A stretch of 64,000 nucleotides of DNA from Muriicola soli (lineage in GTDB: Bacteria; Bacteroidota; Bacteroidia; Flavobacteriales; Flavobacteriaceae): positions 1,426,001 to 1,490,000 of the forward strand of contig NZ_CP035544.1 of NCBI RefSeq assembly GCF_004139715.1. Reading direction: 5' to 3'. Numbering within the stretch: position 1 is the stretch's first letter; each line of letters opens with the position of its first letter. Shown in pieces: positions 1 through 64,000 of this stretch. The position numbers and the translations under genes are program-made. The notes under the pieces were generated by a model. That model did no database searches. It worked only from the letters and a program-made list of their open reading frames with translations, and was not told the origin of the DNA.

Positions 1-448
1 TACCCACATGAGTCCCAAGTGTTCCCAGGCCCATAATCCCTATAGTGTGATCCTTAATTCTACTGTAGGGAATGGGGTGCCATTCTGATGCATGTTTGTC
101 CCTTGCATATTGATCCATATTTTTTAGATGTCCCAGTACTGCTGTAAGCACATATTCTGCCATATCATCTGCCAGGGCATCATCCACAACACGGGTGATA
201 GGGATCCCGGCGGGCCGGGACTTATCTTCGATGATAAAATCTACCCCTGCCCCAAAGGAAGCGACGCATTGCAAGTTGGGATATTCCCCTAAACACCCCT
301 GGGGGTGTTTCCAGACGATAGCCAGACTTATTTCATCTTTGGGATGAGGCTCGTTGTACAAATGCACAGGTAGATCGGGAAATTCATCCAAAAAGGCACT
401 TTTCCATAAATCTAGTTTCCCATCCTGTCTTATTAAAACAATGGCCAT
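1..448 (-). CDS. D-2-hydroxyacid dehydrogenase, GhrA-like (C-terminus outside the window)
   Basis: The ATG is at 448 and 149 codons are visible before the window edge. The N-terminal half resembles glyoxylate/hydroxypyruvate reductase A. The segment VASFGAGVDFI matches the substrate-side loop of 2-hydroxyacid dehydrogenases. The segment ending IGIMGLGTLGTHVG is the start of the NAD(P)-binding Rossmann domain (GxGxxG). The family reduces glyoxylate and hydroxypyruvate in the cytoplasm. The start lies 15 bp after the stop of the DUF6155 gene, so the two are probably cotranscribed. The catalytic Arg/Glu/His residues lie outside the window, so the substrate cannot be judged. Confidence 0.85.
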   Translation of the reverse strand, partial: MAIVLIRQDGKLDLWKSAFLDEFPDLPVHLYNEPHPKDEISLAIVWKHPQGCLGEYPNLQCVASFGAGVDFIIEDKSRPAGIPITRVVDDALADDMAEYVLTAVLGHLKNMDQYARDKHASEWHPIPYSRIKDHTIGIMGLGTLGTHVG

Positions 449-463
449 AATTGTTTTTTAAAA

Positions 464-982
464 TTAATCATCCATGTACGCGAGCTCGAAAATCTGATTA
501 AAATCTTCCTGAAATTCCCATTCCTGATCATGTAGGCGCCGATTGATCTGTTTCAGGCGTTCTTTAAATTCTGCTAAAATGGCATTGTGGGTAAGATGCT
601 GAACAGCTTCTCTGAACGAACGCAACATACTTTTGTAGAAAGCCTCATTTACCTTGTGGGAGGCCGAATAGCGCTGAGCTGTTTCTATATTGAAAAGCAT
701 GAGATCTGCCAATAGGTGGGGATCCATTCCCAATTTATTGTACTGCTTTATAAATTTTTGGGCAACGGAACGCCTGGCTCTGGCGCGCCTTCTTTTGAGC
801 GGGAAATATTCATTTGAAATTTTGGCTTTTGCCTCACCCATCAATTTATCCTCTTTGGGATTAAAGACAAAATTGTAATAGGTTTTAACCTGAGGAAATC
901 GCTCATAGAGATCCATAATCTGTAATTCCAGATCTCTTTTTTTTAACTCTCCCAGATATTTCTTTAATGCCGACTTGCTCAT
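464..982 (-). CDS. DUF6155 family protein
   Basis: This is a 172-residue soluble protein, strongly helical and charged, with no signal peptide or membrane segment. Its start (MSKSALKKYLGELKKRDLELQIMDLY in outline) and its length match the DUF6155 family of Bacteroidota as I remember it; no function is known for that family. A very basic stretch at about residues 62-72 (KRRRARARR) could contact nucleic acid, which is inference only. It lies 15 bp upstream of the GhrA-like gene and diverges from rpoD across about 200 bp. Confidence 0.7.
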   Translation of the reverse strand: MSKSALKKYLGELKKRDLELQIMDLYERFPQVKTYYNFVFNPKEDKLMGEAKAKISNEYFPLKRRRARARRSVAQKFIKQYNKLGMDPHLLADLMLFNIETAQRYSASHKVNEAFYKSMLRSFREAVQHLTHNAILAEFKERLKQINRRLHDQEWEFQEDFNQIFELAYMDD

Positions 983-1123
983 TTCATGCGATATACAGCC
1001 TGTAAAGGTATCGATTACACTTCAAAAATCCGCTAAGGCGAGTTGCAAAACCCTATATTTTACCGTAGGTCGGAGGAAATATTAAAGTTCTCATAAAATA
1101 TGTATAAGATTGGGGGGTTGCTT

Positions 1124-1152
1124 TTGGAAAAGACAGAAATAAAGTGTATAAT
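1124..1152 (+). promoter_or_regulatory. candidate rpoD promoter resembling the E. coli -35/-10 consensus
   Basis: TTGGAA (1124-1129) and TATAAT (1147-1152) are separated by exactly 17 bp and lie 34 bp upstream of the rpoD start. This matches the proteobacterial sigma-70 consensus, not the flavobacterial TTG / TAnnTTTG pattern seen elsewhere in the window. In an AT-rich intergenic region this could be chance. Confidence 0.35.
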
Positions 1153-1185
1153 GAGAGGATGTAATCATTAAACTTATCAAAATAT

Positions 1186-2049
1186 ATGAGGCAACTTAAG
1201 ATAATCAAGCAGGTCACCAACAGAGAATCAAAATCCTTGGATAAGTACCTGCAGGATATCAGTAAAATAGATTTGATCACTGCCAATGAAGAAGTAGAGT
1301 TGGCCCAGCGAATCAGGGCAGGCGATCAACTGGCACTTGAGAAACTGACAAACGCCAATTTGAGGTTTGTGGTCTCGGTTGCTAAACAATACCAAAATCA
1401 GGGCCTTACGCTTCCCGATCTTATTAATGAAGGTAATGTGGGGCTGGTTAAGGCCGCCAAGCGATTTGATGAAACCCGTGGATTTAAGTTTATTTCCTAC
1501 GCGGTATGGTGGATCAGACAATCTATCCTTCAAGCTCTTGCAGAGCAATCGAGAGTTGTACGACTACCTTTAAACAAAATTGGATCCATAAATAAAATCA
1601 AAAAGGCTTTTTCCTACCTGGAGCAGGCACACGAAAGACCACCTTCTGCTGAAGAGATCGCTCAGGAACTCGAAATGACAGTTAGTGAGGTAAAACAGTC
1701 TATAAAGAATTCAGGAAGGCATGTATCAATGGATGCTCCATTAAAAGAGGGAGAAGATTCCAACCTTTACGATGTCATGCGTTCAGGCGAATCGCCTAAG
1801 CCAGACAAAGGCTTAATGCAGCAATCGCTTAATACGGAGATCAATCGTGCGCTGGACACTCTTTCTCCCCGTGAGGCAGATGTAGTTAAGTTGTATTACG
1901 GAATAGGAGATCAACAATCAATGACTCTGGCAGAGATAGGTCAGACCTTTGATCTTACCCGTGAGCGAGTTAGACAGATCAGGGAAAAGGCTATTCGCAA
2001 ACTACGACACAATACGCGTAGTAAGCTCCTCAAGGCCTATTTGGGATAA
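1186..2049 (+). CDS. rpoD: RNA polymerase primary sigma factor RpoD/SigA
   Basis: This is a 287-residue sigma-70 factor of the short Bacteroidota type, which lacks the long region 1.1 and the non-conserved region of E. coli RpoD. In order it has region 1.2 ([16 protein letters not shown]), region 2 with the core-binding and -10-recognition helices ([33 protein letters not shown]), region 3 ([12 protein letters not shown]), and region 4 with the -35-recognition helix-turn-helix ([18 protein letters not shown]). It directs core polymerase to housekeeping promoters. It is monocistronic, with its own terminator. The ATG at 1186 gives the expected family N-terminus (MRQLKI). Confidence 0.97.
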
Positions 2050-2064
2050 GCTTTATTGAGATAA

Positions 2065-2102
2065 AAAGAAAAAAGGAAGCCGCTTGGCTTCCTTTTTTCT
2101 TT
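2065..2102. terminator. bidirectional intrinsic terminator between rpoD and the micro-ORF operon
   Basis: A stem of at least 13 bp (GGAAGCC/GGCTTCC flanked by A and T runs) closes on a GCTT loop. The A-tract on the left and T-tract on the right allow termination in both directions. It can end rpoD (+) and the long minus-strand operon whose last ORF stops at 2127. Confidence 0.9.
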
Positions 2103-2126
2103 TCAATATTCTATACATTAAAATGT

Positions 2127-2228
2127 TTAAGAACAGCTTAGTCTGCTGATTTCGAAATCTTTCAGGATCTCGTTCAGATCCTCAATAAAGTTCAAATAAG
2201 CCGCGTTGTCATAATTTGGATTTGCCAT
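2127..2228 (-). CDS. micro-ORF A, 33 aa, paralogue of micro-ORF B
   Basis: The frame runs from ATG at 2228 to TAA at 2127 and encodes MANPNYDNAAYLNF followed by IEDLNEILKDFEISRLSCS. It is clearly related to micro-ORF B: both contain YLNF, then two residues, then DLNEIL. No signal peptide or membrane segment is visible. The pattern [NC]Fx[EK][DE]L[NE]EIL also occurs twice in the HEAT-repeat protein of the same operon, so I take it as coding. It is the last ORF before the bidirectional terminator and starts 31 bp after micro-ORF B. I know no named family for it. Expression is not shown. Confidence 0.6.
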   Translation of the reverse strand: MANPNYDNAAYLNFIEDLNEILKDFEISRLSCS

Positions 2229-2259
2229 AAGCTTTGGGATTTAAAGGTTCACCGATCAT

Positions 2260-2358
2260 CTAGAGATAATCCAGTTCTGCTAATTCATTAACACTCAGAA
2301 TTTCATTCAAGTCTTTGAGAAAATTTAAGTATTCCTCGCCGTAGGTATCATATAACAT
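2260..2358 (-). CDS. micro-ORF B, 32 aa, paralogue of micro-ORF A
   Basis: The frame runs from ATG at 2358 to TAG at 2260. The product begins MLYDTYGEEYLNF, continues LKDLNEILSVNE and ends LAELDYL. It is acidic and amphipathic, probably one helix, with no export signal. Similarity to micro-ORF A (YLNF..DLNEIL) is too strong for chance in two adjacent short frames. It lies 142 bp downstream of the yaiO-like gene on the same strand. The motif also matches residues about 403-425 and 473-500 of the HEAT protein. A docking or competitor peptide role is inference. Confidence 0.6.
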   Translation of the reverse strand: MLYDTYGEEYLNFLKDLNEILSVNELAELDYL

Positions 2359-2500
2359 GTCTGTTTGGTTTTTAGTGAGATCTGGGACTCAATGATTATG
2401 TACTAAAAATATTTTTTCTTCTCAAAAGCAACAACAGTTTGTGGTGTACTGGTAAATAATTGTTGTATATAACGCATTTTATGAGGTACTTATTGCGGTA

Positions 2501-3742
2501 TTAGAAGCCAATCTGGTATCTCAACCCGGCAGAAATGGCCCAAAAATAGTTTCCCGCAGCAAATACAAATTCCTGTCTTGTGATCCCCAAATGTGCCCTG
2601 TAAAGCGAGGGGTTGTCCTTAAATGAAAATTGATATTCAGCCATCAGCTGCTGTGATTCCACAAACAAGAGGGTTTCCGCAACCAGAGTGGTATTCGCCA
2701 AAAATTGCCTGAATTCAGGCATGAATCCCATCCCTGCATTTATTCCGATATAATTATTCGCATCTTTTAAATACTTCCTGGCTGTAAGTACGCCTGAAAT
2801 ACCCATTGTACTATTCTTTCTAGGGGTCACATATGGTCGTAGTGACAGGTAGTAATTCCCCTTGTACACTCCGGCCGAACCAGTAAAAATAGCCACATCA
2901 CTATCGGTAAAGGATAAGAATCGGGCTCCCAGAGAGGTTTCAAAGCCCTTGGGCAGGTTTACGTACAGATCTCCCCCAACCCTGTGTTCGGGATAGATCT
3001 CGGACTGACTGTAGCCATAATTTAAATAGGCGTAAACTTTTTTTGAAAATTGGGGATACAAATCTATTTCATACTGGGTTCCGTCAATTTGGAATCGGTT
3101 ACTATAATTGATCCTGGGAATAATTTTTCCATATTTAGTACCAAAATTGAATTCAACACCCGAGTAATACATCGGATCAAAAACCACATCGAATATATCA
3201 GCAGAACTAAAAATAGCAACGGAGTTACTGCGTTTATTGGTTTCCACCTCCTTTTCAGCCTCCAATTGAGATGTCTTTGAAGGTTCATTCCAGGAGTTTA
3301 TAATGCGATTCCTTAAAGAATCCAATTCTTTATCTCCGGGTAGGAAAAGAAGAGCTTTATTAGCCAAGCCAAGGGCCGTGGATCTGTTTAGTGCGAAAAT
3401 CTCGTTTCGGATTGCCGCAACCCAAACCTCCTTGTTTTTCCTTTCATCTGAGGTAATTCTGTTAAAATGCTTTCGGGCTTCATCGAAGTCACCGTCCCAA
3501 CTGTAGGTTTTTGCAATTAAATTCTTAACATCTGTATAGTCGGGATACTGATGTAAAATATTGTGAAGGGTATCCCTGGCTTCCTCCCTGCGACCATCAC
3601 TGGCAAGCGCCATTGCCCGTCGTAGCGAAAGGTCGGGGTCTCCGGAATACGCCATATCCTGAGCATTTAGATGGCTGGCGAAGCTTCCCAAGAGAATCAT
3701 TCCCATACAGATCCATATGATATGTCTCATGTTCTTATTCAT
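2501..3742 (-). CDS. YaiO-family outer-membrane beta-barrel protein with N-terminal TPR part
   Basis: A signal peptide (MRHIIWICMGMILLG..., cleaved near HLNAQ) is followed by about 120 residues of TPR-like helices (LRRAMALASDGRREEARDTL, then DFDEARKHF). A C-terminal beta-barrel of alternating aromatic strands follows and ends in the outer-membrane signature GLRYQIGF. Order and length fit the YaiO outer-membrane family, found beside exopolysaccharide glycosyltransferases (E. coli yaiO-yaiP). It probably exports or anchors the polymer made by the upstream glycosyltransferase. I chose ATG 3742 because it overlaps the preceding stop as ATGAATAA, a coupling arrangement; an in-frame ATG at 3757 is also possible. 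This is the last large gene of the operon. Confidence 0.85.
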   Translation of the reverse strand: MNKNMRHIIWICMGMILLGSFASHLNAQDMAYSGDPDLSLRRAMALASDGRREEARDTLHNILHQYPDYTDVKNLIAKTYSWDGDFDEARKHFNRITSDERKNKEVWVAAIRNEIFALNRSTALGLANKALLFLPGDKELDSLRNRIINSWNEPSKTSQLEAEKEVETNKRSNSVAIFSSADIFDVVFDPMYYSGVEFNFGTKYGKIIPRINYSNRFQIDGTQYEIDLYPQFSKKVYAYLNYGYSQSEIYPEHRVGGDLYVNLPKGFETSLGARFLSFTDSDVAIFTGSAGVYKGNYYLSLRPYVTPRKNSTMGISGVLTARKYLKDANNYIGINAGMGFMPEFRQFLANTTLVAETLLFVESQQLMAEYQFSFKDNPSLYRAHLGITRQEFVFAAGNYFWAISAGLRYQIGF

Positions 3743-6107
3743 AGCCGTCTTCTTCAAAATTCAGGTATCCGAGATTTTCACTGCTAAAAAGGGTCTGATC
3801 TTGTTTCATTTTGTCTTCAGCCCTTTTGATCTTCTCTGTTAGCTCCTCATTGCCAATTCTGTGTTTCCTAATCAGTTTCTTTAGCTCTGATGCCTTATAG
3901 TTAGTATCTGCCCAGAAATACACATCCAGCAAAGCAGAATATCCATCGGCGTAAACTGGGTATTTCTTAATGGCCTTTTCAAGTATTGAAGCGGCCCGGG
4001 TGTAATCCTGATTCCAGGCATAAATACGACCTTTTAGGATTTCCGTATCGGCATGACCCGGAACCTCTTTTAGGATATGGTCGCATAGAAGCAAAGCACG
4101 TTCTTTATCCCCTTCTATAGCCAGATCCCTGGCTGTTCTGTAAGCATTATCGTAGTCATCGCTGTTAAACACGCTGTTGATCCATACCATATCCGACTTA
4201 CTTTCCAGTGATGCTACCTGTTTTTGATCAGCTGAAACAGGGATCAGTTTGTCCTGCTCTGTCACGTATTGATTGATAGCCTTGAATTCCCTGAAAGCCG
4301 CCTTTAGATCTTCCTTCCTTTCAGTAGATTCAGGATCGTACAAACTGAGATCACCACCTATTTTATACAAGGAATTCCCCGAAATGCACAGGTTGCCTTT
4401 TATGAATTCCTGAATGTTCTTGCGGTGTCTGAAGAGTGGGATCTCTTTTTCCTCTTTAATATAACCCTTGTGCACCAGTCCTTCTCCCAGCCAGGCAACC
4501 TGTTCAGGCAACTCTGTTTTGTATGCAGTGTGGTATAATCCTGCCAACTCCGGTAAAATATCGCTGTGAGCTACCAATGAGCCTATTCGTGCCGGTGATT
4601 TTAACATCGGACTGTACATCATCAAGGGTACCCTGTAACGATCCAGGTAATCTGACTGTGGCAGATCACTTAAGTTATGACTGCCGGTTATGACAAAGAT
4701 GGTATTGTAGAATTCAGATTTTCGCTTGTACCCCTCTATAAAATCAGCAATGGCCTTATCTGCATAAATCAGACTGGAGAAGACTTCTTCATTTTTTTCA
4801 ATGAGTCTTTCACTACGTCCCTCATAGTGTTCTGAAGCCAGTATATCCTCAACGTCCATCTTATATTTTTCCTCATTGGGAATATGAAATGGGTTTTTAG
4901 TGCTTTGCGTAAGGAAGATATCTACCCTGGGGCCATCCGTACTCTGAAATTCATCCAACCACCTACCGAATAACTCGGAATCGGGATAACCAAGCGAAAT
5001 ACCGGCCGCATCGGGCTGTTGTTGTTTGTATTGAGGTCCGAATGCCTTCCGGTCTGACAGGTAATCGATCTCCTCCTCGTAAAGAAATTTTCCCAGATTG
5101 TTTAAGGAAGCATTGCCCCCAAAGTGAAAGGAGGAATAATATCCATTTTCTTTCAACAGATCAATTAGGGTGAATCGATGTGTATTTGTCTCGATGTTAG
5201 AAAACCCTTCTTCACCAAAGGGCAAGGAACCTAAAATAGTTGGGATACTTGCAGTTGATTCGCCAGTATTACTCAGATTATGAGGCCAATACAAGGATTT
5301 ATTGATTAAACCATTTAAGTAAGGCATAAACGCCTTATAGGTCGCATCTTCCCCTACAAAGTCAGATCCAACCCCATCCATAACTATAAAAACCAGATTG
5401 GGTTGTTGTGATTTAAGTTCGAAATAATCAGCTAGCTCCCCTGATGGATGAAACGATTTTAACAATGGGTATTCTGCCTGTCCCTCATATTTGTAGAAAT
5501 TCAAGGATTCTTCTGCGCGATGGTAAATCAGATGCTGTGTCTTATTTTCATTTACGGGATTTTTCCTGGTGATCAAGGTTGCCAGAAAAAGACTGAAAAG
5601 TACTATGGTAAATGGGTACATCCTGCTGATCAGATTATAAATGTTGGCGGTCATGCGAAAGAACACATACATAAAAACCACGCTGAGGAAAAGGAAGACC
5701 GGGCTGTAGTAAAGCAGAGACAAGCCCTTCTTTTCATTTATTTGTTCGGAAAAGCCTGCGCCTAAAATTTCGTAGTTGTCAACGTAATACTTGGTGAGTA
5801 AACCTTCAATCCCTAAAACGGCCACCAGAACTACAACTACCGTCTTAAATCCGAGGTTGGGTTGTATCCTCTCGAGAAATTTGTAAAGGAAGACCAGGAA
5901 TAAAGCTGTGAGAGAGGTGAAACCGAGATGATGGACAAGCAATAGCAGCAAGCTCTTATTGATCACACCATCGAGCACTCCTGCCCCATACAGCCTTGTA
6001 TTCTGGTAAAGTGACAGCACCCCCAGACACAGGAAAAATGCCAGGACAAGCCTGATAAAATCACGCAAGTCCCGTTTCTTGGCTCCTATGTTAATATCAG
6101 TCTGCAT
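3735..6107 (-). CDS. AlkP-superfamily (LTA-synthase/sulfatase-like) membrane protein with C-terminal TPRs
   Basis: The 790-residue protein has about five N-terminal membrane helices (residues about 15-190). A periplasmic alkaline-phosphatase-fold domain follows (LVFIVMDGVGSDF; nucleophile region NTGESTASIPTILGSLP; HSDILPELAGLYH). A TPR-like C-terminus starts near residue 660 (ERALLLCDHILKEVPGHADTEIL). The fold class transfers phospho-alcohols or cleaves sulfate/phosphate esters. Two positions usually carrying metal or substrate ligands look altered: the SxHxPF-type motif reads STKNPFHIP, and the usual D-H pair reads GSHN. Activity may therefore be changed or lost. It starts 2 bp after the glycosyltransferase stop and probably modifies or escorts the polysaccharide in the periplasm. 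Confidence 0.75.
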   Translation of the reverse strand: MQTDINIGAKKRDLRDFIRLVLAFFLCLGVLSLYQNTRLYGAGVLDGVINKSLLLLLVHHLGFTSLTALFLVFLYKFLERIQPNLGFKTVVVVLVAVLGIEGLLTKYYVDNYEILGAGFSEQINEKKGLSLLYYSPVFLFLSVVFMYVFFRMTANIYNLISRMYPFTIVLFSLFLATLITRKNPVNENKTQHLIYHRAEESLNFYKYEGQAEYPLLKSFHPSGELADYFELKSQQPNLVFIVMDGVGSDFVGEDATYKAFMPYLNGLINKSLYWPHNLSNTGESTASIPTILGSLPFGEEGFSNIETNTHRFTLIDLLKENGYYSSFHFGGNASLNNLGKFLYEEEIDYLSDRKAFGPQYKQQQPDAAGISLGYPDSELFGRWLDEFQSTDGPRVDIFLTQSTKNPFHIPNEEKYKMDVEDILASEHYEGRSERLIEKNEEVFSSLIYADKAIADFIEGYKRKSEFYNTIFVITGSHNLSDLPQSDYLDRYRVPLMMYSPMLKSPARIGSLVAHSDILPELAGLYHTAYKTELPEQVAWLGEGLVHKGYIKEEKEIPLFRHRKNIQEFIKGNLCISGNSLYKIGGDLSLYDPESTERKEDLKAAFREFKAINQYVTEQDKLIPVSADQKQVASLESKSDMVWINSVFNSDDYDNAYRTARDLAIEGDKERALLLCDHILKEVPGHADTEILKGRIYAWNQDYTRAASILEKAIKKYPVYADGYSALLDVYFWADTNYKASELKKLIRKHRIGNEELTEKIKRAEDKMKQDQTLFSSENLGYLNFEEDGYE

Positions 6108-6109
6108 CT

Positions 6110-7537
6110 TTACGCTTTAGCAAATCCTTTTCTGACCTGTGAACCCCACCCAGATCTAATTTTGAATAATTTTTTATAATTCCCCCGTACTGAAGACCAC
6201 ACAACAAGTGGATGAAAGATTAAGGGCTCCAGGATGGCTACTAACATGAGGGTTAGTATATCCTTAGTCTTTGAATATTGATTATATGAATAGATTTCCC
6301 AGAGGATCGCATAGAATGAGAACATGATTGAGAAAAGGTAAATTGTAATAGTAATTGCGATAAAGAAATCCCAGTTGATAATTCCGAGGTAGATAAAGAT
6401 GATCACTGCCAAGATCCCTACAAATTCGAGTAAAGGCGCCAGCCATTCATAAAAAAACCAATAAGGATAGCTCAACATGCCCAATCTCCCGTATTTTGGG
6501 TTAAAAAACATGTCTTTATGCGTATTCAGGGTTTCTAAATTTCCCCTGGACCAACGGTCTCGCTGATTTATAAAAATATTCAGGTCTTCGGGCACCTCTG
6601 TCCAGCAAAGCGGATCGGGGATATAGGCCACGTGATAGGGCTCATTCCTATCGTGCATAAATCGTCTCATCCTGAAGATGATCTCCATGTCCTCCCCTAC
6701 GGTCTCAGTATCATACCCCCCAACTGCCAAGGCGATCTCCCGGTCAAAAAATCCAAAGGCTCCTGATATGATTAACAGGCTGTCTATCCTGCCCCAGGCC
6801 ATTCTTCCCAAAAGAAAAGATCTGGTGTATTCCAGTAACTGAAATTTCGCCAACCAATTTTTTGGCAACCTGATCTCTTCCAGGGTCCCACCGGATATTT
6901 TACAGGAGTTGGCTACCCGGATTACACCACCTACGGCGATTACACGCTTATCAGAATGCTGATAGAACGATTTAACCACATGCAAAAGGGCTTCAGGAAC
7001 GATGAGACAGTCTACATCAATACACCCTACATATTTGTTTTCGGAGAGATAAATCCCTGCATTTAGGGCATCGGACTTTCCTCCATTGGCTTTATCAACC
7101 ACGGTTAGCTTGGCAAAGGATCGCTGCTCAGATTTGTAGATTCCGCGAATGGGCTTCGACTTAATATCAGGATCAATGTCTCTATCAATTTTTTTAAGAT
7201 CGTAAGCCTCGATTAGTTTTTGCAACGTATCGTCCTTACTTCCATCATTTACTACCATCACCTCATAATTTACATACTGCAGCGAGAGCAGGGACCTTAC
7301 GTTTTCAACGATTGTCAGCCCTTCATTGTAAGCGGGTGCTATTATGGTGATCCCCGGGGCTAAAGGAGATCCCAAGGTCTTTGATATATCCCCAAAACTG
7401 TTTTTGTGCTTGTAATGTATTGAATTACGAGTCGCTAGATAGGCCATGAGGATATACAGCGAAAACAATACCACTGAAAACACCAGGAAAACGATGTTCA
7501 GGTATTCTAGAATCACATTGAAAACGCTGTTATCCAT
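6110..7537 (-). CDS. processive family-2 glycosyltransferase (polysaccharide synthase)
   Basis: The 475-residue inner-membrane enzyme has one N-terminal membrane helix (about 12-33), then a cytoplasmic GT-A domain and about four C-terminal helices (about 355-450). Visible catalytic motifs are ITIIAPAYNEG (nucleotide binding), VVNDGSKDDT, the DxD motif in CIDVDCLIV, the TVGEDMEI acceptor motif, and the QxxRW motif as QRDRWSRG. That set defines BcsA/HasA/PgaC-like processive synthases. There is no PilZ domain, so direct c-di-GMP control through this protein is not suggested. It lies 2 bp after the HEAT gene and 2 bp before the AlkP-like gene. Which sugar is polymerised cannot be read from the sequence. 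Confidence 0.9.
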   Translation of the reverse strand: MDNSVFNVILEYLNIVFLVFSVVLFSLYILMAYLATRNSIHYKHKNSFGDISKTLGSPLAPGITIIAPAYNEGLTIVENVRSLLSLQYVNYEVMVVNDGSKDDTLQKLIEAYDLKKIDRDIDPDIKSKPIRGIYKSEQRSFAKLTVVDKANGGKSDALNAGIYLSENKYVGCIDVDCLIVPEALLHVVKSFYQHSDKRVIAVGGVIRVANSCKISGGTLEEIRLPKNWLAKFQLLEYTRSFLLGRMAWGRIDSLLIISGAFGFFDREIALAVGGYDTETVGEDMEIIFRMRRFMHDRNEPYHVAYIPDPLCWTEVPEDLNIFINQRDRWSRGNLETLNTHKDMFFNPKYGRLGMLSYPYWFFYEWLAPLLEFVGILAVIIFIYLGIINWDFFIAITITIYLFSIMFSFYAILWEIYSYNQYSKTKDILTLMLVAILEPLIFHPLVVWSSVRGNYKKLFKIRSGWGSQVRKGFAKA

Positions 7538-7539
7538 AC

Positions 7540-9705
7540 TTATTTTCTTGTCTTTTTGGAATCAGAACCATTTAACGTCAGATCAAAGTTCAGCAGTGTA
7601 ATGAGCTCTGAATTCTTCTCCCACTTCACCAGACTCTCCGTTTCCACTTCTTTTGTGCTCTCTTTCCTGAGTTTTTCACTTAGCATAGCTGCCGTTCTCT
7701 TAGCCTTATCCCGCACCTTCCCACTGGGGTCTTTATAAAGTGATTTTAAGAAAGCAAGTTCCTTCTGATCTCCCAGGTCAAGAATTTCATTCATCAGGAT
7801 CAGTTTCGATTCCACATCGCAGCTTCGGAATAATTCTTCGAATATGCTGAAACCATATGTGGCCTTTTCATTGATTGCTGCTTTATGCTGAGAATCAGAA
7901 TTATCGTCCAATTCTTCCAGGGTATCCTCTTTGTTCAATTCGCCCCTGCCAATCTCAATGTCCTCCCAATCAACCATAGCACATGCGTCGAGGTCCTCTT
8001 CTTCAGATTCAGGTTGACCTATATCCGCATTTTTTGTCGCTTCAGACTTACCATTTTCTTCAGGAAGGACAATTTCGACTCCGTCAACCTTCAATTCATT
8101 GATCTGCTGCAAAAGCTTGGGCAGGTTTTGGCTTTCTAAATTTTCGTCTATGACAAAGGGTAGAAAGTTGAAGTTGAGATATTCGGTTTCCATATTTCCA
8201 TCAATATCCGGCACTTCTACCCTGCTTAGAATCTCCTCCAGTTCTTTTCTGAAGTTTTCATCCGGATGAACTTCCTCATAGGAAACATTGAGCTTCCTGA
8301 GCTTTCTTTTCCATTTCTTTTTAGGTTTTTTCTTATCCATGGCGGTTGGTTTTTCTATAACGACAGGTAAAAAGTCGAGTGGCAGATATTTTACTTCCAG
8401 ATTATCATCCTCAATTTGTTGTTGATCTAGTATCTCGTTGAGCTCTTCCATAAAACAGTAGTCGAATACGTCTAAATCTTCGTAAAAGAGCTCACTGCTT
8501 TCTTCTGTGATCTCGATGTTATCTTCTATTGTTTCTGTGGGCGATTCGTTTAATTCCCTTTCTGCGCTTTCCTCGGAAACGGACTGCTCCTCATCCTCCA
8601 GCTCCACAGCCTCATCGGAAACCTGAATAAGCGGATCAAGATTATCTTGTGGGAGAACCGTTTCGGGGGAAATGGAATTAATGGCACCTAAAGCCTTACT
8701 CTTTACATTAAAATTTGAGATTTTTTGATGCACTTCGAGTAAAAAGGGGATTTGCTCTTCTCCTCCGATTGCACCTAAAGCATCCAGAATAAAAATTCGG
8801 GTATCTCTCTTAGCCCTTTTAAATGAGGCCATTAAGGTTGGGATGGCTTCGGTGATTCCAAACTCCTTAATACACTCGATGGCAGCCTGTTTTACTTCTT
8901 CATTTTTGTGTTTCAGGAGCTCTGTAACAGAGGCATTGGCATCCGTTTGATTGTAATGCCTGATCAGTCTTAGCGCAAATAAGACGACATCTTTATTTTT
9001 GGAAGTGAGCCAAATCCCAAAGCTAGGGGGTAGATAATCTTCTTTGTTGCGAAGTATTTCTAGTATTTTAATTTGCTGCCATTCGGATATCGGGTACTTG
9101 TTAGTATCCAGAAATTGTCCGATACCTTCGTGTTTTAGGGAAACTGTTGCAATCTGGGCATGTCTTCGGATGACACTTCGCTTGTGATTTATAAATTTTT
9201 TGATCTGGGTATAGGCTTCTTCTACCTCCATTTGTGTTAATTCCACAATCCCTTTGGTAACAATCTCCCAACGCCAGCTGTTGAGCTTTGCAAAAGCATC
9301 CAGGTGCAAGTCAAAATCCTTGTACAGTACAAATAGCCTTTGCCTGGCATCACCTGTGAGATCGCGCTGCAGGTCTAAAAGAATTTCTTTCAGAATACTT
9401 CTGTTAATGGGGTCCTTGATAAACTCCCTAACTTCAACCTTTAGCTCTACGTATTCGTATTTTTCTTCTTTACTTGCATCTTCCCCGTAGAAGAGGAAAT
9501 TACTTATAATGGGTGTGAGCTGCTTCCTTCTCTCACTGATGTTCCGCGTTTTTGCAGAGAGCCTGTTCCGGAAAAAAAAGATAAAACCAAAATAGAGGAT
9601 ACACAGACTTCCTAACAAGACACTAAGATCCCACAAAAGATCCGTGTGGATCTCTGGAATACTCAATAGTGAGTAAATTCTATATGTTAGTTCTGCTTTA
9701 AACAA
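7540..9705 (-). CDS. membrane-anchored HEAT-repeat protein with two copies of an acidic docking-like motif
   Basis: The 721-residue protein has one membrane helix (about 24-46), then HEAT-like helical repeats (about 80-370; for example SVTELLKHKNEEVKQAAIECIKEF in outline). An acidic linker carries two related segments near residues 403-452 and 473-521 (FMEELNEIL...PLDFLPVVI and FRKELEEIL...NFNFLPFVI). A further HEAT-like unit lies near the C-terminus (KVRDKAKRTAAML). The start is TTG at 9705, 3 bp after the receiver-gene stop; no ATG is nearby. Lying between a receiver protein and the synthase, it is a plausible scaffold passing the phosphorelay signal to the glycosyltransferase. The two segments also resemble the micro-ORF products at the operon end. 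Confidence 0.75.
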   Translation of the reverse strand: MFKAELTYRIYSLLSIPEIHTDLLWDLSVLLGSLCILYFGFIFFFRNRLSAKTRNISERRKQLTPIISNFLFYGEDASKEEKYEYVELKVEVREFIKDPINRSILKEILLDLQRDLTGDARQRLFVLYKDFDLHLDAFAKLNSWRWEIVTKGIVELTQMEVEEAYTQIKKFINHKRSVIRRHAQIATVSLKHEGIGQFLDTNKYPISEWQQIKILEILRNKEDYLPPSFGIWLTSKNKDVVLFALRLIRHYNQTDANASVTELLKHKNEEVKQAAIECIKEFGITEAIPTLMASFKRAKRDTRIFILDALGAIGGEEQIPFLLEVHQKISNFNVKSKALGAINSISPETVLPQDNLDPLIQVSDEAVELEDEEQSVSEESAERELNESPTETIEDNIEITEESSELFYEDLDVFDYCFMEELNEILDQQQIEDDNLEVKYLPLDFLPVVIEKPTAMDKKKPKKKWKRKLRKLNVSYEEVHPDENFRKELEEILSRVEVPDIDGNMETEYLNFNFLPFVIDENLESQNLPKLLQQINELKVDGVEIVLPEENGKSEATKNADIGQPESEEEDLDACAMVDWEDIEIGRGELNKEDTLEELDDNSDSQHKAAINEKATYGFSIFEELFRSCDVESKLILMNEILDLGDQKELAFLKSLYKDPSGKVRDKAKRTAAMLSEKLRKESTKEVETESLVKWEKNSELITLLNFDLTLNGSDSKKTRK

Positions 9706-9708
9706 TAA

Positions 9709-10074
9709 TTAGATTTTGCTTAATTCACGGGTTACTCTCACCAGAAGTTCGGAAGGACTAACAGGCTTTGCTATAAAGTCGTTAGCGCCTAACTCAAAAG
9801 CCGAGAGAACATTCTCTTCGTTTCCTGCACTTGAGATAATAATGATGGGTACCTTAGATTGCAGGGTGTTCCTAACGTAGTCTACCAGTTCAAGACCTGA
9901 GAAATAGGGCATCATAATGTCACTCACTATGATATCTGGTATTTCTTTTTCGAGTTCTTCTTTGACTTCCCTGCCATCGCAGGACCAATGCACCTTAAAA
10001 CCGGCCTTATCCAACCTGTAATTCAGGAGCGAAGCCAGTAATTCGTCATCATCTGCAAGTAAAATACGTTTCAT
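9709..10074 (-). CDS. receiver-only response regulator (CheY-like)
   Basis: The 121-residue protein is a single receiver domain. The acidic pocket is in LLADDDE, the phospho-acceptor Asp is in IIVSDIMMPYFSG, the switch Ser is in IIIISSAG, and the conserved Lys is in DFIAKPVSPSEL. No DNA-binding or enzymatic output domain is present, so it must act by protein contact. It lies 7 bp after the hybrid kinase, which ends in an Hpt domain able to phosphorylate it, and 3 bp before the HEAT gene, a likely partner. Confidence 0.93.
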   Translation of the reverse strand: MKRILLADDDELLASLLNYRLDKAGFKVHWSCDGREVKEELEKEIPDIIVSDIMMPYFSGLELVDYVRNTLQSKVPIIIISSAGNEENVLSAFELGANDFIAKPVSPSELLVRVTRELSKI

Positions 10075-10081
10075 AAGCCGC

Positions 10082-11890
10082 TTATTTATTTTCCTTTTTC
10101 AATCGGGTCATTTCCTTGTCCAGGGCAAATTCTACCATGGGATATTCTTTAATAAACTGTTCGTACAGGTACTGCATTTGGTCGTGATTCTTGTCTGTCT
10201 TGCAGTGTTCCTGAATCTGTTGCACCAGGATAAGCAGGTTTGCTGCCTGAACCATGGCGAGACCTGATTTCAGTTTATGTGCAACAAATTGCAACTGTTC
10301 ATAATCCTTGTTTTTTAGATGCATCCTGGCCTTTCCAATAAATTCCAGGACATTACCCTTAAAAAGATTCAGTAATTCCTCAAGCATATCTACTTCACCC
10401 ATACAGTCCTCCAGCATCCCGCTTAGGTCTATGGACATTCCCGCTTCTAGCTTTTTTTGAACTTCTCCCAGATCTGCGTTTTTTTTCTGCAGGGCATTCT
10501 CCTGTTCATTTGAAAATCCGTATTGGATAAGTTTCTCCATTAACTCTTCAGGGGTATAGGGCTTTAGGATGTAGTCATTGATCCCTTTACTTGCGGCCTT
10601 CTCTTTGTCGTTGACCGAGAAGTCGGCTGTTAAAGCAATCACCGGTACTTTTGAAATCCTCGGATGATCTGATGCCCTTATCATTTGTGTGATTTCATAG
10701 CCGTCCATAACCGGCATATGCAAATCCATTAAGACGAGATGAATATTTTCTTCCTCCAGTATTTTTAAGCCTGTTTCAGCGTGCTCTGTGACGAAGAACG
10801 TACAGCCCCATTCCTTAAGGCGTTTTTTTATCAACCATTGATTCAGCGGGTTGTCCTCGAAGACGAGAACAGTTAAAGCTTCAACATCTGCAGGACTTGC
10901 ATTGGAGCTCTTTTTCATCTTTGTTTTTTCCTCTTTCCCCACCTCATATTCGAGCTGCATGTGAAATGTAGTTCCTTTGTTTACTTTACTTTCTACGGTA
11001 ATGTCCCCTCCCAGCCTGTTAACGATTTGCTTTACTATGCTCAATCCGAGACCCGTACCACCATACTTCGAAAATGTATGCTGTCTGGCCCTTTTAAAGG
11101 CATCGAAAATATGGAGTAAGTCTTCTTCGGAAATGCCGATACCCGTATCCGAGATATAGAATTCAATCCCGACTCTGTTAACATTCGTTGTCTTTAATTT
11201 TGCGTCAAGGATAACTTTTCCCTCATCGGCAAATTTTATCGCGTTGCCCAGCAGATTGAGTAAGACCTGACTAAGCTTTGAAGGGTCTCCCAATAAAAAT
11301 TGTGGAATTTCTGGATCAATTTTTACCTCAAAAGCAATTTTCTTGTCCACAATTAGGGTCTCACAGAGGTAAGACACTTCTCTGATAAGGTTGTGAAAAT
11401 TGAAAGGGACCTTTTTAAATTCTTCCCGCCCTGCTTCCAGCTTGGAATATTCCAGCAATTCGTTGATGATCTCCATCAGGGAATTTGAAGCCTTCAGAAT
11501 AGCATTTACTTGCTCTTTCTGAGATTCATCGAGTTTCCCTTCTATCAACAGATCTGCGAAGCCAATAATTCCATTGAGGGGCGTTCGAATCTCATGACTA
11601 ACTTTTGCAATAAGTGACGATTCTTCCTTTTCGTTCTTTGTAGAGGCCACGTCCTGTTCCTCGGCGGGTTTAGAATTCTCCTCAACTATGGGATTGAATC
11701 CCCAGATTTTGGCTTCTAATTCGTTTTTAAAAAGATCGAAAGACCGTTTTAGTCTTGCTGCCTCAGCGGTACTGAGTTCCTCGAAAGAAAAATTGTGGAG
11801 GGCCGATTCCAGATCGGTGATTTGAGTAAGTAGGTTTTTAGATTTCAAGCCTGGGGTTTTGGGGTGTATATACCAGACTAAAATCCCCAT
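10082..11890 (-). CDS. soluble hybrid histidine kinase (HisKA-HATPase-REC-Hpt)
   Basis: About 602 residues from ATG 11890; a TTG at 11908 would add six residues. No membrane segment is seen, so it is cytoplasmic. In order: a short helical N-terminus, HisKA with phospho-accepting His in VSHEIRTPLNGIIGF, HATPase with N-box NLLGNAIKFAD and DTGIGI / GGTGLGLSI, a receiver with LVLMDLHMPVMDGYE, and a C-terminal Hpt with AHKLKSGLAMV. A full His-Asp-His relay is therefore built in, with the adjacent receiver-only protein as the natural final acceptor. No sensory domain is evident. It heads the exopolysaccharide operon and presumably controls it after translation. Confidence 0.93.
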   Translation of the reverse strand: MGILVWYIHPKTPGLKSKNLLTQITDLESALHNFSFEELSTAEAARLKRSFDLFKNELEAKIWGFNPIVEENSKPAEEQDVASTKNEKEESSLIAKVSHEIRTPLNGIIGFADLLIEGKLDESQKEQVNAILKASNSLMEIINELLEYSKLEAGREEFKKVPFNFHNLIREVSYLCETLIVDKKIAFEVKIDPEIPQFLLGDPSKLSQVLLNLLGNAIKFADEGKVILDAKLKTTNVNRVGIEFYISDTGIGISEEDLLHIFDAFKRARQHTFSKYGGTGLGLSIVKQIVNRLGGDITVESKVNKGTTFHMQLEYEVGKEEKTKMKKSSNASPADVEALTVLVFEDNPLNQWLIKKRLKEWGCTFFVTEHAETGLKILEEENIHLVLMDLHMPVMDGYEITQMIRASDHPRISKVPVIALTADFSVNDKEKAASKGINDYILKPYTPEELMEKLIQYGFSNEQENALQKKNADLGEVQKKLEAGMSIDLSGMLEDCMGEVDMLEELLNLFKGNVLEFIGKARMHLKNKDYEQLQFVAHKLKSGLAMVQAANLLILVQQIQEHCKTDKNHDQMQYLYEQFIKEYPMVEFALDKEMTRLKKENK

Positions 11891-11975
11891 AAAATCAAGG
11901 GATGACAATTAAATGTTACCTAGACTGTAGAATGTGTTGTCAAATTGCTTTATTTGTAGGTCTAATTTTTACAAT

Positions 11976-13258
11976 ATGAAGTATTTCATCTCCTTTATCT
12001 GTCTTTTATCGGTTGTTTCCTGTGCTGAAACGAAAAAGGAAACCCCTGAAACCATCATCGCCAAAGCGAGAGAAATTCACGAAAAGGTCATCACCGTCGA
12101 CACTCACGATGATATCAATGTGATGAATTTTACCGATAGTATCAACTATACACAACGTCTGGAAACTCAGCTTAATTTACCCAAAATGGAAGAAGGCGGC
12201 TTAGACGTTGCCTGGCTTATCGTGTATACCGGACAGGATTCACTAACCCCATCAGCATACGCCAAGGCGGAGGAGAATGCCATGGCCAAGTTTGATGCCA
12301 TCCACCGCCTCTGTGAGGATATAGCCCCTGATAAAATTGGGCTGGCGCTTTCTTCAGAAGAAGTGAGAAAGCTGCATAAAGAAGGTAAAAAAGTGGCGAT
12401 GATCGGGGTTGAAAATGCTTATCCCATGGGAGAAGATCTCACAAATTTTGAAAAGTACCATCAATTAGGTGCCCGATATGTATCCCTCTCTCATAATGGG
12501 CATAGCCAGTTTGCCGACTCTAACACGGGCGAAGCCGACAGTGTATGGTTACATAATGGTTTAAGTGAATTAGGTAAACAAGCTGTTAATGAGATGAATA
12601 GACTTGGAATAATGATAGATGTTTCACATCCGGCCAAGTCTTCTATGCAACAAATGATAGAGCTCAGCAAAGCCCCCTAATCGCTTCCCATTCTTCCGCA
12701 CGGGCATTATGCGATCACAGTCGCAATCTCGACGATGAACAACTGCAATGGTTAAAAGAAAACGGAGGCGTTGTACAAACCGTAGCCTTTAGTTCTTACC
12801 TGAATACCGAAAAAGACGAGAAATACAAAGCATTTATGAAGGAATTGTATCAACAGGTGGCCGATTCCCTTGGCATCAATTGGTACGAAAGATCACAGTT
12901 CAGAAGCCTGAGCCCGGAACAAAGGGCCGAATTTATTGAAAACTATCCCAAGGTCATGGCTATGGGAAAAGAACTGGCGGATACCAAAATCGACGTGCCC
13001 CCGGCAGTAAATGTGGCCGACTTTGTAGATCATATCGATTATATGGTTGACCTGATAGGGATTGACCATGTTGGCATAAGTTCGGATTTCGATGGAGGAG
13101 GCGGAATTGAAGGCTGGTCTGATGCCTCAGAAACCTTCAATGTTACCCTGGAACTGGTAAAAAGGGGTTACTCTGAAGAAGAAATCGCAAAACTTTGGGG
13201 TGAGAATTTACTTCGCGTACTCGATGAAGTACAGGCCGTAGCTTTGGAAATGCAATAG
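11976..13258 (+). pseudogene. membrane dipeptidase (peptidase M19) lipoprotein, frame interrupted at 12673-12677
   Basis: ATG 11976 begins a lipoprotein signal (LLSVVSC). The M19 metal-ligand motifs follow: TVDTHDD, GVENAYPMG, SLSHNGH and IDVSHP before the break; ASHSSARALCDHSRNLDD and GISSDFDGGG after it. The first frame ends at 12680. The second frame continues immediately if one C is added to the C5 run at 12673-12677, giving 427 residues, normal for the family. The enzyme hydrolyses dipeptides, often with D-residues, at the cell envelope. The break may be a sequencing error or a recent mutation; no other damage is visible. It converges with the thioesterase gene, 1 bp away. Confidence 0.88.
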
Positions 13259-13259
13259 A

Positions 13260-13667
13260 TTAATCGTCCTCCTCTTCGGCCAGGCGGTCTTTTACATATT
13301 CAATCTTCGTCTTACCGTGTGGCAAGGGTTTGCCCTTAGAATCGAGGTTTACCATAATGATATTGTCAACCGTAAGTATGGTCTCACGGTTCATTTTATT
13401 CCGAGCTTCGCATTTCAAAACCAGCGATGATTTTCCAAATTTAACTACCTCTATCCCAATTTCTATGATGTCACCCTGATGAGCTGTGCTCATAAAGTTG
13501 ATTTCCGACATGTATTTGGTAACTACTTTTTTGTTCTCCAGCTGTATGATGCTGTACAGCGCGGCCTCTTCGTCAATCCAGGAGAGTAATCTGCCCCCAA
13601 ATAGCGTTTCATTGGCATTAAGGTCTTCGGGTTTTACCCATTTTCTGGTGTGAAATCTCATAGTCAT
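13260..13667 (-). CDS. acyl-CoA thioesterase, hotdog fold (YciA/BFIT type)
   Basis: The 135-residue single hotdog domain carries the acyl-CoA thioesterase signature ANETLFGGRLLSWIDEEAALY, including the Asp/Glu of the helix, and the second strand motif INFMSTAHQGDIIEIGIEV. It hydrolyses acyl-CoA in the cytoplasm. The C-terminus is acidic (RLAEEEDD). It converges with the dipeptidase gene and diverges from the nucleotidase gene across 209 bp that contain a strong dyad. Confidence 0.88.
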   Translation of the reverse strand: MTMRFHTRKWVKPEDLNANETLFGGRLLSWIDEEAALYSIIQLENKKVVTKYMSEINFMSTAHQGDIIEIGIEVVKFGKSSLVLKCEARNKMNRETILTVDNIIMVNLDSKGKPLPHGKTKIEYVKDRLAEEEDD

Positions 13668-13742
13668 TAATTTGATGCAAAATTACTATTATTAATAGCT
13701 CCCAAAGGTGATATTATGATGGTATAAGTTCGAATTACCATT

Positions 13743-13772
13743 TTGACAATTTAGGGGGCGAATAATTGTCAA
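13743..13772. promoter_or_regulatory. inverted repeat TTGACAATT-N12-AATTGTCAA
   Basis: Perfect 9-bp arms lie at 13743-13751 and 13764-13772, in the 209-bp gap between the divergent thioesterase and nucleotidase genes. There is no T-tract, so it looks more like an operator than a terminator. The regulator is unknown. Confidence 0.45.
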
Positions 13773-13876
13773 CTTCTATTCCTGTGTGAACTTAAATCGA
13801 GAACTTCTGTTAAACTAATCCAAAGCCCGTCTCATTTTCCTTCTAATTTTAAGAAATTTGCATAAAAGCGAAGCGT

Positions 13877-14398
13877 ATGATCCTTTTTGTAGATATGGAT
13901 GAAGTGATGGCAGACACCTACACAGCTCATATTGAATATTACAATAGGGAATTTGGTGAAAACCTGACAAAGGAGGAGTGTATGGGCCATGAGGTCTGGC
14001 AAAAAGTACCTAAAGACAGAAAAGACAGTATATGGCAACACTACTATGCCGAAGGATTTTTCAGGGGTCTTAAACCGATGCGGAACAGCATTGAGGTCTT
14101 AAAGGAATTAAACGATAAATACGCCATATACGTCGCCTCCGCGGCCATGCAATTCCCTAATTCACTACTTGAAAAGCATCAATGGCTGGATGAATACTTC
14201 CCTTTTATTCATTGGAAAAACCGAATACTCTGTGGTGACAAACAGATTCTCAGAGGCGATATTCTTATCGATGACCGCTCCCACAATCTCGAGAATTTTG
14301 TTGGCAGGCCCTTGTTGTTCACTTCGCCGCACAACATTAATACCAATCACTTTGAAAGGGTAAACAACTGGGAAGAAATTGCAAAAGAACTACTCTAA
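13877..14398 (+). CDS. 5'(3')-deoxyribonucleotidase, HAD superfamily (NT5C type)
   Basis: The 173-residue HAD phosphatase has motif I FVDMDEVMAD (nucleophile Asp and second Asp), motif II Ser in IYVASAAM, the Lys of motif III near KNRILCGDK, and motif IV DILIDDRS. Length and cap region fit the 5'-nucleotidase C family that dephosphorylates (deoxy)ribonucleoside monophosphates in the cytoplasm. It is monocistronic and the start is the only reasonable ATG. Confidence 0.9.
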   Translation: MILFVDMDEVMADTYTAHIEYYNREFGENLTKEECMGHEVWQKVPKDRKDSIWQHYYAEGFFRGLKPMRNSIEVLKELNDKYAIYVASAAMQFPNSLLEKHQWLDEYFPFIHWKNRILCGDKQILRGDILIDDRSHNLENFVGRPLLFTSPHNINTNHFERVNNWEEIAKELL

Positions 14399-14492
14399 GG
14401 GCCCCTGCTTTTGTTCATAAAGCCGTTAACAAGTAATTGATTTTTGCAAAATGCCCCCCTGATGATTTTCTAATTTTATTAAAACTTCAAAG

Positions 14493-14903
14493 ATGAACGA
14501 TAGATCTACCGAGCTTCTGAGGTTTCGTCCTTTATTACCAAACGCGCGAATTACCGAAGACATGAGCGGGGATGAAAGATTCCAAAATGCAACTTTAAGA
14601 CCTATTATCAAATTTCAGAACGCGCTTTTAATCGCGGCATTCCGAAATTATGTGCACAAGCACAAAAACTTCTTCCACGGACTTACGCTGCCCAAAAAGC
14701 TCGAATACATTGAACACGCCATACAAAAAGACGTGAAATTCAGGAATTCCCTCAAAGGAATGATCATTGGGCAATATACCGTAGAGGAGTACGAGATCTA
14801 TATTCAGAATTCTTCAGCACTCAACAAGCGAATGATGAATATGGTGATCGAAAGATTGAAAGATCAGGTTCAACTATTTGAGCTCGCTTCCTTATCGCAA
14901 TAA
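14493..14903 (+). CDS. conserved hypothetical protein
   Basis: The 136-residue soluble helical protein has no signal peptide or membrane segment. I recall very similar Flavobacteriaceae proteins (RPIIKFQNAL, FRNSLKGMIIGQYTVEEYE, NSSALNKRMMN), sometimes labelled glyoxalase, but none of the glyoxalase metal-ligand pattern is visible. Its 3' end overlaps the convergent DUF2461 gene by 12 bp. Function unknown. Confidence 0.75.
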   Translation: MNDRSTELLRFRPLLPNARITEDMSGDERFQNATLRPIIKFQNALLIAAFRNYVHKHKNFFHGLTLPKKLEYIEHAIQKDVKFRNSLKGMIIGQYTVEEYEIYIQNSSALNKRMMNMVIERLKDQVQLFELASLSQ

Positions 14904-15572
14904 GGATTCCCCGTTGAGATTGGTTGTGAGAATATCACTCATCAGGTCAAAATATGGCCTGATTGCCTGAAAAGAATCATCCACTTTTGAAAGGAAATCA
15001 GAGGATAGTACCTCTTTGTCTGTAAAATTCCTGACAAAGATGAATTGTTTCTTTCGAATAAGGTCAATATCCGGGTGTTCCTTGTCAAATCCCTTTGGCG
15101 CCGTTTTAAGTTCATCTCCGGTTAGGTCGCCCCAGACACCTTTTAATTTCTTTGCCCCTATTACCTGACGGAATTCAGAGGCATTTGTCTCCAACTCTTT
15201 TCGAATCCTAAAGAGATCCTCTTTGTTTGGATCCCAAAAGCCTGTAGCAATAAAGGTTTCCCCAGGCTTTATCCTCGCGTAGTAACCCCCTCGCAGTGCC
15301 TTACCAGCCCTGCTGAAAGATCCTGCATAATGGGTTTTATACGGCGTTTTATCTTTGGAAAAACGAACATCCCTGTAGATACGAAACATTTTAAATTTGT
15401 CCAGCTCATCATGGAGCCGCATACGTTCCATAAGGGTCAGATAGAAGTCTTTTACCTCTTTTTCGTGAGTTTTGAATTCTTTTTTATGCTCCTGAAACCA
15501 ATCGCGGTTGTTATTAGCAGACAATTTCTTTAAGAATTCCAGGGCATCCTTGCTGATACTTACGGTTTCCAT
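14892..15572 (-). CDS. DUF2461 family protein (TIGR02453)
   Basis: The 226-residue protein has the family hallmarks LKKLSANNNRDWFQEHK near the N-terminus, IYRDVRFSKDKTPYKTHYAG at about residues 63-82, and GGYYARIKPGETFIATG. The family is widespread and its biochemical role is unknown. No signal peptide is seen. It is monocistronic and overlaps the upstream convergent ORF by 12 bp. Confidence 0.9.
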   Translation of the reverse strand: METVSISKDALEFLKKLSANNNRDWFQEHKKEFKTHEKEVKDFYLTLMERMRLHDELDKFKMFRIYRDVRFSKDKTPYKTHYAGSFSRAGKALRGGYYARIKPGETFIATGFWDPNKEDLFRIRKELETNASEFRQVIGAKKLKGVWGDLTGDELKTAPKGFDKEHPDIDLIRKKQFIFVRNFTDKEVLSSDFLSKVDDSFQAIRPYFDLMSDILTTNLNGESLLR

Positions 15573-15667
15573 AAAGCTTAGGATTTAAAAAGTTTTGTAA
15601 TAAAGTTAACCTTTTTAAATAAGGGGCTTTTTAATTAATGGTTAATTTTAAATTGTAAAAAGAAGCC

Positions 15668-16465
15668 ATGGATAGCCAGGAGATCATCATCAACAAAATC
15701 AAACAGAATAAGATCCAACCGAATCTCAGATTCAGACTCAAAAGAGAGACTGAGGCGTTTACAGACTTATTGTTTCTCTCTCTATTTGATATAGAAACCC
15801 CTTTCAGAGATAATTTGCCCAAGTTGAAGCAACAATTTGATCTGCTCGTAAACCTCGCTTGTTGGGATCCGGAAAAATCCTGTGGCTCCGTCTGGGAAGA
15901 CTATTTTCAATCCCTGCCCACGGTTTTGGAAAGTCTCAATTTAGATGCTCAGGCCATAGCTGATTGCGATCCGGCATCCCTCTCTATAGAAGAAGTGTAT
16001 CTGGCCTATCCCGGATTCTATGCCATAGCGATTTATCGCCTTGCGCATGAGCTCTATAAACACAAATTTCCTCTGGTGCCCCGACTGATGACCGAGTACG
16101 CACACAGACAGACCGGCGTTGATATCAATCCCGGTGCCCAGATTGGAAAGTCATTCTTTATCGACCACGCCACTGGTGTTGTGATTGGTGAAACAGCCGT
16201 TATACGCAACCATGTCAAAATCTATCAAGGGGTAACGCTTGGTGCGCTCTACGTAGCGAAAAGCCTCAGTAATACGAAACGACACCCGACAATTGAAGAT
16301 AATGTGACTATATACGCCAATGCTACTATCTTGGGAGGGGAAACGGTGATTGGTGCCAATTCTATAATCGGAGGTAATGCATGGCTTACAAGTTCGGTAC
16401 CTGCGAATTCAAAAGTTTTCCACACCCCGGAAATTGAAATACGACTTCAGGATAATGGAATTTAA
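15668..16465 (+). CDS. cysE: serine O-acetyltransferase
   Basis: The 265-residue protein has an N-terminal helical domain and a C-terminal left-handed beta-helix of hexapeptide repeats (GVDINPGAQIGKSFFIDHATG, then GVVIGETAVIRNHVKIYQG in outline). The catalytic His lies in FIDHATG and the SAT signature GVTLGAL follows. It makes O-acetylserine from serine and acetyl-CoA for cysteine synthesis. The next gene, cysteine synthase, starts 11 bp inside its 3' end, so the pair is translationally coupled. Confidence 0.95.
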   Translation: MDSQEIIINKIKQNKIQPNLRFRLKRETEAFTDLLFLSLFDIETPFRDNLPKLKQQFDLLVNLACWDPEKSCGSVWEDYFQSLPTVLESLNLDAQAIADCDPASLSIEEVYLAYPGFYAIAIYRLAHELYKHKFPLVPRLMTEYAHRQTGVDINPGAQIGKSFFIDHATGVVIGETAVIRNHVKIYQGVTLGALYVAKSLSNTKRHPTIEDNVTIYANATILGGETVIGANSIIGGNAWLTSSVPANSKVFHTPEIEIRLQDNGI

Positions 16466-17339
16466 ACTAATAGATCTTATAGGGAATACCCCATTGGTAA
16501 AGGCAAAATCCTTGAACCCTAACCCTGCTGTTCAGTTGTATTTTAAACTGGAAGGACAAAATCCGGGGGGCAGTGTAAAAGACCGGGCTGCCTTGAATAT
16601 GATCACAAGCGGACTTGAGCGGGGAACATTTTCAAAAAGTACACCCCTTATTGAAGCCACAAGTGGTAATACCGGGATAGCGCTGGCCATGATAGCAAGT
16701 TTGTTCGATCTTCAAATTGAACTTGTAATGCCTGAAAATGCGACAAAAGAAAGGGTTCAAACTATGCGTGCCTATGGAGCTAAAGTGACACTAACCTCTG
16801 CGGAAAAAGGAATTGAAGGCGCAAGGGACTATGCAGAATCTAAAGTGTCCGGAGAAGGATTTGTAATGGTAAATCAGTTTGGCAATGATGACAACTGGAA
16901 AGCACATTATAAAAGTACAGGCCCTGAAATTTGGCGTGACACCGGAGGAAAGGTTACTCATTTTGTTTCCTCAATGGGAACCACCGGAACTATAATGGGT
17001 ACGTCGACATTTTTAAAAGAACAAAATAGTAACATTCAAATTATAGGGGTGCAACCTACGGACGAATCGAGTATTCCCGGAATCAGGAAATGGCCAAAGG
17101 AATACCTGCCCAAGATATTCAACCCTGCGAAAATAGACCGGATCCTTGAAGTAAGCGAAGAGGAGGCCATCGCCATGACCAAACGCCTGGCTGTGGAAGA
17201 GGGTATTTTCGCCGGGATGAGCAGCGGTGGGGCAACTTCCGCGGCAGTAAGGCTCGCGAATGAATTAAAGGAGGGTATAATTGTTTCTATCATCTGCGAT
17301 CGTGGAGACCGTTATTTATCATCAGACCTTTTTGAATAA
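16455..17339 (+). CDS. cysM: cysteine synthase B (O-acetylserine sulfhydrylase)
   Basis: The 294-residue PLP enzyme has the internal-aldimine Lys in NPGGSVKDRAAL, the phosphate/substrate loop TSGNTGIALA, and the glycine loop SSMGTTGTIMG. It replaces the acetyl group of O-acetylserine with sulfide to give cysteine. ATG 16455 gives the standard N-terminus (MEFKLIDLIGNTPLV); longer upstream frames read through cysE. It is coupled to cysE and followed by an intrinsic terminator. Confidence 0.95.
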   Translation: MEFKLIDLIGNTPLVKAKSLNPNPAVQLYFKLEGQNPGGSVKDRAALNMITSGLERGTFSKSTPLIEATSGNTGIALAMIASLFDLQIELVMPENATKERVQTMRAYGAKVTLTSAEKGIEGARDYAESKVSGEGFVMVNQFGNDDNWKAHYKSTGPEIWRDTGGKVTHFVSSMGTTGTIMGTSTFLKEQNSNIQIIGVQPTDESSIPGIRKWPKEYLPKIFNPAKIDRILEVSEEEAIAMTKRLAVEEGIFAGMSSGGATSAAVRLANELKEGIIVSIICDRGDRYLSSDLFE

Positions 17340-17347
17340 GGCAAAAA

Positions 17348-17376
17348 AAAAATGCACCTCACAGGTGCACTTTTCT
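17348..17376. terminator. terminator after cysM
   Basis: TGCACCT (17353-17359) and AGGTGCA (17363-17369) flank a CAC loop, with an A-tract before and a T-rich tract after. It can serve cysM and the convergent acidic lipoprotein gene. Confidence 0.8.
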
Positions 17377-17394
17377 TCCAATCAGTAAGTCGGA

Positions 17395-17640
17395 TTAGAT
17401 GGAGTCATCGGTAGCATCTTCTACCTCTTCTACCCCGTCTTCCACAGCGTCCTCTACTTCATCTGCTGCATCCTCAACGGCATCTTCTACTTCTTCTGCT
17501 CCATCTTCCATGCTGTCTCCAACCTCTTCGATTGTATCCTCTACTTTCTCTTCAGTAGATTTTGTCTCCCTGCAACTCAGCGTGAGCAAGCTCAAACTAA
17601 TCATCATGGTGACAGCAAATAATATTCTTTTAATCTTCAT
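17395..17640 (-). CDS. small lipoprotein with a repetitive acidic tail
   Basis: The 81-residue protein has a lipoprotein signal (ISLSLLTLSC, Cys at 23). The rest is almost only Glu, Asp, Ala and Val in irregular repeats (EEVEDAVEDAADEVEDAVED), predicted to be a highly acidic helix. I know no function for it; similar acidic lipoproteins occur beside envelope-stress genes. It is last in a run dps, mscS, secreted protein, this gene, with gaps of 43-49 bp. Confidence 0.7.
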   Translation of the reverse strand: MKIKRILFAVTMMISLSLLTLSCRETKSTEEKVEDTIEEVGDSMEDGAEEVEDAVEDAADEVEDAVEDGVEEVEDATDDSI

Positions 17641-17683
17641 AATACTCTGATTTTAGTTTTTAATCAATGTTAGTGAATGGGTA

Positions 17684-18232
17684 TTACATTATCTGGTATT
17701 CCTCTATCTTAAAGGAAACTCTGTTGCCTTCATTGTCAGTAAAGATAAATACTTCCTTTCCTTCATTCAGGGCAGCTTTGGATAGATCCGTATTGTCTGT
17801 GATCATCAGGTTTTCGCCTTCCCCTACGGCTACATAGAGTTCATTTTCGTTTAGCAGGAGGACAAAATCTGACTTCACATCGGCATTGTAGCTGAAACGG
17901 ATCATCTCATCGTATTCCTCGTCCTGGTCCAGATCAATCTTGACCGTCTTATAAATAGTTTTCTTTGGAATTACCCTATCCTGGTTAACCTGTCCTTTAT
18001 CTTCCCCTTCCAATTGTATTTTCTGTGTCTGGGTAGTAGTAACCTTCACTGAATTCTTGATCAATTCTCCTTTTTCATAAACCTTGTAAGTCTTTTCCAG
18101 GTTCTCCGAGGCTACGGTATCAGTTCTGAAAGTTCTCGCTTTATTGTCTGACATGGCCTCCTGGGCAAATCCGAAGGAGAAGGTCAGTATACTCAGTGAT
18201 ATTAAAGTGATTTTTTTATATATATGTTTCAT
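17684..18232 (-). CDS. secreted hypothetical protein
   Basis: The 182-residue protein has a Sec signal peptide (residues 1-23, ending SFGFAQ) and a mature part of short beta strands (KTIYKTVKIDLDQDEEYDEMIRF). No catalytic motif or named domain was recognised. It lies 45 bp after mscS and 43 bp before the acidic lipoprotein gene, on the same strand. A periplasmic role is inferred from the signal peptide only. Confidence 0.75.
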   Translation of the reverse strand: MKHIYKKITLISLSILTFSFGFAQEAMSDNKARTFRTDTVASENLEKTYKVYEKGELIKNSVKVTTTQTQKIQLEGEDKGQVNQDRVIPKKTIYKTVKIDLDQDEEYDEMIRFSYNADVKSDFVLLLNENELYVAVGEGENLMITDNTDLSKAALNEGKEVFIFTDNEGNRVSFKIEEYQIM

Positions 18233-18277
18233 ATTTTAAATTTTTAAGATTAATAATTAATTCTATTTAACTTGTGA

Positions 18278-19180
18278 TTAGTTTGTGGAAAGTGCTTCAG
18301 CAAATTCTTTGGAATTCACCTTAAGGCCGGTGTTGAATTCCAGAGTCCTGATGGGGAAAGGTATATTGATTCCTTCTTTGTCAAACGCTTTCTTTAAAGC
18401 CTTAATGACGGTGTTCTTAGCCCGTAATTTTTCGATGGCACTTTCGCTTGTGATGTAGAATCGGATGATGAAGTTAATGGAACTTCCTCCAAATTCTTCA
18501 AAGTAGAACTCTACGTCGTCCATGGATTTTACCTGATCGATAGCCTCTTTTACCGTTTTCTTGGTAAGATTCTCTACAAAATCAAGGTCAGATTCATATC
18601 CTACGCCACATCCGAGAACCACACGCATCTTATTGGTGAGTGTAAAGTTTTTTAACGGATTCTCCAGTATGGTTTTATTGGGTATGATGACTTTATTGTT
18701 ATCCGCTTCCTTGATGATAAAGTTATTGAGGTTGATCTTTACCACCTCTCCGGCAAAGCCATTGGTTTCTATCCAGTCGCCGATGCGTATATTCTTTCTA
18801 AAAGATAATACCACCCCGGAAATAGTGTTAGACAATGCTCCCTGCAGAGCGAGACCAACAACCAGACCTGCTACCCCGGCTCCCGTTAATAAAGACATGA
18901 GCGCGTCATTGAGATCCAGGATGCTTAAGGCCAGAAACAAGCCAAAGAGCACTACTACTACGGTTGTTAGGTTGGAAATCAAGTTGGTAATCGACTTTTG
19001 AGGTACTCTTTTTGCTACCAGTTTAGATACTCCTTTACTGGTGTACCTGGCCAGGAAATATGCTGCCAGTAAAACCGCTACTGCCAATACTATATTGGGA
19101 AGGTTTTCTACAAAAGCAGAACCCCAGTCGGAAAGTTTATTTAGTAATATATCGAACGATGATTGTAAATCTTCTTTCAT
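18278..19180 (-). CDS. mscS: small-conductance mechanosensitive channel (MscS family)
   Basis: The 300-residue protein has three N-terminal membrane helices (about 23-45, 62-88, 92-120). The glycine/alanine-rich pore helix is GAGVAGLVVGLALQGALSN, followed by the beta domain motif IRIGDWIETNGFAGEVVKIN and IIPNKTI. It opens under membrane tension to release osmolytes. It lies 49 bp downstream of dps on the same strand, a stress-related arrangement. Confidence 0.94.
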   Translation of the reverse strand: MKEDLQSSFDILLNKLSDWGSAFVENLPNIVLAVAVLLAAYFLARYTSKGVSKLVAKRVPQKSITNLISNLTTVVVVLFGLFLALSILDLNDALMSLLTGAGVAGLVVGLALQGALSNTISGVVLSFRKNIRIGDWIETNGFAGEVVKINLNNFIIKEADNNKVIIPNKTILENPLKNFTLTNKMRVVLGCGVGYESDLDFVENLTKKTVKEAIDQVKSMDDVEFYFEEFGGSSINFIIRFYITSESAIEKLRAKNTVIKALKKAFDKEGINIPFPIRTLEFNTGLKVNSKEFAEALSTN

Positions 19181-19229
19181 TATAATGTGTTTTTAAAGGT
19201 TAATATTCTCTTTCAGCTTTTACATGGGC

Positions 19230-19730
19230 TTAGATCATAGATGCCGTATTTAATTGGCCTTTTTTATCCTTATTCCATGCATTTAGCATCCAACTGGTCT
19301 TTTCCAGTTCCCGGACATAGGCGCCGATTAGATCTATCGTTCCTTCGTCATTTATGGAATTCGCTTTTTCAATCACTTTGCCCATTTGTTTCAGGAGGAT
19401 ACTGTGGGCTTTTAAAGTCTCGGCAATCATTTCCCGATCTTCCAATTTCCCTGTACTTTCCTCAATAGTGGCCGTTTTTAGATAGGCGCTAAGGTTGCTC
19501 ATAGGATGGTATCGTAAGGTCAGGATCCTTTCGGCGATCTCATCGATCTTCACCCTGGCATCCGTATACATCGTTTCAAACTGCTCGTGCAGGTCGAAAA
19601 AATTCTGTCCTAATATGTTCCAATGAAAGTTTCTGAGTTTCTGGTAGTACAAGTGATATTCTGCCAATAATGTATTGAGTTCAATTACTACAGGCAATAG
19701 TTTTTCTTCTTTGATATTTAAATAATTCAT
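19230..19730 (-). CDS. dps: Dps family ferritin-like DNA-protection protein
   Basis: The 166-residue four-helix protein has the Dps ferroxidase signature NFHWNILG followed by FFDLHEQFE and VKIDEIAERI, whose His, Asp and Glu residues form the intersubunit iron site. Dps dodecamers oxidise iron with hydrogen peroxide and protect DNA in starvation. It heads the dps-mscS-secreted protein-lipoprotein run. A candidate promoter and a 12-bp palindrome lie 60-92 bp upstream. Confidence 0.95.
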   Translation of the reverse strand: MNYLNIKEEKLLPVVIELNTLLAEYHLYYQKLRNFHWNILGQNFFDLHEQFETMYTDARVKIDEIAERILTLRYHPMSNLSAYLKTATIEESTGKLEDREMIAETLKAHSILLKQMGKVIEKANSINDEGTIDLIGAYVRELEKTSWMLNAWNKDKKGQLNTASMI

Positions 19731-19789
19731 AGCGTTATAGTTTTCGTTAAAAAAATGTTTTGTGTTGGAAGCGAAGTCTTAAAAAGTGC

Positions 19790-19822
19790 CAAAGGTATTT
19801 TGGCGGTGCTGGGCGAACGCCC
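19790..19822 (-). promoter_or_regulatory. candidate dps promoter with overlapping palindrome
   Basis: On the minus strand TACCTTTG (19797-19790) matches the flavobacterial -7 box TAnnTTTG. Upstream, the perfect palindrome GGGCGAACGCCC (19811-19822) covers the -33 position, where only a degenerate TTC is seen. A palindrome over the -33 region suggests control by a dimeric regulator, for example a peroxide or iron sensor; which one is unknown. Confidence 0.45.
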
Positions 19823-19890
19823 TTAAAAAGAATAGTTTTTAACGTTCCAACACCTTTAATATAAGGGATATACGAGATTTGTCAAGTGAT

Positions 19891-19940
19891 TTAACACCCT
19901 TTAACGAAAATTAAAAGTATTTAACAAAAAGAGGTGTTAA
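19891..19940. repeat. dyad TTAACACC-N34-GGTGTTAA
   Basis: Perfect 8-bp arms lie at 19891-19898 and 19933-19940 in the 267-bp gap between dps and the alpha/beta hydrolase genes. There is no T-tract and no assigned function; the rest of the gap shows nothing recognisable. Confidence 0.3.
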
Positions 19941-19997
19941 TACGTCCCTTGTATCACAAATAAATTGGGAAAATCTGAAGTGCGCCCGTAAAGTAAA

Positions 19998-20807
19998 TCA
20001 GTTTGCCTTGGAAAGTAGTAAATCATCCATAACATGCTGGTACTCATCAAAAGTACTTAAATTGTTATGCCTGCCTCCTTCGAATTTAATAAAGGTGCGC
20101 TGCTTTCCCTCAAGACTGCGATAGAGTTTAAGTGCTGATGAAATGGGTACTACCCTGTCTTCGTCTCCCTGAAGAATAATTATAGGGCAATTTGCCTCTT
20201 GGAGATATTGATGTGTTTTAAAGGGGTATTTCATAAGCCTGTCTACAGGTAAAATCGGAAATCTTTCTTTGGCCACATCCACCAGGCTGTAAAAAGGTGT
20301 TTCAAGTATTAAGGTGGAAACCGAATTCCTTGATGACAAGTAAGAAGCCATTGCAGTACCCAAAGACCTGCCATAGAGGGTGATCTCATCATGACTGTAC
20401 ATAGCCGAGACGTAGTCGTAAAATGCCTGGGCGTCTTCCAGCAAAGCCGCCTCACTGAGCTTTCCGCTACTCTTACCATAAGTTCTGTAATCCATAATCA
20501 CAAGATCGTAATTACGCCGTACCAGGCCTAGGACCTCATTCCCCCAGCGTTCCAGATTCCCTGCATTCCCGTGGAAATAGAGAATAACGCCCCTCGGATC
20601 TTCTCGTTTAAAATGAAGCGCATTTAGCTTAGCCCCGTCGGGTCTGGTGATAAAAAATTCCTCAAAGGGTTCATCAAAGGAATACTGGTATTGATCTTCT
20701 AATTTTGTGGGAAGAAAAATAAGTTTCTCCTGCAGGTAGTATAGCATACTAATGATGATTAAAATTCCGGCAATAATGCCCAGGATCGCCTTTTTTACAT
20801 TACGCAT
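19998..20807 (-). CDS. alpha/beta hydrolase (second of a tandem pair)
   Basis: From ATG 20807 the product has one N-terminal membrane anchor (KAILGIIAGILIIISMLYY), then an alpha/beta-hydrolase domain. The oxyanion region is YFHGNAGN, the nucleophile Ser is in LYGRSLGTA, the acid Asp in LQGDEDRVVP and the His in GGRHNN. It resembles the BEM46/ABHD13-type hydrolase family of unknown substrate. The start overlaps the upstream paralogue by 8 bp; an in-frame start at 20837 would overlap more. The pair arose by tandem duplication. Confidence 0.88.
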   Translation of the reverse strand: MRNVKKAILGIIAGILIIISMLYYLQEKLIFLPTKLEDQYQYSFDEPFEEFFITRPDGAKLNALHFKREDPRGVILYFHGNAGNLERWGNEVLGLVRRNYDLVIMDYRTYGKSSGKLSEAALLEDAQAFYDYVSAMYSHDEITLYGRSLGTAMASYLSSRNSVSTLILETPFYSLVDVAKERFPILPVDRLMKYPFKTHQYLQEANCPIIILQGDEDRVVPISSALKLYRSLEGKQRTFIKFEGGRHNNLSTFDEYQHVMDDLLLSKAN

Positions 20808-21669
20808 AAGGCTTAGAGGTACTATGTTCTGTCTCATTTCCCAGAGTATCTGACTTTCTTTTCTCTGGTTTTGAAGTGATAATATCGTGCAGCATTTTGT
20901 GGTACGACTCGAAACTGTTTAAATTTTTATGGCCGCCGCCAATCACCGTATACAGGGTGGTTTGTTCCGGTTTTATTTTAGATAGTTTTATACTCGATTT
21001 ATAGGGAATGAGATGATCATCTGTGCCGTGAATGATGTGCACAGGACACTGTACATATTTCAGCCATTTATAGGTGGGCATGGGAAATTTGAGTAAAAGT
21101 GACAATGGCATAAAGGGTATGTACTTTTTAGCCACATGTCGCAAACTGTAATATGGCGCATCGAGGATGAGCATTCTCGGATTGTTCATTGAAGCCAATT
21201 TTGCTGCAAACCCCGAACCCAGTGACCTTCCATAGAGGATGATATACTTCTCCTCCACTTTCTCCATTATCTTATTGTAAACCACCTGCATATCCCTTTT
21301 AATGGCTTTTTGGGTCCTCCTTCCAGTACTCTTTCCAAACCCCCGGTAGTCTACCATAAGGACATCGTAACCTAAACGAGTAAAATCTACGGCAAATTTT
21401 CCCCAGCCCTTTATACTTTTTGAATTCCCCTTCAAATAAAAAACAATCCCTTTGGGATTTTTCGCTTTAAATCGAAGGCCATTGATTATGGCGCCGTCTC
21501 TGGTTTCCACGTTGTATTCCTCCGTGATCTGATTTTCGTAATAAAACTGAAAATCCTCCGGGAGTTTTTCCGGTTTAAACATCAGATAATCCTGTAAGAA
21601 ATACAATAACACACTAACAAGAAGGTAGGCTATAAAAAGAAATATCAGTATGTAAGCCCAATTTGGCAT
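20800..21669 (-). CDS. alpha/beta hydrolase (first of a tandem pair)
   Basis: The 289-residue protein has an N-terminal membrane helix (about 4-24), nucleophile elbow LYGRSLGSGFA, acid Asp in IHGTDDHLIPY and catalytic His in GGGHKNLNSF. The usual HGN oxyanion segment reads LKGNSKS here, a visible difference from its downstream paralogue. It is membrane-anchored and of unknown substrate. It is translationally coupled to the second hydrolase by an 8-bp overlap. Confidence 0.87.
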   Translation of the reverse strand: MPNWAYILIFLFIAYLLVSVLLYFLQDYLMFKPEKLPEDFQFYYENQITEEYNVETRDGAIINGLRFKAKNPKGIVFYLKGNSKSIKGWGKFAVDFTRLGYDVLMVDYRGFGKSTGRRTQKAIKRDMQVVYNKIMEKVEEKYIILYGRSLGSGFAAKLASMNNPRMLILDAPYYSLRHVAKKYIPFMPLSLLLKFPMPTYKWLKYVQCPVHIIHGTDDHLIPYKSSIKLSKIKPEQTTLYTVIGGGHKNLNSFESYHKMLHDIITSKPEKRKSDTLGNETEHSTSKPYA

Positions 21670-21741
21670 GTATAGATTTTGGTTTTAATTTACAAAATAA
21701 ATCAGAAGAGGATCTTAAATAAAAACCTGGGCAGTTTTAAA

Positions 21742-22830
21742 TCAAATCCAGCGTTTTTTCTTGAAGTAGATCAACATCAGCAGAAGTAATACAATCATTA
21801 TACCCCAAACCATATAATATCCATTTTCCCAGTGCAATTCCGGCATATGATCAAAGTTCATCCCATAGATACCCACTATAAAAGTTAGAGGGATAAAAAT
21901 TGACGCCATTACGGTGAGTACTTTCATCACCTCATTCATCTTATTGCTCACATTGCTCATATATATCTCCATAAGGCTCATCGCCATTTCTCTGTAGATC
22001 TGAAGGCTTTCATTGATTTCCAGGCAATGGTCCAGGGCATCTCTTAGAAAAAGTTTTGTATCCTTCGTAATCAAGGGATTCTCCGAGTCTATTAAGCGGC
22101 TGACTAATTCCTTCACAGGAGCAACAAACCTTCTGATCCTTAGTACTTCTTTTTTAAGCTCCTGTATCTTCTGCGCTGTTTTTGGTTTCGGATTTCGATA
22201 GACTTCTTCTTCAAGGATCTCTATCTGTTCACTGATGTGTTCGAGAACCACAAAATAATTATCGATAATGGCATCGAGTAAGGCAAAATAAAGATAATCT
22301 GCTCCCCTGCTCCTTATACGTCCCTGTTTACCGAGTATTCTTTGTCTTACCGAATTAAATACATCGTCTTTTAATTCCTGAAATACAAGAACAAGGTTTT
22401 CAAATAACACCAGGGCCACATGTTCAATAATGATATTCTGATCATCATCGAGATAGATCATTTTAAAGACGCCAAAAATATAATTGTCGTACTCATCAAC
22501 CTTTGGACGCTGCTCGGTATGCACTGCATCTTCGAGTACCAGTGAATTTAATTCGAATAATTTTCCAAGACTTGTAATAAATCCTTCATCGCTGAGCCCT
22601 ACCAGATTGATCCATTTAACCTCCCCTTCCTTATACTCGTTAAGGGTTTCAATTTTTACCGGACTGTATTCTTCAGCATACTCGTCTTTATAAGCGATCA
22701 CATCCAGGGAACTAATGGCATTTTCACGATTTCCCATATAAGTGATCGTTCCCGGGGCCTTCCCTACTTTCTTGTGGATTTTGAATTTCTTTTTGAGAGG
22801 TTTACTACCGGGTAGATGAATTTTAGCCAT
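21742..22830 (-). CDS. corA: CorA-family magnesium/cobalt transporter
   Basis: About 362 residues from ATG 22830. A large N-terminal cytoplasmic domain (HTEQRPKVDEYDNYIFGVFK in outline) leads to a long stalk helix and two C-terminal membrane helices. Between them is the CorA signature YGMNFDHMPEL. CorA pentamers admit Mg2+ (and Co2+) down the membrane potential. The longer frame start at 22863 adds a hydrophobic extension not typical of the family. It lies 40 bp downstream of truA. Confidence 0.94.
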   Translation of the reverse strand: MAKIHLPGSKPLKKKFKIHKKVGKAPGTITYMGNRENAISSLDVIAYKDEYAEEYSPVKIETLNEYKEGEVKWINLVGLSDEGFITSLGKLFELNSLVLEDAVHTEQRPKVDEYDNYIFGVFKMIYLDDDQNIIIEHVALVLFENLVLVFQELKDDVFNSVRQRILGKQGRIRSRGADYLYFALLDAIIDNYFVVLEHISEQIEILEEEVYRNPKPKTAQKIQELKKEVLRIRRFVAPVKELVSRLIDSENPLITKDTKLFLRDALDHCLEINESLQIYREMAMSLMEIYMSNVSNKMNEVMKVLTVMASIFIPLTFIVGIYGMNFDHMPELHWENGYYMVWGIMIVLLLLMLIYFKKKRWI

Positions 22831-22870
22831 GTACAACAAGTTTAATTTAAAGATATAAAACAATTTGGCA

Positions 22871-23653
22871 CTACATGAGTTCCACGGCGTTCAGATATAG
22901 TCCGGAGGCAGGAGCTATGTAAGGAATATCGACTTTGTTACCCGGCTGAAGGGCTTTTTGAAGGAACTCAGGCTCTATTTCCCTTTTACCAAGCAATACC
23001 AGGACTCCCATAATCATCCGGATTTGATATCGCATAAAACCATCTCCCTTCACTCTTAGCATATAGCTTTTTTCCGGAAAGAAGTTAGCCTGTATGGCAA
23101 TATTTTCTTCTATAGAGCAATGAGTTATCCGTCTCACGGTAGTAGAACCGGGCCGCAGGCGTGCTGTGAAGTTTCGAAAATCGTGTTCCCCCTCGAAGAC
23201 AGATGCCCATTCCTGCATCAGGGGTAAATCGAGCTCATCGGGAAAATTCGCGAGAAAGGGAGCGGAATACGGATGGTTTTTAGAACCAAATGAAAACAGG
23301 TAGTGATATTCCTTATTGGAGGCATCCTTAATAATATTCAAGCCTTCTCTGGCTTTTTCCATCCCCAGAACACGAATATCAGCCGGTAAATTTCGATTGA
23401 GTTCTCTGGTAAATTCATCCATCTCCTTTACAGGGCCGTTTTGGGAGATCAATTGAAAAGCTGATTTCAGCGCTGAAACCTTGGCATCAGTTCTGCTTGC
23501 CCCTAAGACCTTGTAATGCCCCTCAGGGCTGATAAACTTTAAGGTCTTCCTGATCATACCCTCCACCGTTTTCTGACCGGGTTGTCTTTGCCAGCCGCTG
23601 TATCTGAAACCCAGATATTGGACCCAGACAATATATATGTACTTCCCCTTCAT
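22871..23653 (-). CDS. truA: tRNA pseudouridine synthase A (divergent catalytic motif)
   Basis: The 260-residue protein has the TruA N-terminal YLGFRYSGWQRQP and C-terminal FMRYQIRMIMGVLVLLGK segments. The catalytic Asp is in GASRTDAKVSAL, where most TruA proteins read GRTDAGVHA. It isomerises uridines in the tRNA anticodon arm. Some Bacteroidota carry a TruA paralogue with this variant loop, so positions modified could differ from canonical TruA. It is transcribed with corA. Confidence 0.85.
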   Translation of the reverse strand: MKGKYIYIVWVQYLGFRYSGWQRQPGQKTVEGMIRKTLKFISPEGHYKVLGASRTDAKVSALKSAFQLISQNGPVKEMDEFTRELNRNLPADIRVLGMEKAREGLNIIKDASNKEYHYLFSFGSKNHPYSAPFLANFPDELDLPLMQEWASVFEGEHDFRNFTARLRPGSTTVRRITHCSIEENIAIQANFFPEKSYMLRVKGDGFMRYQIRMIMGVLVLLGKREIEPEFLQKALQPGNKVDIPYIAPASGLYLNAVELM

Positions 23654-23782
23654 CCTATACTTATAAGATTTAAAGATATCACAAATATGCCGTAGAATAT
23701 TTAAGCCTTTCCATTCACCCTGTTATCAGAGGCTATATAAAAAATTTGTACTTTGTAGGAACAACTACGAAAACAAGCTAAG

Positions 23783-24223
23783 ATGAACAAACATTCAACA
23801 ACAAAACCGCCGGTCTGGTATTGGGTGGTTAGCGTACTTGCCCTTTTGTGGAATCTTATGGGGGTAATGAATTATCTGGGCACTGCCTTTATGAAAGAAG
23901 CCATTAAAGCAGAAATGACTGCTGCGCAGGTAGAGCTCATGGAAAATACTCCAGCCTGGGTTACAGCGGCCTTTGCAATCGCTGTATGGTTCGGGGCTGC
24001 CGGGTGTATCGGTCTGCTGCTACGTAAAAAGTGGGCCAAATCGGTTTTGGGATTTTCTCTGATCGGTGTCCTGGTTCAAACCGGATATGGTTTCTTTATG
24101 ACCAATGCCACGGAGGTATACGGCAAAACAGAAGCCGTCATTATTCCACTTATGGTGATTACTATTGCCATCTTACTGGTCTTTTTTGCCCGATTAAGTG
24201 AACGAAAAACATGGATCGCATAA
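23783..24223 (+). CDS. four-helix integral membrane protein, function unknown
   Basis: The 146-residue protein has four hydrophobic helices (about 12-35, 58-80, 90-108, 118-138) and short loops. A conserved-looking MGVMNYLG follows helix 1. I do not recognise a named family with certainty; the size resembles DoxX-like small membrane proteins. It diverges from truA. TACTTTG at about 23750, close to the flavobacterial -7 box, is a weak promoter candidate. Confidence 0.7.
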   Translation: MNKHSTTKPPVWYWVVSVLALLWNLMGVMNYLGTAFMKEAIKAEMTAAQVELMENTPAWVTAAFAIAVWFGAAGCIGLLLRKKWAKSVLGFSLIGVLVQTGYGFFMTNATEVYGKTEAVIIPLMVITIAILLVFFARLSERKTWIA

Positions 24224-24315
24224 AATGATCGATGTACAAATCAATTTTTTAAATCACGGATCTCACTACGTTTGCAAGGCAACTGTTTTGATCAGTCATT
24301 ATATAAAAATAAATA

Positions 24316-25532
24316 ATGACTGAACTTCAAAAGAAACCGCGGATAGATATCATCGATGCACTCCGCGGGATTTCACTTGCCGGTATTGTTATCGTCCATA
24401 TGGTCGAAAATTATCTCGCTTCACTTCCCCCCGAAGGAGCGATGGAAGCAGCACATCAGGGAACCTTTGACTACGTTATAGACGGGATTATCCTTTTACT
24501 GCTGAGAGGTAAGTTTTTTGCCTTATTCTCCTTTCTATTTGGGCTGAGTTTCTTTATCCAAATGAAAAATGCCGATCTAAAAGGCAGGGATTACCAACTT
24601 CGCTTTCTATGGCGTCTTGCGCTTCTCCTTCTTTTGGGATATTTTCACAGCCTTTTTTATCGCGGTGACATCCTTACTATCTACGCCCTTCTCGGGGTAT
24701 TTCTCGTACCCTTTTACCGACTTAAAAAACAATGGATTTTAGGTTTTTCCGTATTGATTTTTTGGGTTTAGGTCGATTTTTGGTGTTCTTTTTTACGCAT
24801 GGTGAAAATATCTTCCACGCTCATAGTCTTACAGAAGACAGCCCTGAAATAATTGAGTATTTTAATATTGTATCACAGGGATCCCTATGGGAAGTTTTTA
24901 AAGCCAATGCCTGGGAAGGCCATGTAATGAAATTGGATTTTCAGTTAGGAATTTTTTCCAGAGGCTACCTCACATTCGGTTTCTTTCTCCTGGGACTCTA
25001 CACAGGCAGGATAGAATTCTTTAAAAACTACATGGAAAAGAAGCAACTAGTGAAGGATTTACTCTGGGCATCAGTAATACTGTTGTGCATATCCGTTTTG
25101 ATCACCGTTGGAGCTTTTGTTCAGATCGGTCCTGAGCCGCGATTTGACAGTTGGTACGCCATGATTGGTTTAACCGGTTTTGACCTTGTAAATATTTCTA
25201 TCACCTTTATCCTTCTTTGTCTTTTTGTAATGGTCTACAGGAAAGAGAAATGGAAAAAAGGTCTTAATCATTTTATTCCCTACGGCAGGACCGCACTCAC
25301 CAACTACGTTTTGCAGAGTGTTGTTGGTACTTTGGTTTTCTATGGCTGGGGTCTGGGCTATATTGGAAAGCTTAGCAACACTACTTCTTTTGGTCTTGCG
25401 TTACTGCTTATTTTGATCCAGATTCTGATTAGTAAATGGTGGATGAAACACTTTTATTACGGTCCATTTGAATGGCTTTGGAGAAGCCTCACCTTTTTCA
25501 AGGTCTACCCTTTCAGAAGGGTAAAAGTGTAA
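24316..25532 (+). pseudogene. DUF418 membrane protein, frame interrupted at 24758-24763
   Basis: The N-terminal frame has the DUF418 opening RIDIIDALRGISLAGIVIVHM and the FALFSFLFGLSFFIQM, GDILTIYALLG motifs. The second frame carries the C-terminal DUF418 domain (GRTALTNYVLQSVVG, then FYGPFEWLWRSLT). The first frame stops at 24771. Adding one T to the T6 run at 24758-24763 joins both into 405 residues, normal for the family. DUF418 proteins are polytopic, sometimes annotated as acyltransferase-like; their role is unknown. No other lesion is seen, so an assembly error is likely. Confidence 0.88.
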
Positions 25533-25684
25533 AGAAATTTGTCCTGGCTGAACATTCAGAGTCTGCTTTCACCACAGCTTTTGAAGCATACTCAACATTC
25601 CGTGCAGTTCAACGATTTTTTTCAAATAAAGCATTCCAACTGCCCGTTCTGAAGTTGAATTTTCTAAAAGCTGTGGAACCGCCC

Positions 25685-26151
25685 ATGAATAATTTCTTGA
25701 GAATCATACCCTGGAAAAAATGCTACCTGCTCTCGTTTAGCCTGCTTCCCTTAATTGTGGTCTCAGATTTTTATGGACTATACACCAACAAGTTTTACTT
25801 TCTGAAAATCGACAACTATATTTTACCTTCCTGGTTTTGATACATCTTTATTACTTGAACTTGTTACTGAGAGCAGAGAAAACCAATAGCATAACGCTTA
25901 GTTCACTGAGGACCATCGAATTTGCCATGTATGCCATCCTGCCTGTTTACCTTTTTAAGATGGCAGAGACCCTGTACATCCTTACGACCTATTTAGACCA
26001 TTCTGAACATATTTTCCCAACGACTTTCGTTCCGGTTGGCAGTACAATTCTTATACTGCAGGCTTTGATCATATTTCTGACCTTTACCACATTCCGGCAC
26101 CGAAAGGACCGATTAGGGCCCTTCAGATACGATCGTATCAACGGACAATAA
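25685..26151 (+). pseudogene. small membrane protein, frame interrupted near 25828
   Basis: ATG 25685 opens MNNFLRIIPWKKCYLLSFSL and runs to a stop at 25838. A second frame to 26151 continues it if one T is added at 25828-25829 (KIDNYILPFLVLIHLYYLNLL), giving 155 residues with about four membrane helices. Both halves are hydrophobic and join smoothly, which is the evidence for one gene. The family is not recognised. The 152 bp between it and the DUF418 gene holds nothing I can identify. Confidence 0.6.
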
Positions 26152-26193
26152 TGCTCATAACCAAGTGTATGAGACCTGTGCTATGGCAGCACA

Positions 26194-26220
26194 AAAAAAC
26201 CCCGCATCAGCGGGGTTTTT
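26194..26220. terminator. bidirectional terminator
   Basis: ACCCCGC/GCGGGGT arms around an ATCA loop, with an A-tract before and T-tract after, lie between the convergent genes ending at 26151 (+) and 26221 (-). Confidence 0.92.
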
Positions 26221-27690
26221 CTATAATTTACTTATAAATCCTCCGTAGAGATCTTTTAACTTGAATCCCTTTTTATACCGCTGTTTACTCAGCTTTTTAT
26301 GGACCACCAATCCCCAGAGAAGAAATTCTTTCAGGAAATAGGAATCCTCTTGCGCCGCCTTGGGTTGGTGTTTGCTGATCAGGTCCTGCAAGGGAGGTAT
26401 GCTGTCCAGCAATTTTCTGTATTCCGCCTCACTCAGGTCATCCGGTAATTCAATGCCATCTCTGTCGAAAAACCATAGAATAAGATCATCATAAGGCCCC
26501 TCAGCGTCTTTTTGCTCCAGCTTTAGAATAGCCGGGAAGTAATTAGGGAAAAGACTTTTTACAGCATCATCAATAAGCATCATGGCTACCGTATCTGCCC
26601 CTTCTTGTTCCCCTTCGTAGACCAATTCAATCTTACCAGTTATGGCTGGAATTACACCTATAAAGTCTGAAAGTCGCACCGTAGTTCCTGAAGCACCCTG
26701 CAACAGGGCCCTTCTCTCGGCAGTGCTCAATAAATTTTCAAATGCTGTAATACTCGTTCGGGCACTTACTCCACTTTTGGCATCCACGTATTCACTGCTT
26801 CGCGCCTCGAAACTAATCTGTTCAAGCAGATCCTTAGCGAGTTCAGGCACGTAGATCATTTGAGCTTGATCCCCGTCTAAATTCGCTTCCTGTTCTGTAA
26901 TCTTCCTGGCAGTTTCTACTTCCTTGGGATAATGTGTCAGTATTTGCGAACCTATCCTGTCTTTTAAAGGAGTTACTATGCTGCCCCTGTTGGTATAGTC
27001 TTCCGGATTCGCTGTAAAAACGAATTGCAGATCTAATGGCAGCCGTAATTTAAATCCCCTGATCTGAATATCTCCTTCTTGTAAGATATTAAAAAGGGAG
27101 ACCTGAATCCTGGCCTGCAGATCGGGTAATTCGTTGATTACAAAAATACAGCGGTTTGCTCTGGGGATCATTCCAAAATGGATCACTCTGTCATCGGCGT
27201 AAGAAAGTTTGAGATTAGCTGCTTTTATAGGATCAACATCACCAATAAGATCTGCCACGGTCACATCCGGGGTTGCTAGTTTCTCATAAAATCGTTCATC
27301 TCTGTGAAGCCATGAAATAGGAGTATCCTCGCCTTTTTCTTTAATAAGTTGCTTGCTGTACCTCGAGATCGGAGCAAATGGATCATCATTGATTTCGGAA
27401 CCTTCCACCACAGGGATGTACTCATCGAGGAGATTAACCATGAGTCGAGCCAGCCTTGTTTTAGCCTGCCCCCTTAAACCCAGCAGATTAATATTATGCC
27501 GGGATAAAATGGCCCTCTCAAGTTCAGGAATAACCGAATCTTCATATCCCCAAACGCCTGCAAAGGTCTCTTTTCCATCCTTTATGCGTTGTATGAGATT
27601 TTTTCTCAATTCATCTTTGATTCCCTGAGACTTGTACCCCGCCTTTTTAAGATCTCCCAGGGTTTTAATTTTACTGTAATCTAATTTCAT
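26221..27690 (-). CDS. MoxR/magnesium-chelatase-like AAA+ ATPase
   Basis: The 489-residue AAA+ protein has a Walker A variant LGLRGQAKTRLARL, a chelatase-like insert (LHRDERFYEKLATPDVTVADLIGDVDP), Walker B region CIFVINELPDL, sensor 1 FTANPEDYTNRG and arginine finger region PLKDRIGSQ. It resembles the ChlI/BchI and MoxR groups. Paired with a VWA protein 25 bp upstream, it probably acts as a MoxR-VWA chaperone or metal-insertion module; the client is unknown. It ends at a bidirectional terminator. Confidence 0.87.
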   Translation of the reverse strand: MKLDYSKIKTLGDLKKAGYKSQGIKDELRKNLIQRIKDGKETFAGVWGYEDSVIPELERAILSRHNINLLGLRGQAKTRLARLMVNLLDEYIPVVEGSEINDDPFAPISRYSKQLIKEKGEDTPISWLHRDERFYEKLATPDVTVADLIGDVDPIKAANLKLSYADDRVIHFGMIPRANRCIFVINELPDLQARIQVSLFNILQEGDIQIRGFKLRLPLDLQFVFTANPEDYTNRGSIVTPLKDRIGSQILTHYPKEVETARKITEQEANLDGDQAQMIYVPELAKDLLEQISFEARSSEYVDAKSGVSARTSITAFENLLSTAERRALLQGASGTTVRLSDFIGVIPAITGKIELVYEGEQEGADTVAMMLIDDAVKSLFPNYFPAILKLEQKDAEGPYDDLILWFFDRDGIELPDDLSEAEYRKLLDSIPPLQDLISKHQPKAAQEDSYFLKEFLLWGLVVHKKLSKQRYKKGFKLKDLYGGFISKL

Positions 27691-27715
27691 ATCTCTTTTC
27701 CTTGTCGTATGCCTG

Positions 27716-28861
27716 TTATTTCAATCTTTTTTTTCTGTTTTTTTCATAGTCTTCGAAGATCATTTCTCCTAATCCCTGTAAACCGGTAAATAAGGCTTTC
27801 CCTTTGTTCGCTTCAGTAAAATGCCTGACAAATTGTTTTAAATAGGGATCCTGCGCAATCATAAATGTGGTGATCGGGATATGCAATTTACGAGCCTGTC
27901 TGGCCATATTGTAACACTTTTCTACAATAAAATCGTCGAGTCCTACACTGTTCTTGTAATAATTTCCATCTGGCAACCGAATGCAACTGGGCTTACCATC
28001 TGTAATCATAAAGATCTGCTTGTTGGTGTTTTTCTTTCTGCGGAGCATGTCCATGGCCAATTGAAGTCCGGCCACCGTATTCGTGTGATACGGTCCTACT
28101 TTAAGGTATGGCAGGTCTTTTATAGGTATGGGCCAGGCGTCGTTACCAAATACCAGGATGTCTAAAGTATCCTTGGGGTAACGTGTGGTTATAAGTTCTG
28201 CGAGGGCCATGGCCACTTTTTTGGCCGGAGTGATCCTGTCTTCGCCATAGAGGATCATACTGTGACTGATATCAATCATCAATACTGTACTCATTTGCGC
28301 CTTGTGATGTGTATCCTCTACAACGAGATCGTCTTCTGTCAGGGAAAAGCCATCGAGGCCATGGTTGACCTGGGCGTTTTTAAGGCTTTCTGTCATTGAT
28401 ATCCTGTCAAGAGAATCGCCATACCGATACTCTCTAAAGTCGCCTGTATGTTCATCCCCGAGCCCGGTTTTCCCCGTACGATGGTTTCCTGACCCGCTTC
28501 GTTTGATCTTTCCGAATATTTGGTCCAGGGCGCGTTGCCTGATCAGGCGCTCCATTTTCGCAGTTATCGACAGGGAGCCCTCTCCGGGAGTACCTTCCCC
28601 TTCTCCACCTTCTCCCAGTTCAAACTCTTCTCTGAGGAATCCTTTAGCCTTCAGATCTTCAATAAAATCGTCTATGGTATAGTTCTCATCCGTAAGATCG
28701 TATTCCTTGTCTAATTCACGGAGCCAATCCAAAGCCTCATCCACATCTCCGGAAGTATGGGTAATGAGTTCCTGGAATATTTCAAAAAGTTTTTCAAAAG
28801 GGGTTTGATCCGGCGCTTCGTAGGTAGTAAAGCGAAAACCCGATCTAGATTTCATAGCCAT
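27716..28861 (-). CDS. VWA-domain protein, partner of the MoxR-like ATPase
   Basis: The 381-residue soluble protein has a helical, Gly-rich N-terminal half (ELGEGGEGEGTPGEGS) and a C-terminal von Willebrand A domain. The MIDAS motif is VLMIDISHSMILYGEDR (DxSxS), with the later Thr/Asp in MITDGKPS. VWA domains bind partners through a metal ion. Adjacent MoxR ATPase and VWA genes are a known functional pair. No membrane segment is seen. Confidence 0.88.
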   Translation of the reverse strand: MAMKSRSGFRFTTYEAPDQTPFEKLFEIFQELITHTSGDVDEALDWLRELDKEYDLTDENYTIDDFIEDLKAKGFLREEFELGEGGEGEGTPGEGSLSITAKMERLIRQRALDQIFGKIKRSGSGNHRTGKTGLGDEHTGDFREYRYGDSLDRISMTESLKNAQVNHGLDGFSLTEDDLVVEDTHHKAQMSTVLMIDISHSMILYGEDRITPAKKVAMALAELITTRYPKDTLDILVFGNDAWPIPIKDLPYLKVGPYHTNTVAGLQLAMDMLRRKKNTNKQIFMITDGKPSCIRLPDGNYYKNSVGLDDFIVEKCYNMARQARKLHIPITTFMIAQDPYLKQFVRHFTEANKGKALFTGLQGLGEMIFEDYEKNRKKRLK

Positions 28862-28939
28862 TATATAAAAATACTATATTTCATAAAACGGATCAGGCTT
28901 TTATATAAACCTTAACGGTTTCGTTTAACTTCGCTTCAC

Positions 28940-29755
28940 ATGAGTTCTATTTCCCGCCAAATTTCCCTTGGGTTTTTAAAAACCCCACCACTATGGACCC
29001 GTAAACAATTTGGTATCGATCAATTTGTTATCCCTGACATAGATCCCGGTAGAATAAAGGAATTTTCTTTTCCTTCAAAAATGAGGCTAGGACATAAAAT
29101 GGAGTTTGTTTTTAACGCCATTATTGAAAGTCAGAACGTTTATAAGCTAATCGCTAAGAACATCGTCGTTCAAAAAGGAAAGACTACTTTGGGAGAGCTC
29201 GATTTTTTGTTGCGCAGCATCTCTGATGGAAGTTTGATTCATTTGGAACTGACCTATAAGTTTTATTTGATCGACACTGAGATAAGCGAGCCGATCTATC
29301 AGTTAGTTGGACCTAACCGTAGGGACATGTTTTACACTAAATTGGATAAACTCAAAGAACATCAGTTTAGCCTGCCCTTCACCAAAGAAGGAATAGAGAC
29401 ACTCCATGAAAGAGGATTGGAACCAGAGCCGCTAAAGCAACAAGCCTGTTTTAAAGCACAACTTTTTACTCCTTTTAAGAATACTAAAGTAAGTATAAGA
29501 CCATTGAATAAAAGCTGTATTTGCGGATTTTGGATCCGATTTGAAGAGCTTAATTCGGAGCCATTTAAAGATTTTCAATACTATATACCCTTAAAAGAAG
29601 AATGGATTTTAAATCCCTATGAAGAAGCAGATTGGATAAATTTATTTAATCTATTACTTGAAATTAATATAAGAATGCTAAAAGAGAGTTCTCCCATGGT
29701 TTGGATGAGAAAAAGCGAGGGCGTTTATGCAAAATTCTTCGTAGTGTGGTGGTGA
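28940..29755 (+). CDS. DUF1853 family protein
   Basis: The 271-residue protein has the DUF1853 features KTTLGELDFLLR and LIHLELTYKFYL, with a catalytic-looking spacing GELD-(about 14 residues)-ELTYK. That resembles a PD-(D/E)XK nuclease core, which is my inference. No signal peptide is present. It is isolated between divergent VWA and convergent hisIE genes. Confidence 0.8.
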   Translation: MSSISRQISLGFLKTPPLWTRKQFGIDQFVIPDIDPGRIKEFSFPSKMRLGHKMEFVFNAIIESQNVYKLIAKNIVVQKGKTTLGELDFLLRSISDGSLIHLELTYKFYLIDTEISEPIYQLVGPNRRDMFYTKLDKLKEHQFSLPFTKEGIETLHERGLEPEPLKQQACFKAQLFTPFKNTKVSIRPLNKSCICGFWIRFEELNSEPFKDFQYYIPLKEEWILNPYEEADWINLFNLLLEINIRMLKESSPMVWMRKSEGVYAKFFVVWW

Positions 29756-29783
29756 ATCAAGAAAGCATTTCGGGTTCTAACAA

Positions 29784-30380
29784 CTAGTGCCTTTTCTGTA
29801 AAACCTCTGCCACAGCATGGAGATCAAATCCCTTGGCACGCAGCAATATCAGATAATGAAAGAGTAGATCTGCACTTTCATTAAGAAATAATTCATCATT
29901 GGTATCCTTTGCTTCGATCACAACTTCCACCGCCTCCTCTCCTACTTTTTGAGCGATCTTATTAATTCCGCTTTCGAAGAGGGATGCCACATAACTCTTA
30001 TCTCCTCTAGCGTTGTTTTGCCGGTTTGCAATAATGTTCTCCAACTCTGAAAGAAAGCCATAAGTAGCCTTATTCTCTGTTCCCCAGCAGGTATCGGTGC
30101 CTTTGTGACAGGTTGGACCCTGCGGCAAAACTTTGATCAACAAAGTGTCATTGTCACAATCGGGCCTGATGTCTTCTACATGAAGAAAATTGCCACTCTC
30201 CTCCCCTTTTGTCCAAAGACGTTTCTTGCTCCGGCTATAGAATGTCACCTTGCCGCTTTCTACAGTTTTATCCAAAGCCTCCTTGTTCATATACCCCAGC
30301 ATCAATACACTTCCGGTTGTAACATCCTGAATGATAGCCGGTACCAAGCCGTCCTGATCCTTGTCGAAATTCACTTTCAT
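29784..30380 (-). CDS. hisIE: bifunctional phosphoribosyl-AMP cyclohydrolase / phosphoribosyl-ATP pyrophosphatase
   Basis: The 198-residue fusion has an N-terminal HisI domain (GYMNKEAL, FYSRSKKRLWTKGE; metal ligands in DCDNDTLL and GPTCHKGTDTCW) and a C-terminal HisE domain (KVGEEAVEVVIEAKD). It performs steps 2 and 3 of histidine synthesis. It is the last gene of the his operon, 9 bp after hisF. Confidence 0.97.
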   Translation of the reverse strand: MKVNFDKDQDGLVPAIIQDVTTGSVLMLGYMNKEALDKTVESGKVTFYSRSKKRLWTKGEESGNFLHVEDIRPDCDNDTLLIKVLPQGPTCHKGTDTCWGTENKATYGFLSELENIIANRQNNARGDKSYVASLFESGINKIAQKVGEEAVEVVIEAKDTNDELFLNESADLLFHYLILLRAKGFDLHAVAEVLQKRH

Positions 30381-30389
30381 AGTATCCTT

Positions 30390-31163
30390 TTAATATTTTG
30401 CCTGAACTTTTTGACGTACAGGTATGTGATTATTTGCGAGGTAGGCCTTTAACTCCCAAATCTCTATTTCTTTAAAATGGAAAACACTTGCAGCCAGAGC
30501 AGCATCGGCTTTCCCATCTACAAATGTATCCAGAAAATGCTCTGCGTTTCCTGCTCCACCTGAAGCAATTATAGGAATGTTTACAGCTTCTGACAATTCA
30601 GCCAAGGCCTTATTTGCGAATCCATTTTTAGTGCCGTCATGGTTCATTGAGGTGAAAAGGATCTCACCTGCCCCGCGTTTTTCTACTTCTTTTGCCCATT
30701 TAAACAGATCAATGTCTGTTGGTACTTTTCCCCCTACCAGATGCACTTTCCAAGCTCCGTCAATTTGTTTGGCATCTATGGCAACAACGATGCATTGCGA
30801 GCCGAATTTGGCTACCAAATCATCGATCAGTTGGGGGTTTTTGACAGCCGACGAATTAATGGATATTTTATCCGCACCGTTCTTCAACAACATACTTACA
30901 TCAGCAGCTGAAGATATGCCACCGCCTACCGTAAAGGGGATATTCACTCTTTCGGCTACCTTACGCACCAAATTGGCCAGGGTCTTGCGTTCTTCTTCTG
31001 TAGCAGAAATATCGAGGAAGACAAGTTCGTCTGCCCCTTCAACAGCGTAACGTTCAGCAAGTTCAACAGGATCACCGGCATCGCGCAGTTCTACAAAGTT
31101 CACACCTTTTACGGTACGTCCATTTTTTATATCAAGACAGGGTATTATCCTCTTAGTCAGCAT
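30390..31163 (-). CDS. hisF: imidazole glycerol phosphate synthase cyclase subunit
   Basis: The 257-residue TIM barrel has the two phosphate-binding half-barrel motifs, [15 protein letters not shown] with catalytic Asp, and [15 protein letters not shown] with the second Asp; GGGISS and SGGAGN close the barrel. With HisH it converts PRFAR and ammonia to IGP and AICAR. It lies immediately after the DinB-like gene and 9 bp before hisIE. Confidence 0.97.
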
Positions 31164-31685
31164 TTATTTTTCATTTTTTGCGTTCAGGTCGATTCCCGAG
31201 TAGAATTCAAGGTCCTTATCCTTTAGGCACTTCACCCAAAAAGCTATTTGCCCGGTGTGATAGGAGAAGTGTTCCACCACGTGCAATAGAACACCAAAAC
31301 CGCTAAGGTCAAAACCCTGCACCTTGTAAACTGTGGTCAACTGCTCTGGTGATAAGCCATTGACAACACTTTTTACCTGCTGAATCAAATCGCTTAAATT
31401 ACTCAAAAGTTCATTTTTATTTACGCCTTGGCGGATGGAGAATTCCGCATCGCGTTGCCGCAAATCTTCCTGCCCGTCTAATCCTGATAAAATATACTGT
31501 GTGATATTCCCACATAGGTGCACCAGAATATTTCCAATACTGTTAGAAGCTTCATTGGGCCTCCGCCATATTTCAGCATCGTCAACTTCTTTCAGGCTCA
31601 AATGAACCATCCGCAGGCTTTCTTCCATCCTGAAAATGGTATTCTTCTTTATTTCATTGCACAAAAGCGATTCCGTTGAGCTCAT
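31164..31685 (-). CDS. DinB/DUF1572-like four-helix metalloprotein inside the his operon
   Basis: The 173-residue helical protein has the DinB-type His triad visible as ILVHLCGN (first His) and [13 protein letters not shown] (two further His), which normally bind a divalent metal. DinB-like proteins include thiol-dependent transferases; none is a known histidine enzyme. Its start overlaps the 3' end of hisA by 4 bp and its stop touches hisF, so it is fully embedded in the operon. A role in histidine synthesis is not implied by its family. Confidence 0.82.
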
Positions 31686-32458
31686 ATGTTTAAGATAAAA
31701 GCTTCCAATTCCTTTAGATTGATCTTGTTCTCATAGATAGCCTTTCCCAGAATCGCGCCTTCGCAACCCAGGTCCCGCAAGGTAACTATGTCATCCATAG
31801 TTGTTACTCCACCACTGGCTATTAGACTGAGATCATTACTCCCGGCCTCTGAAATACGATTTGAATCGATTGCCGTTTCTTCATTTGCCTTATCCTCGAG
31901 TATTTTTTGGTACAAGTCTACCGATGGACCCTGCAACATCCCGTCCTTGTTAATGTCAGTACAAATTACATATTTGATTCCCCGCTGCCTGTACTCCCTG
32001 ATAAAAGGAACTAATTCAATATCTGAACCTTCCTGCCAGCCAGATACCGCAATTTTTTCATTCATGGCGTCTGCTCCCAAAATAATTTTTTCAGCTCCGT
32101 AACGCTTCAGCCATTTGAGAAAAGTAGGGCGGTCTTTTACGGCAATACTCCCTCCGGTAATTTGTTGGGCCCCTGAATTAAAGGATATTTTCAGATCCTC
32201 ATCAGATTTGAGTCCGCCTCCAAAATCGATATGCAAGGAGGTTTTTGATGCTAATTCTTCAAGGACTTTGTAATTGACGATGTGCTGCGATTTGGCCCCG
32301 TCGAGATCAACCAAATGAAGGTGCGTGATACCGTGCGCTTCAAAGGACTTAGCAACTTCCAAAGGATTCTCGTTGTACATCTTTTGAGTGCTGTAATCCC
32401 CTTTTGACAGGCGAACGCACTTACCTTCGATAATATCTATTGCCGGGATAATCCTCAT
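31682..32458 (-). CDS. hisA: ProFAR isomerase (phosphoribosylformimino-AICAR-phosphate isomerase)
   Basis: The 258-residue TIM barrel has [17 protein letters not shown] (catalytic Asp 8 region), LVDLDGAKS, and [16 protein letters not shown] with the second catalytic Asp; ASGGVTT forms the phosphate site. A short insertion near residues 205-215 ([16 protein letters not shown]) lengthens it slightly. It catalyses step 4 of the pathway. It is coupled to the DinB-like gene. Confidence 0.96.
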
Positions 32459-32466
32459 TGATCGAG

Positions 32467-33048
32467 TTAAAGGTTGATAAAATTCTTTAAAATCTGTTCT
32501 CCTGTCCCACTGCTTTTCTCCGGGTGAAATTGTACCCCCCAGAAATTGTCCTTTCTCATCGCACTGCTATAAGGAAGTTCATAATCCGTAATTGCAATCG
32601 TATGTTCACTCAGCGGGGCATAATAACTGTGCACCAGGTAAATATATTCTTTCTCCATTATTCCATTAAAAAGAGGAGATTTCAGTTCCCGTATTTGATT
32701 CCAACCGATCTGCGGCACTTTTACCTTTTTCGAAAACTTCACTACATCCACATCGAATATCCCCATACCCCTGGTTTCCCCTTCTTCAGAGTAGGCACAC
32801 ATCAGTTGCATTCCGAGACAAATCCCCAAAACAGGTTGTTTTAATAGGGGAATGACCTTATCCAAGTTGCTTTCTACCAATTTATTCATGGCACTGCTGG
32901 CTTCCCCCACTCCGGGGAAAATTACCTTATCCGCACTTTTGATCACATCGGGATCATCAGAGAGAAGCGCAGAATATCCTAAGCGTTCCAGTGCAAACTG
33001 GATACTCTGGATATTACCGGCACCGTAATCGATTATAACGATATTCAT
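32467..33048 (-). CDS. hisH: imidazole glycerol phosphate synthase glutaminase subunit
   Basis: The 193-residue class I amidotransferase begins [13 protein letters not shown], has nucleophile Cys in [12 protein letters not shown], and His/Glu in [11 protein letters not shown]. It supplies ammonia to HisF. It lies 8 bp upstream of hisA and 9 bp after hisB. Confidence 0.97.
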
Positions 33049-33057
33049 TCTTAGTTC

Positions 33058-34206
33058 TTAAAGCGTTCCTTTGGTTGAAGGCAAAATCATTTTTTCAGTA
33101 TCTCTCTTAACAGCCATTTTGATTGCTTTTGCAAAGGCCTTAAAAATCGCTTCAATTTTATGGTGCTCGTTAGTTCCTTCTGCTTTTATGTTTAGATTTG
33201 CTTTTGCCCCATCTGTAAAGGACTTAAAAAAGTGCATGAACATTTCGGTAGGCATGTCCCCAACCATTTCCCTCTTAAATTCGGCTTCCCAGACGAGCCA
33301 ATTCCGACCGCCAAAGTCAATAGCTACCTGAGCCAGGCAATCATCCATAGGGAGGCAGAATCCATAGCGTTCAATTCCTAATTTTGAACCCAGGGCCTTG
33401 TTAAATACTTCACCCAGGGCAATGGCAGTATCTTCTATGGTATGGTGTTCATCTATTTCCAAATCACCATTTACCTTGATCTCTAGGTCTAGTTGTCCGT
33501 GCCTTGCGATCTGATCCAACATGTGATCAAAAAAAGGCAGTCCGGTAGAAATATTGCTGTCTCCCTTCCCATCGAGATTTAAACTGATGGCAATCTGAGT
33601 TTCTTTTGTATTTCTTTGGTGCCTTACAGAGCGATCTTCTACTTTCAGAAATTCATATATTTCTTTCCAGCTATTGGTTTCCAGGGCTATGCAGGCCTTT
33701 AGGACTTCCATCTCTGCGGTCACTTCATCAGTGCCCAAAGCTGTTTGATTATTGATGTAAATCCCCTTGGCCCCTAAGTTTTTAGCCAGTTCTACATCGG
33801 TGAGACGATCCCCGATCACAAAGGAATTTTCAAGGTCGTATTCTTCGGAAAAATATTCCGTTAGAAGTCCGGTAGCAGGCTTTCGGGTATCCGCATTTTG
33901 GTCGGGGAAAGTCCTGTCAATAAAGACATTTTTAAATACAATGTCTTCTTTTTCAAGGGTAGACATGATAAATTCCTGAACCGGCCAAAAAGTGGTTTCG
34001 GGAAAGGCTTCTGTACCAAGGCCATCCTGATTGGTCACCATCACCAGTTCATAAGACATTTCTCTTGCGATCCTCCCGAGATAAGTAAAAACACCGGGGT
34101 AAAACTCCAATTTTTCAAAGGTGTCGATCTGTTCGTCAGCGGGTTCCCTGATCAGGGTTCCATCCCGATCGATAAACAACACTTTTTTCCTTGAGCTGGT
34201 TTTCAT
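33058..34206 (-). CDS. hisB: bifunctional histidinol-phosphatase / imidazoleglycerol-phosphate dehydratase
   Basis: The 382-residue fusion has an N-terminal HAD phosphatase ([13 protein letters not shown] nucleophile motif, [25 protein letters not shown]) and a C-terminal dehydratase ([46 protein letters not shown] metal-binding His clusters). It performs two histidine-synthesis steps. Its start overlaps the end of hisC by 4 bp. Confidence 0.97.
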
Positions 34207-35267
34207 TTCAATTCATTTAATGCCGCAATTAAACGGTCGTTTTCTGATGGTGTTCCAATGGTAAATCGCAGGCAATTTTTACACAGCGGCTGATTAGACC
34301 GGTTTCTGACGATAAATCCCTCATTTAATAAATCCTGGTATCGTTTGTCAGCATCGTCAAGCTCTGCAAGGATAAAATTTGCGTCGCTCTTGTAAACCCG
34401 GATCACGAAAGAAAGCTGTGCAAGCGCTGCCTCCAACTTAGAGCGTTCAGCCCACAGTGTTTCTATTTCTTGCAGAATAAGGTCGTACTTTCCCAAACGT
34501 TCCATGGCCTTTGCCTGAGTGAGCTCATTGACGTTATAAGGCGGTTTTATTTTGTTTAGAACGGTGATCACCGCTTCAGACGCAAAACAAGATCCCAACC
34601 TAATCCCCGCCATGCCATAGGCTTTAGAAAAAGTCTGGGTAACCACCAGGTTGGGATAGATATCTAAAAAGTGTACCCAGCTCTCTTGTTCTGAGAAGTC
34701 GATATACGCCTCATCGATCACAACTAAACCCTTAAAATTGAGTAATAACTCCTTGATTTGTTCTGTGGGAATGTTATTTCCCGTGGGATTATTCGGGGAA
34801 CAAATGAAAACTAGTTTGGTGTTTTCATCTATAGCCTGGTAAATTGCCTTTAGATCTAGTGTGAAATCAGCTTTCATTTCCACTTTTGCGTCCGTCACAT
34901 CATTTAAAGCGGCAAGAACTCCATACATGCCGTAGGTTGGCGGCACTGTGATCACTTTATCCTGTCCGGGTTCGCAAAATGCACGGAAGAGAAGGTCTAA
35001 AATCTCATCACTGCCGTTTCCTAATAGGACCTGGTTTTCTTTAACTCCCTTCCTCCTGCTCAATTCTGATTTCAATTTGCGCTGTCTGGGATCGGGGTAT
35101 CGGTTTAATCCATTTTCAAAGGGATTTTCATTGGCATCGAGGAAAACTTTTTCAGAGCCATCAGAAACATATTCGTCCCTGGCCGAGGAATACGGCGTCA
35201 TCTTCCAGACGTTTGCCCTTACCAGACTCCGGAGGTCAAATGATGTTATTTCACTTTCTGTAGCCAT
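34203..35267 (-). CDS. hisC: histidinol-phosphate aminotransferase
   Basis: The 354-residue fold-type I PLP enzyme has the PLP Lys in [22 protein letters not shown] and VIDEAYIDF motifs, and the N-terminal DANENPF. It transaminates imidazole acetol phosphate to histidinol phosphate. It starts 1 bp after hisD and overlaps hisB by 4 bp. Confidence 0.96.
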
Positions 35268-35268
35268 T

Positions 35269-36573
35269 TTAAATATCAGCTTTAATCGACTTTTGAATTC
35301 GCGCTAAGCGAAGTGTTACCGCATTCTTATGAGCCTGCAGGCCCTCTGCTTCTGCCATAATCTCAATGGTCTCACCCAGATCTAAAAGCCCTTTTTCTGA
35401 GATTTTCTGAAAAGTGATACTCTTTAAAAAACTATCGAGGTTTACACCGCTGTATTGTTTGGCATACCCGTTCGTTGGCAGGGTATGATTTGTGCCGGAA
35501 GCGTAATCTCCCGCACTTTCGGGTGTATAATTACCTATAAAAACAGATCCGGCATTATAAGTGTTCTCAAGAAAATACTCCTCATCCCTTACACAGAGAA
35601 TGTAGTGTTCCGGGCCGTATTCATTGATCAGAGCAACGGCTATTTCTGAAGTAGGAACATAAATCAGTTTACTATTCGCGATTGCTTTTTTTGCTATTTC
35701 TTTCCGAGGCAGTTCCTCTAGCTGAGACCACACTTCTCGCTCAACTTCCTCTACTAATTGCTCAGAAGTCGTCACCATGATTACCTGACTGTCAGTTCCG
35801 TGTTCTGCCTGACTAAGTAAATCGGAGGCAATAAATTCAGGAACGGCGGTTTCATCGGCCATAACAAGAAGTTCACTAGGACCGGCAGGCATGTCTATGG
35901 AAACACCGTAGCGGGTGGCGAGTTGTTTGGCAACCGTGACATATTGATTTCCCGGCCCGAAAATCTTAAATACCTTTGGGATCATTTGAGTACCAAAAGT
36001 AAGTGCAGCTACGGCCTGTATCCCTCCTACCTTAAACACCTTTGTAATTCCGCAAAGCGCAGCTGTATACAGAACAACATTAGGAAGGTTTCCGTTTTTG
36101 TCAGGCGGACTACACATCACGATTTCACTGCAACCTGCCAATTTTGCGGGTATAGCCAGCATAAGTATGGTAGAAAACAAGGGCGCCGTCCCTCCGGGGA
36201 TATACAAACCCACTTTCTGGATTGGCTTTTTCTCTTGCCAGCACTGAACCCCCTGAGAAGTTTCAACGACTACCTTTTTGGTTTTTTGGGCTTCGTGAAA
36301 CTTCCAGATATTGGCATAGGCCTTTTGAATGGCTTTTTTCAAAGAATCGTCAAGGGCTTCAGCGGCAGCGGCCAGCGTCTGACGTTCAACCAAAGTTGAA
36401 TCAAGGCTTACTCCGTCAAACTTTGCAGTGTATTCCCTAACAGCCATATCACCCTTTTCCCTTACGGCTTTGAAAATGGTTTGTACCGTTTGCTCTATAT
36501 CATCAACCGTCTGAGTTGGCCTAGAAAGCAAGCTTTCCCAATCGGCGCGTTCCGGATTAAAATACTTTTTCAT
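35269..36573 (-). CDS. hisD: histidinol dehydrogenase
   Basis: The 434-residue protein has the HisD signatures YIPGGTAPLFSTILMLAIPA, GPGNQYVTVAKQ, MPAGPSELLVMAD, SQAEHGTDSQ and GPEHYILCVRD with the zinc-ligand and catalytic His/Glu residues. It oxidises histidinol to histidine with two NAD+. It follows hisG by 6 bp. Confidence 0.97.
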   Translation of the reverse strand: MKKYFNPERADWESLLSRPTQTVDDIEQTVQTIFKAVREKGDMAVREYTAKFDGVSLDSTLVERQTLAAAAEALDDSLKKAIQKAYANIWKFHEAQKTKKVVVETSQGVQCWQEKKPIQKVGLYIPGGTAPLFSTILMLAIPAKLAGCSEIVMCSPPDKNGNLPNVVLYTAALCGITKVFKVGGIQAVAALTFGTQMIPKVFKIFGPGNQYVTVAKQLATRYGVSIDMPAGPSELLVMADETAVPEFIASDLLSQAEHGTDSQVIMVTTSEQLVEEVEREVWSQLEELPRKEIAKKAIANSKLIYVPTSEIAVALINEYGPEHYILCVRDEEYFLENTYNAGSVFIGNYTPESAGDYASGTNHTLPTNGYAKQYSGVNLDSFLKSITFQKISEKGLLDLGETIEIMAEAEGLQAHKNAVTLRLARIQKSIKADI

Positions 36574-36579
36574 AAGGGT

Positions 36580-37434
36580 TTATATTACCATTTTTTCGAT
36601 AGGGCAAACCAGAATTCCTTCGGCCCCGGCCTGTCTTAATTCGTCAATTACCTCCCAGAATTTGTCCTTGTTGATCACCGTGTGCACAGAACTCCATCCT
36701 TCTTCGGCCAGGGGCAAAACGGTTGGACTGCGCATCCCCGGAAGTAATGTTAGGATTTTGTCTATGCTGTCATTGGGCACATTCATAAGCACGTATTTTG
36801 ACAGTCTGGCGGAAAGCACTGCGCGAATTCGAAATTGCAGCTGGGCCAGCACTTCCTCTTCTTCTGAACCAATTTTTGGGGATACGGCAAGTACCGCCTC
36901 GCTGGTTAGGATTTTTTCTACTTCCTTTAGGTTGTTTTTAAAAAGTGTACTCCCGCTCGATACGATATCACAGATAGCATCAGCCAGGCCAATATTAGGT
37001 GCAATTTCAACCGATCCACTAATAATATGCAATTCGGCTTTTATTCCCTTTTTATTTAAATACGATTCTACGGTATTGGGATAAGAGGTTGCGATTCTCT
37101 TTCCCTGAAGGTCTTCAATGGATTTGTACTTGGTCGACTTAGGAACGGCGAGCGAAACGCGGCATTTTGAAAAACCGAGCTTCTCGGCAATACGAAGATC
37201 CTCCCCTTTTTCTACCAACACGTTCTCCCCTATGATGGCTACATCAACTACCCCATCTCTCAAATACTGGGGAATATCGCCATTACGGAGGTAAAATACT
37301 TCCATGGGAAAGTTTCTGGCCGAAGCCTTTAGCTGATCTTTCCCATTGTCAATGGAGATCCCGCAATCCTTCAGGATGTTCAGGGAATCTTCATTGAGTC
37401 GCCCCGATTTCTGGATAGCGATTTTTAATTTCAT
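36580..37434 (-). CDS. hisG: ATP phosphoribosyltransferase, long regulated form
   Basis: The 284-residue HisG-L form has LKIAIQKSGRLNEDS, the PRPP loop ADAICDIVSSGSTLFKNNL, and a C-terminal ACT-like regulatory domain (PTVLPLAEEGWSSVHTVI) for histidine feedback. It makes the committed step of the pathway. It is the first structural gene; a leader peptide, attenuator and promoter lie within 180 bp upstream. Confidence 0.97.
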   Translation of the reverse strand: MKLKIAIQKSGRLNEDSLNILKDCGISIDNGKDQLKASARNFPMEVFYLRNGDIPQYLRDGVVDVAIIGENVLVEKGEDLRIAEKLGFSKCRVSLAVPKSTKYKSIEDLQGKRIATSYPNTVESYLNKKGIKAELHIISGSVEIAPNIGLADAICDIVSSGSTLFKNNLKEVEKILTSEAVLAVSPKIGSEEEEVLAQLQFRIRAVLSARLSKYVLMNVPNDSIDKILTLLPGMRSPTVLPLAEEGWSSVHTVINKDKFWEVIDELRQAGAEGILVCPIEKMVI

Positions 37435-37454
37435 GCCTTTGTCTTTTTAATTAA

Positions 37455-37492
37455 CCGTTAAAAACAAAACCCGTTTGATTGCTCAAACGGGT
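37455..37492 (-). terminator. his operon attenuator hairpin
   Basis: ACCCGTTTGA and TCAAACGGGT form a perfect 10-bp stem (37469-37478 and 37483-37492) with a 4-nt loop. On the minus strand it is followed by a T-rich run, as in an intrinsic terminator. It sits between the His-rich leader ORF and hisG, the position of a transcription attenuator. Confidence 0.85.
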
Positions 37493-37523
37493 CTGGATAT
37501 CGTGTAAATACAACAAAACAATC

Positions 37524-37577
37524 CTAGCCTGCTTGAGGGCAAGAGAGGAAATGATGATGTGTATTATTTGTTTTCAT
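37524..37577 (-). CDS. hisL: his operon leader peptide
   Basis: A 17-codon ORF encodes MKTNNTHHHFLSCPQAG, with three consecutive His codons, and ends 32 nt before the attenuator stem. Ribosome stalling at the His run when charged tRNA-His is scarce would be expected to prevent the terminator from forming, as in the classical his attenuators. The sequence shows the His run and hairpin; the alternative antiterminator fold was not worked out. Confidence 0.85.
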   Translation of the reverse strand: MKTNNTHHHFLSCPQAG

Positions 37578-37584
37578 GCTGAGG

Positions 37585-37613
37585 CAAATGTAAAATTTAT
37601 TTTAAACCTACAA
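37585..37613 (-). promoter_or_regulatory. his operon promoter, flavobacterial consensus
   Basis: On the minus strand TTG (37613-37611) and TACATTTG (37592-37585) are separated by 18 bp, an excellent match to the Bacteroidota -33/-7 consensus (TTG / TAnnTTTG). The leader peptide ATG lies 7 nt downstream, so the transcript has a very short 5' end. Confidence 0.8.
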
Positions 37614-37626
37614 AAATTTGATCTTA

Positions 37627-38441
37627 CTAATTATTTCCTAAAATCAAAGGTAAGCCCGAATCTCCTGAGCCTACTACCACTACCTTGGCATTTGGCGATT
37701 CAGCAAGTTTTATTGTAGCTTCAATTCCCTTGTCCTGAAGGATCTTATCCGTTAAGGAAGCACTGAGTATCCTGTTGGCATCAGCCTTACCCTGAGCCTC
37801 AATGATCTGCCTTTGGGCCTCCTTATCTGCGGTGATGAGACGAAACTCATACTCCAGGGATTCCTGTTCCTGTTTTAATTTGCGCTCGATAGCCTCTTTG
37901 ATTGTCGGGGCAGGGTTACATCCCTCACGAGAACTTCGTTCAATTGGATGTATTGACCATCAACGATCTTTTTGGTTTCCTCATAAATTTCAGCCTGTAT
38001 GGCATCCCGCTTACTGGAATAAAGCTGTTCAGGGGTATATCGTCCCACTACACTACGCGCGGCAGATCGGATGGTAGGCAACAGTACCCTTTGTACATAA
38101 GCTTCGCCTTTTTCCTGGTGTAATTTACCCAGGTCTTCATACTTGGGCTCAAACCAGGCTGAGGCATCCAGTTTGATCTCCAGACCATTTGAAGAGAGTA
38201 CTTGCATTTTCTCGAATACCTCCTGCTGTCTTACTTCATAAATAAATACCTTGTTCCAGGGAGCTACCAGATGAAAACCTTCACCCAGAGGGGGTTCGTC
38301 AGTAACCACACCGTCGCTTAAGGTTCGGTATAACACCCCGGCTTCTCCGGAACCGATAACTACGGCAGATTTCGAAATGAGAATCACCAATACAATGATG
38401 ATGAATACAGCAGGTAAAGCAATTTTTGGAAGTTTGTCCAT
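37627..38441 (-). pseudogene. SPFH/prohibitin-family membrane protein, frame interrupted at 37907-37910
   Basis: One N-terminal membrane helix (IALPAVFIIIVLVILI) precedes an SPFH domain (GVLYRTLSDGV, APWNKVFIYEVRQQEVFEKM, RSAARSVVGRYTPEQLYSSKR). The first frame ends at 37875. Adding one base to the G4 run at 37907-37910 restores PPTIKEAIERKLKQEQESL and a coiled-coil C-terminus ending PLILGNN, 271 residues in all. Prohibitin-like proteins form membrane ring scaffolds that often regulate proteases. An assembly error is likely. It follows the VWA gene by 10 bp. Confidence 0.87.
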
Positions 38442-38451
38442 TATTTTCTTT

Positions 38452-40485
38452 TTAAATTAATCCATTATATTTTCTGATAAACCATTCTGAAGAAAAAGCC
38501 AGAATGATTAAAGCGAACATGATTTTAAAATCGATCAAAGATACGACATTTTCAACGCTTTTCTGTGTTGGCGCATAGGCAGAATTATTTAAGAGCTGCC
38601 CAACTAAATTTTCAAGCCGATCCGGGAAGTAAAGCTCGCCCCCACTCCCTTCAGATAATTGTCTTAGTTGATCTGAATTACTGGAAACATACAACTGCTC
38701 TACATTAAATTCCTCAATGGTAAAACGGCCTTCTTTTTGCAGGTTTTCACCTTCTACAGTGACGGTAAAAGTATAATCTCCTTCAGACAGGTTACCCAGT
38801 GAGGCCTCGTACTGATTACCATTTAGCAGCATCGTCTGTTCGCTGCTAAAATCACCATCTGCTCCCTTGATCCTTAAATTTAGAGTGGCATCCTTCTTAA
38901 AGACATAGGTCTCGTCAGTGAAAGAGGCTTTTATTTTTTTCTCCGTTACCACATTGTACAATTGCTCGTAGTCTAATGAGAGTCGATCTCTCTTCCCATC
39001 AGAGGTAAGATACAATATGAGCTTATTGATAAAATTGTCAAAATTGTCAAAATTCTGATCATTCCTGTAAGTCTGTACTCTCCATTTCCAGATATTTTCT
39101 CCAAAGAGGTAAGCATGCCTTTGATTATCATAAGTAATTACCGGTAGTAACGGATCTTCCAGCGTAACGCCCCTGATTTGCTGATCGATGATACTTTCGT
39201 ATGGGCGCGTGATTAAAATTTCTCCCAGGCTTCCAAGGAGAGGAGGAAAATCTTCCACAGAGAAATCTCCCAGATCGAATAAGCCAAACCCCCGATTGAG
39301 AACGGGAAGGATTTCTTCGGTCTGGTTTGAATTACTAATCTCCAACCCCTTTTGCATTCTATTGAGGTACCTCCAGTCTGTTGCAGGTCCTGTTAGCGTA
39401 AATGTATTTATTCCGGCCTCCCTCACAAAGTCATATACCGATTGAAATGCCGGAGTTGGTTGATATAAAATAAAGACGTCATACAATTCCAATTCTTCAA
39501 CAGAAGCCCCTGGATCGAGCAAGGTCACACTCCTTTGATCATTGCTCTCTATCGCTTTAACCAGAGTTCCCAGATCGGGATGTAAAACCGCTGAAACCAG
39601 TCCAACCCTGGTTTTCTCGTCGATAACCTCTATAGGGATACGTCTGCGGTTATTGAGTGTATTTCGTTCACCGGCTATGGAGTCAACAGAAATATCTATC
39701 CTCCGCAGCCCTACCCTATCAGCGTCCAGGGTAGTACTGATCTTTTGAGAATTATTTTCCGGACTAAGGTTGACGGCTTCAGTATAGACTGTCCTTCCAT
39801 CCATCCGGACAGTTAATCTGCTCTTAGCATTTTCATCCCCCTGAAGCGTTAGGAACAATTCCAGGGGAAATCTGTTCTTTAAGAACGCATACTTGTTCAG
39901 ATTAACCTGAGTGATTCTCAGATCGGCATAGCGGGTAGTATCGCCAACCACAACTGAGAAAACAGGATAACTGAGTTCTTTGCCCAGGAATTCGTAAGCC
40001 TTGCCCATGGTCTGATTGCCATCAGTGATCAAAATAGCGAGAGACTCCTCACGTCCGAAAATATTATCGACTGAAGTAAGCGCGCCGGAAATGTCTGTCA
40101 CCGCTGAGGCAAATGAAAGACTGTCTGTACTGCGGAGATCCCTTCCAAAAGTGTAATTCCTGACCGTAAATCTTTCAGACAGGGCCTCATCGTCCATGAT
40201 GCCCCTGGACAGTTCCATTGCCTGCTGCGTCCCGTCTCCGGTTTTCATGGATTGGGAATCGTCTATAAGAATAATGAGATTTTGTTTTTCAGATTGCAGA
40301 AATACATTCGATATTTTGGGATTGAGCAAAAGTATCAGTAGCCCAAAAATTGAAATAAAACGAAGAGTCGCTAAAACCCAGCGTAGTCGGCCTTTGTACT
40401 TAGCCTTATAAAAATACTGCCAGAGTACTAGCAGCAGGGTTAATAATGCTGCAAGCAGCACGCCCAGAATGGTTGCTGTTTGCAT
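38452..40485 (-). CDS. large VWA-domain membrane protein
   Basis: The 677-residue protein has two N-terminal membrane helices (about 4-26, 38-58) and a VWA-like domain with DxSxS-type motif LIILIDDSQSMKTGDG and ILITDGNQ. Ig-like and glutamine-amidotransferase-like middle regions follow, then a C-terminal membrane helix (FKIMFALIILAFSSEWFI). It resembles Bat/aerotolerance-type proteins with an ABC-transporter-like periplasmic part. Function is unknown. It lies 83 bp downstream of fabG and 10 bp before the SPFH gene. Confidence 0.8.
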   Translation of the reverse strand: MQTATILGVLLAALLTLLLVLWQYFYKAKYKGRLRWVLATLRFISIFGLLILLLNPKISNVFLQSEKQNLIILIDDSQSMKTGDGTQQAMELSRGIMDDEALSERFTVRNYTFGRDLRSTDSLSFASAVTDISGALTSVDNIFGREESLAILITDGNQTMGKAYEFLGKELSYPVFSVVVGDTTRYADLRITQVNLNKYAFLKNRFPLELFLTLQGDENAKSRLTVRMDGRTVYTEAVNLSPENNSQKISTTLDADRVGLRRIDISVDSIAGERNTLNNRRRIPIEVIDEKTRVGLVSAVLHPDLGTLVKAIESNDQRSVTLLDPGASVEELELYDVFILYQPTPAFQSVYDFVREAGINTFTLTGPATDWRYLNRMQKGLEISNSNQTEEILPVLNRGFGLFDLGDFSVEDFPPLLGSLGEILITRPYESIIDQQIRGVTLEDPLLPVITYDNQRHAYLFGENIWKWRVQTYRNDQNFDNFDNFINKLILYLTSDGKRDRLSLDYEQLYNVVTEKKIKASFTDETYVFKKDATLNLRIKGADGDFSSEQTMLLNGNQYEASLGNLSEGDYTFTVTVEGENLQKEGRFTIEEFNVEQLYVSSNSDQLRQLSEGSGGELYFPDRLENLVGQLLNNSAYAPTQKSVENVVSLIDFKIMFALIILAFSSEWFIRKYNGLI

Positions 40486-40568
40486 TAATCACTTCTTTTA
40501 GTCGATTTATCCAAAGGAGTTTATCGTGTATTTCTACCAGTAGATGATGTTGTGTAAAATGGGTTGAC

Positions 40569-41315
40569 CTATGTGAGCATTCCCCCATCTACGTGAAGCA
40601 CCTGTCCGGTGACATAGGCCGACAAGTCTGATGCGAGGAACAAACATGCATTGGCCACGTCTTCAGGCGAGCCTCCCCTTTTCAGCGGAATGGCGTCTCT
40701 CCAGCTCTGTACCGTCTTTTCATCGAGCTTCCCCGTCATTTCGGTTTCGATAAATCCGGGAGCTATGGCGTTGCATCGGATATTCCGCGAACCCAATTCG
40801 AGGGCAACAGATTTGGTAAACCCTATGATACCTGCTTTTGAAGCGGCGTAATTGGTCTGCCCGGCATTTCCTTTTACCCCAACTACGCTACTCATGTTGA
40901 TGATAGAGCCATGGCGTTGTTTTAACAAGGTACGCTGAACAGCTTTAGTCATATTGAAGACGGATTTTAAGTTGATTTCGATCACAGCGTCAAAATCTTC
41001 TTCACTCATCCGCATCAGCAGGTTGTCTTTAGTAATGCCTGCGTTGTTGATCAGTACATCGATCCCTCCAAAATCCTCAAGTACTGAAGCAATCAGGCTT
41101 TCACATTCCTTAAAATTCGCCGCGTTACTTTTATAAGCTTTGGCCTTTACCCCCATGGCTGTAAGTTCCTTTTCCAACTCAGCAGCAGGACCCTCACTGG
41201 AACTATAGGTAAACGCTACGTTGGCGCCGTGATTAGCGAATATCTTGGCTATGCCCGTACCGATTCCCCGACTAGCCCCGGTGATGATGACATTTTTTCC
41301 TTCTAACAATTTCAT
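40569..41315 (-). CDS. fabG: 3-oxoacyl-[acyl-carrier-protein] reductase
   Basis: The 248-residue short-chain dehydrogenase has the NADP loop TGASRGIGTGIA, NNAGIT, catalytic Ser in INMSSVVGVKG and YxxxK as YAASKAGIIGFTKS. The end YVTGQVLHVDGGM is typical of FabG. It reduces 3-oxoacyl-ACP in fatty-acid elongation. A -7-like box lies 30 bp upstream. Confidence 0.96.
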   Translation of the reverse strand: MKLLEGKNVIITGASRGIGTGIAKIFANHGANVAFTYSSSEGPAAELEKELTAMGVKAKAYKSNAANFKECESLIASVLEDFGGIDVLINNAGITKDNLLMRMSEEDFDAVIEINLKSVFNMTKAVQRTLLKQRHGSIINMSSVVGVKGNAGQTNYAASKAGIIGFTKSVALELGSRNIRCNAIAPGFIETEMTGKLDEKTVQSWRDAIPLKRGGSPEDVANACLFLASDLSAYVTGQVLHVDGGMLT

Positions 41316-41344
41316 ATGATCGATGTTATTCGTTTGATTTCACT

Positions 41345-41352
41345 CAAAGATA
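41345..41352 (-). promoter_or_regulatory. candidate fabG promoter -7 box
   Basis: TATCTTTG on the minus strand (41352-41345) matches TAnnTTTG, 30 bp upstream of fabG. At the -33 position a degenerate TCG is present instead of TTG; it falls beside the sucD terminator. Confidence 0.5.
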
Positions 41353-41375
41353 CATTTTGTGTTGCGTAAGGCGAA

Positions 41376-41402
41376 AAAAAAATCCCGACAGCATCGGGAT
41401 TT
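41376..41402 (-). terminator. sucD terminator
   Basis: AAATCCCGA/TCGGGATTT arms (41380-41388 and 41394-41402), read on the minus strand, are followed by a long T run. It lies 19 bp after the sucD stop. Confidence 0.9.
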
Positions 41403-41420
41403 ATATGAAGAGGGGATAAT

Positions 41421-42293
41421 TTATGCCATTACCTCCTTGACCTTTTTTCCGATCTCTGCGGGTGAATCCACCACGTGGATACCACATTCCCTCATTATCC
41501 TTTTCTTGGCCTGGGCAGTATCGTCACTTCCACCGACAATAGCACCCGCATGCCCCATGGTTCTGCCTGCAGGAGCTGTTTCACCGGCTATAAAGCCAAC
41601 AATAGGTTTTTTACTGCCGCTAGCCTTGTACCAATTCGCCGCATCTGCTTCCAGCTGTCCACCTATCTCTCCAATCATCACAACACAACTGGTATCAGGA
41701 TCGTTGATCAGTAATTCCACAGCTTCTTTGGTTGTTGTTCCAATTATGGGATCTCCCCCAATACCGATGGCGGTAGTGATTCCCAGACCCTGTCTAACCA
41801 CCTGGTCTGCAGCTTCATAGGTAAGTGTGCCTGATTTGGATACAATTCCCACCTTGCCCTTTTTAAAGACAAATCCGGGCATAATACCCACCTTGGCTTC
41901 TCCTGGAGTGATTACCCCTGGGCAGTTAGGACCAATCAGCGTACAGTCCTTATCCTTTATGTAATCATAAGTCTTTACCATGTCCTCAACGGGTATTCCT
42001 TCGGTAATCGTAATGATCACTTTGATCCCCGCACTTGCTGCTTCCATAATCGCATCCGCTGCAAACGCAGGAGGAACAAAAATAATCGTAGTATCTGCGC
42101 CCGCCTTTTCCACAGCCTCTTCTACCGTATTGAAAACAGGGCGATCAAGATGGGTTTGTCCTCCTTTTCCCGGAGTAACTCCCCCTACCACATTAGTGCC
42201 GTATTCAATCATCTGTTCTGCGTGGAAAGTCCCTTCGCTCCCGGTAAAACCCTGAACTATGATTTTGGAATTCTTATTTACTAGTACGCTCAT
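41421..42293 (-). CDS. sucD: succinate-CoA ligase (ADP-forming), alpha subunit
   Basis: The 290-residue protein has the CoA-binding Rossmann region [44 protein letters not shown], and active-site phospho-His in [13 protein letters not shown]. It makes succinate and ATP from succinyl-CoA in the TCA cycle. The beta subunit is not in this window. It follows lpxD2 by 66 bp and has its own -7-like box. Confidence 0.97.
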
Positions 42294-42316
42294 GTTGTAT
42301 TTTTTTATTCGATGAA

Positions 42317-42324
42317 CAAAAGTA
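42317..42324 (-). promoter_or_regulatory. candidate sucD promoter -7 box
   Basis: TACTTTTG on the minus strand (42324-42317) matches TAnnTTTG, 23 bp upstream of sucD. The nearest TTG upstream is 24 bp away, a little far for the -33 element. Confidence 0.45.
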
Positions 42325-42359
42325 TGAGATTGCCAATGATCTCGGAAGCAATCTTTTCT

Positions 42360-43295
42360 TTATTGTTGATTTTTTTGTTTTAGTAATTCAGGGATTCTCC
42401 TGAGGTTGGCTAGTTCTTTCATTTTGACTCTGGCTTCATCAGCCGGACTTCCGAAATAGGTTTTTCCTCCGGCAAGGGATTTTGACACCCCTGATTGTGC
42501 CAGAACAACAGCCTTCTTTCCAATAGTTGCCGCACTGGTTACCCCTACCTGTCCCCAGAGGGTGACTTCATCCTCAATAACCACACAGCCCGCAATTCCT
42601 GTCTGGGATGCAATAAGGCATTTCTTCCCAATAACAGTATCGTGACCCACGTGAACCTGATTATCGAGCTTGCTTCCCTCTTTTACCGTGGTGTCGCCTG
42701 TTACGCCCTTATCCAGGGTACACAGCGCGCCAATTTCTACATTGTCTTCAATCACTACCCTGCCTCCGGAGAGTAATTTATCAAATCCTTCAGGTCTGTT
42801 CTTGTAATAAAAAGCATCAGAGCCCAGGACAGTTCCCGCATGGATTTGTACATTATTCCCAATGACACAATGGTCATAAATGGTGACATTGGGATGGATA
42901 AGGCAGTTTTCCCCAATCTCTACGTGGTTTCCAATAAACACCTGGGGCTGGATAATTGTGCTCTTCCCTATCCTGGCCGATGGAGAAATACTGGCGGAAG
43001 CACTGACAAAGGGCCTGAAGTGTTTGGTTAATTTATTGAAGTCGTTAAAAGGTTCCTCCGAGATTAATAAAGCCTTTCCTTCGGGACACTCAACTTTTTT
43101 ATTGATCAATACGATGGTGGCTTTTGAATTCAAGGCCTTGTCGTAGTATTTTGGATGGTCAACAAAAACGATGTCCCCGGGTTCCACAACATGGATCTCG
43201 TTCATGCCTGTTACCGGAAAATCAGCTGCTCCTACATATTTTATCCCCAGCAGGGATGCGATCTGTTCTAAGGTCTGAGGCGTGGAGAATTTCAT
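42360..43295 (-). CDS. second LpxD-like UDP-3-O-acylglucosamine N-acyltransferase
   Basis: The 311-residue protein has an N-terminal LpxD domain (TLEQIASLLGIKYVGAAD) and a long left-handed beta-helix of hexapeptides (GNHVEIGENCLIHPNVTIYD in outline). The catalytic-type His lies in QVHVGHDTVIGKKCLIA, and the end is RIPELLKQKNQQ. It is clearly paralogous to the canonical lpxD at 46058-47080. It lies 9 bp after efp. Whether it acylates a different lipid A intermediate is not visible. Confidence 0.9.
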   Translation of the reverse strand: MKFSTPQTLEQIASLLGIKYVGAADFPVTGMNEIHVVEPGDIVFVDHPKYYDKALNSKATIVLINKKVECPEGKALLISEEPFNDFNKLTKHFRPFVSASASISPSARIGKSTIIQPQVFIGNHVEIGENCLIHPNVTIYDHCVIGNNVQIHAGTVLGSDAFYYKNRPEGFDKLLSGGRVVIEDNVEIGALCTLDKGVTGDTTVKEGSKLDNQVHVGHDTVIGKKCLIASQTGIAGCVVIEDEVTLWGQVGVTSAATIGKKAVVLAQSGVSKSLAGGKTYFGSPADEARVKMKELANLRRIPELLKQKNQQ

Positions 43296-43304
43296 GAGGT
43301 GGAT

Positions 43305-43871
43305 TTATTCCTTGGCGCGTTCCATATAATTTCCCTTCTCTGTATCGATCTTGATCTTATCGCCTTCATTGATAAAAAGAGGGACATTTACAGAAGCTCC
43401 GGTTTCTACTGTGGCCGGTTTCGTGGCATTGGTGGCCGTGTTTCCTTTTACCCCGGGCTCCGTATGAGTGACCTCGAGTATAACGCTGGCCGGCATGTCA
43501 ACCGATAAGGGCATACTGTCTTCCGTATTAAACATGATGGTTACAATTTCCCCCTCTTTTAATAACTGGGGAGCATCCAGGGCGCTTTCCTGTAGTGCGA
43601 TCTGGTTGTAGTCATCCGTATTCATAAAATGATAGGTAGATCCATCAGCATAGAGGAATTGATAACTTCTGGTCTCTACCCTCACATCTTCTATCTTATG
43701 TCCGGCAGAAAAAGTGTTATCCAGAACCTTTCCAGTAGTTACGCTCTTTAGTTTTGTCCTAACGAATGCCGGGCCTTTCCCGGGTTTTACATGCAGGAAT
43801 TCTGTGATCTTGTAAATATCATTGTTGTACCTGATGCACAAACCTTTCCTTATATCTGATGTATTTGCCAT
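43305..43871 (-). CDS. efp: translation elongation factor P
   Basis: The 188-residue three-domain EF-P has a tip loop HVKPGKGPAFVRTKLKS carrying a Lys at the usual modification position. The C-terminal OB domain ends GASVNVPLFINEGDKIKIDTEKGNYMERA. It rescues ribosomes stalled at polyproline. It lies within the lipid A cluster, 5 bp after lpxA, a frequent order in Flavobacteriia. Confidence 0.97.
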   Translation of the reverse strand: MANTSDIRKGLCIRYNNDIYKITEFLHVKPGKGPAFVRTKLKSVTTGKVLDNTFSAGHKIEDVRVETRSYQFLYADGSTYHFMNTDDYNQIALQESALDAPQLLKEGEIVTIMFNTEDSMPLSVDMPASVILEVTHTEPGVKGNTATNATKPATVETGASVNVPLFINEGDKIKIDTEKGNYMERAKE

Positions 43872-43876
43872 AAAAT

Positions 43877-44662
43877 TTAATTGGTACTAAAATATCCTTT
43901 CATAATTCCTCTTTGCGAATCCCGGATGAATTGCAAAATCTCATCCCTTTCCGGCGTCGCTTCCATTTCAGCTTCAATGATCTGAACTGCCTGGGAGTTG
44001 TTGTAGTTCTTTTGATAAAGGATCCTGTAAATATTTTGGATCTCCCGTATCTTATCCGATTTAAAACCCCTGCGCCTTAGTCCCACAGAGTTTATCCCCA
44101 CGTAAGACATGGGCTCCCTGGCACCTTTTACAAAGGGCGGAACATCTTTTCGCACCAGTGAACCTCCTGTTACAAAGGCGTGATGCCCGATGGATACAAA
44201 TTGATGAACCGCAACCAGACCGGCCAGGACCACATTGTCTCCAATGGTCACATGACCTGCAAGGGTAGAATTATTGGAAAATATACAGTTATTACCCACA
44301 AAACAATCGTGAGCGATGTGGCAATAGGCCATAATCAGACAATTCTTACCGATGACGGTTTTCATTCGGTCTGAGGTACCTTTATTAATGGTAGCACATT
44401 CCCTAATAGTAGTGTTGTTTCCTATTTCAACAGTGGTCTCCTCTCCCTTGTACTTCAGGTCCTGAGGCGGGGCGGAAATGACTGCTCCGGGGAATATGTT
44501 ACAATTCTTCCCAATCCGGGCGCCTTCCATGATGGTAACATTAGAGCCGATCCATGTGCCTTCACCAATGGTGACATTGTTGTGAATAGTTGTAAATGGT
44601 TCCACCACCACGTTTTTAGCAATTTTTGCCCCGGGATGGATATAAGCAAGCGGTTGATTCAT
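43877..44662 (-). CDS. lpxA: UDP-N-acetylglucosamine acyltransferase
   Basis: The 261-residue trimeric beta-helix enzyme has IHPGAKIAKNVVVEPFT, catalytic His in MAYCHIAHDCFVGNN, AGHVTIGDN, and the C-terminal helical part (INSVGLRRRGF). It performs the first step of lipid A synthesis. It starts 1 bp after lpxC-fabZ. Confidence 0.97.
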   Translation of the reverse strand: MNQPLAYIHPGAKIAKNVVVEPFTTIHNNVTIGEGTWIGSNVTIMEGARIGKNCNIFPGAVISAPPQDLKYKGEETTVEIGNNTTIRECATINKGTSDRMKTVIGKNCLIMAYCHIAHDCFVGNNCIFSNNSTLAGHVTIGDNVVLAGLVAVHQFVSIGHHAFVTGGSLVRKDVPPFVKGAREPMSYVGINSVGLRRRGFKSDKIREIQNIYRILYQKNYNNSQAVQIIEAEMEATPERDEILQFIRDSQRGIMKGYFSTN

Positions 44663-44663
44663 C

Positions 44664-46052
44664 TTATTTCTTTTTCGCTATTTGCGCCATCATTTCTGCT
44701 TCACAAACCAGTTTATTGTTGGCGTAGGCATAGGCCTGCATGTGACAAATTCCTCTTCTGATGGGTGTGATTAGGCTGCAGTGGAAGATCAAGGTATCTC
44801 CCGGAAGTACTTTTTGTTTAAATTTTACATTGTCGATCTTCATAAAGAAGGTCAGGTAATTTTCTGGATCAGGAACCGTACTCAGCACCAGGATTCCCCC
44901 TGTCTGTGCCATAGCCTCAACCTGTAAAACCCCGGGCATTACGGGAGCTCCCGGGAAATGACCTATAAAAAAAGGTTCATTCATGGAAACGTTTTTCATT
45001 CCTACTACATGGGTATCAGACAATTCGAGAATTCTGTCGATCAGGAGAAACGGTGGTCTGTGAGGCAACATCGCCATGATCTGATGGATGTCCATCAGCG
45101 GCGGTGCGCTGAGATCGTATTTGGGTACACTGTTGCGCTTTTCCAGCTTAATGATCTTGCTCAGTTTCTTTGCGAATTGGGTGTTGACATAATGGCCGGG
45201 TTTATTCGCAATCACTTTTCCTCTTATGCGTGTCCCGGTAAGTGCCAGATCCCCGATCACATCCAGTAATTTATGACGTGCTGCTTCATTGGGTTGATGC
45301 AGGGTGAGATTATCCAGAATACCGTTGGGTTTTACGGATAATTTTTTCTTTTTAAAGGCCTTTTCGAGTTTTTTCATGGTCGACTCGGATATTTCCTTGT
45401 CTACATAAACGATGGCATTGTTGAGATCCCCGCCTTTAATCAATCCGTTTTCCAGCAGCATTTCCAGTTCGTGGAGAAAACTGAAGGTTCGGGCGTCAGC
45501 AATTTCCTCTTTAAAATCCGAAAGGTGTTCCAGGGTTGCATTTTGAGTTCCCAATACCTTTGTTCCAAAATCGACCATGGTGGTCACCTGGTACTCATCA
45601 GACGGGATCACGGTAATTTCACTTCCGGTGGCTTCATCCTTATAGCTTATTACCTCCTTTACCACGTATTCGTCTCGTTCGGCTTCCTGTTCAACAATGC
45701 CCGCCTTTTCCAGGGCCTCAACAAAAAACTTGGAAGATCCATCCATAATGGGTGGCTCCGGAGCGTCTAGCTCTATGATCACATTGTCTATTTCAAGACC
45801 TACCAGGGCTGCCAGAACATGCTCTGAAGTCTGTATTTTAACTCCGCGTTTTTCCAGATTAGTTCCGCGCTGAGTATTGATCACATAATTGGCATCTGCC
45901 TCAATAATGGGCTCACCTTCAAGATCAACTCGCTTAAAGGCATAGCCGTGATTTTCCGGTGCCGGCAGGAATTTCATGGTCACGTTCTCCCCCGTGTGTA
46001 ATCCTACCCCGGTCAATTCTACCTCTTTAGCAATGGTTCTCTGTTTCACCAT
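44664..46052 (-). CDS. lpxC-fabZ: bifunctional UDP-3-O-acyl-GlcNAc deacetylase / 3-hydroxyacyl-ACP dehydratase
   Basis: The 462-residue fusion is typical of Bacteroidota. LpxC occupies about 1-300 (GVGLHTGENVTMKF; zinc His in TSEHVLAALVG and HKLLDVIGDLALTG). FabZ occupies about 315-462 (MLPHRPPFLLIDRI with catalytic His; FIGHFPGAPVMPGVLQVEAMAQ). It supplies deacetylated lipid A precursor and dehydrates 3-hydroxyacyl-ACP. It lies 5 bp after lpxD. Confidence 0.98.
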   Translation of the reverse strand: MVKQRTIAKEVELTGVGLHTGENVTMKFLPAPENHGYAFKRVDLEGEPIIEADANYVINTQRGTNLEKRGVKIQTSEHVLAALVGLEIDNVIIELDAPEPPIMDGSSKFFVEALEKAGIVEQEAERDEYVVKEVISYKDEATGSEITVIPSDEYQVTTMVDFGTKVLGTQNATLEHLSDFKEEIADARTFSFLHELEMLLENGLIKGGDLNNAIVYVDKEISESTMKKLEKAFKKKKLSVKPNGILDNLTLHQPNEAARHKLLDVIGDLALTGTRIRGKVIANKPGHYVNTQFAKKLSKIIKLEKRNSVPKYDLSAPPLMDIHQIMAMLPHRPPFLLIDRILELSDTHVVGMKNVSMNEPFFIGHFPGAPVMPGVLQVEAMAQTGGILVLSTVPDPENYLTFFMKIDNVKFKQKVLPGDTLIFHCSLITPIRRGICHMQAYAYANNKLVCEAEMMAQIAKKK

Positions 46053-46057
46053 AAACG

Positions 46058-47080
46058 TTATTCTCCGTTATTTTTCTCCAAATCAACAATCCTTCCCACT
46101 AATTTGGAAAGGTTTCTAAAGTGGACATATGCTTTATTAAAGTCCCCGTAATTCAATGCAGGTGACCCCTGCAGTTTTTCTCCGTCTTTTACACTGCGGG
46201 TGATCCCGGACTGTGCCTGAATCCTTACCCTGTCACCTATGGTGATATGTCCTACGATACCCACCTGGCCACCGATCAGACAGTTTTTTCCAATCTTTGT
46301 AGAGCCTGCAACACCTGTCTGGGCAGCGATCACCGTATGCTCTCCTATTTCTACATTATGAGCAATCTGAATCTGATTATCTAATTTAACGCCTTTTCTC
46401 AAAATAGTTGAGCCCAGAGTGGCCCTATCTATGGTTGTACCCGCTCCGATTTCTACATTTTCTTCAAGAATGACATTTCCTGTCTGAGGCACCTTGGAAT
46501 ACTCCCCGTTGGTATTTGGGGTAAAACCAAAGCCATCGGCACCTATTATTACGGCACTGTGGATCACGCATCCGTTCCCCACAATAGACTCGGAATAGAT
46601 CTTAGCACCCGAATAGATCATCACATTGTCGCCAATCGTAACATTGTCTCCTATGTATACATTAGGGAAGATCTTTACATGATCTCCAATCTTAACATTA
46701 TTCCCCAAATATGAAAAAGCACCCAGGTAAAAATCCTCCCCGTACGACGCTGTTTCAGCCAAAAACACGGGTTCTTCAATCCCTATCTTATTGTGCTTTA
46801 CATCGTTGTAAAATTCGAGAAGTTTTGAGAAAGATTCGTAGGCATTGTCAACTTTGATCAGGGTGGTACTCAGTTCCTGTTCGGGCTTAAAGTCTCTATT
46901 GACAATGGTTATAGACGCTTCTGTACTGTAGATGTAATGGGTGTACTTGGGATTGGCCAGGAAGGTGAGAGAACCTTCTACGCCCTCCTCTATTTTCGCC
47001 AGTTTGTGAACAGATATCTCCGGGTTTCCGTGAACCTCACCTTCTAGGATCCCTGCTATCTGACTGGCTGTGAATTTCAA
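46058..47080 (-). CDS. lpxD: UDP-3-O-(3-hydroxymyristoyl)glucosamine N-acyltransferase
   Basis: The 340-residue canonical LpxD has the N-terminal domain MKFTASQIAGILEGEV and the beta-helix GIEEPVFLAETASYGEDFYLG in outline. Conserved parts are IIGADGFGFTPN, catalytic-His region NQIQIAHNVEIGEHTVIAAQTGVAGS, and a C-terminal helix. It adds the second acyl chain in lipid A synthesis. First gene of the lpxD-lpxC/fabZ-lpxA-efp-lpxD2 run; a -7 box lies 34 bp upstream. Confidence 0.97.
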   Translation of the reverse strand: MKFTASQIAGILEGEVHGNPEISVHKLAKIEEGVEGSLTFLANPKYTHYIYSTEASITIVNRDFKPEQELSTTLIKVDNAYESFSKLLEFYNDVKHNKIGIEEPVFLAETASYGEDFYLGAFSYLGNNVKIGDHVKIFPNVYIGDNVTIGDNVMIYSGAKIYSESIVGNGCVIHSAVIIGADGFGFTPNTNGEYSKVPQTGNVILEENVEIGAGTTIDRATLGSTILRKGVKLDNQIQIAHNVEIGEHTVIAAQTGVAGSTKIGKNCLIGGQVGIVGHITIGDRVRIQAQSGITRSVKDGEKLQGSPALNYGDFNKAYVHFRNLSKLVGRIVDLEKNNGE

Positions 47081-47113
47081 GAGTTAACTATTTGGACTAA
47101 GGTTTTGATCGCA

Positions 47114-47121
47114 CAAAAGTA
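47114..47121 (-). promoter_or_regulatory. candidate lpx operon promoter -7 box
   Basis: TACTTTTG on the minus strand (47121-47114) matches TAnnTTTG in the 48-bp gap before lpxD. No clear TTG is at the expected -33 spacing. Confidence 0.45.
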
Positions 47122-47128
47122 AGAAAAA

Positions 47129-48361
47129 TTACGAAACACTTTTCTTGGGATAGCACATATAATGCTTGGTTACCGTTTTGGACAAAGCGTCCAAATTTAA
47201 ATGGTCAGAAGCCTTTGCCACATCTGTGATCCTGGAGTTCTCCATAAGGATATTAATATTTTCTTTCTCGCGGTTGTAGGCCCTGTTTTCAATACTGCCG
47301 GTAAAAACAAAATAACTTACCTCTTTCTCGCTCAGCTCAAATTTAGATATACAGGCTGCTTTAATCTTTTCGAGCTTCTTCGCAGACGGCGGCTTATCTT
47401 TTACTTTGATTTTCAGTAATTGCCGGTTGAGGATCATTTTACTCAATTCGGAAAGGATAAAATCAGGATGGTGCTGCCAGGTCTTGAGGGCCGAAAGGAT
47501 ATCCACATCATCAAGGGAGGCAAATTTTAGCAGGATATCGGGCCTAAAATCCTTGTGCCTTACTTCATTGGCCAGAAAATAGAGGAGCGAATCGCTTGCA
47601 GTAAGAGTGCCATCGCCGTCATATACCTCTCTGGCTCTCCGTAACACCCTGATCAGTAATTGCTCGGCAACAATCCCGGTCTTGTGCAGGTACACCTGCC
47701 AGTACATAAACCTCCTGGCGATCAGAAATTTTTCTACGGAATAAATGCCTTTTTGCTCCACTACCAGCGAGCCATCAACTACATTAAGCATGGTGATCAG
47801 GCGTTCTGCATTGATGTTCCCTTCTGCAACGCCGGTGTAAAAACTATCCCTTTTTAGATAATCGAGTCGGTCCATATCGAGCTGACTCGAAACCAACTGG
47901 TTGAGGAATTTTTTGTGATAGCTACCTTTAAATATCTCTATGGCTAAGTTTAATTCCCCCTTGCATTCCTTATTGAGTTGCTCCATAAACAGCAGGGAAA
48001 GATCTTCGTGTGATACCCCGCTCACCAGGCTGTGTTCCATGGCATGGGAAAAAGGACCATGGCCAATATCGTGTAAGAGGATAGCGCCCAAGAGTCCGTG
48101 GGCTTCCTCTTCCGTAATTACAACACCTTTGTAACGGAGCACTTCCAGGGCCTGTTGCATCAGGTGCATACTCCCTAAAGCGTGATGAAATCTGGTGTGA
48201 TGTGCCCCGGGGAAGACCAGATAAGACATCCCCATCTGGGAGATCCTGCGAAGGCGTTGAAAGAAGGGATGAGAAATAAGTTTGAACAGCTGGGGGTTAG
48301 GAATTCTAATAAATCCGTAAATTGGATCATTAAATAACTTCAGCTTCCTGGTGGTGGCCAA
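47129..48361 (-). CDS. HD-domain phosphohydrolase (dNTPase-like)
   Basis: About 410 residues. The HD motif set is TRFHHALGSMHLM (His), GAILLHDIGHGPFSHAMEH (HD and second His) and LDMDRLDYLKRDSFYTG (final Asp). It resembles YdhJ/SAMHD1-like hydrolases acting on (deoxy)nucleotides; the substrate is untested. The longest frame begins at a TTG at 48406 and would overlap divergent porX. TTG 48361 gives ATTRKLKLFNDPIYGF, the usual family start, and avoids the overlap. A further Met is not available nearby. Confidence 0.88.
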   Translation of the reverse strand: MATTRKLKLFNDPIYGFIRIPNPQLFKLISHPFFQRLRRISQMGMSYLVFPGAHHTRFHHALGSMHLMQQALEVLRYKGVVITEEEAHGLLGAILLHDIGHGPFSHAMEHSLVSGVSHEDLSLLFMEQLNKECKGELNLAIEIFKGSYHKKFLNQLVSSQLDMDRLDYLKRDSFYTGVAEGNINAERLITMLNVVDGSLVVEQKGIYSVEKFLIARRFMYWQVYLHKTGIVAEQLLIRVLRRAREVYDGDGTLTASDSLLYFLANEVRHKDFRPDILLKFASLDDVDILSALKTWQHHPDFILSELSKMILNRQLLKIKVKDKPPSAKKLEKIKAACISKFELSEKEVSYFVFTGSIENRAYNREKENINILMENSRITDVAKASDHLNLDALSKTVTKHYMCYPKKSVS

Positions 48362-48396
48362 TTTTCTGCGCTTTAAGGGGTAAATATAAGGACTAA

Positions 48397-49941
48397 ATGA
48401 ACACAATTACAATACTGTGGGTAGATGACGAGATTGATATGCTGAAACCCCATATCCTTTTTTTAGAAGAAAAAAATTACAAAGTGATTACCTGTAAGAG
48501 TGGTCAGGAGGCCCTGGAGGAACTCGGTAAGAATCAGTTCGACATTGTTTTCCTCGATGAGAATATGCCCGGCCTGTCAGGCCTGGATACGCTTAATGAA
48601 GTGAAGAACATCGAACCCACCCTGCCGGTGGTCATGATCACAAGAAGCGAGGAAGAATTTATAATGGAGGAAGCCATAGGCTCCAAAATTGCCGATTATC
48701 TAATTAAACCGGTAAATCCCAATCAGATTTTGCTTTCCCTGAAAAAAACCCTGGACCACTCCCGCCTGATTTCGGAAAAAACAACGTCTAACTACCAGCA
48801 GGAATTTCGAAAGATCTCCATGGACCTCAGTATGGTGAACAGTTATGAGGAGTGGGCCGACTTATACCGAAAATTAATTTCCTGGGAATTGCGCCTTGAA
48901 GAAATTGAAGATTCAGGGATGTTTGAGATCCTGGAATCGCAAAAAATTGAGGCCAACAACCAATTTGGAAAGTTTATAGACAAGAATTACGCTGAATGGT
49001 TCAGTGAAGGGGGCGGACCCGTGATGTCTCACACCCTGTTTAAGGAATGGATAAAACCCGAGCTGGCAGAGCAGCCCACCCTTTTGGTGGTCATTGACAA
49101 TTTGCGGTATGATCAATGGATCTCCTTTGAGGATGTGCTCTCACCCTTCTACAAAAAGACCAAAGAGCAACCCTATTACAGCATTCTGCCTACGGCTACG
49201 CAATATGCCAGAAACGCGCTCTTCTCCGGCTTAACTCCGCTTGACATGGAAAAAAAATACCCAAAGTGGTGGAAGAATGACGTGGATGAAGGGGGTAAGA
49301 ACCTCTTTGAAGATAAATTCCTGGAATCCCAGTTAAAGCGCCTGGGCCTGGATCTGGAGTGGGAATACTTTAAAATCAGCAGCCTGAAGCAGGGGAAAAA
49401 CCTGGTACAAAACTTTAACAGCCAGAAAAAAAATGATTTAACCGTGATCGTCTACAATTTTGTGGACATGCTTTCTCATGCCAAAACCGAAATGGACGTT
49501 ATCAAAGAACTGGCTTCCAATGACAAGGCGTACCGCTCGCTTACGCAGAGCTGGTTTAAAAATTCTCCGCTGCTGGAGATCATACAAAAAGCCAGGAGCC
49601 TGGGCATGAAACTGATCATCACAACAGACCACGGGACTATAAACGTAAAACAGCCCTCAAAGGTGATAGGAGACCGGGAGACCAGCCTTAACCTGAGGTA
49701 TAAGACCGGGAGGAGCTTATCTTATGACGCCAAGGATGTACTGGAAGCAAAGGATCCCTCAAAGATCAATTTACCGAGTATTACCATGAGCAGTTCCTTT
49801 ATTTTTGCCAAGAACGATCTCTTTTTTGCTTATCCCAACAATTACAACCACTATGTGAGTTATTTCCGGAACACTTACCAGCACGGGGGCGTATCCCTGG
49901 AGGAGATGATCATTCCCTATGTGGTGCTGCAACCGAGATAA
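48397..49941 (+). CDS. porX: PorX, type IX secretion response regulator with PglZ/AlkP-fold effector
   Basis: The 514-residue protein has a receiver (ILWVDDEID acidic pocket, VFLDENMPG phospho-Asp, MITRSEEEF, DYLIKPVNP) then a helical linker. A C-terminal alkaline-phosphatase-fold PglZ-like domain follows (LLVVIDNLRYDQW, LPTATQYARNALFSG with nucleophile Thr, MKLIITTDHGTINV, NYNHYVSYFRNTYQHGG). PorX controls T9SS and gliding genes and cleaves oligonucleotides in studied relatives. In most flavobacteria tsaE and alanine dehydrogenase follow directly; here a 4.7-kb island separates them. Confidence 0.95.
   Translation: MNTITILWVDDEIDMLKPHILFLEEKNYKVITCKSGQEALEELGKNQFDIVFLDENMPGLSGLDTLNEVKNIEPTLPVVMITRSEEEFIMEEAIGSKIADYLIKPVNPNQILLSLKKTLDHSRLISEKTTSNYQQEFRKISMDLSMVNSYEEWADLYRKLISWELRLEEIEDSGMFEILESQKIEANNQFGKFIDKNYAEWFSEGGGPVMSHTLFKEWIKPELAEQPTLLVVIDNLRYDQWISFEDVLSPFYKKTKEQPYYSILPTATQYARNALFSGLTPLDMEKKYPKWWKNDVDEGGKNLFEDKFLESQLKRLGLDLEWEYFKISSLKQGKNLVQNFNSQKKNDLTVIVYNFVDMLSHAKTEMDVIKELASNDKAYRSLTQSWFKNSPLLEIIQKARSLGMKLIITTDHGTINVKQPSKVIGDRETSLNLRYKTGRSLSYDAKDVLEAKDPSKINLPSITMSSSFIFAKNDLFFAYPNNYNHYVSYFRNTYQHGGVSLEEMIIPYVVLQPR
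49931..49939 (+). repeat. left copy of 9-bp direct repeat AACCGAGAT flanking the island
   Basis: AACCGAGAT lies at the last codons of porX and again at 54632-54640, 5 bp before the inferred tsaE start. It brackets the accessory island and could be a target-site duplication or recombination core. A chance match of this length in the two border regions is possible. Confidence 0.35.
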
Positions 49942-50278
49942 AAAAAATATATGGGTATTAGTGATCCCGATAGGAGCCTCCCAGAATCTCAATAACTTTG
50001 TCATCAATAACTACTGTTAGGGATATTTTGAAAAAAGAATAATAAAGAAGGATTTTTAATAAACTCAATTATTGGCTAATTAACATTCCTTATTGCTACT
50101 CTAAAATAAATTGGCACTAACGTATATTTACTATGGCTTGAAGTAGGATATTTTGTCATTTTTGAAAATATTTTAGGAGTTAGCCACAAGCTTAAAAAAT
50201 AAAAATATACTTACATTTTATTTTTTTATTCTATATTAATATGTATATAGTATATTATTGTACATTTGTGACATATAA
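49942..50278. other. AT-rich left border of the accessory island
   Basis: This 337-bp non-coding stretch is visibly AT-richer towards the right. A minus-strand frame ending at 49958 encodes VVIDDKVIEILGGSYRDH before a stop; it looks like the C-terminus of a small protein, perhaps a RelE-like toxin, with no start or upstream part in frame beyond about 50040. TACATTTG at 50261-50268 matches the flavobacterial -7 box. Nothing else is recognised. Confidence 0.4.
50261..50268 (+). promoter_or_regulatory. candidate island promoter -7 box
   Basis: TACATTTG fits TAnnTTTG. No TTG is at the expected -33 position in the surrounding A/T run. If used, transcription starts near 50275, which would favour the internal ATG at 50297 for the first island gene. 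Confidence 0.35.
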
Positions 50279-50527
50279 ATGCAATTTTTTCACAAAATGG
50301 ATAATTCAAAACATAAAAAAGATAGATTTAAGAGAGTAGCTTCACGTAGAGTAGAAAACATTCTTAACGACATTCAAAGTCTATCAAAATGTTCAAACAA
50401 GAATAATTATGAATATACTGAGGCAGATGTAAATAAAATGTTGAAAGCAATAAGGGATGAAATTAAAATTTTGGAAACTCTCTTCAAGAAAAATTTAAAG
50501 GACGATATTTCAACGTTCAATTTTTAG
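50279..50527 (+). CDS. small charged helical protein, first gene of the GHKL-ATPase operon
   Basis: The 82-residue protein (76 from ATG 50297) is highly charged and probably two or three helices: KKDRFKRVASRRVENILNDI, then a turn with SKCSNKNNYEYTEADVNKML and a third helix. I recall similar small proteins (FKRVA.RR..., CSN..NYEYTE.DV) as first genes in several defence-like operons, but cannot verify that here. No signal peptide. It ends 3 bp before the 800-residue ATPase gene, so the two are coupled. Function unknown. Confidence 0.7.
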   Translation: MQFFHKMDNSKHKKDRFKRVASRRVENILNDIQSLSKCSNKNNYEYTEADVNKMLKAIRDEIKILETLFKKNLKDDISTFNF

Positions 50528-50530
50528 GTA

Positions 50531-52933
50531 ATGGAAAAAATATTCTGGGAACTTTACAACGCTGATTCTGAAACAGAAGTCAAGAAAATCATTAAGAAAC
50601 ATCAAATTTTTCACGACAATGAAAATTGGAAACCTTATGGGGGAAATAAAGGAAATTTTGGAACTTTTGAGAGCCAACAAAATCACCCAGTGCCAGCCTT
50701 AATAGAGAAAATAACAAACTCGATTGATGCAACTCTAATAAAAGATTGCAAACTAAATGGTTTAGACCCAAAATCAAATGAAGCACCAAAATCAATGAGT
50801 GAAGCAGTCGAACTGTTTTATGGCGTGAGAAATGGAGAGATTGGAGAGCTTACTAACACAGAAAGACGAGAATTAGCAGAAAATATTCAAGTAATTGCAA
50901 CTGGAGACAAGAAGCAACCGAGTATTACCATTTTTGATATGGGAGAAGGACAACTTCCTAGTGAATTTGAAAACACTTTTTTATCACTTCATAAAAACAA
51001 TAAAGCAAGTATTCAATTTGTTCAAGGTAAATACAATATGGGTTCTACCGGTGCAGTAGTGTTCTGTGGTGAAAAAAAATATCAATTAATAGCATCAAAA
51101 AGAAACAAAAAATTAAATAAAGGAATTGAAAGTGAAATTGGTTTTACATTGGTAAGAAGACACCCACTATCATCAAATTCTGATGATGGAAAGATCAAAG
51201 CCACTTGGTATGAATATTTTAGTCCAAATGGAAATATCCCAAGTTTTAAATCTGTAAAATTGGATTTAGGGCTCTATAACCGAACATTTGAATATGGTTC
51301 TATTGTAAAATTATACTCTTATCAATTACCACGAGGCTCAAGGTCAGATTTAACACTTGATTTATGGAGAGATTTAAATCAATATATGTATCACCTTCCT
51401 CTTCCGATTAGTGTATATGAAAACAGAGAGTATGCTGGGAAAACACCAAATAAACCTGTTCTCGGAAATAGAACAAGAATAATAATTGATAGTAGAGATA
51501 AAGTTGAAAAAATCATTGAATTTGCCATTCCAAAAGAATCTGGACTTGGAGACATACCAATACAAGTTATAATCTTTAAAAATGAAGTCCCTCATAATGA
51601 CTTTATTAAAAACAAATCAATAATTTTTACACAAAACGGTCAAGTACACGGTTCTGAAGGTCAATCTTTTATTTCACAAAGTCTCGGCTTTTCACTTATT
51701 AAACAACACACTTTAATTCACGTTGACTGTACGAATATACCAACAGAAATTAGGCAGGACTTATTTATGTCTAATAGAACTCATTTGAAGCAAGGTCCAA
51801 AAACAGAAAAGTTAATTGATGAAATTATCTCTTTACTCAAGAATGATAAAGAACTTAAAAAATTAAATAACGACCGTAAAAACTCGCTTCTACGCGATTC
51901 TTCTTCTGACAAGGATTTGCTAGCAAGTTTTCTTTCAAAATTGCCAGTAGACAAAGATGTATTAAACCTATTAAAGAAAAATGGTTCACTTAATTTTCTA
52001 AAATCCAAAGGAACACAGTTCATTGGAAAAAATGTAAATGGCAAAAAAAATGGCAAAAAACTTAATAGATTTCCGGGAATATTTAATGTAAATCTTAAAG
52101 AAAATAAAGAAGGTAAACTATATAGAACAATACCTTTAAACTCGAATGGTATAGTGACTATTGAAACTGATGTGGAAGATGACTATTTATTCCGCCCTAT
52201 CGAAAAAGGAGAATTTCAAATTGAGGTACTTCAAAAACAAAATCAAACTGATAAACCAGTTGACTTAAATCCAAATCCTAATCCTAATATAACATCTGAT
52301 GTTCTAACTGTAAATAGAGTTGGACCTTCTGATGGAACTATAAAGTTATTAATCAAGCCAAATGAAAAAGCAAAGGTTGGAGATTTGCTTGAGGTAAAAG
52401 CAAAACTAACTTCACCAGGTAAAGATTTTAACTGTGTTTTTGACGTAAAAGTTGATGAAAAAATTAGTAAGCCAAAAGAGAAAGATAAAAACCCGACCGA
52501 ATCATTTCCCAATCTTCCAATTCCGAAAAAAGCATATAAAAAACCAGATAACGAGAATGACACAGCTTGGGATAATCCGAATTTAAATTGGACTGGAGAA
52601 GACATTGTTAAAGTTATGCCAGAGACAAATGAAAGTGGAGAGCTTTTAGTTGAGGCTATTATAATTAATATGGATTCTTACAGTCTATTAAGCTTTATGT
52701 CAAAAAATCAAATTAATACAGAAAAAGAAATTAAGTTTATAAAAGACAAATATTTCTTGTCAATTTATTTACATAGTTTATTTCTGTTCAGTATTATGCA
52801 AAAAATGAGAAGGGATGACGATCATTTGAAACCTATTGATGTTGAGGAATTCATATCTAAAATGATTAAACCTTATGCAAGTTTTCTTCTGTACGAGAAT
52901 TACCATATTGAGAAATTTGCCTTCGCTGAATAA
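50531..52933 (+). CDS. large GHKL-fold ATPase (Hsp90/MutL/MORC-like) with C-terminal extensions
   Basis: The 800-residue cytoplasmic protein has an N-terminal GHKL domain. The N-box is ALIEKITNSIDATL (Glu59, Asn63, Asp66), G1 is IFDMGEGQ (about 133-140) and the G2 lid is GKYNMGSTGAVVF (about 165-177). A probable S5-like and transducer region follows to about 430 (FTQNGQVHGSEGQSF, DLFMSNR). A charged linker, an Ig-like segment (GTIKLLIKPNEKAKVGDLLEVKA) and a helical C-terminus with HLKPIDVEEFISKMIKPYA complete it. AT-rich and codon-poor compared with neighbours, so probably acquired. Prokaryotic GHKL-S5 ATPases of this kind often sit in restriction or defence contexts; that role is inference here. 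Confidence 0.8.
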   Translation: MEKIFWELYNADSETEVKKIIKKHQIFHDNENWKPYGGNKGNFGTFESQQNHPVPALIEKITNSIDATLIKDCKLNGLDPKSNEAPKSMSEAVELFYGVRNGEIGELTNTERRELAENIQVIATGDKKQPSITIFDMGEGQLPSEFENTFLSLHKNNKASIQFVQGKYNMGSTGAVVFCGEKKYQLIASKRNKKLNKGIESEIGFTLVRRHPLSSNSDDGKIKATWYEYFSPNGNIPSFKSVKLDLGLYNRTFEYGSIVKLYSYQLPRGSRSDLTLDLWRDLNQYMYHLPLPISVYENREYAGKTPNKPVLGNRTRIIIDSRDKVEKIIEFAIPKESGLGDIPIQVIIFKNEVPHNDFIKNKSIIFTQNGQVHGSEGQSFISQSLGFSLIKQHTLIHVDCTNIPTEIRQDLFMSNRTHLKQGPKTEKLIDEIISLLKNDKELKKLNNDRKNSLLRDSSSDKDLLASFLSKLPVDKDVLNLLKKNGSLNFLKSKGTQFIGKNVNGKKNGKKLNRFPGIFNVNLKENKEGKLYRTIPLNSNGIVTIETDVEDDYLFRPIEKGEFQIEVLQKQNQTDKPVDLNPNPNPNITSDVLTVNRVGPSDGTIKLLIKPNEKAKVGDLLEVKAKLTSPGKDFNCVFDVKVDEKISKPKEKDKNPTESFPNLPIPKKAYKKPDNENDTAWDNPNLNWTGEDIVKVMPETNESGELLVEAIIINMDSYSLLSFMSKNQINTEKEIKFIKDKYFLSIYLHSLFLFSIMQKMRRDDDHLKPIDVEEFISKMIKPYASFLLYENYHIEKFAFAE

Positions 52934-52935
52934 AA

Positions 52936-53072
52936 GCAAGTGGCCAACAACTTATAGAAAAAATAGCGGATTGGTCGCTAAAACTAAAAAATAAATAAAA
53001 TAAAGGTTATTGTTAAACTGAAAAATTAGTGCTTAAAATCCGCTTCTTTTTCTATACAAGAGCGTTACTTGC
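52936..53072 (+). repeat. attC-like imperfect inverted element between the GHKL and KAP genes
   Basis: A left arm (52936-52972) and right arm (53037-53072) pair over about 36 bp. The outer ends are GCAAGT and ACTTGC; the inner block TATAGAAAAAATAGCGGATT pairs with AATCCGCTTCTTTTTCTATA at 18 of 20 positions. The arms differ by one nucleotide, leaving an unpaired base. A hairpin with outer cores, mismatched middle, extruded base and a variable central loop (about 64 nt) is the architecture of integron attC sites, but no integrase gene is visible. It follows the GHKL stop by 2 bp. Confidence 0.55.
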
Positions 53073-53095
53073 AAGCCATAAAAAATGGAAGTTGA

Positions 53096-54508
53096 ATGGA
53101 CATAAAACACTATGAAATTGAAATTGTGCCTGAAAACCCATTTGCGAATTGTAAGTTAGACAGACAAAAATATTCGAGTGTTCTAACTAACATTATCAAC
53201 TCTTACCCTTCTGGTTTTGTGCTTGGACTAAACAACAAATGGGGAACTGGAAAAACAACATTTGTTAAAATGTGGGGACAGGATTTGAAAAACAACGGTT
53301 ACCAAACACTTTATTTCAATGCTTGGGAAAATGACTTCGAGAATAATCCTCTTACTGCACTAATGGGAGAATTAAAAACTATAACAAGCGAAGAAACAGA
53401 GCCAGCATTTAAAAAGACTTTAAAAAAAGCATCAACATTAACTAAACATATAGCACCGATTATTGCGAAAGCAATAGCTGATAGATATATTGATACAGAA
53501 GGTGTAAAAGAGGCTATTGTTCGTGTAACGGAAGGATTATCGGACGTTTTTGAAAACGAAGTTCACGAGTATGAAAAAAAGAAAAAAAGCATTTCTGATT
53601 TTCGACAAAGCTTATCGGAATTTATAGCCAATACAAACGAAGGAAAACCTTTAATATTTATCATCGACGAACTTGACAGATGTCGTCCAAATTACGCTGT
53701 TTCAATATTAGAACAAATTAAACACTTCTTCTCTGTTCCTAATGTTGTTTACATATTATCCATCGACAAAGAACAACTTGGGAATGCAATTAAAGGGGTG
53801 TATGGAAGTGATGATATTGACGCCGATGAATATTTACGAAGATTCATAGATATAGAGTATTCAATTCCAGAACCCGAAGTAGATATATTTTATCAATATT
53901 TATATGACTATTTCAAATTTGATGAGTTTTTCCAATCAGAAGAAAGACTGAAGCATGAAGAATTAAAATCAGACAAACCTGACTTTTTAAAAACTTGTAA
54001 ACTTTTGTTTACAAATGCAAATATCCCACTAAGACAGCAAGAAAAGATATTTGCTCACTCAAGATTAGCTTTGAGAAGTTTTACTTCTAATATGTACGTT
54101 ACACCTCATATTTTTCTTTTACTAACATTTATCAAAGTTAGACACAACAAGTTCTACAATGAATTGAAAAGTAAACGGCTAAAAATTGAAGAAGTACAGG
54201 AAAAGTTTTTATCAATCATTAAAATCGATATTAATGAACAAACCGAAAGACAACTTATGTGGATGGAAATTTCATTGGTAAATGTTTATAACAATTTTTC
54301 ACAAGACAGTTATTATAGTAGACAGTTGATTGATAGTGTAAAAGAAACAGGAGATAAAAAATCTATAATTGGTTCAGTCATAAAAAAGAATGCTGAAAAA
54401 GATGTAATGTCGATTTTAGAGAGTATTAATCGTGGAGATGGAGGAGGCCATTTAGACTTGTTGCATTACGTCAACAGAATTGACCTATTGGAAGAAATGA
54501 AAACATAA
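53096..54508 (+). CDS. KAP-family P-loop NTPase
   Basis: The 470-residue protein has Walker A NKWGTGKTT (about 47-55) in the GxWGxGKT form of KAP NTPases, the aspartate/tryptophan segment LYFNAWENDFENNP, and Walker B LIFIIDELDRCRPNYA (about 185-200), followed by VVYILSIDKEQL. No clear membrane helix is visible, unlike many KAP proteins. KAP NTPases occur in several anti-phage systems (for example QatA), but here no Qat partners are present. ATG 53096 is used; a 6-codon ORF at 53085 precedes it. It is separated from the GHKL gene by the attC-like element. Confidence 0.88.
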   Translation: MDIKHYEIEIVPENPFANCKLDRQKYSSVLTNIINSYPSGFVLGLNNKWGTGKTTFVKMWGQDLKNNGYQTLYFNAWENDFENNPLTALMGELKTITSEETEPAFKKTLKKASTLTKHIAPIIAKAIADRYIDTEGVKEAIVRVTEGLSDVFENEVHEYEKKKKSISDFRQSLSEFIANTNEGKPLIFIIDELDRCRPNYAVSILEQIKHFFSVPNVVYILSIDKEQLGNAIKGVYGSDDIDADEYLRRFIDIEYSIPEPEVDIFYQYLYDYFKFDEFFQSEERLKHEELKSDKPDFLKTCKLLFTNANIPLRQQEKIFAHSRLALRSFTSNMYVTPHIFLLLTFIKVRHNKFYNELKSKRLKIEEVQEKFLSIIKIDINEQTERQLMWMEISLVNVYNNFSQDSYYSRQLIDSVKETGDKKSIIGSVIKKNAEKDVMSILESINRGDGGGHLDLLHYVNRIDLLEEMKT

Positions 54509-54582
54509 AAAAGCCGGCTTTTAACAAAGACTAAATTCATTGTGGATTTGTCCCACACCAAAATAAAAGTATAAATGAATCG

Positions 54583-54608
54583 GCAGGATTGCGGCAGCAT
54601 AATCCTGC
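54583..54608. repeat. inverted repeat at the right island border
   Basis: GCAGGATT (54583-54590) and AATCCTGC (54601-54608) form an 8-bp stem with a 10-nt loop and no T-tract. It lies between the KAP gene and tsaE; the remaining 100 bp there show only a short AAAAGCCGGCTTTT palindrome directly after the KAP stop. Confidence 0.35.
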
Positions 54609-54631
54609 GCAAGATTTCTCAACACATTCAT

Positions 54632-54640
54632 AACCGAGAT
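54632..54640 (+). repeat. right copy of 9-bp direct repeat AACCGAGAT
   Basis: Second copy of the repeat at the porX 3' end (49931-49939), 5 bp before the tsaE start codon. Confidence 0.35.
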
Positions 54641-54645
54641 CGTTA

Positions 54646-55073
54646 ATGTTCTATGGAACGGAAAATAATCTATACAAAAAAGAAATTGAAGCTGTAGCAC
54701 AACAGCTTCTTGAAATGATCCCAAAACACAGTGTTATATGCCTGCGGGGGGCATGGGAGCAGGTAAAACCACCTTGATTAAGGCCTTTGTTAAGCTACTT
54801 GGAGGCGAGGAACAGGGGAATAGTCCCACCTTCGGCATCGTCAATGAATACCATAACCAAGAAGGAGGAATATTAGCTTACCATTTTGATTTTTATCGAT
54901 TAAATAATCCCGGTGAAGCCCTTGATCTTGGCCTTGAGGACTATCTCAGGGAGGATACCTGGGTGTTTATAGAGTGGCCTGAAATGGTAGCTCAACTTTT
55001 GCCTGAAAACAGTCTTACCCTAGAATTAAGAATCATAGACCCCTCAAGGCGGGAGATTTCACTTGTAAAATAG
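54646..55073 (+). pseudogene. tsaE: TsaE, tRNA threonylcarbamoyladenosine synthesis ATPase, frame interrupted at 54746-54751
   Basis: ATG 54646 opens MFYGTENNLYKKEIEAVAQQ and runs through VICLRG. Adding one G to the G6 run at 54746-54751 joins Walker A GGMGAGKTT and the TsaE motifs GNSPTFGIVNEY, YHFDFYRL and WVFIEWPE, total 142 residues. TsaE is the ATPase partner in t6A tRNA modification and is normally essential, so a real null is unlikely; an assembly error is the better reading. In related genomes it follows porX directly. Confidence 0.87.
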
Positions 55074-55192
55074 AGTATAAGGTCAAATTTTAAGTCCCCT
55101 TTAAACGTCAATCAGTATCGATAAAGTGCAGCTTTCTTCGTTCAATGGTAAATTTTTATCGTTAAAAGGTGTTTTTATTGATTTCCTTTTCC

Positions 55193-55200
55193 TATATTTG
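55193..55200 (+). promoter_or_regulatory. candidate promoter -7 box for the small lipoprotein gene
   Basis: TATATTTG matches TAnnTTTG, 44 bp upstream of ATG 55245. The only upstream TTG (55178) is 12 bp away, too near for a standard -33 element. Confidence 0.45.
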
Positions 55201-55244
55201 ATATGAGAATGAAAATGGATCCTGAATTTTAATCCTTTACTACG

Positions 55245-55388
55245 ATGAACACTAGAAAATTACTTTTTGCTTTTGCTGCGATTTTAGTCTTATTTGCGGC
55301 TGCCTGTACACCCAATACCGCTGAAGATGATCAGTTATATGAACAAGGTGTAGACAAGACGAAAATTAAATTGCCAAAGAAAAATTAA
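55245..55388 (+). CDS. 47-residue lipoprotein-like small protein
   Basis: The ORF encodes MNTRKLLFAFAAILVLFAAAC, a lipoprotein signal with Cys21, followed by a short hydrophilic tail TPNTAEDDQLYEQGVDKTKI then KLPKKN. I recall similar tails (LYE..VDK..I) in other flavobacterial small lipoproteins at this position. It has a -7 box upstream and a strong terminator downstream, which supports a real gene. Function unknown. Confidence 0.78.
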   Translation: MNTRKLLFAFAAILVLFAAACTPNTAEDDQLYEQGVDKTKIKLPKKN

Positions 55389-55407
55389 TCACTTTTTTCT
55401 TGAAGAA

Positions 55408-55438
55408 TCTAAGGGCAACCAATAAATTGCCCTTTTTT
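55408..55438 (+). terminator. intrinsic terminator of the small lipoprotein gene
   Basis: AAGGGCAA (55411-55418) and TTGCCCTT (55427-55434) form a stem with an 8-nt loop followed by a T run, 22 bp after the stop. Confidence 0.9.
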
Positions 55439-55472
55439 GCGTTACAATCGTATACGTAGCAATACTTTTGTA

Positions 55473-56116
55473 ATGGCAGAAAATTTAAAAAACTCAAATA
55501 AAACTCGTCACCGGTTTCTTATCGAATCTTTGGGCTTGATCTTAATAGTTCTTGCACCATTTATATTTAAGATTCATGAGTATCTTCCAAGAGATCCAAA
55601 TCAGACGATAGACATATTTGGAGCTACATTTGATAGAAATGGCTTTGAAGATCTAAGCACTTACGCTTGGTTTCTCTTAAATAAACTTATTCCGCTTTAC
55701 TTACTGATTATTTGGTTCTTCACTTGTAAGCACTGGTGGTATCATATCATACTTATACCATTATGCATGTATGCCTTTCAAATTTTTGAAGTGATATACT
55801 CCGAAGACAGATTTGTTGATACTGAAAATGTTCTGTGGCTTCTCCCAGTGTGTATGGTGGTTATCCCATTTGTATATTTTGTTAGAATCAAACTTTATGA
55901 CAAATATGTCCATGGGATCGACCTGGAAGCTATGGAAGCAGAATTACAATCATTTCGAAAGGAAACAAAAAAGATACTGATGCATCAATAGAACCAAAAG
56001 ATATCACTAGTAGAAAAGAAGTCGATTTCTCAGAAAATGTTTCCAAAAGGACATTGTCTCAGTTATTTAAACAATTTCAGTCTTCCCTGAAGAATCTTTT
56101 TAATATCTCCCTTTGA
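55473..56116 (+). pseudogene. membrane protein, frame interrupted at 55967-55972
   Basis: ATG 55473 begins MAENLKNSNKTRHRFLIES and has about four membrane helices (FLIESLGLILIVLAPFIF; LLNKLIPLYLLIIWFF; WYHIILIPLCMYAFQIF; LLPVCMVVIPFVYFV). The frame stops at 55991. Adding one A to the A6 run at 55967-55972 extends it through KDTDASIEPKDITSRKE to LFNISL at 56116, giving 214 residues. The long open second frame argues for a deletion. The family is not recognised. The 163 bp after it holds nothing identified. Confidence 0.65.
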
Positions 56117-56279
56117 TCACTTATTAGTGCAATTCAAACAAAGTGTAATCCATGCCCGTTTAATGCAGAATACACATCAGCATAAAGCATTTTTAATGGC
56201 TTTTGCCACCCTGCTCTTTCACTAATTTTATTGTAATTTTGAGTACAATGGGTTTTGTATTATCTTGCCCGGAAGCATT

Positions 56280-57478
56280 ATGAACCAACCGTCCTCCCCT
56301 TTCAGCAAACAGGAACTCATTCCGCAGGAAGAGACCCTGGAAATCCTAAAACAGAAGGGTGAACTTTTTATCGGCATTCCTAAAGAAAATCAGTTTCAAG
56401 AAAAACGGATCTGCCTTACCCCAGATGCGGTAAACGCCCTTACAGCCAATGGCCACCGGGTACTAATCGAATCCGGGGCCGGGGATGCAGCTAATTTTAC
56501 AGATCTCGATTACACACAGGCCGGGGCCACTATCTCCAGAGACACTAAAAAGGTGTTTTCCTGCCCCTGCTTTTAAAGGTAGAGCCCCCTACCCTCTCGG
56601 AAATACAATATATCAGTCCACAGTCGACCATCATTTCTGCCCTGCAGATCAAAACACAATCCAAGGCCTATTTTGAGGAACTGGCAAAAAAAAGAATAAC
56701 GGCAATCGCCTTCGAATTTATACGGGATGAAGACGGAAATTATCCCGCTGTAAGATCGCTTAGCGAAATCGCAGGAATTTCAAGTGTCCTTATCGCCGCA
56801 GAGCTCATGGCCGCAACCAATAAAGGAAGTGGCCTGATGTTTGGAAATATCACCGGCGTACCTCCGCTTGAAGTGGTGATCCTCGGTGCGGGAACTGTGG
56901 GTGAATTTGCCGCCAGATCGGCCATCGGGCTCGGGGCCAACGTAAAAATCTTTGACAACTCTATCACCAAATTGCGGAATGTGCAAAGCAATCTTCAACA
57001 GATCGTCTATACCTCAACCCTGCAACCTAAAAACCTCCTTAAATCCCTCAAGCGCTGTGATGTGGCCATAGGGGCCATGCGCGGACGGGATCGGTCTCCG
57101 GTTGTGGTGTCACAGACCATGGTGGAAAACATGAAAAAAGGCTCAATAATAATCGATGTGAGTATTGATATGGGGGGCTGCTTTGAAACCAGCGAACTCA
57201 CCACCCATGACAAGCCTATCGTTAAGAAATTTGGGGTACTGCATTACGGAGTGCCCAATATTCCTGCCCGTTACCCCAAAACATCCTCGGTTTCCATCAG
57301 TAATATCTTTACCCCCTACCTTCTCAAGATTGGGGAAGATGGCGGACTCGAAAATTCACTGCGCTTTGACAAGGGCTTGAGGAACGGACTTTACCTCTAC
57401 CACGGTATTCTGACAAACAAAACTGTCGGGGATTGGTTCGACCTGAAACACAGTGATATCAACTTCCTAATTTTTTGA
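56280..57478 (+). pseudogene. ald: alanine dehydrogenase, frame interrupted at 56564-56567
   Basis: The first frame gives the N-terminal substrate domain (FIGIPKENQFQEKRICLTPDAV; SGAGDAANFTDLDYTQAGA). It ends at 56576. Adding one C to the C4 run at 56564-56567 gives LLLKVEPPTLSEIQYISP, then the NAD-binding domain GNITGVPPLEVVILGAGTVG and the end DWFDLKHSDINFLIF, 399 residues in all. The enzyme interconverts alanine and pyruvate with NAD. It sits downstream of porX/tsaE as in other flavobacteria. An assembly error is likely. Confidence 0.9.
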
Positions 57479-57479
57479 T

Positions 57480-57869
57480 ATGGCCTTTCTGAAACGCCTG
57501 GGGTACTACATGATAGGCCTGACTATAGGAATTATTTTCCTCACCCTTTTCCTAAAAAAGAAGACCTCTGAAACCGGCACGGAATTCTGCTATTTTCCCA
57601 ACTGCAGGGTCCTTAAAGAACTTCGTTCCAAACCCCTTAGTTACTCAGCCGAGATTCAGGAAATGATCAATGCGCTTGAGGTGGATACGCTTGAGATTCA
57701 AAATGTCCTTCGTGATGGTGATGTGAAGTTCTCAGAAAGCAACACCGAAGCCCAACCCTGTAAATTGTTCCTGGTGGAAGGCAGTATCAATAAAAATGAG
57801 GCCGCTCTCCTATTTAAGAACTGCGACAGCCTCACCATTCTGGAGTCTATAGCCATCATCCCCGACTAG
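57480..57869 (+). CDS. DUF4258 domain protein
   Basis: The 129-residue protein has one N-terminal membrane helix (LGYYMIGLTIGIIFLTLFL) and an extracytoplasmic DUF4258-like domain (FPNCRVLKELRSKPL; GDVKFSESNTEAQPCKLFLVEG) with three Cys that may form disulfides. It starts 1 bp after the alanine dehydrogenase stop, so it is cotranscribed. Function unknown. Its 3' end overlaps the convergent hydroxylase gene by 14 bp. Confidence 0.82.
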   Translation: MAFLKRLGYYMIGLTIGIIFLTLFLKKKTSETGTEFCYFPNCRVLKELRSKPLSYSAEIQEMINALEVDTLEIQNVLRDGDVKFSESNTEAQPCKLFLVEGSINKNEAALLFKNCDSLTILESIAIIPD

Positions 57870-58614
57870 CAGTAACACCTTTAGACATGCTTCTTTTTTT
57901 ATACTTCATATAGGTACCCATCAGCTGATCCCAAAAGGTAAAGTACAAGCCGTAGTTCACTCTTGCATTCTGGTGATGGTGATTGTGGTCTGTGGGTGTA
58001 ATCTGCCAGGTCCCTATTCTCAGGCCTTTGGGATCATATCCCAAATGAATATAAACATCATATAGCGTCATAAAACTTATAAAAGCGATCAGGGTATACT
58101 GATGCCAGGGAAGGCAGAAAATAATAACAGGAATCACTCCCATACTTAAAAACGCTTCAAAAGGATGAAAGGAAAAAGCAGCCCAGGGCGTTGGGTTGGT
58201 AAACTGATGATGAACCTTGTGGATATAACGAAAGAGTGATTTATGATGTATGAGCCTGTGTGTCCAGTAGAAATACGTATCGTGCAGGAAAATCATTAAT
58301 ATAAAACTCAAGATAGCATAAGATAAACCGTAATCAGAAATCTTATCGTAGTGCATGGTCATTCCATTTTGTACCCAGGCTGTACCAAACCAAATTCCCG
58401 CACCATAGATAAAGAGAGTGATAAGAGAATAAAAGATCTCCTTCCCTATTTTTTGGGCCTTGGGAGGATGTGCCTGAATTTTAGCCCGCTTCCATCCCTT
58501 ACCGGGCATTACATAGAAAATGAGAAATGGAATTCCAGCCAGGATCAGATACCGCAGGACAAAAAGCAGGGATACCAGAATCCAGATTTCTACTGATGGT
58601 TGTATAACTTCCAT
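57856..58614 (-). CDS. sterol desaturase / fatty acid hydroxylase superfamily protein
   Basis: The 252-residue polytopic membrane protein has the di-iron His clusters HDTYFYWTHRLIHH, HKVHHQFTNP and DHNHHHQNARVNYG of the FA_hydroxylase superfamily. It would insert oxygen into a lipid or sterol-like substrate. It starts 2 bp after the radical SAM gene and is the last gene of a three-gene operon; the pairing with a SPASM protein is unusual. Confidence 0.9.
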   Translation of the reverse strand: MEVIQPSVEIWILVSLLFVLRYLILAGIPFLIFYVMPGKGWKRAKIQAHPPKAQKIGKEIFYSLITLFIYGAGIWFGTAWVQNGMTMHYDKISDYGLSYAILSFILMIFLHDTYFYWTHRLIHHKSLFRYIHKVHHQFTNPTPWAAFSFHPFEAFLSMGVIPVIIFCLPWHQYTLIAFISFMTLYDVYIHLGYDPKGLRIGTWQITPTDHNHHHQNARVNYGLYFTFWDQLMGTYMKYKKRSMSKGVTASRG

Positions 58615-58616
58615 AA

Positions 58617-59861
58617 TCAGAATTCAGGACAGCCTCTGAGCATCAGTTGTTCAAGCTTCTCATCGATATCCGCATCGAGTATATTTCCAGACTTCCGATG
58701 GCAAAAAGTACAAGGATTAATATCCCCGTCTGTATCGATATACAATCCCCTGTTGCCACCACTAAAACAACCCTGCCTTCTTTGATAATACGCGTGATAA
58801 GTGATGATAGGATAGGACAGATAGTCCTTGGAAAAATTCATTTTCAAAAAAGTTTCTTCCAATAGCTTCATCTGGCCATCGCTTAAAGCCACTTCCTCGT
58901 TTTTGTAATGTCCAACAGATTTTGGTTCCAGGAATTGTACAAAATGAACGCCTGCTTCCTTAGCCAAATCCATATATTTCATAATGTGATCTTCTTTTAC
59001 AAAATCCCGGGTCATGCAAATTGAAAAGGCCACCACCAGGCCGTTATTTATTGCATTTTTGGCCCCTGTGGTCGCCCAATAAAAGGCATCCTTATAATTC
59101 CTGAACCTATTGTGGGCTTCTGCTTTAAAATGATCAAGGCTGATAAAAACTCCGGTAAGTCCTGCTTGTTTTAATTTCCTTGTATTGGCATCGGTGAGCT
59201 TTAAGCCAGAAGTATTCATCCAGAAATTGGATTCTTTTGGGGCATTTTTGAGGATAGAAATTACCGTGTCGAGTTTTAGCATTGGCTCTCCCCCGGTTAA
59301 ATGAATTTGAGCCGTACCGAAGTCCTGTAATTTTTGAACTGTAGCCTGCAAATCTTCTTTAGTACGAACCTCTTTTTTGTTGAGATTGTCCCATTCATAA
59401 CAGTGCTCACATCTCAGGGCACATTTTTTTGTGATCGCCAGGAACACATGATTAAACCGGAATGCATTTGTCTTATTCTTTTTAAAGTGCTTCAGCTCGG
59501 TGGCGATAAAGCGCTCGTAAATTTTGTCGTTCCAACCAGGGGTGTAAAGTCCCATATAGTATTTGCCATCTACAAAGGCCATTTTTCTCAAGCTGTGATC
59601 ACCTAAGAATTGCCTTCTTAAGCTGATCAAAAATCGTAATCCCTTAAACCAATCCAGAGGGTTGTTGTACTGGCGGATAATTATTTTTATAAGCGTGAGT
59701 TTAAGTTTGAGATGCACCCAATTTTTCTGCTTCCCTGATATCAAGGAACTCGGTAAGGTTTTTTTAGGGCCTACCTCTGAAATCTGAACATCATGGTCTA
59801 GGGCAGGTTCTAATGCGCCGCTTAAAGTGAGTGCCTCTGTATTCCTTCTATTGAACAACAT
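58617..59861 (-). CDS. radical SAM protein with SPASM-like C-terminal cluster
   Basis: The 414-residue protein has the radical SAM motif CALRCEHCYEW (4Fe-4S ligands), LTGGEPML for SAM binding, and a C-terminal Cys set (CFSGG, then INPCTFCHRKSG, then RGCPEF) typical of SPASM/twitch auxiliary clusters. Many SPASM enzymes modify peptides or small substrates. About 120 N-terminal residues precede the barrel and match nothing I know. It overlaps the lipoprotein gene by 14 bp. No precursor peptide was seen nearby. Confidence 0.9.
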   Translation of the reverse strand: MLFNRRNTEALTLSGALEPALDHDVQISEVGPKKTLPSSLISGKQKNWVHLKLKLTLIKIIIRQYNNPLDWFKGLRFLISLRRQFLGDHSLRKMAFVDGKYYMGLYTPGWNDKIYERFIATELKHFKKNKTNAFRFNHVFLAITKKCALRCEHCYEWDNLNKKEVRTKEDLQATVQKLQDFGTAQIHLTGGEPMLKLDTVISILKNAPKESNFWMNTSGLKLTDANTRKLKQAGLTGVFISLDHFKAEAHNRFRNYKDAFYWATTGAKNAINNGLVVAFSICMTRDFVKEDHIMKYMDLAKEAGVHFVQFLEPKSVGHYKNEEVALSDGQMKLLEETFLKMNFSKDYLSYPIITYHAYYQRRQGCFSGGNRGLYIDTDGDINPCTFCHRKSGNILDADIDEKLEQLMLRGCPEF

Positions 59862-61545
59862 AACTTTCTTTTTTCATTTGAAGTTGCCTAAGTAGCCGCT
59901 GGTATTCATTTTCCGAAAATCGCGTAAAAGCATTCTGATTTTTAAATTTCCGCAGCTCACTGAAATCAGGAATACCCTGGTAATCGCGCACATACGTATA
60001 ATAACCCCGGTTTTTCAGGAAATAGGAATACGAATAATCACCATGCTGTTCGGGTGATGTATACCTGATGTCTACCCTGTCGCCAACCTCTTCCTGGGTG
60101 AAGTACTGCCCGTCTTCAGATGAAAGTAAGCCAGCTACATCTCTACCGTCGTCTGAAATGGCTGTTTGGGGATTGAGCAGATACGTTTTAAAATTCAGTT
60201 CTTCTGAATAGTCGATACCCACATAGTCTACTTCCCAGAAAATAAAACCGGTTTCAATTTTTACTTCAACCTCTTCCTTTTCAATATCCTTTAGGTCAAG
60301 TTTTATAGCCAGGTCCCTGTAGGATAAAGGTCCAACAGAAGAAAGCTGTTCCACAACTTGCCATTCTCCCTTCTTTTTGATCGATACCGTCAAAGGAATA
60401 TTTTGCTTTTCAGCCCAGCTATTCGCCTCCTCTCGGGTGGTTTCCAGCTGCGATTCCTGGAAGGTATCGTAGTATACTCCAAATTGCTCATTGAACTTCC
60501 CGAAGACGTAATCGAGCCAGAGCGAATTTTTTGCGGTAAGATAGAGTTTGGCTTCTTTTTGATTGTCTGGCCTGGCGAAGGTAAACACCACATCTCTGGT
60601 GCTGTTCTTCGTCAGAATTGGCGTGTCAAAGTTATAAGACTCACCGTCTGCAGCCAGAGCAGGTCCGGAATGATCAATTCGTCCGTCAACGATGACCCGC
60701 CTGGGGCTTTTTAAATCTTTGAACAACACTACCTTTCCGTACTTGTCTAGTAGTGCTTTAGTATTTTTCCGATGTTTAACGACCATCAGCTGAGCAAGGT
60801 CTGTGTGCTGTACCTCCAATAATTCATTTGTGATTTGAAGGTGCAATTCACTATCAGAGGCTTGAAGCAAAGGCAAGGGCAAATAATCGGTCTGCTGGGC
60901 GTTTTTAATGATATTTCCTGGGTAAAGTTCTCCCGAAAAAACTAAACCATTGCCTGAATCTGCATAGACAAAAGGACAGGAACTCTTTGTTAAAGCCACG
61001 ATCACCAAAATTAAAGCAAATGCACCAATGGTAGTGAGAGCAGCATTTACAACAGAGGTAGTTCCATCTGGATTTACAATTCCGATTTGATCAATCTGAT
61101 CAAAAGGAATGGCGGTTGCCCCCAGGGAAAGTGGAACACCTTCCTTTAAATAGATATGAACCTCATTTAACGGATTAGAATCTTTTCTCTTGTATTGATA
61201 GGATCGTTTAGGTTTTATAATTCGGGTAGCGGTATGTTCCTTTGACAGCAATTCAAGGGAGCCCGATAATTCCAGATTATCTTCACTTACGGCAGCATTG
61301 GCAAGGTGCAGTGAGGCATTGTTCCTGTGCAAGATGATGTATTTATCAGCTTCATTAAAACTCCTGATTTGCTTTACAGTCTCTGCCTGCCCCTGAGAAG
61401 GAACAGATTTAACGCGGTAATAAGTACAGCCGGTACTCAGTTGTAAAAATGCAACACTGAGGAAAACGGAAAAGAACGATCTGCTTTTACTGTGACGTTG
61501 AAAATAACACAGCAGCTTAAATTTCGTGTTTGATTTAGCTTTCAT
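59848..61545 (-). CDS. large lipoprotein, first gene of the radical SAM operon
   Basis: The 565-residue protein has a lipoprotein signal (VFLSVAFLQLSTGC). An internal hydrophobic stretch (IGAFALILVIVALTKSSCPFVYA, about 168-190) and long beta-rich repeats with TYYRVKS, YSYSYFLKN follow. No catalytic domain is recognised. It is probably an outer-membrane or periplasmic protein and a possible substrate or partner of the SPASM enzyme. The 133 bp before it hold no recognisable promoter. Confidence 0.75.
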   Translation of the reverse strand: MKAKSNTKFKLLCYFQRHSKSRSFFSVFLSVAFLQLSTGCTYYRVKSVPSQGQAETVKQIRSFNEADKYIILHRNNASLHLANAAVSEDNLELSGSLELLSKEHTATRIIKPKRSYQYKRKDSNPLNEVHIYLKEGVPLSLGATAIPFDQIDQIGIVNPDGTTSVVNAALTTIGAFALILVIVALTKSSCPFVYADSGNGLVFSGELYPGNIIKNAQQTDYLPLPLLQASDSELHLQITNELLEVQHTDLAQLMVVKHRKNTKALLDKYGKVVLFKDLKSPRRVIVDGRIDHSGPALAADGESYNFDTPILTKNSTRDVVFTFARPDNQKEAKLYLTAKNSLWLDYVFGKFNEQFGVYYDTFQESQLETTREEANSWAEKQNIPLTVSIKKKGEWQVVEQLSSVGPLSYRDLAIKLDLKDIEKEEVEVKIETGFIFWEVDYVGIDYSEELNFKTYLLNPQTAISDDGRDVAGLLSSEDGQYFTQEEVGDRVDIRYTSPEQHGDYSYSYFLKNRGYYTYVRDYQGIPDFSELRKFKNQNAFTRFSENEYQRLLRQLQMKKESYVVQ

Positions 61546-61678
61546 AGTCGAGGGTTTTTAGATTTTACCTCCTACCCTAATTGATATTGATAGAGCAAGG
61601 GAAATAAGACTACCCGAAACTAATGAAGTTACTTCTTGGGCATGTCCGAAATCATGTACAGAGCAAGAAACAGGATAC

Positions 61679-62821
61679 TTAATCGTACTGAGCCCTGAAA
61701 TCACTGGGGGTTTGTCCGGTGAACTTTTTGAAGGCGGTGTAGAAGGTCGACTTTGAATTAAAGCCGCATTCCAAACCAATGGCTACGATAGTGTATGGCT
61801 GAAAAGTAGAATCGGATAAGAGTTTTTTCGACTGCTCAATCCTGTACCCATTGATGTAGTCTGAAAAATGCTGACCGCTGTAGACGTTAATCAACTTCGA
61901 CAAGTGACCTGGACTTATAGCAAGTTCGGCGGCTAACTTTTCCAAACTCAGCAGAGGGTCGAGGTACTTTTGATGCGTTAGAATGAGTTCCTCCAATTCG
62001 CTAAAGCTTTTATTGTGTTTTTCATTTACAAAATCCGACTTCTGATCATTCCCCCTTTTTGTTAATTCCTTGGTCAACAATTGCTGGGGGAAAGATTTAC
62101 GAAGTAAAATTCTGTCCTGAATGATCGTATACCTGAACAGGCCCTGGTATCCGATCCAGTAAAGTATAAAAGAGGTTGCTAGACGCAGAGGGTAGTAGGC
62201 AGTCTCATTTCCGGTACTGTTAAATACAACCATGGCAATAATCCACAAAAGGAAAACCGCACTACCCAGTATGAGAAAGGCTTTTATCCATTTAATGTCA
62301 TCAAAACTCAATATCTCGGAATAGAGCGAAGTTTTTTTAAAAACCAGGATGATCGCCTTACTAAAAATAATCAGGGAAAAGATCGCATTAATCACCTCCT
62401 CCATGGCAGTATAGCCTTCAATAACAGAAACATCTTTTGAAGGTTCTAAATAATAGACATAAGCAATTAGTATTGTTCTGATGACTAGTTCAGCAAGCAA
62501 TATCCATAAAGCCAGATTGATAAACGATTTGAGCTTTTCATCCACCTTCAGATAGTACAAGAGAAAGGAGTAAAAGCAAGGTAAGATCAGCAGGTACCAG
62601 GGAACCAGCATGTGTTTTAAATAAAAAAGCCCTGTTGAATATCCGCTATCTATAAGCCAGGCCTGAAGGTTATTAAGTGAAATAAATAAAACGGTAAGGA
62701 TAAGGAATAATATGGCCGGACCTATTTTCTTTTTTAATAGGAAGGTAACACCAAAGAAAATAAAACCCTGAATGGCCCCGGCAATAAGCAAGAAGTTAAT
62801 AATGGCAATCCAGTTCATCAA
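61679..62821 (-). CDS. membrane-embedded AraC-family regulator
   Basis: The 380-residue protein has about seven membrane helices (residues 5-235) and a C-terminal AraC helix-turn-helix (LEKLAAELAISPGHLSKLINVYSG, then ALECGFNSKSTFYTAFKKFTGQTPSDFR in outline). Such 7TM-AraC proteins sense a ligand at the membrane and bind DNA directly. It is the gene upstream of the radical SAM operon on the same strand and is a candidate regulator of it. Confidence 0.9.
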   Translation of the reverse strand: MMNWIAIINFLLIAGAIQGFIFFGVTFLLKKKIGPAILFLILTVLFISLNNLQAWLIDSGYSTGLFYLKHMLVPWYLLILPCFYSFLLYYLKVDEKLKSFINLALWILLAELVIRTILIAYVYYLEPSKDVSVIEGYTAMEEVINAIFSLIIFSKAIILVFKKTSLYSEILSFDDIKWIKAFLILGSAVFLLWIIAMVVFNSTGNETAYYPLRLATSFILYWIGYQGLFRYTIIQDRILLRKSFPQQLLTKELTKRGNDQKSDFVNEKHNKSFSELEELILTHQKYLDPLLSLEKLAAELAISPGHLSKLINVYSGQHFSDYINGYRIEQSKKLLSDSTFQPYTIVAIGLECGFNSKSTFYTAFKKFTGQTPSDFRAQYD

Positions 62822-62906
62822 GGGTCAGGTTGGTCGATTATAAAGATATAAAAGAATCTTTCCCCTGAGTAATATAGCGGGCTGCATTTGCTTCGCTCAG
62901 GGAACC

Positions 62907-64000
62907 CTATATTTTTCTTCTCTTTCTTTCTTTTTTCAGCAACTCCAGTTCCCGGTTGGTCTGCCCTGCCACAGAGGTGTTTTCTTCCGCTCTTCTTATT
63001 AAATAAGGCATGACATCTCTTACAGGACCAAAAGGAAGGTACTTGGCCACATTATAGCCTTCTGCCGCCATATTAAAAGTGATATGGTCACTCATGCCGT
63101 ACAATTGCCCGAACCAAACCCTGGGATCGTCCTTTTTAATTTGGTGCTTTTCCATGAGCTGCATCAACAGATAGGTGCTTTTTTCATTATGAGTTCCCGC
63201 AAAGAGGGAAATAGAGTCCAGATGTTCCAGAATAAAAGAAATGGTCTTGTTGAAATTTTCGTCCGTTTCTTCCTTAGTCGAGCAAATTGGAGTTTTATAG
63301 CCCTTTTCTTCAGCCCTTTCATTCTCTTTCTCCATGTACGCGCCCCTGACTGCCTTAACGCCCACTTTAAAGCCTTCACTTTCCGCCCTTGTCATCAGGC
63401 CTTTCAGATAATCGAGTCGGTCCCAGCGGTACAACTGTATTGTGTTGAGTATTATCGCTTTTTTCTTATTGTATTTCTTCATCATTTTCTCTACCAGCTC
63501 GTCAGCAGCGTCCTGCATCCAACTTTCTTCGGCATCGATAAGCAAGCAGACATCCAGATCGTAGGCTTTTTTACAAGTGGCGTCGAATCGCCTAACCACC
63601 CTGCCCCATTCTTCCTCTTCTAGCTTCGTTAGCTTTTTACCCGCACTGATTTTCTCAAAGAGATAAAAACGGCCATATCCTGTTGGTTTAAAGACAGCAA
63701 AAGGAATAGCATCCTTAGCCTTTACAAAATCAAGGATATTCAGGGTTACTTCCAGGGCGTCGTCCAGCGGATCTTCTGAGTCCTTCCCTTCAACCGAGTA
63801 ATCCAGCACAGAACACACCCCCGCTTCCCATAGCTTGTCTACTGTAGGCATACAATCCTTTTCGTTGACTCCCCCGCAAAAGTGATCAAAAACCGTAGCC
63901 CTGATGAGTCCTTCCACCGGCAGATGAGACTTGATGGCGAAATTGGTCACTGCTGTGCCTATACGTACCAGAGGCTGATTGGCGATGAGCTTAAAAAGAA
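62907..64000 (-). CDS. proline dehydrogenase (N-terminus outside the window)
   Basis: The visible C-terminal 364 codons continue to the right edge with an open frame. Motifs are FDHFCGGVNEKDCM, VCLLIDAEESWMQDAADELV, GVKAVRGAYMEKENERAEEKGYKTP in outline, and the FAD-barrel end RVWFGQLYGMSDHITF. The enzyme oxidises proline to pyrroline-5-carboxylate and passes electrons to quinone. A Met at 63950 is internal (VTNFAIKSH). Confidence 0.93.
   Translation of the reverse strand, partial: LFKLIANQPLVRIGTAVTNFAIKSHLPVEGLIRATVFDHFCGGVNEKDCMPTVDKLWEAGVCSVLDYSVEGKDSEDPLDDALEVTLNILDFVKAKDAIPFAVFKPTGYGRFYLFEKISAGKKLTKLEEEEWGRVVRRFDATCKKAYDLDVCLLIDAEESWMQDAADELVEKMMKKYNKKKAIILNTIQLYRWDRLDYLKGLMTRAESEGFKVGVKAVRGAYMEKENERAEEKGYKTPICSTKEETDENFNKTISFILEHLDSISLFAGTHNEKSTYLLMQLMEKHQIKKDDPRVWFGQLYGMSDHITFNMAAEGYNVAKYLPFGPVRDVMPYLIRRAEENTSVAGQTNRELELLKKERKRRKI

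Follow-up and report, generated by a model that had tools for sequence, protein, structure and literature searches.

Tandem micro-protein genes of Flavobacteriaceae that appear to share a control element with an adjacent histidine kinase and polymer operon

Very small proteins that are encoded with a two-component system or are under joint control with it include Sda, a 46-residue helical hairpin acting on the kinase core, and MgrB, which is a membrane protein. Small ORFs beside a GT2 polymer operon are likewise familiar from the bacterial cellulose operons, as exemplified by BcsR and BcsF, and the PgaC/IcaA systems offer a comparison at the level of the poly-GlcNAc synthase. Proteins of such short length commonly escape annotation. 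Here, a pair of this kind is described from a 64,000-nucleotide stretch of Muriicola soli DNA (the window), which belongs to a genome of 3.07 Mb in one contig.

The minus strand of the window carries an operon that runs from a hybrid histidine kinase with HisKA, HATPase, REC and Hpt domains (10082..11908) through a stand-alone receiver domain protein (9709..10074), a HEAT protein (7540..9705) and a PgaC/IcaA-like GT2 glycosyltransferase (6110..7537) to a sulfatase-fold protein with a TPR-like C-terminal part (3735..6107) and a TPR protein with a YaiO outer-membrane barrel (2501..3757). The HEAT protein comprises an N-terminal HEAT domain (HEAT-N, ~60-345), a disordered linker (~350-615) and a C-terminal HEAT domain (HEAT-C, ~620-690). 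Past the YaiO end of the operon lie uB, then uA and then a convergent RpoD-type sigma factor on the plus strand (1186..2049), which is a conserved neighbour. The original prediction had announced two tandem ORFs of 33 and 32 codons, and these are confirmed on the minus strand: uA, its ORF A, at 2127..2228 (33 codons, MANPNYDNAAYLNFIEDLNEILKDFEISRLSCS) and uB, its ORF B, at 2260..2358 (32 codons, MLYDTYGEEYLNFLKDLNEILSVNELAELDYL), of which uA is a paralogue. The inverted repeat GGAAGCC-GCTT-GGCTTCC (2075..2092), which lies between uA and the sigma gene and is flanked by runs of A and T, is likely a bidirectional terminator that separates the two; it is absent from the list of one window scan and was seen in the sequence itself. 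The C-terminus of the sulfatase protein (3735-3780), ...GYLNFEEDGYE, resembles the YLNF of the micro-proteins.

The substitution pattern of both ORFs is that of genes. pN/pS within the genus is 0-0.04 for uA and uB, with synonymous sites largely changed and with 0-1 (uA) or 0-2 (uB) non-synonymous differences from the window, while over all pairs it amounts to 0.135 for uA and 0.091 for uB, with synonymous sites near saturation. At the non-reduced loci the ratio is 0.11 for uB (82 distinct sequences) and 0.26 for uA (66 distinct sequences, the regular expression for uA having missed 14 loci that do have it), and selection is as strong at the reduced loci described below (uB 0.10, n=22; uA 0.26, n=17). 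uB measures 32 codons throughout the first set of 51 loci and in 129 of the 131 loci with a complete uB; in two uncultured Eudoraea loci, where the usual stop is missing, it reaches 40 codons (L120) and 33 codons (L123). uA stands after uB in 126 of 132 loci, the six exceptions being L090-L094, where uA is absent, and L167, which is ended by a contig edge. Gene order and place are constant in the fetched loci, with a gap between YaiO and uB of 0.5 kb in L042 and 1.8 kb in L041. Chance ORFs were considered and ruled out by pN/pS and by the occurrence across relatives. By comparison of sequences, uB and uA look like tandem, unannotated micro-protein genes under strong purifying selection.

That uB and uA are not proteins, their conservation being that of an RNA or DNA site, is hardly credible. 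At the DNA level uB varies unusually little in its first codons, and a hairpin lies 3' of uA, but synonymous changes are near saturation, the codon number is near-fixed, and Rfam gave no match at gathering score, its 18 weak matches all falling over the terminator hairpin. The uniform codons of uB are 3, 5 and 6, where TAC, ACC and TAC are favoured among 106 distinct sequences; perhaps they serve translation initiation.

Neither peptide matched any family of Pfam or NCBIfam at E 0.01. The predicted structure of uB is a single helix (pLDDT 75), and both peptides are acidic (net charges -7 and -4). On reading the sequences no long hydrophobic run was found in either, such as a transmembrane protein of the MgrB type would show. 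Taken whole, neither uB nor uA has an unusual helical moment; the core of uA is clearly amphipathic (99 of 5000 shuffles as high) and that of uB weakly so (402 of 5000). A leader or attenuator peptide does not fit the arrangement, the next gene after uA in the fetched loci being the convergent sigma factor.

Among the 60 genomes searched first, strong matches to uA were obtained in 6 of 8 other genomes of the genus and in four further genera; the two same-genus genomes with no uA match are 80% and 68% complete. The search of other flavobacterial genomes proposed with the original prediction returned the micro-protein family at E 1e-8 or better in 73 of 397 family genomes, with at least two matches in 70 of the 73; at E 0.05 there are matches in 93 of the 397, those beyond the 73 being weak. 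Outside Flavobacteriaceae, an order-wide search of 296 genomes gave no convincing match. In the GTDB collection a uB relative is encoded in 243 stretches, and the 80 matches listed are mostly from Flavobacteriaceae, e.g., Maribacter, Eudoraea, Robiginitalea, Allomuricauda and Arenibacter. As for literature, no paper on the pair was found, and both peptide strings occur in none of the open-licence papers covered.

Strong matches to HEAT-N (E 1e-78 or better) are present in 63 of the 397 genomes, and both micro-proteins occur in all 63. The original prediction had named the absence of the micro-ORFs, or equal rates of synonymous and non-synonymous change, in relatives that keep the operon as what would speak against it; neither was observed, given this co-occurrence and the within-genus pN/pS of 0-0.04. 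Weaker HEAT-N matches, mostly to a short HEAT gene, were obtained in 53 genomes, 49 of which have no micro-proteins; the exceptions are G242 and G402, with the pair, and G029 and G280, with a weak single uB. L209 and L210 (in G286 and G029) represent a paralogous type of operon, in which the HEAT gene is short (~340-360 aa) and the GT2 is 44-47% identical to that of the window; the stretch contains no micro-protein pair. In L203-L205, a Flavobacterium protein of ~360 aa has a weakly uB-like stretch near its end, e.g., LMTYDTHGDNYLFFVANKNEV (E 0.02-0.04), which was judged a chance match and dropped.

Upstream of uB, ~95-139 nt ahead of the gene, sits a bipartite element, ACAACA-N18-ACANTTNNTTG (likewise given as ACAACA-N18-ACATTTAATTG), and the start of the kinase operon carries an element of identical type with equal 18-nt spacing. 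In 16 whole genomes 31 exact matches were found, 30 of them at the promoter of uB or of the kinase operon, against 2 for the reversed control; in 2.27 Mb, the reversed element gave no matches. Of 112 distinct uB upstream regions, 59 contain the element exactly and 99 within two mismatches, as compared with ~0.2% of shuffles, and the remaining 13 show 3-5 mismatches, including the regions of L181, L108, L185 and L157, which belong to the Muricauda-type loci treated below. In the window, the copy 5' of uB (2432..2466, minus strand), ACAACA-N18-ACAAACTGTTG, differs from the consensus at two positions, and the copy at the kinase operon start (11906..11940, minus strand) is exact. With one mismatch allowed, the window's genome holds 5 sites vs 4 in the control; therefore, the exact operon site is the sole informative one in this genome. 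The exact copy runs into the opening codons of the kinase ORF as listed, so that the true kinase start probably lies downstream of the listed one, perhaps at the TTG at 11848. Adjoining the kinase-side element, the segment ACCTACAAATAAAGC (11947-11961) is very conserved between the kinase and the divergent dipeptidase, and perhaps belongs to the dipeptidase promoter.

A TAnnTT[TC] box follows the element by 20 nt at 58 of the 59 exact uB sites and by 21 nt at the remaining one (shuffles 8%); in the window it is represented by TATTTTTA (2404..2411, minus strand), 20 nt past the TTG of the uB-side element. This box resembles TAnnTTTG, the -7 box of flavobacteria (PMC9723704). On the kinase side the box is found in 0 of 53 cases, with a GAnTTTTA consensus at equal distance instead. 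Element and box make up a promoter-like region of uB-uA's own, which shares its element with the adjacent HK-RR-HEAT-GT2-sulfatase-YaiO operon. The original prediction had counted four motif copies in one operon: the copies are present, but their belonging to one operon has become doubtful in view of this separate promoter-like region.

Of the motif behind that count, the two HEAT copies, FMEELNEIL (8428-8454) and FRKELEEIL (8227-8253, minus strand), are present with the Y[DE] spacing as described. In a genome-wide search with a micro-protein profile, uA scored E 5e-21, uB 1e-17 and the HEAT segment 8413-8454 (motif 1, FMEELNEILDQQQI, minus strand) 0.03, the next match being at 5.2; apart from the micro-proteins themselves, nothing in the genome matches better than FMEELNEIL, which ranks third overall. 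FRKELEEIL gave no match in the same search even at E 10. The resemblance between HEAT and micro-protein sequences exceeds chance. In the AlphaFold2 model, motif 1 lies inside a helix (401-432; pLDDT 72-77 over 411-430) within the disordered linker. An initial, narrow regular expression had limited the motif to Muriicola HEAT proteins; this was withdrawn, as a wider alignment and a micro-core PSSM show it in more lineages. With the PSSM, 14 of 77 HEAT linkers reach the 99th percentile of shuffles, where 0.8 would be expected, and the same matrix on other proteins gave 0/60 for HK, 0/70 for RR, 0/83 for GT2, 0/80 for sulfatase, 3/85 for YaiO, 0/95 for the sigma factor and 0/61 for the dipeptidase. 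None of the 77 linkers outscores the single best of 1540 shuffles, and the 14 are not independent, because 13 of them represent one orthologous site. A regular expression of the type F-[DENS]-x-C-h-x-[EQ]-x-[LF]-xx-IL, drawn from the HEAT alignment itself, matches 22 of the 77 distinct linkers and no shuffles; the other 55 do not match, although uB is nearly unchanged there. Judged from these alignments, the resemblance is genuine in Muriicola and Eudoraea, and in some lineages besides. The disordered linkers are also enriched, far over shuffles, in further short motifs (FLPxV-type in 57 of 77, LxVxYEE-type in 20 of 77).

The original prediction held that the micro-proteins compete with HEAT segments, or imitate them, for a common partner such as the receiver or the synthase, tuning polymer output. 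The rank of motif 1 in the genome, the related motif in 22 of 77 linkers and the control element common to the pair and the operon would agree with such competition, which is nonetheless quite improbable: a mimic of this kind would be expected wherever micro-proteins and HEAT protein co-occur, and 55 of 77 linkers are without the motif, while the pair is kept without synthase, receiver or HEAT-N. As a general account, competition with HEAT segments fails on those 55 linkers, and tuning of the synthase fails on the loci that keep the pair although synthase, sulfatase, YaiO, receiver and HEAT N-domain are absent. In the Muriicola-Eudoraea lineages, the pair and the HEAT linker may have a common partner.

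The loci that lost the polymer machinery are informative as to what the pair travels with. Ten of the 73 micro-bearing genomes have no strong HEAT-N match. A genome-wide search for a GT2 orthologue at E 1e-5 covered seven of these ten and found none in all seven; in the other three, G255, G259 and G402, no GT2 was found in the 18-kb stretches, and G402 has a GT2 beside a short-HEAT gene elsewhere. Pfam PF13641 was tried as a test of GT2 loss and set aside as uninformative, since it matches 10 of 10 genomes and 14 of 14 controls. On a tree of sigma factor and dipeptidase, built from the 53 loci with both markers, the 19 loci without a GT2 in the stretch (scored there and not over the genome) need at least four separate changes, which are read as losses.

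No kinase core, receiver, HEAT-N, GT2, sulfatase or YaiO was found in 15 Muricauda-type loci, 13 of which cluster as a single group in the tree. These loci retain the kinase N-terminus with Hpt together with uB-uA, and some also keep HEAT-C (L152, L157, L177, L187 and L207 by tblastn; L108 as a short ORF, by reading). Among 109 Hpt-matching loci, some of which come from one same genome, the phospho-accepting histidine is replaced by glutamine in 16, namely all 15 of the Muricauda type (e.g., L108, L134, L139, L152, L181 and L207) and L071, and by another residue in L206, L088 and L094; it is kept in 90. On the evidence of these sequences, the pair survives the loss of the synthase and, in the Muricauda-type loci, stays next to no more than the kinase N-terminus, an Hpt lacking the His and sometimes HEAT-C.

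Further reduction is seen at L208, where only the pair and the element lie between the dipeptidase and the sigma gene, with no kinase or HEAT remnant; its genome carries a short-HEAT gene and a GT2 elsewhere. Of the five loci with uB and no uA, L094 retains a kinase, and in L090-L093 neither operon parts nor the sigma gene were found within 18 kb; two of these four genomes have a paralogous GT2 elsewhere and two have none. L208 and the single-uB loci indicate that a partner outside the module may exist. One reading is that uB and uA act with such an outside partner and that co-regulation with the kinase operon is secondary. It is favoured by L090-L093, which retain uB alone and at a distance from kinase and sigma gene, and by the identity of uB to the window, which is higher in the fetched relatives than the identity of any operon protein, but the family occurs in only 73 of 397 genomes and is absent in 49 of the 53 weak-HEAT genomes, which hardly suits a general function, and the dedicated element also argues against it, leaving this reading unlikely. 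Of comparably low probability is the proposal that uB and uA are peptides that feed back on whichever regulator reads the shared element, rather than on any operon product. The joint persistence of pair and element in L208, without kinase or HEAT remnant, and the near confinement of the element to two promoters are consistent with it; the regulator, however, remains a postulate, and the single-uB loci have no recognisable element (4-5 mismatches).

The preferred reading, to which about an even chance is given, is that uB and uA constitute a new micro-protein family, co-regulated with the kinase module and probably made up of small helical binding partners. Both would be translated, and one factor would read the uB-side and the kinase-side promoters. 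The peptides would then act in the cytoplasm as helical binding partners, as adaptor or inhibitor, and their target would lie in the kinase/Hpt/HEAT-C part and not in the polymer machine; where a lineage has IFDxCFMEELxDIL in its HEAT linker, the helix formed there may use the same docking site. A bolder version, put forward tentatively and with more doubt than belief, would make uB and uA the essential output of a phosphorylation-independent module, in which the His-less Hpt-kinase N-terminus, in some cases HEAT-C, and the pair form a stripped-down switch under one dedicated regulator, with kinase core, receiver and polymer machine as optional outer layers.

Many genera keep the pair at near-fixed length, and its control element is nearly confined to two promoters per genome. 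Pair and element therefore provide direct access to a two-component/polymer system that marine flavobacteria possess and for which no paper was found; the natural reduced loci reveal which parts the pair travels with, and owing to the lost Hpt histidine a role that does not depend on phosphorylation can be put to a direct test.

Set against the systems named at the outset, uB and uA resemble Sda and MgrB as very small proteins associated with a two-component system, but they differ in having 32-33 residues, in being acidic without a long hydrophobic run, and in persisting where the kinase core is lost, as in the Muricauda-type loci. The missing core speaks against Sda-like inhibition, in which the kinase core is bound and its autophosphorylation blocked, as their sole role, as far as gene content indicates. 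The likeness to BcsR and BcsF lies in the position of small ORFs beside a GT2 polymer operon; unlike these, uB and uA have their own promoter-like region and survive the loss of GT2. With the PgaC/IcaA poly-GlcNAc synthase systems the likeness concerns the neighbouring operon only: its GT2 scores best with TIGR03937, but at 137.2 bits vs a cut-off of 422.3 it falls outside that family, and the operon adds a kinase, a receiver and a HEAT protein to the synthase.
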